A DNA stretch of 32,953 nucleotides from Armatimonadota bacterium (GTDB lineage Bacteria > Armatimonadota > Fimbriimonadia > Fimbriimonadales > ATM1): the NCBI GenBank assembly GCA_021324165.1, contig JAJPJR010000082.1, positions 1 to 32,953 of the forward strand, written 5' to 3'. The notes beneath the pieces were generated by a model, which saw only the letters and a program-made list of their open reading frames with translations, did not search any database and was not told the DNA's origin. How positions within the stretch are numbered: position 1 is the first letter of the stretch; every line of letters starts with the position of its first letter. This document shows, piece by piece, positions 1 through 32,953 of the stretch. A program made the translations under genes and the position numbers.

Positions 1-1512
1 GCCCCGATCGTTCGCGTTCACCGCCGCATTCGGGTCGTACATCCTCAGCGTCTGCTGAATCATCGCGTCAATCTCGGCAGGAGGCAGATCGCCGATCCGT
101 CCAAAACCTTTGTCCGCGCTTCGGCTCCAATACTCAAACCCATAACCGCCGCTCTTCACGCTGAACGCTTTCGAGTCGAACCCCTGGCTCCCGGCATCTA
201 CGCTGCTCATTTGAAACGCCACCGATGGGCCCTTAAACTTTTCGGAAGTGCTGAACGCGATGTCGCTTCGGTCGAGCCCGCGCTCCCGCGCCCAAATCTC
301 GCGTTCATTTTCCGCAAGATCCTTCGCGCGCATAAACCCGTTGTCGAAATTCTGCGAAAGATAACTCAAATTGAAAACGGGGCCCGTGAACTGAATCCCT
401 TTCATCCGAATCTCGCCATGCTCATCGCCGATCGTCGTTTGGTTGAACTTGAGCGATGACTCCCCGCCGAAACTCAATGCGGCTCCCATCACCGCGCGGT
501 CAATCCCTTTCTCTTTGGCAAGCTGATCGCGATCGGCTTCTGCGATATCAGCGAACCGCGTGAACCCTTTGTCAATGCCCCGCGACTGATAGAACGCTTC
601 GAACCCGTGCGTCTTCAATCCATAATTCGCCCACTCGATTCGTGCATCGCCGTCTTGCAAAACTTTCAACGTGTTGCCGATCGAAACAGTCTTGTCACTT
701 CCTGCGCTGATGCCCATGCCATACCGCTGAAGGCCTTTCTCCTTTTGCAGTTGAAGCGCCGTTTTGTCGTCATACCCCGCACCTTGCAGCATTCCAAAAC
801 CCGCGAACTTCTTGCCGACGTTTTGATAATCCAAATCAAGCTTCAAACCGTCGAATGTGCCGCTGAACTTCTGCAGAATCAACTTATCCGTTCCTTCGAT
901 TCCGCGGATCGTGTTCGATTGGTCAGGAGAAGATGAATCCGCCCTCACATCCGGCCGCGACTGGCTCGAAACCAAAAACAGCCCCGAAAGCGAACCGCCC
1001 CCAAACGAAAGATGATTCTTCAGTCCTGCCAGATTCAAATTCATCATCGAGCCGTCGGCAAACCGGCTCACGCTGTTCATTCCCAGCATCATCTGGATGT
1101 CGCTTTCCTGCCCGAAATGCAAACTCAGCAGCGGAAGAGCAAATCCCGCTGCTTGCTGCTTCGCTGCATTGGGATCGTGCCGATATGCAACCCGGATGGA
1201 CTGGTCGGATCGAACTCTGGCCGAAATATAAATCACGCCGCCCGCGTAATCCACCGAGTAATCGTCGCCCTCTTTCAACGGCGCGCCATCCAGTTCAACG
1301 CGAACCGAACCGCGAATCACCCCGCCGTATCGCAGCGGAAAGCCGATGCCTTGTCGGCGGGCAGGCATCACATCAACGGCCAGCTGGCCGCCGAGTTGCG
1401 GAGGCGGCGCCAACTCCACCTTCTGGCCCGATTCCAGCATATCTTGCGCGAGCGCAACTGTCGGCACGCACACCGCGCCGGTCAAGGTTGCAAGCGCAAA
1501 TCTCCGTTTCAT
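1..1512 (-). CDS. Exported protein with ~76-residue tandem repeats (partial)
   Basis: The reading frame is open from the ATG at 1512 to the window edge (504 codons, no stop), so the C-terminus is missing. The product begins with a typical signal peptide (MKRR, hydrophobic stretch, ALA-Q near residue 22). Residues 40-110 look like a beta-rich module with 'LDGAPLKEGDDYSVDYAGG', a pattern seen in exported proteins that precede outer-membrane-type barrels. From residue 225 a unit recurs: aromatic beta-strand, then K/N-G-F-x-R-x-x-D-L/I, an acidic helix, and (K/R)-E-(K/R)-G-(I/L)-D-R. KEKG-like motifs lie at 258-260, 334-336 and 410-412, with a degenerate fourth near 488. The upstream anti-sigma-like gene ends 18 bp before this start, so the two are probably co-transcribed. 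Function is not recognised; a surface or outer-membrane location is inferred. Confidence 0.75.
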   Translation of the reverse strand, partial: MKRRFALATLTGAVCVPTVALAQDMLESGQKVELAPPPQLGGQLAVDVMPARRQGIGFPLRYGGVIRGSVRVELDGAPLKEGDDYSVDYAGGVIYISARVRSDQSIRVAYRHDPNAAKQQAAGFALPLLSLHFGQESDIQMMLGMNSVSRFADGSMMNLNLAGLKNHLSFGGGSLSGLFLVSSQSRPDVRADSSSPDQSNTIRGIEGTDKLILQKFSGTFDGLKLDLDYQNVGKKFAGFGMLQGAGYDDKTALQLQKEKGLQRYGMGISAGSDKTVSIGNTLKVLQDGDARIEWANYGLKTHGFEAFYQSRGIDKGFTRFADIAEADRDQLAKEKGIDRAVMGAALSFGGESSLKFNQTTIGDEHGEIRMKGIQFTGPVFNLSYLSQNFDNGFMRAKDLAENEREIWARERGLDRSDIAFSTSEKFKGPSVAFQMSSVDAGSQGFDSKAFSVKSGGYGFEYWSRSADKGFGRIGDLPPAEIDAMIQQTLRMYDPNAAVNANDRG

Positions 1513-1530
1513 CTTTCAGTGAGTTCCGAA

Positions 1531-2409
1531 TCAGAACTGAATCTTGTCGGCGTCCTTCAAATCGGTTCGGTTCTTGTTGTGTTCTTTCAGCATCGCGCGA
1601 AGCGCCTCATTCGCGTCGGGTTGCGGTTCCGGCTGCGCCGCCGCCGTGCTCGGCGCGTCGTCATCCGAGATGATCGCCACCACGTCGGGCCTTTGGGGCG
1701 CAGGAAACGGAACCGAATTCCCGGCTCCAGCCGAAGGCATCACTTTGGTTTGGCCCGCAGGCGCCACGGTCGGCGGGGCTAACTTCTTCGCATCGCTGCC
1801 CTTCGGCTTCAATCCCCCTGCCGTCGAGCCCACCATTGACGCCTCCATCACGGCTTGCATCAGCCGCGAGTCCCCAAGCCGAGGCTCTGACTGTTCTGTC
1901 GTCGCCACCCTCACGGGCTGCATGATCGAGCCGGACGACAAAGGCGCTTTTTCGAACTCTTTTTCAGCCGCTGGCTTCGTTACGGGAGCCGTGCTCCGCT
2001 CGGTTCGCATCGCTGCCAAATCCGAGAACCTTCCCTGCCCGCTCGTCGGCGCGTTCAAACGCACCACGCCCGCAAACAGAGCCGCCGCGGCCAGAGCGGC
2101 CGGAACAGCCCATCGCCAAGCCGTTCTCGGCTTGCGGTCACCCGTCGTTCTCGACAGAATCTCCGCTTTCAGAGCCGCCGGAGGCTCGAACTGCTCACTC
2201 AGCAGAGCAGCCTGCGCCCGAAGATCGGAGAGCACCCCCATCGCCTGAGGCGAGCCCGCCAAGTAAGCATCCACAAGCCGCCGCTCCTTGACCGAGCACT
2301 CGCCATCCAGATAAGCCGAAAGCAGTTCGAACATCTCTTCATCCAGGCTTTCCGCCGGGGCCGAGATCTGAAGTTCGTCCCAAATATCGAGTTGTTTCTG
2401 ATCGTCCAT
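1531..2409 (-). CDS. Anti-sigma-factor-like single-pass membrane protein
   Basis: 292 residues. The N-terminal part has an acidic helical segment with LLSAYLDGECSVKERRLVDAYL (written here as two overlapping helices, residues ~29-50), which resembles the start of the anti-sigma domain found in ECF anti-sigma factors (L-S-A-Y-L-D-G-E-L). The usual zinc ligands HxxxCxxC are absent; only one Cys (in GEC) is present, so it would be a non-zinc variant. One membrane segment lies at about residues 100-117 (AVPAALAAAALFAGVV). The rest is Pro/Ala/Lys-rich and probably disordered and periplasmic. No sigma factor gene lies beside it: upstream is the divergent rplJ promoter, downstream the exported repeat protein. 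It may regulate through an unlinked sigma factor, or the domain may have been reused as a membrane scaffold. Confidence 0.65.
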   Translation of the reverse strand: MDDQKQLDIWDELQISAPAESLDEEMFELLSAYLDGECSVKERRLVDAYLAGSPQAMGVLSDLRAQAALLSEQFEPPAALKAEILSRTTGDRKPRTAWRWAVPAALAAAALFAGVVRLNAPTSGQGRFSDLAAMRTERSTAPVTKPAAEKEFEKAPLSSGSIMQPVRVATTEQSEPRLGDSRLMQAVMEASMVGSTAGGLKPKGSDAKKLAPPTVAPAGQTKVMPSAGAGNSVPFPAPQRPDVVAIISDDDAPSTAAAQPEPQPDANEALRAMLKEHNKNRTDLKDADKIQF

Positions 2410-2546
2410 TCTTTGTTTAATTCCCGCCGGCGCGGCCTATTTTTGCGGGGCGCCGCATCGGTTTAGACCGGGCAACCTTGGGGCTCGTGTTGCGGCAGAT
2501 CCAGCGAAAATTGCCGTACTTTGAATGATCGGCCCAAACAACGATC

Positions 2547-2576
2547 TTGCATCGCCTCGGCTCGGCGTGCTATAAT
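2547..2576 (+). promoter_or_regulatory. Sigma-70 promoter of rplJL
   Basis: TTGCAT (2547-2552), 18-bp spacer, perfect TATAAT (2571-2576). Predicted transcription start is near 2583, giving an rplJ leader of about 140 nt. The rest of the 313-bp gap between the anti-sigma-like gene and rplJ (2410-2546) shows no gene. Confidence 0.75.
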
Positions 2577-2582
2577 CCTTGA

Positions 2583-2665
2583 CCGTCTCCGCAGACAGCC
2601 GGCGCCCCGCAATCGCAGGGCCTAAGATTCCAGCCAGCCGAGGAGGGCGAACTCGAGCGATTTTT
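2583..2665 (+). ncRNA. L10 ribosomal protein leader
   Basis: The 5' untranslated region of rplJ has the hallmarks of the L10(L12)4 binding leader: the CCGCAGACAGC element at about 2589-2599 and a CCAGCCGAGG element at 2634-2643, close to the CCUGCCGAGG seen in known L10 leaders, separated by a GC-rich hairpin. Established role: excess L10-L12 complex binds this kink-turn-containing RNA and represses its own operon. Boundaries are approximate because I judged by motif and position only. Confidence 0.7.
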
Positions 2666-2667
2666 CG

Positions 2668-2700
2668 CGAGGAGCCGTCCGCGTCTGTGGAGGCTCCTCG
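2668..2700 (+). promoter_or_regulatory. Stem-loop between L10 leader and rplJ (possible attenuator)
   Basis: Perfect 9-bp stem CGAGGAGCC (2668-2676) with GGCTCCTCG (2692-2700), 15-nt loop, followed by AACTGTTTTA. The U-tract is weak but could terminate transcription. The left arm borders an alternative small hairpin (GCGA/TCGC around 2657-2668), so mutually exclusive folds controlled by L10 binding are possible. Confidence 0.5.
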
Positions 2701-2722
2701 AACTGTTTTAGGGGACCGAAAA

Positions 2723-3247
2723 ATGCCGACAGCCAAGAAGATCGAACTCGTTGAAGCCGCTGCCAACTGGATAGAGCAGTCGAGTGGATTCATTTTCACC
2801 GAATACCGCGGTTTGAACGTGCAGGAGATTCAGCAGCTGCGCCGAGCGATCCGCGAGGCAGGCGGCGAGTTTCACGTGGTCAAAAACACCCTTCTCAGGC
2901 GCGCTTTCGGTGAAAAAATCGCCGGCGTTCCCGAAGAGTTTCACAACGGCCCCACCGCAACGGCGTTCCTTTTCAAAGATGAAGCCGCCTGCGCCAAAAA
3001 ACTGTTCGAGTTTGCAAAAGCCCACGCCGCGCTCAAAGTCAAGGGCGGCATCATCGAAGGCAAAACGATGGACGCCAAACAGGTGGAGGCGCTTTCCAAA
3101 CTTCCCAGCCGTCAGGAGCTGCTTGGAATGATCGCAGGCTGCGTCGCCGCCCCCCTTGCGAACCTTGTTGGAGTGCTTCAAGAAACCATCGCCGCACCCA
3201 TCAGGGCGATCGGTCAGATCGCTGAGCAGAAGGGCAGCGCGGCCTAA
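2723..3247 (+). CDS. rplJ: Ribosomal protein L10
   Basis: 174 residues, usual length for bL10/uL10. It anchors L7/L12 dimers to the 23S rRNA to form the ribosomal stalk. Sequence features: N-terminal [20 protein letters not shown], '[23 protein letters not shown]', '[11 protein letters not shown]', 'GPTATAF', and a C-terminal helix ending [11 protein letters not shown] for L7/L12 binding. The frame is open upstream to 2579, but the ATG at 2723 is chosen because AGGGGA sits just upstream, the homologous N-terminus starts there, and the upstream part is the RNA leader. First gene of the rplJ-rplL operon, probably autoregulated by the leader. Confidence 0.96.
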
Positions 3248-3281
3248 TCAAAGTTTCAAACAATCAACCAGGAGAAAACAG

Positions 3282-3671
3282 ATGCCAAACGTCGTTGAAG
3301 AGATCGTCGAAAAAATCGCCGGAATGTCCGTGCTCGAACTCAGCGAGCTGAAAACAGCCCTCGAAGAGAAGTTCGGAGTTACAGCCGCCGCCCCCATGGG
3401 AATGCCCATGATGGCCATGCCTGGAGCGGGAGGAGGCGAAGCCGCAGCCGCCGAAGAGAAAACCTCCTTCGACGTGATCCTCGAAAGCGCCGGAGACGCC
3501 AAGCTTCAGGTGATCAAAGCCGTCAGGGCCGTTACCGACCTCGGGCTGATCGAAGCCAAAGACCTCGTCAATGAAGCGCCCAAGCCCCTCAAAGAAGGAG
3601 TCTCGAAAGACGACGCCGAAAAGATCAAGGCGGCAATCGAAGAGGCCGGAGGGAAGGTTACGATCAAGTAG
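3282..3671 (+). CDS. rplL: Ribosomal protein L7/L12
   Basis: 129 residues. Stalk protein that recruits translational GTPases. The N-terminal dimerisation helix ([26 protein letters not shown]) is followed by a Met/Ala/Gly hinge with [13 protein letters not shown], then the C-terminal domain with '[24 protein letters not shown]' and '[20 protein letters not shown]' and the terminal GGKVTIK. Start at 3282 is set by the GGAGA ribosome binding site nine bases upstream and by homology. It lies 34 bp after rplJ and ends 26 bp before the operon terminator. The Met-rich hinge is slightly unusual compared with Ala/Glu-rich hinges. Confidence 0.97.
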
Positions 3672-3697
3672 ATCCTGGGGAGGACATGCAAACCGAA

Positions 3698-3727
3698 GGG
3701 AACCGCCCAAAGCGGTTCCCTACTTTT
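3698..3727 (+). terminator. Intrinsic terminator of rplJL
   Basis: Perfect 9-bp stem GGGAACCGC (3698-3706) / GCGGTTCCC (3712-3720), loop CCAAA, followed by TACTTTTTT. The right arm touches the stop codon of the convergent recombinase gene (3720-3722). On the minus strand the stem lacks a good T-tract, so it acts mainly on rplJL. Confidence 0.88.
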
Positions 3728-4640
3728 TTGCCCGCGGGTGGGCTTTGTCGTACTTCTCCTGGAGCGTATCGAGGTCGAGCCGCGTGTACCGGTCGGTTGT
3801 GGCGATGGACTCGTGTCCCAACAGCTCTTGCACCGAGCGCAGGTCTGCTCCAGCCTGCACCAGATGCACCGCATAAGAATGCCGCAGACTGTGCGGCCCA
3901 ATTTCGATATCCAGCCCCGCCTTCTCGGCGTGTTTTCGAAGCATTCGAAAAACCCCCGACCGGGAAAGCGGCCTTCCAAAACGATTCAAAAAAATCACGG
4001 AGCCCGAACGTTCATTCGCGAACGAACGCCTGCATGATTCCAAATAGGTTCTCAGCCAGTCGTGGGTTTCCGCCGGAATCGGAACCACGCGCGTTTTCGA
4101 TCTTTTGCCCGTGACTCGAAACACCGATTCCGATTCGATGTAATCCGAGAGCGACAGCGAGATCAGTTCGCTCACGCGCAGTCCAAGCCCGTACATCGCT
4201 TCCATCATTGCTCGGTCGCGCAGACCTTCTTTTGTCGAAAGATCGGGCGCCGAAAAAAGCGCGGCGATCTCGGTTTTGGTCAACGCTTTCGGAATCAAGT
4301 TCGGCAGACGCAAATCGGGCGGCTTAACATCAGCCGAAAACCCTTCGCCGCTCTCGCGCAGAATGAACTTATTGAACGATCGGATCGCAGAAAACCGCCG
4401 CGCGATGCTGCGCGCGTTCAGCCCTCTCTGTCTCAGCCGTTTCCCATATTCCCCAAGCGTCTGCTGATCAATTTCCGAAAGAGCCCCAATTCCAACTTTC
4501 GAAAGAAACGCGCGAAACTCGGTCAGGTCGCGGGAATACGCCTGAACGGTGTGCGCGCTCGCCGCACGTTCCGCACGCAGATGCTGCAAGAACGCTTCGA
4601 TCTGATCGCTTAACGCGTCAAACTCTTTTGAAAAAGCCAT
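3720..4640 (-). CDS. xerC: Xer-type tyrosine recombinase
   Basis: 306 residues, the usual XerC/XerD length. Site-specific recombinase expected to resolve chromosome dimers at dif. N-terminal SAM-like core-binding domain (residues ~8-95, with 'FLQHLRAERAASAHTVQAY'), C-terminal catalytic domain with R155 (GLGLRVSEL), K179 (TGKRSKTR), H250 and R253 (HSLRH), H276 (LLGHESI) and nucleophile Y285 (DRYTR). All catalytic residues are present. I start at the ATG at 4640, which gives the canonical Xer N-terminus; the open frame continues upstream inside the glycosyltransferase gene. It overlaps that gene's 3' end by 31 bp and is last in the operon. XerC and XerD cannot be separated from sequence alone; it may be the only Xer (XerA/XerH type) or one of a pair. 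Confidence 0.9.
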   Translation of the reverse strand: MAFSKEFDALSDQIEAFLQHLRAERAASAHTVQAYSRDLTEFRAFLSKVGIGALSEIDQQTLGEYGKRLRQRGLNARSIARRFSAIRSFNKFILRESGEGFSADVKPPDLRLPNLIPKALTKTEIAALFSAPDLSTKEGLRDRAMMEAMYGLGLRVSELISLSLSDYIESESVFRVTGKRSKTRVVPIPAETHDWLRTYLESCRRSFANERSGSVIFLNRFGRPLSRSGVFRMLRKHAEKAGLDIEIGPHSLRHSYAVHLVQAGADLRSVQELLGHESIATTDRYTRLDLDTLQEKYDKAHPRAKK

Positions 4641-6328
4641 ACCACCGGTCTGATGTACATCATATCGTGCGGCTCGGGCATCGCTTGACGGCAGAGCGCA
4701 CGCAGGTCGCTCCTCGAAACGATTCCGGCATTCGGATCGGAGCCCGCCGCCTGAATGTGCCCGCCCCAAAACTCCGCGCGAAGCCGATACTCCTTGCAGA
4801 TCAGTTGGATCGTCTTTTCAAACTCGGGCTCATTCAGCCTGTCGTGATCATAAAACTCAAAGCTGCTGAACACAATGTAGTCGGGATGCAGTTCGGTAAC
4901 CAATCGCGAATCCCACTCGATGCGGGGTCCGCTCGGCGGCACATAACGCAGCAGCCGCGGACTCTGTTTTCGCATCGAATCCAGCCGGCGGTTTGCATCC
5001 AACTCGTCGGTATCGGGAAACAGCGTGGGCGAATAAAACCACGGATCGTTCACAAACCCGATGGTTGCTTCCGCCGGAAGGTTTTTCGAAACCCATTCTC
5101 CGCACACATCCCTCGCGTCGGGCTGGGTCATGATGTTTGTCATTTCAACGACCCCGGTCGGCGCGGTAATTCCAAACAGCAGAAACACTCCGCACAGTGC
5201 GGCCGCCCATCGCGCCTTTCCGCCCTTTGCGTGCAGCTCACCTGTCAGATAACCAACGCCGATCGTCAAGATCAGAACCAGCGGAAACGCATACCTCATG
5301 AACTTCACTTCCGCTCGCCCAATCACCAAAAAAAACGCCGCAAAAAACAGAAGCAGAAGAATCCAGACTTGGGGACGCTTCACCGCGGCCCAGATCAAAC
5401 CGGCAATGCCCAGCACGCTTGCCCCCAGTCCCATCGCTGCCGGAAAATTCACCACCGGGTGATACAAAAACCCCGACGGTGTGCTCACAAACACAAGTCC
5501 GTGCCCCTGAGCCGAATGACCCAACTCATAACCGAAATCTCGGGCGAACACCGGCCATTCCAACAGCACCCCTGGCGTCGCCGCCAAAAAACCCGCGACC
5601 GCCGCACCCGTCAACGCCAAACCAGTTCGAAGGAGAGCGCCGCGGCACGCTGTCAGCCCTGGAATCAGCAGCAACGCTCCCAAGTATTTCGAACCCGCCG
5701 CGAGCCCGATCAACAAACCCGCACCTGCGGCCAGTCGAAGTTTCCGCTCGTTTTCCGCAGCGGATAAGAGACAAACGAAATACAGGGCGAGAGCGATCAT
5801 CATCGTCGAGAACGCATCAACCGTTTCAAACCGCGAATGCACCACCATGCCGGGCGCGGTCATCATGCAAAACGCCGCAACCGCCGCCCCGAACAGATTC
5901 GTAACGAACAGCGCCAGCAAAAACACGATGGACACCGCCGCAGCTCCCGAAATCGCGCTGATCACTCTTCCCGTTAGTTCGATTCCGCGCAAGGTTCTCC
6001 ACGTCTCCACGTTTTCGCCCGTCGGAACCCAACCGTAAGATTCGCCCATATTCGATCCCAGCTTCAAAACGGTCAGATACAGCGAGCCGTAGTTATAAAA
6101 CCCAGGTTTGAAATAAGGGTTAGAATAAGCCGCAGCCGCCGTGATAAGTTCGTCGGGATGCAGCGACTGGTGACGGTTCTCATTCGGCAGTCCCCAACCG
6201 ATCCCGATGCACCGGATCAGCAGCGATATGAGGAACAGCCAAACCGCAATCCAAACCCGCGTCCGACGTATGGGGCGCGCCGAAAGCGCTTCAAACCACA
6301 ACGGAACGGTTTGACTGTCGTTCGGCAC
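4610..6328 (-). CDS. GT39-like polytopic membrane glycosyltransferase (PMT/ArnT superfamily)
   Basis: 572 residues, GTG start at 6328. A GT-C fold protein: first membrane helix (WIAVWLFLISLLIRCIGIGWGL), then a large extracytoplasmic loop with HPDE (57-60), the acidic metal/catalytic motif of this superfamily, followed by about ten further hydrophobic segments (e.g. AAAVSIVFLLALFVTNLFG, LLIGLAAGSKYLGALLLIPGL) and a soluble C-terminal domain from ~410. Such enzymes move sugar from a polyprenyl phosphate carrier to protein or lipid on the outer side of the inner membrane. Donor and acceptor are unknown. Its start overlaps the degenerate HD-GYP gene by 38 bp and its end overlaps xerC by 31 bp, so translation is probably coupled. 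Confidence 0.8.
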   Translation of the reverse strand: MPNDSQTVPLWFEALSARPIRRTRVWIAVWLFLISLLIRCIGIGWGLPNENRHQSLHPDELITAAAAYSNPYFKPGFYNYGSLYLTVLKLGSNMGESYGWVPTGENVETWRTLRGIELTGRVISAISGAAAVSIVFLLALFVTNLFGAAVAAFCMMTAPGMVVHSRFETVDAFSTMMIALALYFVCLLSAAENERKLRLAAGAGLLIGLAAGSKYLGALLLIPGLTACRGALLRTGLALTGAAVAGFLAATPGVLLEWPVFARDFGYELGHSAQGHGLVFVSTPSGFLYHPVVNFPAAMGLGASVLGIAGLIWAAVKRPQVWILLLLFFAAFFLVIGRAEVKFMRYAFPLVLILTIGVGYLTGELHAKGGKARWAAALCGVFLLFGITAPTGVVEMTNIMTQPDARDVCGEWVSKNLPAEATIGFVNDPWFYSPTLFPDTDELDANRRLDSMRKQSPRLLRYVPPSGPRIEWDSRLVTELHPDYIVFSSFEFYDHDRLNEPEFEKTIQLICKEYRLRAEFWGGHIQAAGSDPNAGIVSRSDLRALCRQAMPEPHDMMYIRPVVWLFQKSLTR

Positions 6329-6962
6329 TCGCCGATGTTAGCACTCCGAGAAGCGCCCGCACCACAACCGGGTCGAACCGCGTGCCGCTTCCATCACGCA
6401 CAACCTCGCGAGCCAAAAAATCTCCTTGGTCGCGGTAAGCGTCAATGTACGCCTGAACCACGCCGATGATGCGCGACTCGAGCGGAATCTCGGAGCCCGA
6501 CGGCAGATACGCTGCCTCCGACCCGCCATAAGAAAGGTGATGACACCGAACCACAAGCGAAGCGTGTTCAAGGGTCGGAATCAGCGAAAGCATAGATGCG
6601 CCCACTTCTGGATGCTTCTCGAACTGCGCGCGCTCCTCGTCGGTCCAATTCGAACGCGCCCTGCGGAGTTGATCGTACGGCACGGCGGCCAGGCCGATCT
6701 CCGCAAGGTGCACCGACGTCTCTACGCTGCGGCAGATCGCGCGAGGACATCCCATCGCCTTGCAAACTTTCGTGCAAAGCGATCTTGCCCACTCGGTTCG
6801 TCCCTTCGCTCCGGTCCGCGCCTCGATCGCCGAAGAAACCGCCGACAAAAACATCGCATACTTCTGTTCGAACCGAATCCGATGGAACACAAAGATCCAG
6901 ATCGCCGCGCCGATCGTAACGGCCGTGCATGCCGAAATGTACAAACCGATCAGCGTGTTCAT
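6291..6962 (-). CDS. Membrane-anchored degenerate HD-GYP-like protein
   Basis: 223 residues. One N-terminal membrane helix (residues 3-26), then a domain that aligns by pattern with HD-GYP. Several metal ligands are missing: the HD dyad is H85-L86, the DGxGYP motif reads GGSEAAYLP (145-154), and the Asp of the 'AxxDAFDAM' motif is Gln170. H117 (EKHPEVG), H141-H142 and the 'IPLESRIIGVVQAY' core remain. It is therefore probably not a c-di-GMP phosphodiesterase but could bind nucleotide or partner protein. ATG at 6962 overlaps the stop of the intact HD-GYP gene (ATGA). C-terminal 'DGSGTRFDPVVVRALL' matches the end of the intact paralogue ('CSGTQFDAHVVEAFI'), indicating duplication followed by decay of the active site. 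Confidence 0.75.
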   Translation of the reverse strand: MNTLIGLYISACTAVTIGAAIWIFVFHRIRFEQKYAMFLSAVSSAIEARTGAKGRTEWARSLCTKVCKAMGCPRAICRSVETSVHLAEIGLAAVPYDQLRRARSNWTDEERAQFEKHPEVGASMLSLIPTLEHASLVVRCHHLSYGGSEAAYLPSGSEIPLESRIIGVVQAYIDAYRDQGDFLAREVVRDGSGTRFDPVVVRALLGVLTSASAERQSNRSVVV

Positions 6963-8224
6963 ACGTTCTGCAGCTCCTCGGCAACGCCGATAAACGCTTC
7001 GACCACATGTGCGTCGAACTGCGTCCCGCTGCACCTGCGCAACTCCTCGCGCGCTTCGGCGGGCGAAAGCGGCGTGCGATATGCGCGTTGATCTTCGGGG
7101 CTTGGCCCGCCTACCATGGCGTCGTACGCGTCTACCACCGCAATGATTCTGCTTTCCAAAGGGATCGAATCGCCGACGAGTTTATCGGGATACCCTTCTC
7201 CGTCAATCCGCTCGTGGTGATGCCGCACCCAGCGAGCGATCGCCTGATATGCCGGCACCGATGACAGCACTTCAGAACCGATCACAGCGTGCATCCGAAC
7301 ATGCTCCATCTCTTCCGGCGTCAGTTTTCCCGGCTTTTCCAGCACCCTTTCATCAATCGCCACTTTGCCGATGTCGTGCACGATGGCCGCCATCTCCACA
7401 AGTTCTGCACGCGGCTCTGGAATGCCAAGCCGCAGCGCCGTAAGTTTTCCGTATTCCGCAACACGTTGCATATGCCGCATCGAGAATCCGTGCGTTGGCT
7501 GCAGCATCCGATGCAGCATCGCCAATCCTTCCGACAGCCGCTCTTCCAACTTCCCTTCGAAAACCGCAAGCAGACCGATTGCCGCAATCGGTCCGCACAT
7601 AAGAAGCGGAAACAAAACCGGAGATTTGTCAACGATCGCCGCCAACGACACGCCCGCCAAAACGTTCGAGCCGATTTCAAGCAGCAACGTTGATCGCGGA
7701 AGCGTGGCAGCCGAAGGAACCACTCTTCCCCGATACGCCCTCAGCGGCGAGGCCTGCAGCATCATCATCGCGTACCAACCGAACAGAAACACCGCGCTCT
7801 TGCCAACCGGCGATTGCAGCGGCCAGGCCCAAAAACCAAACAGCCAGCTGAACGACGCGCCAACGAACGCACGAGCCCCCAGAATCGCGCACACTTCCAG
7901 CGTTCCGCGCACTGCGCCTTTGTCCCGAACCGAAATCCGTGCGATCAGCTCCGCCAGCCCCACACCTGCCAAGCAGATCGGAACCACCCAGGCGGGGCCG
8001 CAGAACCCTGCCGTTGCTGAAAGCGCAGCCGCCGTGAGTGTGGGCCATGCAAACGCCATCCACCTGCGGGGCGATAACAGGAAACTCATCCAGCACAAAA
8101 CGAACAGAGCGGCAGCCCCAGACGAGAGCGGAAACGGCTTGCCAAACAGCGCAAGCGAAATCAGCAAAGCGCCTGCCGCAATCACGGCGGACCTGCTTTC
8201 CCAAAGGCTCTTTCGCGCACTCAT
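6959..8224 (-). CDS. Membrane HD-GYP domain phosphodiesterase
   Basis: 421 residues. About six to seven hydrophobic segments fill residues 12-220, followed by an HD-GYP domain (230-415). Key residues are intact: HMQRVAEY (251-258), H283-D284-xx-K287 (VHDIGK), H312, HHH 335-337, DGEGYP 341-346, and 'ESRIIAVVDAYDAM' (357-370). HD-GYP domains hydrolyse cyclic di-GMP (some act on cGAMP); the membrane part probably senses an envelope or small-molecule signal. First gene of the operon leading to the degenerate paralogue, the GT39-like enzyme and xerC. Start at ATG 8224; a weak AGG lies just upstream. Confidence 0.87.
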   Translation of the reverse strand: MSARKSLWESRSAVIAAGALLISLALFGKPFPLSSGAAALFVLCWMSFLLSPRRWMAFAWPTLTAAALSATAGFCGPAWVVPICLAGVGLAELIARISVRDKGAVRGTLEVCAILGARAFVGASFSWLFGFWAWPLQSPVGKSAVFLFGWYAMMMLQASPLRAYRGRVVPSAATLPRSTLLLEIGSNVLAGVSLAAIVDKSPVLFPLLMCGPIAAIGLLAVFEGKLEERLSEGLAMLHRMLQPTHGFSMRHMQRVAEYGKLTALRLGIPEPRAELVEMAAIVHDIGKVAIDERVLEKPGKLTPEEMEHVRMHAVIGSEVLSSVPAYQAIARWVRHHHERIDGEGYPDKLVGDSIPLESRIIAVVDAYDAMVGGPSPEDQRAYRTPLSPAEAREELRRCSGTQFDAHVVEAFIGVAEELQNV

Positions 8225-8288
8225 AAGCCTGTCAGCAGATCGGCGGATGTTTGTTGGTCAGATCCCCCGATGACCGAGTAATGACGTA

Positions 8289-8294
8289 ACTATA
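8289..8294 (-). promoter_or_regulatory. Candidate -10 box for the HD-GYP operon
   Basis: TATAGT on the minus strand about 65 bp before the ATG at 8224. The hexamer 17 bp upstream (GTGGCG) is a weak -35. This is the best candidate in the 97-bp gap 8225-8321; nothing else is recognised there. Confidence 0.35.
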
Positions 8295-8321
8295 GCACCA
8301 GAGGGCGCGGACGCCACCCTT

Positions 8322-9275
8322 TTATTTACGGGTTAAACTGGCGGCGCTCTTGAACTTTTCCTCGCGGATCGGCCCCGCAAACCCTTTCACTTCGATCGAA
8401 GCGAACCCGTCGGATTTCGACTCGATCCGCATCACCTGCAGGTTCGCCGGATCAAGGTAGTAATCAATCGCCGCATTGAGTTGAAGTTTCACCGACTTCA
8501 AATTCATCTCGTCGAGTTTCACGCCGATCTGGTCGGCAATGAACGGCGCAGCGTCGCTTTCGTTGTGAAGCGTGGCTTGAATCCAGATTGCTGATTTGCC
8601 CGCAAGCTGCGACGTCCCTTTATACGTATACACCATATCGAGCCTTCCCATGATCGGTTTGCCTTTATCCGCTCCCGAATTCATCTGCATCGGCTGATAT
8701 CCGACCGTCTGCTTCCAGATGTCGCCCACAGCGACGGCATGGTCGGGAAGCTCAGGGCCCAAGTCATAAAAGTTTACGAACGCGCCGAACTGATACAAAA
8801 ACTGAATCCAACTCGAAATCGGATCATCCTGCTCTTGGTTTCCGCGTTCCAGCGACACCAGAAACCCGCCGCCTTTGCCCTTATCGCTTTTTTTCGGCGT
8901 CTCATCTTTCACTCCCAACACTCGGTTGGTTTTTGAAAGAGTGAACACCAGGTTGTGATCCAGTTTCGCAACCGTTGTTTTTGGCGGCGACTCGAACGTT
9001 TCGCCCTCTTTGATTGAGATTTTTGGACGCTGGAACCGAACCTGCGCAGTTCCTTCAGGAAGTTCCTTCTCTGTGCTCAGCGTAAAATCGTAAGTGAACT
9101 GGATGTTTTCGGGTATGAACGTATCCACATACCCTTCGCGCGAGGCGGCATTCAAGTCGCTCACAAACGTATACGCGGTTTTTTCGCCAGACTTGAATTT
9201 TCTTACAAGCTCAACTTTGTCGCCGGCGCCTTGCGCGGCAGTTCCAAACAATGCGGCTATGATGATCGCCTGCAC
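8322..9275 (-). CDS. Secreted protein of unknown function
   Basis: 317 residues from the GTG at 9275. The frame can also start at GTG 9281, but GGAGG (about 9284-9288) is only one base from that codon and about eight bases from 9275, so 9275 is preferred. A short signal peptide without a basic n-region (QAIIIAALFGTAAQGAG) is followed by a mainly beta-strand protein: 'LVRKFKSGEKTAYTFVSDLN', 'FTYDFTLSTEKELPEGTAQVRFQRPKISI' (two strands), 'DIWKQTVGYQP', 'LDMVYTYKGTSQLAGKSAIW', 'LNAAIDYYLDPANLQVMRIES'. The last pattern resembles beta-rich exported proteins in which a steady-state signal is compared between strands, but I cannot name a family. Divergent from the VanZ-like gene with about 40 bp between starts. 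Confidence 0.72.
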   Translation of the reverse strand: MQAIIIAALFGTAAQGAGDKVELVRKFKSGEKTAYTFVSDLNAASREGYVDTFIPENIQFTYDFTLSTEKELPEGTAQVRFQRPKISIKEGETFESPPKTTVAKLDHNLVFTLSKTNRVLGVKDETPKKSDKGKGGGFLVSLERGNQEQDDPISSWIQFLYQFGAFVNFYDLGPELPDHAVAVGDIWKQTVGYQPMQMNSGADKGKPIMGRLDMVYTYKGTSQLAGKSAIWIQATLHNESDAAPFIADQIGVKLDEMNLKSVKLQLNAAIDYYLDPANLQVMRIESKSDGFASIEVKGFAGPIREEKFKSAASLTRK

Positions 9276-9316
9276 GTCCACACCTCCGAATGTCCAAGAT
9301 TATATCCAAGGCATCC

Positions 9317-9739
9317 ATGACCAGACGGGTTATCGTGTTGATCGTTACCGCCTTTTGGTGGCTGCTCGTTTGGCTGTTCGGGGGCCCCGGCGCGGGGGCG
9401 GATTGGACGCGCGAACTTCTGCATCGCTGGTTCGGGCTTTCCGGGCGCTCCCTCGACGTGGCCAACATCCTGGTAAGAAAGTCCGGACACGTGTTTTACT
9501 ACGGCGGTTTGGCGGCGCTGATTGCATCCACGCTGTGCGCGTTCGGCATCGCCAGGTTTCGCTCTGTGCGGTTCGCTTTCCTGCTCACACTGGCAACCGC
9601 ATCGTTCGACGAGTGGCGGCAGACGCATTACTCCACCCGCACGGGAACCGCGTTCGATCTTGTTTATGACGCCGGCGGCGCGGCGGCCGCCCTGCTGCTT
9701 TTTTGGGCGGTTGCAAGACGCGCCGATTCAGGAAGGTAA
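9317..9739 (+). CDS. VanZ-like family membrane protein
   Basis: 140 residues from ATG 9317 (AAGG seven bases upstream); an in-frame ATG at 9290 has no ribosome binding site and would add nine residues. VanZ-like signature: 'DVANILVRKSGHVFYYGGLAALI', then a second helix, then 'FDEWRQTHYSTRTGTAFDLVYDAGGAAAALLLF', with the conserved K-S-G-H-x-x-x-Y-G and D-E-W-x-Q elements. Four hydrophobic segments. VanZ proteins give low-level glycopeptide tolerance in some Firmicutes; in most bacteria their role is unknown, so no resistance is implied here. Its last 76 bp overlap the 3' end of carB on the opposite strand. Confidence 0.82.
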   Translation: MTRRVIVLIVTAFWWLLVWLFGGPGAGADWTRELLHRWFGLSGRSLDVANILVRKSGHVFYYGGLAALIASTLCAFGIARFRSVRFAFLLTLATASFDEWRQTHYSTRTGTAFDLVYDAGGAAAALLLFWAVARRADSGR

Positions 9740-12700
9740 TCATCAATCGCCATACAGTGCACGGCCTGCCGCACGGATCGCGCTTCCAACGCCGTAACGA
9801 AACCGTTCGCCGTATCAACGTTCGTCAGGCACGGAATTCCCATCTCGACGCACGCGCGCCGAATCAGCATCGCTTCGCTCTCGGTCTGCCGATTCTGGCT
9901 CGGCGTGTTGATCAGAATGCTCACCGCGCCCGATCGAATTTCGCTGAGCACGTTGTTTTTGTGGTGCGAAATCCGTTCCAGCCGTTTCGCTTCCAAACCT
10001 TCGGCAATCAGTGCGGCGTGCGTGCCCGATGTCGCAGCGAGCCTGAAACCCATCGCCGAAAGCCGTCGCGCGATCTGAACTGCCGCGGGCTTATCAATGT
10101 CGCAAACCGTGATCAACGCCGTGCCTTCTTTGGGGAGCTTATATCCCGCCGCGATCATCGCTTTCATCAACGCGCTTGGATACGTCGTATCAACTCCAAG
10201 TACTTCGCCGGTGCTTTTCATCTCAGGTCCGAGCGAAGGTTCCACGCGGGCCAGTTTTTGAAAACTGAATACAGGCGCCTTGACCGCAAAAAGCCCCGGA
10301 TCGGGCAGCGCATCGCCGCTCATGTTCGATACCTCGGCGGTTTTCGGGTTCCAGATTCCACTGCCAAGCCCCTGCTCCTTCAAACTGATTTCCACCGCGC
10401 ACCTGGTTGCAATCGCCACCATAGGAAGCCCGGTTACTTTGCTCAAATACGGCACCGTTCTGCTCGCGCGTGGATTCACTTCCAGCACAAACGCCTGATC
10501 ATCTTGAATCACAAACTGAATGTTCATCAACCCTTTCACTTCCAGCGCCCGCGCAAGCCGCGATGCGTAATCCACCATCTGGCGTTGAACCGCTTCGCTC
10601 AAGGTGATCGCAGGATAAACCGCCATGCTGTCACCGCTGTGCACTCCTGCGCGCTCGACGTGCTCCATAATCCCGGGAATCAGCGTGTCCACCCCGTCGG
10701 AAATCACATCCAACTCCGCCTCGATTCCAAAAACGTACTTGTCCACCAATACCGGCGCGCGGTCGCTCGCCTCAACCGCCGATGACAGATAATCTTCCAG
10801 TTCGGCTTCGTTCCAAACGATCTGCATCGCGCGCCCTCCGAGCACAAAACTCGGCCTGACCAACACCGGATATCCCACCTCGTCTGCCGTCTGTTTCGCC
10901 TGCTCCAAATTCGTGACGCCGCGGCCCCGAGGCTGCGGAATGTTCAGGTTGTTCAGCAGTTCGCCGAAAAGCGCGCGGTCTTCGGCGATTTCGATCGAGC
11001 GCGGCGATGTGCCGAACTGTTTCAAGCCCGAATCTCCCAGCCTGCCCGCAAGGTTGATCGCGGTTTGACCACCGAACTGCAGCATCACTCCGGTTGCATG
11101 CTCATGCGTTGCAAGGCGCACGATCTCCTCGGCGGTTACGGGCTCAAAATAAAGTGCGTCGCCCGTATCGAAGTCAGTACTGACGGTTTCAGGATTGTTG
11201 TTCAAAATCACCGCGCGGTATCCAAGCCGGCGCAGCTCCCACGCGCAATGCACGCACGAGTAATCGAACTCGATGCCCTGCCCGATGCGGATCGGCCCGC
11301 TTCCCACCACAACAACCGCATCTCTCGAATCGCTCCCAACAAAGTCGTCCTCATCATCGCTCGAACCGTAATAATAAGGCGTGCGGCTTTCAAACTCTCC
11401 CGCGCAAGTGTCCACCATTTTGTACCCTTTGGCATTAATCGCAAACCGCCCGCGCACGATGTTCGCGATCTTTTCTACAAACCATTTGTCCACCTTCGAT
11501 ATCTCTTCGATAGTTTTGATGCTCCAGCCTCTGCGAACCGCTTCTGCAAGCGCCCACAGCCGTTCGTCGGTTGCAACACGAAGAGCGTGCTGAAGGTCGC
11601 CGTCGCTTTTCGCTTGCATTCCAGGGTGCGATAGGTCTTTTTGCGCCACCTCCAGACCGCGCACCGCTTTCATCAATGCGCCCTCGAAGGTGCGGTCAAT
11701 CGCCATCACTTCGCCGGTCGCCTTCATCTGGGTGTACAGCGTTCGGTCAGCCGAGCCGAATTTGTCGAACGGCCAACGCGGGATTTTCACCACGCAATAA
11801 TCGAGCGCGGGTTCAAAAAACGCCTTTGTGGTCTTCGTCACCGAATTCTCGATCTCATCCAGCCTTTTGCCGATCGAGATCTTCGCCGAAACCCGCGCGA
11901 TCGGATACCCCGTCGCTTTCGATGCCAAAGCCGAAGATCGTGAAACTCGGGGGTTCACCTCGATAACATAATAATCGAACGAATGCGGGTTCACCGCAAG
12001 TTGAACGTTGCATCCGCCTTCCACTCCAAGCGCGCGGATGATTTTCAACGAGGCGCTGCGCAGAATGTGATACTCGATGTCCGAAAGAGTCTGCGATGGC
12101 GCAACGACAATCGAATCGCCGGTGTGCACGCCCATCGGATCAAGGTTTTCCATGTTGCAAATCGTGATGCAGTTGTCCGCACCGTCCCGCATCACTTCAT
12201 ACTCGATCTCTTTCCACCCGAGCAGAGACCGCTCCACCATAATCTGCGAACAGAGTGAAAGCGATAGCCCCGTTTTTCCGATTTCCCACAACTCATCGGG
12301 CGAATGCGCAATGCCGCCGCCCGTGCCCCCAAGCGTATACGCCGGGCGCACGATGCACGGATAAGGCGCCTTCGCGAGCAGGTCCGAAAGTTCATCCTCC
12401 GTCCGAACGATCCAACTTTCGGGCACAGGCTCTTTGATTTTCCGCATCAGTTCTCGGAACAGTTCGCGGTCTTCGGCCAGCTGAATCGCGCTGAGCGGCG
12501 TGCCCAACAGTTTCACCGAATAGTCGTCCAGAATTCCCGCGTTCGCCAGCTGCGTAGCCAAATTCAATCCCGTCTGCCCGCCCAGCGATGCCAACAGCCC
12601 ATCGGGCCGCTCCTGCGCAATCACCCTTTCGCAAAACTCCACCGTCAGCGGCTCGATATAAACCCGATCCGCCGTCTCTAAATCGGTCATGATCGTCGCC

Positions 12701-12834
12701 GGGTTGGAATTGATCAGCACCACTTCGAGACCTTCTTCCCGCAGCGATTTGCACGCCTGCGTGCCGGCATAATCAAATTCGGCGGCTTGTCCAATCACAA
12801 TCGGACCGCTGCCGATCACCATCACTTTTTTCAT
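9664..12834 (-). CDS. carB: Carbamoyl phosphate synthase large subunit
   Basis: 1056 residues, near the usual ~1070. With CarA it makes carbamoyl phosphate from bicarbonate, glutamine-derived ammonia and two ATP, for pyrimidine and arginine synthesis. Two homologous ATP-grasp halves are visible: 'MKKVMVIGSGPIVIGQAAEF' at the start and 'VVVVGSGPIRIGQGIEFDYS' near 540, each followed by 'NSNPATIMTDLE' / 'NNNPETVSTDFD', 'PYTLGGTGGG'-type loops and 'EVNPRVSRSSAL' / 'EVNPRASRT'. The C-terminal MGS-like allosteric domain (ALITVCDIDKPAAVQIARRL...) is complete. ATG at 12834 overlaps carA's stop (ATGA). The usual short basic N-terminal extension (MPKR...) is missing and the enzyme starts directly at the first strand. 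The 3' end overlaps the convergent VanZ-like gene. Confidence 0.97.
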   Translation of the reverse strand: MKKVMVIGSGPIVIGQAAEFDYAGTQACKSLREEGLEVVLINSNPATIMTDLETADRVYIEPLTVEFCERVIAQERPDGLLASLGGQTGLNLATQLANAGILDDYSVKLLGTPLSAIQLAEDRELFRELMRKIKEPVPESWIVRTEDELSDLLAKAPYPCIVRPAYTLGGTGGGIAHSPDELWEIGKTGLSLSLCSQIMVERSLLGWKEIEYEVMRDGADNCITICNMENLDPMGVHTGDSIVVAPSQTLSDIEYHILRSASLKIIRALGVEGGCNVQLAVNPHSFDYYVIEVNPRVSRSSALASKATGYPIARVSAKISIGKRLDEIENSVTKTTKAFFEPALDYCVVKIPRWPFDKFGSADRTLYTQMKATGEVMAIDRTFEGALMKAVRGLEVAQKDLSHPGMQAKSDGDLQHALRVATDERLWALAEAVRRGWSIKTIEEISKVDKWFVEKIANIVRGRFAINAKGYKMVDTCAGEFESRTPYYYGSSDDEDDFVGSDSRDAVVVVGSGPIRIGQGIEFDYSCVHCAWELRRLGYRAVILNNNPETVSTDFDTGDALYFEPVTAEEIVRLATHEHATGVMLQFGGQTAINLAGRLGDSGLKQFGTSPRSIEIAEDRALFGELLNNLNIPQPRGRGVTNLEQAKQTADEVGYPVLVRPSFVLGGRAMQIVWNEAELEDYLSSAVEASDRAPVLVDKYVFGIEAELDVISDGVDTLIPGIMEHVERAGVHSGDSMAVYPAITLSEAVQRQMVDYASRLARALEVKGLMNIQFVIQDDQAFVLEVNPRASRTVPYLSKVTGLPMVAIATRCAVEISLKEQGLGSGIWNPKTAEVSNMSGDALPDPGLFAVKAPVFSFQKLARVEPSLGPEMKSTGEVLGVDTTYPSALMKAMIAAGYKLPKEGTALITVCDIDKPAAVQIARRLSAMGFRLAATSGTHAALIAEGLEAKRLERISHHKNNVLSEIRSGAVSILINTPSQNRQTESEAMLIRRACVEMGIPCLTNVDTANGFVTALEARSVRQAVHCMAIDDYLPESARLATAQKSSRAAAAPPAS

Positions 12835-13940
12835 CCGCCAGCCGCCTCGATCCGATGCACAAACATCTCGAAATACGGCCGCGAATCCCACGGACCAGGG
12901 GCCGCCTCTGGGTGATACTGAATGCTGAACGCGCCAAGCGACTCATGCCGCATTCCTTCCACCGTCCCGTCGTTCAGATTGATCTGCGTCACCTCTAAGC
13001 CGGTGCCGACAAGAGAGTCCGCATCCACCGCGTAGCCGTGATTCTGCGACGTGATGGTCGTCTTTCCCGAAATCAGATCCTTCACCGGATGGTTGCTCCC
13101 CCGATGTCCAAACTTTAGTTTCTTGGTTGAGCCTCCCATCGCGTGCGCAAGCATCTGGTTTCCCAAACAGATTCCAAACAGAGGAACCTTTCCCACCAGC
13201 CCGTTGACCGTCTTTGCGACCCCCGGCAGCAGCGACGGATCGCCCGGCCCCGGTGAAAGCATCACGCCGTCAGGCCGCCATCCCAAAACCTCTTCCGCCG
13301 AAACGGCGCTGGGCAGCACCAGCGAACGGCACCCAAGAGCCGCGAGGCGTCGGAGAATGTTGAACTTCAAGCCGCAGTCAATCACCACAATTCGGTGCTT
13401 GTAATCGCCCATCGGCTGATCAATCTGTTCGCGGCCCTCATATCCCCACGCATAAGGCGCACTGGTGCTCACGCGCGAAACAAAATCCTGATCGCCGTAT
13501 GCGGGCACGCTTCTCAATCTTTCAATCGCCGATTCAGGATTCGCGTCCGTGATCATCGCCATCGAAACGCCCGCTGTCCGAAGTCTTTTGGTGATGGCGC
13601 GCGTATCCACGCCTTTGATTCCCACAACGCCGCGCTCCGCCAACAGCTCGTGCAGCGTTCCGGTAGACCGCCAGTTGCTCGGTATCTCGCACGCTTCGCG
13701 CACCACAAAACCCGCGGGCTGAATCCGGTCGCTTTCGAAGTCCTCGGCGTTCACGCCGTAATTGCCGATCAGCGGATAGGTGAGTGTTACGATCTGGCCC
13801 GCATAACTTGGGTCGGTGAGGATCTCCTGATAGCCCGTCATCCCCGTGTTGAAAACGGCCTCTCCAAAAGCCTCTCCATCCGCGCCGAGCGGCTCGCCGC
13901 GGTAGACCGTGCCGTCGCTGAGAACGAAGTATCGCGCCAC
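12831..13940 (-). CDS. carA: Carbamoyl phosphate synthase small subunit
   Basis: 369 residues, GTG start at 13940. Glutamine amidotransferase subunit that supplies ammonia to CarB. N-terminal CPSase small-chain domain (1-150: 'LSDGTVYRGEPLGADGEAFG', 'NTGMTGYQEILTDPSYAGQI') and class-I GATase domain with nucleophile C258 (FGICLGNQ), H343 and E345 (QYHPEAAPGP). All are present. The start is poorly supported by a ribosome binding site but fixes the canonical N-terminus. Stop overlaps the carB start by four bases, so expression is coupled. Confidence 0.97.
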   Translation of the reverse strand: MARYFVLSDGTVYRGEPLGADGEAFGEAVFNTGMTGYQEILTDPSYAGQIVTLTYPLIGNYGVNAEDFESDRIQPAGFVVREACEIPSNWRSTGTLHELLAERGVVGIKGVDTRAITKRLRTAGVSMAMITDANPESAIERLRSVPAYGDQDFVSRVSTSAPYAWGYEGREQIDQPMGDYKHRIVVIDCGLKFNILRRLAALGCRSLVLPSAVSAEEVLGWRPDGVMLSPGPGDPSLLPGVAKTVNGLVGKVPLFGICLGNQMLAHAMGGSTKKLKFGHRGSNHPVKDLISGKTTITSQNHGYAVDADSLVGTGLEVTQINLNDGTVEGMRHESLGAFSIQYHPEAAPGPWDSRPYFEMFVHRIEAAGG

Positions 13941-13996
13941 TTTCAGTTCGGGTCAATGGCGCGCGGACAGCAGGGCCGAGCGTCAGGAACCATTCA

Positions 13997-14024
13997 ATTG
14001 TACCAGAAATCTTTCAGCACGCAA
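13997..14024 (-). promoter_or_regulatory. Promoter of carAB
   Basis: On the minus strand: -35 TTGCGT (14024-14019), 16-bp spacer, -10 TACAAT (14002-13997) preceded by TGG, an extended -10. Predicted leader of about 50 nt to the carA GTG. No PyrR-type or other attenuator hairpin was obvious in the leader. Confidence 0.65.
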
Positions 14025-14176
14025 TTTTGCCGACTTTTGCCCAGCCGCCGCGTCCCCCGCATCAAATCTCCCGCCGATTGTGGAACATCACTCACGGACA
14101 ATCAGCAATCGTCAGTCCCCCGACGGATCGGCGGCGATGTAAATCCATGGGGTCTTGCCTTAGAGGGGATATAGAG

Positions 14177-15070
14177 ATGAAAGCAGATTTTGAACGCCTT
14201 CGGCTGCTCGTGCAGCGATCCGGCACCATTCCGGCACTTCCAGAAACCGCAAGCGCGATCATCAGAATGATTGATCAAGACGAGCCGTCGGCGCGCGAAC
14301 TCGAAAGGCTCATCAGCAGAGATTCAGGACTCACTGCCGAAATTCTGCGCATGTCTTCGAGCGGCGAGCACGGCTTGCGGCATTCGGGCTGCACTTCCAT
14401 CCGATCAGCCATTCTTCGACTCGGCATGCGTGCGGTGCGCAACATGGCAAGCGCCACGCTTGTCCGCCAATCGTTCAAACTCCTTTCGCTGCCGCCGAAG
14501 TTCGATCTGGTTCGGTTTGGCAGGCATTCGCTCGCATGCGCGTTTCTCAGCCGGTACGTGTTTTCGCGCCTGCAAAAAATCCGCCCGTTTCAATCCGAAC
14601 TCGCCGCCGACGAGGTGTTCGCCTGCGGTCTGTTGGGAGATATCGGAATCGGAATCCTTGCTCACGTCAGCGTTGGAGACTATTCGAGAATCGAAAAGTT
14701 CGCCGAACGCAACGGCCTTACGCTCAGCGAGGCGTTCGAGAAACTGTATTCAACGCCGATTGATCACCTCACGGCCGAGGCGCTCACCGTCTGGAAACTC
14801 GACCCGCTGTTTGTGAACATCATCAAAATGATGTCCACCCCATGGGAAGCCGAGGACGAATACGAAACCACATGCTGTCTGAGTTATGCGCGGAGCGTGC
14901 TGCCCGCGCTCGGCTTCGGCTACGAATCTTGGAAATGCGAATCGTGGGCGCCGCCCGAAGTGGATGCAGAAATCGGCATTGACCGCGCAGAACTTGAAAC
15001 CGTCCGCGAACTCCTGCAGCCGCGCATTGACGAATATCTCGATTCAGTCGGCCTCCGCATCGCGGCATAA
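14177..15070 (+). CDS. HDOD domain signalling protein
   Basis: 297 residues. HDOD domain over residues ~12-205: 'LPETASAIIRMIDQDEPSARELERLISRDSGLTAEILRM', 'GCTSIRSAILRLGMRAVRNMA', 'FACGLLGDIGIGILAH' and 'HLTAEALTVWKLDPLFVNII'. HDOD proteins resemble HD phosphohydrolases but lack the catalytic HD; the site here reads GD instead, so a regulatory or scaffold role is expected. Start at ATG 14177 (GAGGGGAT 10 bases upstream) is preferred; the frame is open to 14027. It stands alone, divergent from carAB and convergent with the aminoacyltransferase gene (20-bp gap). Within 13941-14176 I see only the carAB promoter and no clear promoter for this gene. Confidence 0.82.
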   Translation: MKADFERLRLLVQRSGTIPALPETASAIIRMIDQDEPSARELERLISRDSGLTAEILRMSSSGEHGLRHSGCTSIRSAILRLGMRAVRNMASATLVRQSFKLLSLPPKFDLVRFGRHSLACAFLSRYVFSRLQKIRPFQSELAADEVFACGLLGDIGIGILAHVSVGDYSRIEKFAERNGLTLSEAFEKLYSTPIDHLTAEALTVWKLDPLFVNIIKMMSTPWEAEDEYETTCCLSYARSVLPALGFGYESWKCESWAPPEVDAEIGIDRAELETVRELLQPRIDEYLDSVGLRIAA

Positions 15071-15090
15071 CAACGGGAATTCGCACTTCA

Positions 15091-16185
15091 CTATCGCGGG
15101 AATATGGGGCGGCTCGATCCTCCTTGCCGCCTCGACCCGCGATGCACCAGCCACACCATCTCCTGTCTGGCGGCTTTCAGGATGCCCGAAGCAAACGCCG
15201 CCGCCGGATGAACGCCGGTAAACGCACGCACCACAGCCAGCAAAGCCCGCAAACTAAAACGACTTTCGGTGCTGATGGCATAAACAGGTTCCCACACATC
15301 CGGGATGAACTTTGACTTGAAAAAATCAAGGCCGTCGAAATTATAAAACCGGCGCATATGAGCGCGCGCCCATGCGGCAAGGCTTCGCAGCCACGCCGGA
15401 TTAACCGACATCGCGATGCGCGCCTGTTTCGATAAAGGTACCATTCCCATCGAAACGAATTTGGATCCGTCCGCCGCAATCGCGCTGATCGCTTCACGAA
15501 GCGTTAACTCCACAGTTCCGTTCGGCGCGTTTTTGCCTCGAACGAACATCTCGGTGAGCCAACCCTCGCGTGCCGGAATTGGCGCAAGCGAAACAAACCC
15601 GATCGGCACGCCTTCGCGTTCCGCAACAAATATCCGCCGCCCGTCAGGCCGTTCGAAAATCTGCGGTTCGATCAGAAAATGCATCGGAGGCAGACCGCGG
15701 GTCTGCAGCCAATGATCCAAAACGTTTCTTAGATCAGCGCTCTGTTTCACGCGACCCAGCGGCCATTCCGAAACGCGAACTCCTTTGCTCATCGCGCGGC
15801 TGAATTGCGCCCTGAGCGAGGCCGTTTCCCGCGCTCTCTGCAGCCACGATTCAGCAGTCCAGCACGGCTGCGCTCCCACAACAACTTTCGAATATCCCGG
15901 CGCTTCATGCAGTGCCGACTCGAGCCTCGATTCGGCGCAAAAATAGCAAACCGGCGAACCCCCATCCGAACTCTCCCACTCCGCAATCGTCTGCTTCAAA
16001 TTCGATTCGTGCACAACCGGGGCGCCCGCAACCACACGAAACCCGTCAGCCCGAACATAACCCACCATCGAACCGCCGTCTTCGCCGAACCATCTGCGCA
16101 TTCCTGGGTTCAAAATCTGAAAGCACGTCGTGTTCCATCCAAATCGGTAAACCAACTCATACGCACGCTGCAAATCGTCATCCAT
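15091..16185 (-). CDS. DUF2156 / phosphatidylglycerol lysyltransferase C-terminal domain protein
   Basis: 364 residues, soluble. Matches the C-terminal catalytic domain of MprF/LPG synthase (DUF2156): tandem GNAT-like halves, with 'YELVYRFGWNTTCFQILNPGMRRWF' near the start, 'GLPPMHFLIEP' mid-protein, 'GVPIGFVSLAPIPAREGWLTEMFVR' and the diagnostic 'RRFYNFDGLDFFKSKFIPDVWEPVY' near 290. In MprF this domain transfers lysine or alanine from aminoacyl-tRNA to phosphatidylglycerol. The N-terminal flippase membrane domain is absent, so the substrate may be another lipid or small molecule. The last ~60 residues are weakly hydrophobic then basic. ATG overlaps the dtd stop by eight bases; last gene of a six-gene operon. 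Confidence 0.8.
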   Translation of the reverse strand: MDDDLQRAYELVYRFGWNTTCFQILNPGMRRWFGEDGGSMVGYVRADGFRVVAGAPVVHESNLKQTIAEWESSDGGSPVCYFCAESRLESALHEAPGYSKVVVGAQPCWTAESWLQRARETASLRAQFSRAMSKGVRVSEWPLGRVKQSADLRNVLDHWLQTRGLPPMHFLIEPQIFERPDGRRIFVAEREGVPIGFVSLAPIPAREGWLTEMFVRGKNAPNGTVELTLREAISAIAADGSKFVSMGMVPLSKQARIAMSVNPAWLRSLAAWARAHMRRFYNFDGLDFFKSKFIPDVWEPVYAISTESRFSLRALLAVVRAFTGVHPAAAFASGILKAARQEMVWLVHRGSRRQGGSSRPIFPR

Positions 16186-16633
16186 CTTTTCCGCTCGAAG
16201 AGTCCACCACTAACGTAACCGGTCCGTCATTAATCAGTTCCACCTGCATGTCTGCACCGAAAACGCCCCGCTCGACCGCGCCAACCCGCTGCGACAGCCG
16301 CGCACAAAACGTCTCATACAATCGCTCCCCTTCCGCATACTCAGCGGCGCGCACAAACGAAGGCCGCATTCCCCTCGTGCAATCTCCCGCAACCGTAAAG
16401 TTGCTCACCACCAACACCTTTCCTCCGGCGTCGCGCACCGAAAGATTCAGTTTTCCGTCTTCATCGTTGAACACGCGAAGTCCAGCAATCCGGTTTGCCA
16501 TCCATTCCGCGTCGGCATCGGTGTCGCCCGATTCTGCCGCGAGAAGCACCACCAAACCCGTCCCGATTTCCGCCGCCTTTTCGCCCTTCACAATCACCGA
16601 CGCGCGCGAAACCCGCTGTACTACGACCTTCAC
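16178..16633 (-). CDS. dtd: D-aminoacyl-tRNA deacylase
   Basis: 151 residues from the GTG at 16633, the usual DTD length. It hydrolyses D-amino acids and glycine mischarged on tRNA. Motifs: N-terminal 'VVVQRVSRASVIV', 'SNFTVAGDCTRGMRPSF' (canonical SQFTL motif with N and V substitutions) and 'NDGPVTL' near the C-terminus, the Gly-cisPro element that gives chiral proofreading. The frame is open far upstream but that part is out-of-frame relA. The GTGA junction with relA and homology fix this start. Confidence 0.95.
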   Translation of the reverse strand: MKVVVQRVSRASVIVKGEKAAEIGTGLVVLLAAESGDTDADAEWMANRIAGLRVFNDEDGKLNLSVRDAGGKVLVVSNFTVAGDCTRGMRPSFVRAAEYAEGERLYETFCARLSQRVGAVERGVFGADMQVELINDGPVTLVVDSSSGKDG

Positions 16634-18876
16634 GCCTTCGCGCTGCCTTTGCCGCTGAAAGTCCGTTGCACGCTGATCACCTCGGGCAGTTGAGCGATTT
16701 TCGAAGTAACGCCTTGCAGATGTCGAAGATCGGGAACGTCCAACGTCATATCGAGCAAAGCCGTCTGATTGGGAAGCGTGCGGATCGTCGCCGCGCTCAC
16801 GTTTGTTTTCGATTCTCCCAAAACAGCCGTGATATCCGCAAGCAGTCCCTGCCGGTTCACTGTGTGAATGCGAAGGTTGACGGCCCAAGGCTGTTTGTCC
16901 TTTGGCCAGTTCACCGAAACGATGCGATCCGGCGAAGCCTCCGCCAGTTTTGTCGCGTTCGGGCACAACTTGCGATGCAAAATCACTCCGCGGCCCTTCG
17001 AAATGTAGCCGATCGTCTCGTCGCCCGGAACCGGCAGACAGCATTTGGATCGTTTGAACGCAACGTTGTCCACGCCTCCGGGCCCCACCGAAATCACCCC
17101 CGCCGCGGTGTGCACGGGCCCTGCCTTCGCCTTCCGCTGCTGACGGCGTTCTGTTTCGGTCAGCAAGCCCACCACGCGCTCCACCGAAATTAGTCCTTCG
17201 CCGACCGATGCGAGCAGAGATTTCGAATCGCCTTTCGCAAGCGCCGCAGCCGCCGCACTCAAACGTTCTTCGGTCAGCACCTGCTTTGCATCGAATCCGA
17301 GCCCTTTGATCTCTCTTTCCAGCGCATCCTTTCCGCGGTGAATGTTCGCCTCACGGTTTTCCTGCCGCAAAAACGCGCGGATTTTCGAGCGGGCGCTGAT
17401 CGTCTTCGCAAACCGCAGCCAGTCTACGCTCGGCATTGAGTCCCGACGCGTAAGCACTTCCACAATGTCGCCGTTTTCCAGTTCATGATCCAGTTTAACA
17501 ATCCGTCCGTTCACTTTTGCGCCGACCGTTTTCATCCCAACTTGGGTGTGAATTCGAAACGCGAAGTCAATCGGCGTCGCTCCGTGAGGAAGGTCAATCA
17601 CGTCGCCTTTGGGCGTAAACGCGAACACCTGTTCGCTGAACAGATCCATCGAAACGGTCTGCAAAAACTCGCTACCCGATGCGGTTTCGGCAGAAAAGTC
17701 CAACAACTGTTTGCGCAGGCGCTGCATCCGCGTGTGATCTTCCAGCGTCATTTTCTGACCCGTTCCGGGCTTATACTGCCAATGCGCCGCCACGCCGAAC
17801 TCCGCCATCTGGTGCATATCGAGCGTGCGAATCTGCACCTCGAGCGGCTCGCCATGCGGCCCGATCACTTTTGTGTGAAGCGACTGATACCCGTTAGATT
17901 TCGGTTTGGCGATATAGTCATAAAACAGACCAGGAATCGGCTTCCATAACTCGTGCACCAACCCCAGCACTTTGTAGCAGTCGCTCTCATCTTCAACAAT
18001 CACCCGCACACCGATCAAGTCATAAATCTCTTCAAATTCAAACCCGTGCACGTACATCTTTTGATACACGCTGTATAAATGCTTCGGCCTGCCCGAAACC
18101 TCGAAGTTCCTAAACCCGTTCTGCTCCAGTTTCTCCTTCAGAGTAACGATCGTCTCGTTCAACTCCTCTTCCCGCTTCGACCTGGTCTTTGCGATCAACT
18201 CAGAAACCCTCGCAAACTCCTGCGGATGCAGATACTGAAATGCCAAATCCTCCAGCTGCCACTTGATCTGCCAAATGCCAAGCCTTCCCGCAAGCGGAGC
18301 ATAAATGTCCATCGTTTCGCGCGCGATGCGCAGCCGCTTCTCTTCCGGCATCACGCCCAGCGTCTGCATGTTGTGCAGCCTGTCCGCAAGTTTGATCACC
18401 ATCACGCGAAAGTCACGCGTCATCGCCATCAGCATCTTGCGCATGGTTTCGGCGAATCTCACTCGCGCTTCGGCGGCCTGCTTCTTTGTCGAGGTCTCCT
18501 CGATCGGCGGAAACTTTAATTTCGTTACGCCTTCCACCAAATGCAGCACCTCCTTGCCGAACATCCGTTCGATCGTCTCCGCGCTGGTCGGTGAATCTTC
18601 CAAAACGTCGTGCAGCAGCGCAGCGACGATCGTGGCCTCATCCATCTGCAAGTCAGCCAAAATGTGCGCCACAGCCAATGGATGCGTTACATACGCCTCT
18701 CCGCTCAGCCGCGTCTGGCCGCGGTGAGCACACTCTGCCAAAAAATACGCTTCGCGAATCCGCCGCACGTTCAGCTTCGGACGCTGAACGCGCAGCTGAT
18801 CAATCAGTGAAGCAAGGCTTTCGGGATCTTCCCAATCGGAGGGCAGAGTTGGACGCGATTTAGCGTCTTCGATCAT
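16630..18876 (-). CDS. relA: Bifunctional RelA/SpoT-type (p)ppGpp synthetase/hydrolase
   Basis: 748 residues, full-length Rel architecture. HD hydrolase domain: H51 (HRGQ), H65 (THPLAV), H89-D90 and E93-D94 (LLHDVLEDS). The ligands are intact, so hydrolysis is expected. Synthetase domain: 'GRPKHLYSVYQKM', 'EIYDLIGVRVIVED', 'DYIAKPKSNGYQSLHT'. Then TGS ('VFAFTPKGDVIDLPHGATPI'), helical region, conserved Cys cluster ('RSKCCLPVPGDETIGYISKG') and C-terminal ACT domain (QPWAVNLRIHTVNRQGLLAD). It sets alarmone levels during starvation, binding the ribosome through the C-terminal half. ATG at 18876 overlaps the upstream gene (ATGA) and its end overlaps dtd (GTGA). Relationship to rel/spoT versus relA naming cannot be settled. 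Confidence 0.96.
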   Translation of the reverse strand: MIEDAKSRPTLPSDWEDPESLASLIDQLRVQRPKLNVRRIREAYFLAECAHRGQTRLSGEAYVTHPLAVAHILADLQMDEATIVAALLHDVLEDSPTSAETIERMFGKEVLHLVEGVTKLKFPPIEETSTKKQAAEARVRFAETMRKMLMAMTRDFRVMVIKLADRLHNMQTLGVMPEEKRLRIARETMDIYAPLAGRLGIWQIKWQLEDLAFQYLHPQEFARVSELIAKTRSKREEELNETIVTLKEKLEQNGFRNFEVSGRPKHLYSVYQKMYVHGFEFEEIYDLIGVRVIVEDESDCYKVLGLVHELWKPIPGLFYDYIAKPKSNGYQSLHTKVIGPHGEPLEVQIRTLDMHQMAEFGVAAHWQYKPGTGQKMTLEDHTRMQRLRKQLLDFSAETASGSEFLQTVSMDLFSEQVFAFTPKGDVIDLPHGATPIDFAFRIHTQVGMKTVGAKVNGRIVKLDHELENGDIVEVLTRRDSMPSVDWLRFAKTISARSKIRAFLRQENREANIHRGKDALEREIKGLGFDAKQVLTEERLSAAAAALAKGDSKSLLASVGEGLISVERVVGLLTETERRQQRKAKAGPVHTAAGVISVGPGGVDNVAFKRSKCCLPVPGDETIGYISKGRGVILHRKLCPNATKLAEASPDRIVSVNWPKDKQPWAVNLRIHTVNRQGLLADITAVLGESKTNVSAATIRTLPNQTALLDMTLDVPDLRHLQGVTSKIAQLPEVISVQRTFSGKGSAKA

Positions 18877-19673
18877 GGTGCCCCCAGGCGCACATCCATG
18901 ATCGCGGCACGGCCCTTTTTGCCTTGCGTGATCGCAAGCAGCAGCCTGCCGTCATACGTCCTGCCGATGTAACTCAAACCGCGGATAAACTCTTGCGGTA
19001 CCGGATAAGAAGTTCCACGCTTTCCATCCGGCGTGATCGTAAGAAACGCCTTGCCGTCGTATACCAGCGCCGAGCCGTTTTTCATTGCAACCATCCGCTG
19101 CGCCGCATCCAGCACCGCGACCGATTTCAGTCCGCCTTTGCCGTCATACATCTCCAGCCCGCCGCCCACGTCGGCAATCCAGCATCGCATGCCGACCGTC
19201 GGAGCGATGTCCGCACCGCCGTGAATCGCCACCTCTTCACCGCTCGTTTTCAAAATCGGCTCCACGTCGCTGCTGTCGTCGGTTTTTACCGCCACAATTC
19301 CGCTGTTAAAAATGCACCAGATGTTGCCTTCAAAATCCAGCCGCGCGGCGATCGGATAGCGCGCGTGCGTCTTCCAAATCACCTTCCCTTCATAAGAAAC
19401 TTTGCTGACCTGGCTGCCTTCGAAATCCACAACGCCGAACCCGTCATTCAGCGGCAGAATCTCCACGCTGCCCTTATACTCCTGGTCAAAAGTTTTCTCA
19501 AGTGTAAGCTCGGCGCCGACGCGTTTGTACAGCCCGATCTTTACCGCTTTGTTCTCGAGCGGCATTCCCAACAAAACGTTGCCGTCTTTGTCCACCGCAA
19601 AACCCAGCCTCGGGTCGTTCGGAAGATCAATCGTCACGTATCCGACGGCGGCCGCAGCGAGCGCAGCGATCAT
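18873..19673 (-). CDS. Predicted exported beta-propeller-like protein
   Basis: 266 residues. Short N-terminal hydrophobic segment (MIAALAAAAVGYVTI) then repeated beta units of about 40 residues, each with a D-x-D/N-G turn: 'AVDKDGNVLLGM', 'LNDGFGVVDFEGSQV', 'RLDFEGNIWCIFNSGIVAV', 'MYDGKGGLKSVAVLDA', 'YDGKAFLTITPDGKRG', 'YIGRTYDGRLLLAI'. This looks like a six-unit propeller (NHL/PQQ-like), but no diagnostic family motif is seen. ATG 19673 overlaps the kdsB stop (ATGA), and its own stop overlaps relA's start. The signal sequence is weak, so export is uncertain. Function unknown. Confidence 0.72.
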   Translation of the reverse strand: MIAALAAAAVGYVTIDLPNDPRLGFAVDKDGNVLLGMPLENKAVKIGLYKRVGAELTLEKTFDQEYKGSVEILPLNDGFGVVDFEGSQVSKVSYEGKVIWKTHARYPIAARLDFEGNIWCIFNSGIVAVKTDDSSDVEPILKTSGEEVAIHGGADIAPTVGMRCWIADVGGGLEMYDGKGGLKSVAVLDAAQRMVAMKNGSALVYDGKAFLTITPDGKRGTSYPVPQEFIRGLSYIGRTYDGRLLLAITQGKKGRAAIMDVRLGAP

Positions 19674-20392
19674 GCCCGCACCTCCTCTAAAAGTCTTGCT
19701 GCGGCTTCGGCCTGTTCCGGCGTGTCAACGGCAAGCGGTGTCGCCGCCGCCCAACTCATCTGCATCCCAACTCCGTGTTCCAAAAACCTGAGTTGTTCAA
19801 GCGATTCGGAAATCTCGAGCGGTGTCGGCTCCCATTGTGAAAACCGCTGCAAAACGTCGTAACTGTAGCCATAGATCCCGATATGTTTTTTGCACTTTTC
19901 GCGCCGTCCGCGAGCAAACGGAATCTCGCTGCGCGAAAAATAGAGTGCGCGGTCTTGCAGATCGGTCACAACTTTCACCACATTTGGGTTTGCGATCTCA
20001 TCTTCGCGCGCCCAATCATAAACGCTCGCCGTTTCGCTCTTGCCTTCGGCGGTAAGTGCCGCGCACCGCTCGATCGTTTCCACCGGCATCAGCGGCTCGT
20101 CTCCCTGGATGTTCACATACCACGACGCTCGCACGTTCCGCGCGGCTTCGGCAATGCGGTCAGTTCCCGTGGGGTGCGACGCGCTCGTAAGAACGGCATC
20201 AGCGCCGAACCGTTTCGCGGCTTCCACGATCTCCTGATCGGGAGTGGCGATGATCACAGCGTCGAACACCGCGCACCGCTTTGCCGCCTCGAAAACCCAC
20301 TGAACCATCGGTTTGCCGGCCATCTTTATCAGCGGCTTGCCGGGGCACCGGGTTGCGCCCATCCTTGCCGGGATCACACCCACCAGGTTCAT
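19670..20392 (-). CDS. kdsB: 3-deoxy-manno-octulosonate cytidylyltransferase
   Basis: 240 residues. Activates Kdo with CTP to CMP-Kdo for lipopolysaccharide inner core synthesis, in the cytoplasm. Motifs: 'VIPARMGATRCPGKPLIKMA' (nucleotide-binding), 'TPDQEIVEAAKRFGA', 'HPTGTDRIAEA', 'YVNIQGDEPLM', 'NPNVVKVVTD', 'KHIGIYGYSYDVL' and 'LEQLRFLEHG'. Complete. GTG at 20395 is directly in frame before ATG 20392; I chose the ATG for lack of a ribosome binding site difference. It starts 21 bp after the glycosidase gene and overlaps the propeller-like gene. Presence argues for a diderm envelope. Confidence 0.95.
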   Translation of the reverse strand: MNLVGVIPARMGATRCPGKPLIKMAGKPMVQWVFEAAKRCAVFDAVIIATPDQEIVEAAKRFGADAVLTSASHPTGTDRIAEAARNVRASWYVNIQGDEPLMPVETIERCAALTAEGKSETASVYDWAREDEIANPNVVKVVTDLQDRALYFSRSEIPFARGRREKCKKHIGIYGYSYDVLQRFSQWEPTPLEISESLEQLRFLEHGVGMQMSWAAATPLAVDTPEQAEAAARLLEEVRA

Positions 20393-20413
20393 CACACTAA
20401 GGATACTTGCAAA

Positions 20414-22510
20414 TCAAACGAACTGATTCTCGCCAGGCGACAGCTCAACCTGAATTCTCCAAATGCCGATCAGATCATAAATCTTTGCCGACTCTTCCGT
20501 CCACACCTTCTCCACAAACCGCGACGGAATCTCGAACGTAAACCCGGTCGCCTTCGGTGCGTTGAAGGAGAGATTTGTGAGCACCCCGTCAACCACACGT
20601 CCCGACACGGTGACGCCTCTGCTCAACCGCAGACCTCGAAACGAAACCGTTTTCAACTCTTCAGGAATCCCCATCAAAACGTAATCGCCGGTCTGATCCG
20701 CCCGCGCAAACATCCAGTGCAATGCACCAACCCACGCGCCGCAGCCCGTTGTAAACCACGGCACACGCACCTGACCGTCGCGATCCAGATGTTCGTTGGG
20801 ACTCATGAATTGACTGGCGCAATCTGGTCCTTTGCGCACCTTTTCCCAAGCGTCGGAAGCGTTTCCCAAAACCAGGTCGCACATCGCCAAATGCCCTGCA
20901 GTCCAAAGCCAAGTCGTTCCTTCAAAACTTTGCGCAAGCCCCGGCGCCCATCCGTTTGCGGTCTTCAACCTCGCACCAAAAAAACTCACCGTGTTGCGGA
21001 TCGTTTCGCTTTCACAATCCGCAAAAAACGGAACCGCAAAACCCACGCACGAATAATGCTGAGGATGACCACCCGGCACAACATAACGTTTCGATGCAGA
21101 ATCCACGGCAAACTGCTGCCGCAGTTGACGCGCCAGCCGATCCCATCCCACGCGCATTTCCCCGTCCACATCCAATCTCCGGGCCGCTTCAGACGCCCGC
21201 TCCAGTGCGTGATACGCCGCGCCCATCGTAAACGGCCCACCTGCAACTTCAACCGTACTCTCGTCGAAATCGGTGCAGCCGATGGTGCGAGGCGCTCCCC
21301 GCTCATCACGCTCGATCATGTTGAGCTCGAAATACCTCGCACACTCACGCAAAATCGGATACAACTCCCGCAGCGTCTCAAAATCCCACTGATAAATCCA
21401 CAAGAAACTTGCGCATCCGGCAATCAGCCCCAAATGAAACCGCTCCGAATACCAATGCCCGTGCGGATCGCGCTCCTTGCCGTCTTCCGTCGAACTCCAC
21501 GGATACAACGCCCCGCGAAAGTTCGCTCTCCGTTTCGCCTCGTCCAACGTGGCTAAACGAAAATAAGGGATCCGTGCAGCCATCTCGTCCCAGCCGCCCG
21601 AAAGCAGCGCGATGAACGGATACCACTCATCGTGAAACGCCCCGCCGCCCCAATACCGTTCCGAAACGGTCGGAGGAACCGACCACGGCGTCGCCTGACA
21701 CGCGATCGTATACAGCGCAATCTCCCGAAAGCGATCCACTTCCGAATCTCCCGTCTCAATTTCGCTCACCGACCAAAATCCGTCCCACCATCGCTGATGC
21801 TTCTGAATATCTGCATCCCACCCTTTCGCATCAACCGGCAGACAGAATTCGATTCGATCGCTGAACGTGATCGCGATCCGAACCACCATCTCGTCACCCG
21901 GCGCCACGATCCCTTCGGCAAACGTGCGGACTTCGTCGCCGTCGCCTTCCCACGAACCGTTGTCGCAGCTCAGATTTACGACGCCCAGCAGATCGCCGCA
22001 CTCCCATTCGAACCGCGCCAGATCGCCGCAGCACGCAAGCGACGATCTCAACGCCTCGTGCCGCTTTTCGTCTCGCGCCCCAAACTGATAAAGATGCCGA
22101 ACCGCGACCACGATATCTTCGTTCGAAACGTTCGCAATCCGCCGCTCGATCAAAAACGCATTCTTATGAGCCAGCACCATCGAACGGGTGGACTCCGCCG
22201 CGTTTTCAAAAACGCGGCTCGTGCGAACCTCCGCCGAAGAGGTGTCAATCGTTTGAGTCCGCGATTTCGGGACGTTGTTCACATCGCCGATAAACAGTTC
22301 CACGTGAAGCCTGCCGAAAGGAATCAGTTCGTGCCTCGCTCCGGGAAGCCTCCTTCCTGCAATCACGAACTCCTGAGTCGCGCCGAACTCCTCCGCCACC
22401 GAACCCGGGCTGTCGTGGCACCCCAAAATCCCCACAGTCGTAACCAGCCGCCCGTTCCCGACAAGCGCAGGAACGGGACGGTCTCGGTGGAGATCGGAAT
22501 CAAATAACAT
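20414..22510 (-). CDS. Six-hairpin glycoside hydrolase-like protein (GH65/GH95-like)
   Basis: 698 residues from ATG 22510; TTG at 22525 would add five. N-terminal beta-sandwich region (~1-250: 'FDSDLHRDRPVPALVGNGRLVTTVGILG', 'LIERRIANVSNEDIVVAVRHLY'), central (alpha/alpha)6 barrel (~260-600) with 'VPPTVSERYWGGGAFHDEWY', 'NFRGALYPWSSTEDGKE', 'HWYSERFHLGLIAG', 'TIGCTDFDESTVEVAGGPF' and 'GTTWLWTAGHLAMCDLVLG', and a C-terminal beta domain (640-698). The layout matches clan GH-L / six-hairpin glycosidases; acidic D/E in AFHDEWY is a candidate catalytic site. No signal peptide, so an intracellular glycosidase or phosphorylase acting on a disaccharide or oligosaccharide is likely. Substrate unknown. 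Promoter-proximal gene of the relA operon. Confidence 0.7.
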   Translation of the reverse strand: MLFDSDLHRDRPVPALVGNGRLVTTVGILGCHDSPGSVAEEFGATQEFVIAGRRLPGARHELIPFGRLHVELFIGDVNNVPKSRTQTIDTSSAEVRTSRVFENAAESTRSMVLAHKNAFLIERRIANVSNEDIVVAVRHLYQFGARDEKRHEALRSSLACCGDLARFEWECGDLLGVVNLSCDNGSWEGDGDEVRTFAEGIVAPGDEMVVRIAITFSDRIEFCLPVDAKGWDADIQKHQRWWDGFWSVSEIETGDSEVDRFREIALYTIACQATPWSVPPTVSERYWGGGAFHDEWYPFIALLSGGWDEMAARIPYFRLATLDEAKRRANFRGALYPWSSTEDGKERDPHGHWYSERFHLGLIAGCASFLWIYQWDFETLRELYPILRECARYFELNMIERDERGAPRTIGCTDFDESTVEVAGGPFTMGAAYHALERASEAARRLDVDGEMRVGWDRLARQLRQQFAVDSASKRYVVPGGHPQHYSCVGFAVPFFADCESETIRNTVSFFGARLKTANGWAPGLAQSFEGTTWLWTAGHLAMCDLVLGNASDAWEKVRKGPDCASQFMSPNEHLDRDGQVRVPWFTTGCGAWVGALHWMFARADQTGDYVLMGIPEELKTVSFRGLRLSRGVTVSGRVVDGVLTNLSFNAPKATGFTFEIPSRFVEKVWTEESAKIYDLIGIWRIQVELSPGENQFV

Positions 22511-22535
22511 GCCGCGCGCGCCCAAGCCTAAGGAC

Positions 22536-22574
22536 GGTTGGAAACCCGAATGTTACGCGCGATACAATTCCAAC
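22536..22574. promoter_or_regulatory. Divergent promoter region with symmetric inverted repeat
   Basis: GTTGGAA (22537-22543) and its complement TTCCAAC (22568-22574) flank 24 bp. Plus strand: TTGGAA (22538-22543), 19-bp spacer, TACAAT (22563-22568), leading to the DUF1854 gene. Minus strand: TTGTTG, 15-bp spacer, TAACAT, leading to the glycosidase-kdsB-relA operon. Spacers are off-optimum in both directions, which suits a regulated promoter pair. Confidence 0.45.
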
Positions 22575-22580
22575 AACCGA

Positions 22581-23075
22581 ATGTCCCAAGTCCGATTCCT
22601 AAACCCAGCCGAAATCTCGCTCCAGTTTCCGCCAGGAGCCGTTCATCCGCGGCTCACCATCCAAGGCGACCGCACTCTCCTCCACGCGCGCCTGTTTCGC
22701 TGCTTCCCCCTCACCAGCCCGGATGCGTTCATCAGCATTCAAGATGAATCCGGACGCGAACTCGGAATCATGAAAGACCTCGCAGGGCTCGACCCCGATT
22801 CCCGCAAGGCGCTCGATGAGTACATGGATCGCCGCTACTTCACTCCGATCATCGAAAAAATCACCGCCCTGACCCAAGAGGCCTCGATGTGGCGGTGGGA
22901 GGTCAGCACCCAAAGGGGCATCTCACAGTTCTACATTAGAGGAGTTCGCGATTCCGTTCACGAAGTAGCCCCGAAACGGTGGCAGGTCGTTTCCATTGAC
23001 GGGCAGCGCTATGAAATCCGCAACTTCGACGAACTCGACGCGAAAAGCCGCGACCTATTTGAATCGCTTTTCTGA
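22581..23075 (+). CDS. DUF1854 domain protein
   Basis: 164 residues from ATG 22581, the start that follows the candidate promoter. An in-frame ATG at 22509 would add 24 residues and share the CATG with the divergent gene's start. The fold pattern is that of DUF1854: 'LLHARLFRCFPLTSPDAFISIQD' , 'GRELGIMKDLAGLDPDSRKALDEYMDRRYFTP' (two helices), 'ITALTQEASMWRWEVSTQRG', and a C-terminal 'IDGQRYEIRNFDELDAKSRDLFESL'. In other bacteria DUF1854 is found alone or joined to ABC transporters and, as I recall, near cyanophycin genes; none lie here. It overlaps the comF start. No catalytic motif is apparent. Confidence 0.75.
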   Translation: MSQVRFLNPAEISLQFPPGAVHPRLTIQGDRTLLHARLFRCFPLTSPDAFISIQDESGRELGIMKDLAGLDPDSRKALDEYMDRRYFTPIIEKITALTQEASMWRWEVSTQRGISQFYIRGVRDSVHEVAPKRWQVVSIDGQRYEIRNFDELDAKSRDLFESLF

Positions 23076-23733
23076 AGCGGTTCTTGGTGCGGTCTACCCA
23101 ACGGTTTGCAGGCTCTGTTCAGCATCGGGTGAAGCCGCGCTCTGTTCAAGCTGCGCATCGCGACTCGCGTTTCTAAATCTCGGCTTCTGCGTGAGGTGCG
23201 GACTCGGCTCAGCCGACGGCTGTCGTGACTGCCGATGGATGAGCGCGCTCGATTACGTTCGAAGCCCTGTCGAATACACCGGAGTCGGCGGCTGGGCGGT
23301 GCGCGAACTGAAATACCGACGTGCGATTCCGCTCGCCGCAAGAATGGCGGTTTTCATACACCCTCTCCTCGACCATCTTCCGCCGTTCGACGCGGTTGTG
23401 CCGGTGCCGATTCACTGGTCGCGCGAAGCCAGCCGCGGCTTCAATCAGTCGCTGCTCATCGCAAACCATCTCGGATTGCGGACCGTGCGTCCCGAACTGC
23501 TGACGCGAGTCAAGCGCACCCGGCCCCAAGCCCAGCTTTCCGCCAAGCAGCGAGCAAAGAATCTAAGCGACGCGTTCCGCGCGGGTTACGTCTCCAACAT
23601 GCGCCTGCTGCTCGTAGACGACGTCGTTACATCGGGTGCCACTCTCGAAGCGTGCGCGCAGGAACTCAAACGCGCCCGCGCTTCATGGGTCGGCGCACTC
23701 ACCTTTGCGCGGGAACTTCCCGAAGGCGATTAG
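23011..23733 (+). CDS. comF: ComF-family phosphoribosyltransferase-like protein
   Basis: 240 residues from ATG 23011; the likely true start may be TTG 23059, which gives the family-typical N-terminus before the first Cys. Four Cys pairs form an N-terminal zinc ribbon (VCRLCS, LCSSC, FCVRCG, CRDC), then 'YTGVGGWAVRELKYRRAIPLA', 'VVPVPIHWSREASRGFNQ', 'RTRPQAQLSAKQRAKNLSDAF', and the PRPP-binding loop 'LLLVDDVVTSGATLEACA'. ComF proteins act in DNA uptake (single-strand handling) in competent species and may act in purine-related salvage elsewhere. The start overlaps the DUF1854 gene, and the stop overlaps hpf's stop on the other strand by four bases. Confidence 0.88.
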   Translation: MKSATSTNSTRKAATYLNRFSEAVLGAVYPTVCRLCSASGEAALCSSCASRLAFLNLGFCVRCGLGSADGCRDCRWMSALDYVRSPVEYTGVGGWAVRELKYRRAIPLAARMAVFIHPLLDHLPPFDAVVPVPIHWSREASRGFNQSLLIANHLGLRTVRPELLTRVKRTRPQAQLSAKQRAKNLSDAFRAGYVSNMRLLLVDDVVTSGATLEACAQELKRARASWVGALTFARELPEGD

Positions 23734-24266
23734 CCGTCCAGGTGCGCAAGGCCGTACCGGTTCGCGCGGATTTTATAAATCACATGCGGAGAACCCGTTC
23801 TTGCGTCGCGGAACGCCAGAAACAGCGCATCCACCATCTCGATCTGAAGCGCGGCCTCGTCGGGCGTCATCGTCTTCAGCGGAATGCGGGTTTTTTCAAA
23901 CTCCGGCCCAACCGATCGCTGAGGACGACTTCCTTCGGTAAGGGCAACCGGAAGCGTCTTCGAACCCCTTCGGCGGTGAGAATCCACCAGCCTATGCTTC
24001 AGTTTTCGAAGCCGCGATTCCAGTTTCTCGCTCACTTTGTCAATGCACGCTCGAAGCGATCCGTCCCGCTCCGATCCGCGCAAAGTGAACTCGTCCGCGA
24101 AGATCGTAACATCCAGACGATGCTTTCCTTTCTGCTCGTGGTGCACCAGTTCGACCTTCGACGCCTTGTTGAAATACCGCGAAAGTTTCGCGAACTTTTT
24201 TGCAGCGTACTCCCGCTGCCTCACGGGAAGGTTTCCTTCGGCATTTCGCACTAACAGTTCCATCAT
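23730..24266 (-). CDS. hpf: Long-form ribosome hibernation promoting factor
   Basis: 178 residues, long HPF. N-terminal RaiA-like domain (1-100: 'NLPVRQREYAAKKFAKLSRYF', 'VELVHHEQKGKHRLDVTIF', 'SERDGSLRACIDKVSEKLESRL RK') with basic surface for 30S binding, a Ser/Pro/Arg linker (~105-125), and the C-terminal dimerisation domain ('KTRIPLKTMTPDEAALQIEM', 'VDALFLAFRDARTGSPHVIYK'). It mediates 100S disome formation in stationary phase. ATG 24266 directly follows the ispDF stop (TGAATG). The (p)ppGpp enzyme that usually controls it lies elsewhere in the window in another operon. Confidence 0.94.
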   Translation of the reverse strand: MMELLVRNAEGNLPVRQREYAAKKFAKLSRYFNKASKVELVHHEQKGKHRLDVTIFADEFTLRGSERDGSLRACIDKVSEKLESRLRKLKHRLVDSHRRRGSKTLPVALTEGSRPQRSVGPEFEKTRIPLKTMTPDEAALQIEMVDALFLAFRDARTGSPHVIYKIRANRYGLAHLDG

Positions 24267-25439
24267 TCAAACCTCTTCGTTTTCAAAACTGTTTTTGAAT
24301 CCGGCGACTGCCGCGAGCGCCGCGATTCCTTCTCCTCTTCCGAGCGCCCCAATACGCTCATGTGTAGTGGCTTTCAAGTTTACTTGATTTTTCGCGATCC
24401 GCAGCTCGCGCGCAATCCGTTGGCAAATCTGTCCGCGCCGCTCGCCAAGCCGAGGCTCCTCCGCAATCAGCGTCAAATCCACATTCGAAATCTGTGCGCC
24501 GCTTGCGCAAAAGCGCGCAAGAGCCTCGCGCAAAAATATCGCGCTCTCCGCGTCCTTCCATTTTTCGTCCGAATCAGGAAACAGCATCCCGATATCCCCT
24601 GCCCCAACGCACCCCAGCAGAGCGTCCACCAATGCGTGCAAAATCACGTCGGCATCCGAATGTCCCGCAAGCCCGCGGCACCCTTCGAACCACACTCCTC
24701 CAAGCATCAACTTCCTCTCGGCATCATCCGAAAACCGGTGCACGTCGTAGCCGAATCCCAAAATCGGAGTCTGCCGCACGGCCAACGAACTGAACAGTTT
24801 CAGATCTTCATAAGTCGTGATCTTTTCGTTCAGCCGTTCGCCTTCCACCATCGCCACCCGATACCCGGCCAGCCGCAGAGCCTCGGCGTCGTCGCCCGCA
24901 TCGGTCGTCTCGTTCAGCGCGCAAAGCAGCCACTCCCGCCGTGCCGCCTGCGGAGTCTGCGCGCGATAAAGTCCGCTGCGTTCCACGTGCGAATCCACAA
25001 ACTCGTCACCCCGTTTCACGCTGTCCATAATCCGCAGCGCCGGAATCGCCGCACCGCACTCTTCCGCCGCTCGAACCACTCGCGATATCAACCCGCTCGA
25101 CAAAAAAGGCCTTGCCGCATCATGAATCACAACAACCGATTCCGAGTCGGGACTCGCCTTCACTCCCGCAAGCGAACTTTCGCACCGGCTTGTGCCGCCT
25201 TCCACCAAAAAGTCGGGATCGCATTCCGAAAACTTCTCAAAATCCTCTTTCCGCGCAACAATCCCCACGCCCGAAATCATCGGATGAGTTCGCAGCATTT
25301 CGAACGACCGCCGCCAAACCGCCAACCCAGGAATCAGTTCGCAAAACAGTTTGTTCTGGTTCGCATCCACGCGAACGCCTCGCATCGAACTTGCGAATCG
25401 TTCCGACGAACCCGCTGCCAGCAGCACGCCGAACGCCAC
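24267..25439 (-). CDS. ispDF: Bifunctional IspD/IspF (MEP pathway)
   Basis: 390 residues, GTG start at 25439. IspD half (1-215): 'FGVLLAAGSSERFASSMRG' CTP-binding loop, 'VVVIHDAARPFLSS', 'KITTYEDLKLFSS'. IspF half (230-390): 'ILGFGYDVHRFSDDAERKLM' with the metal-binding D-V-H, 'AGHSDADVILHALVDALLG', 'GAGDIGMLFPDSDEKWKDA' and terminal 'TTHERIGALGRGEGIAALA'. Fusions of MEP cytidylyltransferase and MECDP synthase occur in several phyla although the two steps are not consecutive. It starts three bases after the PIN/TRAM gene's stop, an arrangement like yacL-ispD-ispF in Firmicutes. Confidence 0.95.
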   Translation of the reverse strand: MAFGVLLAAGSSERFASSMRGVRVDANQNKLFCELIPGLAVWRRSFEMLRTHPMISGVGIVARKEDFEKFSECDPDFLVEGGTSRCESSLAGVKASPDSESVVVIHDAARPFLSSGLISRVVRAAEECGAAIPALRIMDSVKRGDEFVDSHVERSGLYRAQTPQAARREWLLCALNETTDAGDDAEALRLAGYRVAMVEGERLNEKITTYEDLKLFSSLAVRQTPILGFGYDVHRFSDDAERKLMLGGVWFEGCRGLAGHSDADVILHALVDALLGCVGAGDIGMLFPDSDEKWKDAESAIFLREALARFCASGAQISNVDLTLIAEEPRLGERRGQICQRIARELRIAKNQVNLKATTHERIGALGRGEGIAALAAVAGFKNSFENEEV

Positions 25440-25442
25440 CGG

Positions 25443-26534
25443 CTACGACCTCCTTCGCGCCTGCTGCTGCGCGTCCGAATGTTCCAAACCGTTCGGGCTC
25501 GCAAAGATCATTTTTCCCGCCGTGGTCTGATGAATCTGGGTAATCCGCACTTCAGTCCGCTGCCCGATGAACTGCGCGCCATGCTCCACCACCACCATCG
25601 TTCCATCTTCCAAAAAACCCACGCCCTGACCGGGCTGACTTCCCTCGCGTTCGATCTCAACCTTAAACGATTCGCCTGGCAGAAACTGAATCCGCGCCGC
25701 CATCGCCAGGTCGTTCACATTCAAAACCCGAACCCCTTGCACTTTGGCCACTTTGTTCAAATTGTAATCGTTCGTCACCAGCGAAGCCCCCAACGCCAAC
25801 GCCAATCGAATCAGTTTGTTGTCCACCGCATCGTTCGGATCGCCCGCTAATCGGTCCTGCGTGCCGACCTCGATTTCAAAATCCGAACGCAGGTTTTGAA
25901 GCATGTCCAACCCTCGACGCCCGCGCTGACGCTTGTGACTGTCGTGCCCGTCCGATATCGCCTGCAGTTCGTGAATCACAAATTCCGGAACGTACAGCCT
26001 TCCCTCCAAAAAACCGCTCTTCGCGATCTCATAAATCCGCCCGTCAATCAGCACATTCGTATCGAACACTTTCCAATTCGTTCGTCTGCCGCCGACACGG
26101 CTCCATGGCAGCGCCTCCGCCATGCTCGCAAGCATCGCGTGCGTCAAGAAGACCAAGCCGATCATGACCACTAATCCCAATGGAGGCCCCCACGGCCAAA
26201 AACCAAACAGGATCATGTGAAACGGAATGCTGATGCCGACCCCAACCAACACCGCCGCAAAAAACGTCACCCGTTCCGCACTGCCCATCACCGACCATCG
26301 CCGCAACACCTGGTCGGCAGCCGCAAGCAACGCGAGCCCGATCACTCCGAAAACACTCGCGCAAAAAACCGCCAAGGCGATTCCGCAAGGCACGCCGCGC
26401 AGCGTGTCTTTTACCGGCTCCGAAAACTGCATCCGGTCGGCAAAGTTTGCCGCCGCGGGCGCCAATCCCAAAATGCCCACCAAACTTCCCGCCGCCAAAA
26501 AAACGGCGAACACAATCGCCCTAACAGTCCGCAC
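25443..26534 (-). CDS. PIN/TRAM domain membrane protein (YacL family)
   Basis: 363 residues, GTG start at 26534 with GGGG about eight bases upstream. Four hydrophobic segments (about 8-28, 45-70, 87-110, 116-135), then a PIN nuclease-like domain with acidic residues in 'KVFDTNVLIDGRIYEIAKSG' , 'PEFVIHELQAISDGHDSHKR', 'DAVDNKLIRLALALGASLVT', 'ND YNLNKVAKVQG' and a C-terminal TRAM domain ('GESFKVEIEREGSQPGQGVG', 'TMVVVEHGAQFIGQRTEVRI'). Domain order and ispD linkage match YacL. The four PIN acidic residues appear kept, so RNase activity is possible. Function in this family is not well established. Confidence 0.9.
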   Translation of the reverse strand: MRTVRAIVFAVFLAAGSLVGILGLAPAAANFADRMQFSEPVKDTLRGVPCGIALAVFCASVFGVIGLALLAAADQVLRRWSVMGSAERVTFFAAVLVGVGISIPFHMILFGFWPWGPPLGLVVMIGLVFLTHAMLASMAEALPWSRVGGRRTNWKVFDTNVLIDGRIYEIAKSGFLEGRLYVPEFVIHELQAISDGHDSHKRQRGRRGLDMLQNLRSDFEIEVGTQDRLAGDPNDAVDNKLIRLALALGASLVTNDYNLNKVAKVQGVRVLNVNDLAMAARIQFLPGESFKVEIEREGSQPGQGVGFLEDGTMVVVEHGAQFIGQRTEVRITQIHQTTAGKMIFASPNGLEHSDAQQQARRRS

Positions 26535-26546
26535 AGCCCATAACCC

Positions 26547-27971
26547 CTACTTCGAAAGCACCTTGATTTTGACACCATCCAATGTAAACACAACCAGCGC
26601 GCTGTCGGGATTCCCTTCCACGAACTTGATATGCGCCGCATCGAAGCCGCCGTTCATCGTCGCATCCAACGGCACCCAACAACTGCCAATAAACGCCTCC
26701 ACCCATGCGTGATAATAAAACCCGTCGTTCGCATACACCGCACCGGTCGCAAGTTTTGAGGGGATGCCAGCCGCGCGCATCAGCGTGCACGTCAGCATCG
26801 CATAATCGCGGCACACGCCCTCTTTAGTTTTCAAAATCTCCGCAGCGTCGCGGATCACGCCGATGGACGCGTTCGGCTTCATCACCTTGTACACATACTC
26901 TGCAATCTTTTTCGCCGCGATCAGGCTGTTCGTTTCGCTGCCCACAATCTGCTTCGCCAAATTGCGAAACGTTGCGCTGTCAGAAGGAATCAGATCGGCA
27001 GGAGAGGCAAATTGCGTTTCCTTCCCTTTCAGATCTTCAATCTTCCACGCTTCCGCCGCAGGCGGCATCGCAGGATGAATCTCCAAAATCACACCGCCGT
27101 CGTTCGGCGTTACCGTCTGATTCGCATCCGAAATCAACCGCGATGAAACCGGCCCTTCCAGCCGAAGTTTCAACCGTTTCAAACTCCGCGCGTTTTCAAT
27201 CGGTTCGTCCGGCACAACCCGGCTCGCGCTCGCGATATCCACCGAAGGCACATAGTCGTTCGAACCCAACGCGTCCTTGCGCGATATCGGGCGCATCTCC
27301 ATCCCGAAAACCGACCGCATCACCACAACTTCGCCGCTCGAACTCAAATAAATATCCGATGATGCCCGCGGATCTACAACCTGCACCCACATCGCTTTTT
27401 GCGTCTTTTTGTCAACCGTAACGTTCGTCTCACCCTTAAATATCAGGTCGTTCTTCAGCAGCGAAAGCGCCACCGGATCGAACGCATAAAACGTGATCTT
27501 GGTGTTCGCCTTCCCCATCCCTGCGCGAAGCGCCGCCACCGTCGGATCGTCCACAATCTCCGCGCCTTTAGGAACCGGAAGCCGCTTCTTCTCCGTCCCC
27601 GTCTCCGTGCTCCTGGTTACCGCGATTTCATCCTTCCCGACAACCGCGTCCACCTTCTGCGTCCGGCCGCCGCTGGTCATCGTAAACCCCATCTGCTTGA
27701 TTCGTCCCGCCGAATCCGCAAGGCTGTCGCTGGTCATGTCAATCTTGGTTTCCGTCCCCAACAAAAGCGCATGAATCCGAGTTACCACCACCGTCCTCGT
27801 GCCCCCCTGCGCTGGCGAGGATGCGATGCTCATATAGCCGATCTTCTCGCCCTGCAGATAAATCCCAAAAAACGACTGCGAACCCCAAATCTGCCCGAAA
27901 ACCGCCAGAACCAGCCCGGCAAAAACCGCCCGCCAGAGCCGCTGTCCCCAAAATCGCCGTCTTGACAACAT
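26547..27971 (-). CDS. Exported transglutaminase-like protein
   Basis: 474 residues from ATG 27971 (GGGGAAAG just upstream); the frame is open to 28004. N-terminal membrane anchor or signal (LWRAVFAGLVLAVFGQIWG), central beta-rich region ('GIYLQGEKIGYMSIASSPAQ', 'LLGTETKIDMTSDSLADSAG') and a transglutaminase core with C387 (KEGVCRDYAML), H421 (YYHAWVEA) and D436 (WVPLDATMNG), a complete triad. Bacterial members act as peptidases, amidases or cross-linkers; activity here is unknown. First gene of the operon with PIN/TRAM, ispDF and hpf (12-bp gap to the next gene), divergent from topA. Confidence 0.85.
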   Translation of the reverse strand: MLSRRRFWGQRLWRAVFAGLVLAVFGQIWGSQSFFGIYLQGEKIGYMSIASSPAQGGTRTVVVTRIHALLLGTETKIDMTSDSLADSAGRIKQMGFTMTSGGRTQKVDAVVGKDEIAVTRSTETGTEKKRLPVPKGAEIVDDPTVAALRAGMGKANTKITFYAFDPVALSLLKNDLIFKGETNVTVDKKTQKAMWVQVVDPRASSDIYLSSSGEVVVMRSVFGMEMRPISRKDALGSNDYVPSVDIASASRVVPDEPIENARSLKRLKLRLEGPVSSRLISDANQTVTPNDGGVILEIHPAMPPAAEAWKIEDLKGKETQFASPADLIPSDSATFRNLAKQIVGSETNSLIAAKKIAEYVYKVMKPNASIGVIRDAAEILKTKEGVCRDYAMLTCTLMRAAGIPSKLATGAVYANDGFYYHAWVEAFIGSCWVPLDATMNGGFDAAHIKFVEGNPDSALVVFTLDGVKIKVLSK

Positions 27972-27991
27972 ACTTTCCCCATAGTTAGACT
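27962..27991 (+). promoter_or_regulatory. Promoter of topA
   Basis: Perfect -35 TTGACA (27962-27967), 18-bp spacer, -10 TAGACT (27986-27991). The transcription start would lie near 27998, giving a short leader. The -35 lies over the first codons of the divergent transglutaminase gene, so the promoter sits in a 44-bp gap. Confidence 0.6.
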
Positions 27992-28015
27992 GATGCGCTC
28001 GCAAACCTGTTGCTC

Positions 28016-30616
28016 ATGTCACAGCAAAAGCAGAAAAACCTCGTCATCGTCGAATCGCCGGCAAAAGCGAAGACGATCAAAGGCTTCTTAGGCCCGGATT
28101 TTACGGTCGAAGCCTCCTACGGCCACGTCCGCGATCTGCCCGAAGGCGCCAAAGAGATCCCCGCCGAATACAAGTCCGCCCCGTGGGCCCGCCTCGGCGT
28201 GAACGTCGAAAAGAACTTCGAACCGATCTACGTCGTCCCCGATTCCAAAAAGAAACACGTCGCCAAACTCAAACAGGCCATGAAGGGCGCCGACTCCCTG
28301 TACCTGGCGACCGACGAAGACCGCGAAGGCGAATCCATCTCCTGGCATGTTCTCAAACTCCTCAAGCCCCCAAAAACCGTTCCCGTCCACCGCATCGTTT
28401 TTCACGAAGTAACCCCCGACGCGATCCGCGAAGCCGTCGCTCACCCCAGGCAGATTGATGAGCAGCTCGTCAGCGCGCAAGAAGCCCGGCGCGTTCTCGA
28501 CCGCCTTTTCGGCTACTCCCTCTCTCCGGTTCTGTGGAAGAAGGTCGCGCCAGGACTCTCAGCAGGCCGCGTTCAAAGCGTCGCCGTCCGCCTTATCGTG
28601 CTCCGAGAGCGGGAACGAATCGCCTTCGTGCAGTCCGAATACTGGGACCTCGAAGCCACCCTCGAATCCCACGGCCAGAAGTTCAAGGCTCGGCTTGCGG
28701 CCGTAGACGGAAAGCGCATCGCCGACGGCAAATCGTTCGACCCGCATTCAGGAGCGCTGCAAGACAAAAACCGGCTGCTTCTCCTCGGCCCGGAAGCCGA
28801 ACCCCTCGCCGAAGCCGCCGCAAACTCCCGGCCTTGGATCGTGCAAAGCGTCGAGTCACGAGCAGATTCACAAAAGCCTTACGCGCCGTTCACAACCTCC
28901 ACGCTTCAACAGGAAGCCAACCGAAAACTCCGCATGAGCGCCAAGCGCACCATGCAGATTGCCCAGAAACTTTACGAAGGCGTAGACCTCGACGGCCAGC
29001 GCGTCGGTCTCATCACCTACATGCGCACCGACAGCACCACTCTCTCCGAACGCGCGCTCACCGAAATCAGAAGCCAGATCAAAAACGAATACGGCACCGA
29101 ATACCTGCCGCCCAAACCGATCCGATACAAAACCAAAACAAAAAACGCCCAGGAAGCCCACGAAGCGATCCGCCCAACCGACGCGAGCCGCAAACCCAGC
29201 GACATCAAAGCCAAGCTCGATGAAGACGAATTCAAACTTTACGAACTCATCTGGAAGCGCTCGATAGCAAGCCAGATGCTCCCCGCGCAGTTCGAACGCA
29301 CCACCGCCGCGATTCAGGTCAACGCAGACGGGCGGTCGCTCGAATTCACCGCGGCAGGAAAAAGGATCGCTTTCCCCGGCTTCCTCCGGGCGTATGTAGA
29401 AGGGTCCGACGATCCCGAAGCCGAGCTCGGCGACAAAGAGAACCTCCTGCCAAAACTCGCCGAAGGCGATGCCGTTGAGCCTGTGGAGGTCGAAAGCCAA
29501 CAGCATTCAACCCGTCCGCCTGCCCGCTACACCGAAGCCAGCCTCGTGAAAAAACTGGAGGAGGAAGGCGTGGGCCGTCCGAGCACTTACGCTTCCATTA
29601 TCGCAACCATCCAAGACCGCGGCTACGTGCGCAAAAGCGGCGCCGAACTCATACCCACGTTCACCGCGTTCTGCGTTACCCTGCTCCTGGAAAAAAGCTT
29701 CGATGATCTGGTTGACACCGCCTTCACCGCACGGATGGAAGACGCATTGGACGACATTGCCGCCGGAAAAATCGGCTCCAAAGAGATTCTCAAAACTTTC
29801 TACTTCGGAGGCAAAGACACGCCCGGACTGAAAAACCGCGCCGAAAAACTGGACATGGAATACCCCGCTCTTCCGATCGGCACCGACCCCGCTTCCAGCC
29901 AGCCGATCGTGGTAAAGGTAGGAAAGTACGGGGCCTATCTGCAGCGGGATGGCGAAAAAGCCAACATCCCGCAGGATGTCGCTCCGCAAGACCTGAACCT
30001 CGACCGCGCACTTCAAATTCTCAGCGCTCAATCCGATGAACCGGAAACGATCGCGCACGACCCAGCTACCGGACGCGGCATCTTCCTCCGCACAGGCAGA
30101 TTCGGCACCTACCTGGAACTCGAACCGACCGGCGAGCAGGCCGCAGCCAAACAGAAGCCGAAAAGGGTCTCGATTCCGAAAGACCTGTCCCCCAGCCAGA
30201 TCACTCCGGAAATCGCCCAGGCACTGATCTCGCTTCCGCGCACGGTCGGCCTTGACCCAAAAACGGGCGAAGAGATCACAGCGGCGATCGGCCGATTCGG
30301 GCCGTTCGTCAAGCGCGGCTCCGAGTTCCGCTCGCTCGCTTCGTGGCGGGAGGCGTGCGAGATCACGCTTTCAGAAGCCTCAGCGCTCCTCGACGCGCCC
30401 AAAACCCGCGCCGCAAAAGGAGCCAAAGGCCCAACCAAACCGCAGGTGATGCGCGAACTGTCCGACGACGGTCAGCGGCTCCGCGTGATGAACGGCAAAT
30501 ACGGCCCGTATGTAACCGACGGCACAACCAACGCCAAGATTCCGAACGACCTCGATCCGCAAACGATCACCGTTCAGCAGGCGCAGAGCCTTATCGAAAG
30601 GAAAAAATCGGCCTGA
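28016..30616 (+). CDS. topA: DNA topoisomerase I (type IA)
   Basis: 866 residues from ATG 28016; TTG 28010 is in frame but not needed. Relaxes negative supercoils. Toprim domain with 'NLVIVESPAKAKTIKGFLG' and the metal motif T99-D-E-D-R-E-G-E106, gate domains 'GLSAGRVQSVAVRLIVLRE', active Y335 in 'GLITYMRTDSTTLSERAL' , 'AHEAIRPTDASR', and 'TRPPARYTEASLVKKLEEEG'. The C-terminus has no zinc ribbons but several repeats with 'R-x-G-x-F/Y-G-x-Y/F' cores (GKYGAYLQ, GRFGTYLE, GRFGPFVK, GKYGPYVT), i.e. Toprim C-terminal repeats. Such zinc-free Topo I forms are known in several phyla. It ends five bases before the convergent ASCH gene. Confidence 0.97.
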   Translation: MSQQKQKNLVIVESPAKAKTIKGFLGPDFTVEASYGHVRDLPEGAKEIPAEYKSAPWARLGVNVEKNFEPIYVVPDSKKKHVAKLKQAMKGADSLYLATDEDREGESISWHVLKLLKPPKTVPVHRIVFHEVTPDAIREAVAHPRQIDEQLVSAQEARRVLDRLFGYSLSPVLWKKVAPGLSAGRVQSVAVRLIVLRERERIAFVQSEYWDLEATLESHGQKFKARLAAVDGKRIADGKSFDPHSGALQDKNRLLLLGPEAEPLAEAAANSRPWIVQSVESRADSQKPYAPFTTSTLQQEANRKLRMSAKRTMQIAQKLYEGVDLDGQRVGLITYMRTDSTTLSERALTEIRSQIKNEYGTEYLPPKPIRYKTKTKNAQEAHEAIRPTDASRKPSDIKAKLDEDEFKLYELIWKRSIASQMLPAQFERTTAAIQVNADGRSLEFTAAGKRIAFPGFLRAYVEGSDDPEAELGDKENLLPKLAEGDAVEPVEVESQQHSTRPPARYTEASLVKKLEEEGVGRPSTYASIIATIQDRGYVRKSGAELIPTFTAFCVTLLLEKSFDDLVDTAFTARMEDALDDIAAGKIGSKEILKTFYFGGKDTPGLKNRAEKLDMEYPALPIGTDPASSQPIVVKVGKYGAYLQRDGEKANIPQDVAPQDLNLDRALQILSAQSDEPETIAHDPATGRGIFLRTGRFGTYLELEPTGEQAAAKQKPKRVSIPKDLSPSQITPEIAQALISLPRTVGLDPKTGEEITAAIGRFGPFVKRGSEFRSLASWREACEITLSEASALLDAPKTRAAKGAKGPTKPQVMRELSDDGQRLRVMNGKYGPYVTDGTTNAKIPNDLDPQTITVQQAQSLIERKKSA

Positions 30617-30621
30617 TTGAC

Positions 30622-30969
30622 CTATTCGTCAATCCGGCTGAAATGCACCACGCTCACCAGGTGCTCGGGCGAAATCTTCTCGCCATACACGCGCGCAAGC
30701 AGGTTGATCACATCCGCCGTTGACCTGAATTCAGGGTTTTCGCGCTCGATCTCGCGCGGGCTGAGCTCGGAGATGGTTTTGAGCTCGACCCGGTCAATGA
30801 TCGCCGAATAAAGCTTCTGCCGCCTGCCGAAACGCTGGCCGACCGTGATCCATACCACCTCGCCCTGCCGGTATTTGTCCCGCTTGTCCCCCAGTCGGAT
30901 AGTGACCGACTTTCGGTTGGCTTTCAGAACATCCAAGTAAAGTTCTGAATAAAAGTTCAGGGCGAACAT
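30622..30969 (-). CDS. ASCH domain protein
   Basis: 115 residues. The start 'FALNFYSELYLDVLKANRKS' and 'VTIRLGDKRDKYRQGEVVWI' followed by 'YSAIIDRVELKTISELSPRE' is the ASCH pattern, a PUA-like beta-barrel proposed to bind RNA or act in translation; a few members are amidohydrolases of acetylated cytidine. The conserved basic surface (KANRKSVTIR) is seen. It converges with topA with a gap of five bases, so both mRNAs are likely to have overlapping 3' ends. Divergent from the 62-residue gene; the promoter in 30970-31130 was not resolved. Function unknown. Confidence 0.78.
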   Translation of the reverse strand: MFALNFYSELYLDVLKANRKSVTIRLGDKRDKYRQGEVVWITVGQRFGRRQKLYSAIIDRVELKTISELSPREIERENPEFRSTADVINLLARVYGEKISPEHLVSVVHFSRIDE

Positions 30970-31112
30970 GGCGGTTTCTCGGGTGCGGTGACAGATAATT
31001 CGACGTGTGAAGCAGTACTCCTACGAGATTTCGCGGCCGAGTTTGAATTGAAATCAGAGAAAGTCGAACATTTTTGTCTGAAAACAGTCTATTGGAACTG
31101 GTGACTCTTGCC

Positions 31113-31120
31113 AAAGGAGG
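31113..31120 (+). promoter_or_regulatory. Strong Shine-Dalgarno deciding the small gene's start
   Basis: AAAGGAGG lies 10 bases before ATG 31131. It excludes the in-frame TTG at 31074 and supports the 62-residue form. Confidence 0.7.
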
Positions 31121-31130
31121 CGCGGCTGAG

Positions 31131-31319
31131 ATGTCCGAACGCAACATCCATCTGCTCACACTCACCGAGGAAGAGGCCTTCAATCTACTAACGATGTGCC
31201 TGCTCAGTCCAGTGAAGCTGGACGCCTCCTCGGAGGCGGCTTTGAAGAAGCTGGCTGAGTTTTGCAAATCGTCGCAATATTACGACGAGATCATTATAAG
31301 ACGGGTCTCGAATGGGTGA
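31131..31319 (+). CDS. Small acidic protein of unknown function (62 aa)
   Basis: 62 residues. 'ERNIHLLTLTEEEAFNLLTM', 'LLSPVKLDASSEAALKKLAEF' and 'SSQYYDEIIIRRVSNG' suggest two or three helices with an acidic face, no membrane segment and two Cys. Supported by the near-perfect ribosome binding site and by the terminator-like hairpin that follows. I do not recognise a family. Small size and isolation between an ASCH gene and the palindrome region leave context uninformative. Confidence 0.6.
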   Translation: MSERNIHLLTLTEEEAFNLLTMCLLSPVKLDASSEAALKKLAEFCKSSQYYDEIIIRRVSNG

Positions 31320-31328
31320 GTCGAGTTC

Positions 31329-31353
31329 GGCCCTGGCCTGAAACGCCAGGGCC
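31329..31353 (+). terminator. Terminator-like hairpin after the 62-aa gene
   Basis: GGCCCTGGC (31329-31337) / GCCAGGGCC (31345-31353), seven-base loop CTGAAAC. The trailing sequence GTTCTACTGCC has few T, so termination may be inefficient or Rho-assisted. Confidence 0.6.
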
Positions 31354-31409
31354 GTTCTACTGCCTGCCCAACGCCGCTGCCCCCGTTTCCACGCTTCAAC
31401 CGATTCGAC

Positions 31410-31435
31410 CCTTCCCCCTGCACTTAGGGGGAAGG
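31410..31435. repeat. Palindromic repeat copy 1
   Basis: Arms CCTTCCCCCT (31410-31419) and AGGGGGAAGG (31426-31435), loop GCACTT. Followed directly by a smaller hairpin GGCGC-GAA-GCGCC (31437-31449) and by an imperfect hairpin from GGGGGT (31454) to ACCCCC (31480). Core shared with copies 2 and 3. Confidence 0.8.
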
Positions 31436-31504
31436 TGGCGCGAAGCGCCGGATGGGGGTTTGTGTTCGGTGCACACCCCCTTCACCGTTCGCTTCGCTCA
31501 CGGG

Positions 31505-31530
31505 GCTTCCCCCTGATTCCAGGGGGAAGC
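31505..31530. repeat. Palindromic repeat copy 2
   Basis: Arms GCTTCCCCCT (31505-31514) and AGGGGGAAGC (31521-31530), loop GATTCC. Same core as copies 1 and 3; the terminal base pair is compensated (G/C instead of C/G), which keeps the stem. Confidence 0.8.
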
Positions 31531-31562
31531 GTGGAAAAGGGGGCAGCGTGGATCGAGAGCCT

Positions 31563-31596
31563 CCATCCTTCCCCCTGCACATAGGGGGAAGGATGG
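31563..31596. repeat. Palindromic repeat copy 3
   Basis: The longest stem: 14-bp arms CCATCCTTCCCCCT (31563-31576) and AGGGGGAAGGATGG (31583-31596), loop GCACAT. Loop is one base different from copy 1. Confidence 0.82.
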
Positions 31597-31739
31597 AAAG
31601 TATGCAATCCCCGCTTCAGACTAACGCGGGGGCAGGGTGGAGAGTCCATGTCAGCGCACGTGTCGAATGTTGCGACAGCGTTAACTGGTACAAATCAGCG
31701 CTCCCAAAAAGCAGAGTTCTTTGCCAAAAGGCTCGCATC

Positions 31740-31755
31740 TGGCAAGTTTCTTGTT
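31740..31755 (+). promoter_or_regulatory. Possible sigma-54-type promoter of PEP-CTERM gene 1
   Basis: TGGCAAG-N4-TTGTT (31740-31755) keeps the -24 GG and spacing of the sigma-54 consensus TGGCAC-N5-TTGC, with the -12 C replaced by T. A sigma-70-like AATAAT at 31757-31762 has no good -35. PEP-CTERM genes in several Proteobacteria use sigma-54 with PrsR; whether that applies here is untested. The leader would be about 90 nt. Confidence 0.35.
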
Positions 31756-31850
31756 CAATAATGGTTCCAGCCTGTTTTAGAGGCCTCTTTTGGGGCCGCG
31801 GGCAAATGTTAGATCATCCACGTGCAATGCGCGTAAATGGAGGAAAGGTT

Positions 31851-32519
31851 ATGAAGAAACTCACTTTGCTTGCGGTTGCGGCAGTAGTCGCTCCGCTCGC
31901 CAATGCAGCCATCATCTACGACACGCTTACCCAAGCGTACGACTCCGGCAACGGCAACTGTCTGGGCGGCGACTCGCTGTTCGGCTCGAAGTACGACCTG
32001 CAGCTCGCCGATGATTTCACGATCGGCTCTGCCACCACGATCACCGCTGTGACCGTCCGAAACCTGACGTTCACCGGCGCCAATCCTGGCAGCGCGGTCC
32101 TGCGAATCATGAACGACTCGGGTGGTATGCCCGGCTCGACAGTGTTCGAAGGCTCAGTCAGCACGACCGGCACTTCGTTCTCGGACACGGTGTTCGGTCT
32201 TCTGGGCGTTGACGTTCGAGCCGGCGGCTTGAGCATCGGCCTCGCGGCTGGCACATACTGGGTCGGCCTTCAGGCTGCCACTTCCAGCGACTGGCACTAC
32301 ACCGCTCGCAGCACCGCCAACGGCGGCAACTCGGTTGGCCGCGACGGCACCAACGGCAACGGCGGCTATGGCACCACCAACTGGACGGACTTCGGCACGC
32401 TCGGCTTTGGAGCCGGCGAAGCCAACATGAGAATCGAAGGCGACGTGGTTCCTGAGCCGATGACGATGATCGCTCTCGGCGCTGGTCTCGCTGCGCTTGC
32501 TGCTCGACGCCGCAAGTAA
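31851..32519 (+). CDS. PEP-CTERM sorting domain protein 1
   Basis: 222 residues, ATG 31851 preceded by GGAGGAAAGG. Sec signal peptide (MKKLTLLAVAAVVAPLANA), then a Gly/Ser/Thr/Asn-rich beta protein ('DTLTQAYDSGNGNCLGGDSL', 'ADDFTIGSATTITAVTVRNL', 'GTYWVGLQAATSSDWHYTAR') resembling choice-of-anchor surface proteins. C-terminal sorting signal VPEP (200-203), hydrophobic stretch (MTMIALGAGLAALAA) and ARRRK tail. It is expected to be processed by an exosortase and released or anchored with extracellular polysaccharide. No exosortase gene is in the window. One Cys. Role unknown. Duplicated directly downstream. Confidence 0.93.
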   Translation: MKKLTLLAVAAVVAPLANAAIIYDTLTQAYDSGNGNCLGGDSLFGSKYDLQLADDFTIGSATTITAVTVRNLTFTGANPGSAVLRIMNDSGGMPGSTVFEGSVSTTGTSFSDTVFGLLGVDVRAGGLSIGLAAGTYWVGLQAATSSDWHYTARSTANGGNSVGRDGTNGNGGYGTTNWTDFGTLGFGAGEANMRIEGDVVPEPMTMIALGAGLAALAARRRK

Positions 32520-32546
32520 GCGACGACCGCATTCGCAAACCAAATT

Positions 32547-32580
32547 GGGCTCCCCGGCCAAGCCGGGGGCCCTTTTTGTT
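32547..32580 (+). terminator. Intrinsic terminator of PEP-CTERM gene 1
   Basis: GGGCTCCCCGGC (32547-32558) / GCCGGGGGCCC (32562-32572) with one mismatch or bulge, loop CAA, followed by TTTTTGTT. Separates the two PEP-CTERM genes into separate transcripts. Confidence 0.85.
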
Positions 32581-32631
32581 AGGAAAACGCAAAAAACAGC
32601 ACGTTCATATACCAGGTTTGCACCCCTTAAC

Positions 32632-32660
32632 TTGCCATCCTAAAAAATCCGGGGGATAAT
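32632..32660 (+). promoter_or_regulatory. Sigma-70-like promoter of PEP-CTERM gene 2
   Basis: TTGCCA (32632-32637), 17-bp spacer, GATAAT (32655-32660). Predicted leader of about 80 nt before ATG 32746. The matching region before gene 1 is not homologous outside the last ~25 bases, so the two copies have different promoters. Confidence 0.65.
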
Positions 32661-32745
32661 GGCTGCGTTGGGCACCCTGAATTTTGGGAGTCCGCAAATT
32701 CATACCTGCGCTCATTACGCGTATACAACTAATGGAGGAAAGGAA

Positions 32746-32953
32746 ATGAAAAAGCTCACTTTGCTTGCGGTCGCGGCAGTCGTCGCCCCGCTCGCCAATG
32801 CAGCCATCATCTACGATACGCTTACCCAAGCGTACGACGCCGGCAACGGCAACTGTCTGGGCGGCGACGCGCTTTTCGGCGCGAAGTACGACCTGCAGCT
32901 CGCCGATGATTTCACGATCGGCACCGCCACCACGATCACCGCTGTGACCGTCC
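32746..32953 (+). CDS. PEP-CTERM-family protein 2 (partial, near-copy of gene 1)
   Basis: 69 complete codons visible, open at the right edge; ATG 32746 with GGAGGAAAGG upstream, identical to gene 1. The visible protein differs from gene 1 at four positions: three Ser become Ala (YDSGN/YDAGN, GDSLF/GDALF, GSKYD/GAKYD) and one Ser becomes Thr (IGSAT/IGTAT). At DNA level I count 12 differences over 208 bases. The PEP-CTERM signal is inferred from the paralogue because the C-terminus lies outside the window. Confidence 0.9.
   Translation, partial: MKKLTLLAVAAVVAPLANAAIIYDTLTQAYDAGNGNCLGGDALFGAKYDLQLADDFTIGTATTITAVTV

What the first reader, a model, noticed from the sequence alone, without database searches (positions are those of the whole stretch)
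34..813. Exported protein with an unrecognised ~76-residue tandem repeat
Translation of the minus-strand frame shows the motif K/N-G-F-x-R/x-x-D-L/I followed by an acidic helix and (K/R)-E-(K/R)-G-(L/I)-(D/Q)-R at residues about 234-263, 315-339, 391-415 and 468-493. The EKG-type elements are spaced 76 and 76 residues apart, then 78 in a worn fourth copy. Between them lie amphipathic beta-strand pairs. The pattern suggests a barrel or solenoid in which each unit adds strands and one helical excursion. I know no named family with this unit. The gene runs off the left edge, so more copies may follow.
Basis: partly seen in the sequence, partly recalled or inferred. Interest (0 to 1): 0.6.

Follow-up and report, generated by a model that had tools for sequence, protein, structure and literature searches.

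The report
Giant outer-membrane barrel built from repeats
The repeat is real: it is the start of a ~1165-residue outer-membrane protein, found in most Armatimonadota genomes sampled, that appears to have grown by duplicating a module of four membrane strands plus one helix, and that may form a barrel with more strands than any single-chain barrel solved so far.

Summary
Window 1-1512 (-) is the first 504 residues of an exported protein cut by the contig end. Self-comparison at offset 76 scores 75, against 27.7±4.1 in shuffles. The rest lies on contig C57 of the same genome. Full-length orthologues (~1165 aa, one per genome) occur in 55 of 61 order-level genomes searched; homologous matches reach 125 of 151 sampled Armatimonadota. 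There are six units, not four. Unit profiles match each other at up to 99.7% probability; control segments do not. Each ~76-residue unit is four amphipathic β-strands plus one helix excursion (invariant F and G). "Worn" is wrong for copy four: it carries a conserved ~23-residue insertion. AlphaFold2 predicts ~54 antiparallel strands ending in an OMP β-signal (41 of 53 homologues end in F). The model fits the 30-strand SlpA and 36-strand SprA barrels far better than small barrels. No known family covers it; only a ~50-residue N-terminal domain resembles SprA. LptD is a separate gene. Function is inferred: a large-bore outer-membrane conduit partly closed by a ring of helices. Barrel closure and the side the helices face are unresolved. 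One reduced genus keeps BamA and LptD but lost this barrel together with lipid A synthesis.

The parts
1..1512 (-). 5' part (504 codons) of the giant outer-membrane beta-barrel gene; truncated by the contig end. The C-terminal 623 residues are on G000:C57 (13063-14931, -), with ~38 residues missing between the contigs
   Evidence: profile positions 5-506 on C82, 545-1162 on C57
1447..1512 (-). signal peptide, residues 1-22 (...VALA|Q)
   Evidence: sequence; all 14 aligned orthologues keep a hydrophobic N-terminus and an invariant Q just after it
1174..1389 (-). small beta-sandwich domain, residues 42-113 (GSVRVELDG..L.EG.DYSVDYAGGVIY); the only part with similarity to T9SS SprA
   Evidence: NCBIfam TIGR04189 E 3e-6, 24.6 bits against a cut-off of 200
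817..1146 (-). first barrel strands, residues 123-232 (5-6 strands before the first helix)
724..951 (-). unit 1 (degenerate; only its second half plus helix aligns), residues 188-263
   Evidence: hhalign u1-u2 95.6%, u1-u3 95.8%
496..723 (-). unit 2, residues 264-339: 4 strands + helix (F..R..DI..ADR..LAKEKGIDR)
268..495 (-). unit 3, residues 340-415: 4 strands + helix (F.R..DL.ENER..WARERGLDR)
1..267 (-). unit 4, residues 416-504+: 4 strands + a longer helix and a conserved ~23-residue insertion; cut by the contig end
   Evidence: unit 4 is 96-102 residues in all 14 orthologues
1531..2409 (-). upstream neighbour in the same direction (short gap): putative zf-HC2-type anti-sigma factor, weak match below the Pfam and NCBIfam cut-offs; also upstream of the barrel in several relatives (L036, L038, L040, L042)

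Best explanation
The finding is the N-terminal part of a single-copy integral outer-membrane beta-barrel, made of a signal peptide, a small SprA-type beta-sandwich, a long antiparallel sheet and a C-terminal BAM beta-signal. The first half of the sheet is six successive copies of a module: four membrane-crossing strands followed by one helix that leaves the wall at the same side every time. The second half (~28-29 strands) has no helices. In all about 54 (+-2) strands are predicted, with very short turns. The barrel grew by serial duplication of the module and differs by whole modules between families. Shown: the repeat, six copies, conservation, strand/helix pattern, amphipathicity, beta-signal. 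Predicted: that the strands form one closed, very large barrel. Inferred: it is a large-bore outer-membrane conduit whose lumen or mouth is narrowed by the ring of six helices, linked by conserved Arg/Asp/Glu residues, and it passes a bulky substrate. I put about 0.8 on the barrel-with-modules architecture, about 0.4 on one closed barrel of more than 40 strands, and about 0.35 on the conduit function.
For: Repeat far above shuffles. Unit profiles u2-u6 match one another at 97-99.7% and u1 matches u2/u3 at ~96%, while pairs that involve the eight control segments of the same protein reach only 49-55%, in two cases. Six units in nearly all Fimbriimonadales sequences, mostly 4-6 elsewhere in the phylum; f28 members lack about one unit's worth of sequence. 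Each unit has hydrophobic/polar alternation at positions 3-5-7-9, 13-15-17, 34-36 and 41-43-45, with F54 and G73 invariant in 56 copies. Over 54 predicted strands, alternation on the interface scale is z=5.4 against within-strand shuffles (units z=2.0, second half z=5.4). 41 of 53 homologues end in F with the alternation of a beta-signal. AlphaFold2 gives strand-strand-strand-strand-helix in two separate jobs (pLDDT 77.6 and 75.1). The Foldseek and VIA lists are dominated by outer-membrane barrels. Large barrels superpose best: SlpA (30 strands) 6.0 A over 372 residues and SprA (36 strands) 6.8 A over 356, against mostly 12-15 A for 16-26-stranded barrels; both matches cross the junction between repeat half and C-terminal half. 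BamA is present in all 13 genomes tested.
Against: Global confidence of the full-length model is low (pTM 0.47) and its alignment had only 9 rows, two of them partial plus the 504-residue window protein. Alternation in the repeat half is weak on one scale (z=0.2 with Kyte-Doolittle) and absent in the window sequence alone. The strand count is uncertain at residues 129-136 and 898-910, and that parity decides which side the helices face. No substrate or partner gene was identified.
Confidence: 0.65

Rival explanations
1. Same architecture, but structural: an abundant outer-membrane scaffold or porin like SlpA/OmpM of other Terrabacteria, stabilising the envelope rather than exporting cargo.
For: One copy in nearly all genomes of the order; best low-rmsd fold match is the SlpA barrel; SlpA carries insertions inside its pore (PMC9388160).
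Against: No SLH domain or coiled coil, the defining tether parts, in any member (Pfam); a separate SLH-like protein occurs in this genome (L106:2-487, by sequence inspection).
Confidence: 0.25
2. It serves lipid or LPS placement in the outer membrane, as a partner of TamB or of lipid A-containing membranes.
For: In genus g30 (1.48 Mb genome G054) the barrel, LpxC, LpxD, LpxA and the TamB-like protein are all lost, while BamA, Skp, LptB, LptF/G and LptD are kept.
Against: One co-loss in a strongly reduced genome. LptD is a separate gene next to LptG and stays when the barrel is lost, so this is not the LPS translocon itself.
Confidence: 0.2
3. The chain forms two barrels (about 26 + 28 strands) rather than one, as predicted for GfcD with its 12 + 13 strands.
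For: The helix-bearing half and the helix-free half differ in character; multi-barrel outer-membrane proteins are predicted (PMC11494523).
Against: The SlpA and SprA superpositions run through the junction (model residues 594-1008 and 509-934) at 6-7 A, so the modelled sheet is continuous and flatter than a 26-strand barrel (LptD 13.3 A, MtrB 13.4 A).
Confidence: 0.2
4. It is a soluble or periplasmic beta-groove (bridge-like lipid-transfer type, like TamB), not a membrane barrel.
For: A long repetitive amphipathic sheet could also line a lipid groove; ApoB100 is the top Foldseek hit.
Against: C-terminal aromatic beta-signal in most homologues; four-strand meander with tight turns matching outer-membrane barrels; no TamB/AsmA profile match, while a separate TamB exists.
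Confidence: 0.08

Closest known systems
SprA/Sov, the T9SS outer-membrane translocon (36-strand barrel)
   Same: Very large single-chain barrel; related small beta-sandwich domain (TIGR04189 positions 603-654); similar sheet curvature (6.8 A over 356 residues)
   Different: SprA is ~2300 aa; no barrel sequence similarity; scores 24.6 bits against a cut-off of 200; no genome tested has a SprA over the cut-off; module repeat not seen
SlpA/OmpM of Deinococcus and other Terrabacteria (30-strand trimeric barrel)
   Same: Large barrel with insertions, similar curvature (6.0 A over 372 residues), deep-branching diderm
   Different: No SLH domain, no coiled coil, no sequence similarity
Predicted 38-stranded barrels of Deinococcus radiodurans (PMC9388160)
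   Same: Very large predicted single-chain barrels in a Terrabacteria diderm
   Different: Sequences not available here; helix-bearing repeat modules are not reported in the passage read; fewer strands
LptD (26-strand LPS translocon)
   Same: Outer-membrane barrel with N-terminal beta-domain; Foldseek hit
   Different: No PF04453 or jellyroll match; the genomes carry an LptD-like gene beside LptG
Beta-hairpin amplification model of outer-membrane barrel evolution (eLife 2018, PMC6340704)
   Same: Barrels grow by duplication of strand units
   Different: There the unit is one hairpin and gives 8-26 strands; here a still readable unit of two hairpins plus a helix, six copies

Membership tests
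Outer-membrane beta-barrel protein (general) | Sec signal peptide | tested here: met
   MKRRFALATLTGAVCVPTVALAQ; conserved hydrophobic N-terminus and invariant Q in 14 orthologues, by inspection
Outer-membrane beta-barrel protein (general) | C-terminal beta-signal with aromatic last residue | tested here: met
   LRLDYQLRF-type ending; 41 of 53 homologues end in F with alternation
Outer-membrane beta-barrel protein (general) | Antiparallel amphipathic strands with the barrel fold | tested here: met
   closure of the barrel not tested
SprA/Sov (TIGR04189) | Whole-protein score over the curated cut-off (200 bits) | tested here: not met
   24.6 bits over 50 residues; no genome of 13 over the cut-off
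SprA/Sov (TIGR04189) | 36-strand barrel | tested here: inconclusive
   ~54 strands predicted, pTM 0.47
SprA/Sov (TIGR04189) | T9SS partners (PorV, GldKLMN, CTD substrates) | not tested
SlpA/OmpM | SLH domain and coiled-coil stalk before the barrel | tested here: not met
   no SLH match by Pfam in 14 members at E<=1; no long helix in the models before the barrel
LptD | PF04453 barrel and PF03968 jellyroll | tested here: not met
   no match in the protein; a different LptD-like gene lies beside LptG
Omp85/BamA/TamA | Omp85 barrel with POTRA domains | tested here: not met
   no match; BamA is elsewhere in the genome

The most novel reading that the evidence does not exclude
A single closed barrel of about 54 strands (roughly 105 A across by barrel geometry, against about 70 A for 36 strands) in one ~1165-residue chain: larger than any solved single-chain membrane barrel, grown in quanta of four strands plus a helix, and conserved through a little-studied phylum.
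Probability: 0.38. Interest if true: 0.82.

Novelty: new variant of a known kind. Interest (0 to 1): 0.6.

Why it matters
Outer-membrane barrels are thought to have grown by duplicating hairpins, but traces are usually faint. Here the module is still readable, larger than a hairpin, and differs in copy number between families, so growth of a barrel by whole modules can be followed on a tree. If the predicted ~54 strands close into one barrel it would exceed SprA (36) and the predicted 38-strand Deinococcus barrels. It is also a candidate core envelope component of Armatimonadota, whose outer membrane is almost unstudied.

Tried and rejected
(1) Chance repeat: rejected. (2) Known family: Pfam, NCBIfam, PHROGs and PDB-sequence searches give only sub-cut-off or noise matches; the HHH_5 and DUF2460 hits are noise. 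(3) LptD replacement: PF04453 was absent in 13 genomes, which looked promising with LpxC and LptF/G in 13/13, but that profile also misses Synechococcus, Thermus and Deinobacterium, and ~740-800-residue LptD-like genes lie beside LptG in relatives, with a similarly placed 826-codon frame in this genome. (4) SprA orthologue: only the ~50-residue domain is shared, and a second ~860-1000-residue family in the same genomes has it too. (5) Single-sequence amphipathicity test gave nothing; the alignment-averaged one did. (6) search for related loci with the window protein found no relative; with an alignment of close relatives it found eight. (7) First reading of the topology put the helices in the periplasm (even strand count before each). 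Re-reading residues 898-910 as a membrane strand, and the rule that outer-membrane proteins have tight periplasmic turns, would put them on the outer/lumenal side. Left open.

Full report
WHAT IS THERE. The window is a whole contig (G000:C82) of a 2.33 Mb genome whose named relatives are Fimbriimonadales, Armatimonadota. The minus-strand frame 1-1512 encodes 504 residues with a signal peptide and runs off the contig. A 623-residue frame entering from the edge of contig C57 is its C-terminal part: the family profile covers positions 5-506 on C82 and 545-1162 on C57, so about 38 residues are missing between contigs.

THE REPEAT IS REAL. Ungapped self-comparison of the 504 residues gives 75 at offset 76 (residues 310-339 against 386-415); 60 shuffles give a mean maximum of 27.7, sd 4.1, top 37. 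In 14 full-length orthologues (26-47% identical to the reference) the protein divides into six units of about 75-76 residues, except unit 4, which is 96-102 because of a conserved insertion after its helix. Profile-profile comparison of the unit columns gives 99.7% for u2-u3, 97-99% for the other pairs among u2-u6, and ~96% for u1 with u2/u3 (weaker with u4 and u6). Pairs that involve the eight control segments from the rest of the protein reach at most 55%. A profile of the unit finds six copies in nearly all Fimbriimonadales members and mostly 4-6 in more distant members. In family f28 the matches overlap on the target by about one unit while running on continuously in the profile, i.e. one unit fewer.

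ANATOMY OF A UNIT. Over 56 copies, hydrophobic residues sit at 3, 5, 7, 9; 13, 15, 17; 34, 36; and 41, 43, 45, alternating with polar ones: four short amphipathic strands. Then come V50, the invariant F54, R56, D59, L60, E62, E64, R65, a large hydrophobic residue at 68, the invariant G73 and R76. AlphaFold2 gives the same strand-strand-strand-strand-helix order in two jobs (window protein: pLDDT 77.6, pTM 0.64; full-length L052: pLDDT 75.1, pTM 0.47).

THE WHOLE PROTEIN. After the signal peptide comes a small beta-sandwich (residues ~42-113 of the window protein), the only part with a named relative: NCBIfam SprA, E 3e-6, 24.6 bits against a cut-off of 200. Then 5-6 strands, the six units, and a C-terminal half of ~28-29 strands without helices, ending in an outer-membrane beta-signal (...LRLDYQLRF; 41 of 53 homologues end in F with the alternation). 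The model has 54 strands of mean length 11.4 with very short turns. Alignment-averaged alternation over these strands is z=5.4 on the interface scale; it is stronger in the C-terminal half than in the units, and not visible in one sequence alone.

SIZE. No sequence relative is in the PDB. Fold matches are dominated by outer-membrane barrels, led by the largest ones (SprA, LptD, FimD) and the beta-belt of ApoB100. In the second look the 30-strand SlpA fits at 6.0 A over 372 residues and the 36-strand SprA at 6.8 A over 356, while most 16-26-strand barrels fit at 12-15 A. The SlpA match spans model residues 594-1008, across the border between repeat half and second half, which speaks against two separate barrels. 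I had no coordinates, so closure is not tested. Published comparators: SprA has 36 strands (PMC10994853), SlpA 30, and three D. radiodurans proteins are predicted with 38 (PMC9388160). I found no paper naming a 40-, 42-, 48-, 54- or 56-stranded barrel in the library searched.

WHICH SIDE. If all strands of the model are counted, the helices leave after strands 6, 10, 14, 18, 22 and 26, i.e. on the periplasmic side. But residues 898-910 look like one more membrane strand and strand 129-136 is weak. With that change the tight two-residue turns fall in the periplasm and the helices on the outer or lumenal side, which fits the usual rule. Unresolved.

DISTRIBUTION AND CONTEXT. A match is found in 58 of 61 genomes of the order-level set, in nearly all as one full-length or contig-cut barrel gene (in G011, G038 and G042 only the N-terminal domain matches), and in 125 of 151 Armatimonadota genomes (some only by the N-terminal domain or distant partial matches). 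Other phyla were not searched. Upstream in this genome and several relatives is a zf-HC2-like protein. The lineage has BamA in 13/13, LpxC in 13/13 and LptF/G in 13/13 genomes, and an LptD-like gene beside LptG, so this barrel is not LptD.

A NATURAL DELETION. Genus g30 (two genomes, ~1.5 Mb, 97% complete) lacks the barrel and LpxC but keeps Omp85. I fetched essentially all of G054 (1,478,054 bases): profile and tblastn searches find no barrel, LpxC, LpxD or TamB-like protein and only a weak hexapeptide match for LpxA, while BamA, Skp, LptB, two LptF/G and LptD remain. The barrel is thus dispensable when lipid A is gone, in one lineage. This is a single event within general genome reduction and does not prove a link.

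MECHANISM I FAVOUR. A BAM-inserted, very large barrel whose wall is built from duplicated four-strand modules. The six helices form a regular ring, tied by conserved Arg/Asp/Glu residues, that narrows or gates the wide lumen, so that a bulky substrate can pass without leaving an open hole. Shown: modules, conservation, strand and helix pattern, beta-signal. Predicted: barrel and its size. Inferred: gating and transport. Rivals are a structural scaffold (SlpA-like) and a role in lipid placement.

Noticed in passing
G054 (L112-L195), G055; BamA loci L110, L111: A reduced Fimbriimonadales genus (~1.5 Mb) keeps BamA, Skp, LptB, LptF/G and LptD but has lost LpxC, LpxD, LpxA (only a weak hexapeptide match) and the TamB-like protein: apparently an outer membrane without lipid A that still keeps the Lpt machine.
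   Followed up: partly
L035:1-1977 (-) (G000:C61) and ~860-1000-residue relatives in other genomes: A second, different exported protein family in the same genomes carries the same SprA-like beta-sandwich domain (TIGR04189 positions 592-684).
   Followed up: partly
L034:348-7903 (G000:C57): By inspection of translations: a run of YD/Rhs-like repeat fragments interleaved with small lipoprotein-like genes, resembling a polymorphic-toxin cassette array.
   Followed up: no
L196:3722-14046 (G000:C19): Envelope cluster TamB-like (1493 aa), sigma-factor-like, BamA, Skp-like, LpxD, LpxC; LpxA-like follows at 14483-15268.
   Followed up: partly
L105:1350-3827, L107:1179-3404, L109:4583-6847, L140:14206-16617: Divergent LptD-like proteins beside LptG that PF04453 does not detect; a profile gap for LptD outside Proteobacteria.
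   Followed up: partly
window 2579-3671, 3720-4769, 4610-6328: Ordinary neighbours: ribosomal proteins L10 and L7/L12 (by sequence), a tyrosine recombinase, a PMT-type glycosyltransferase.
   Followed up: no
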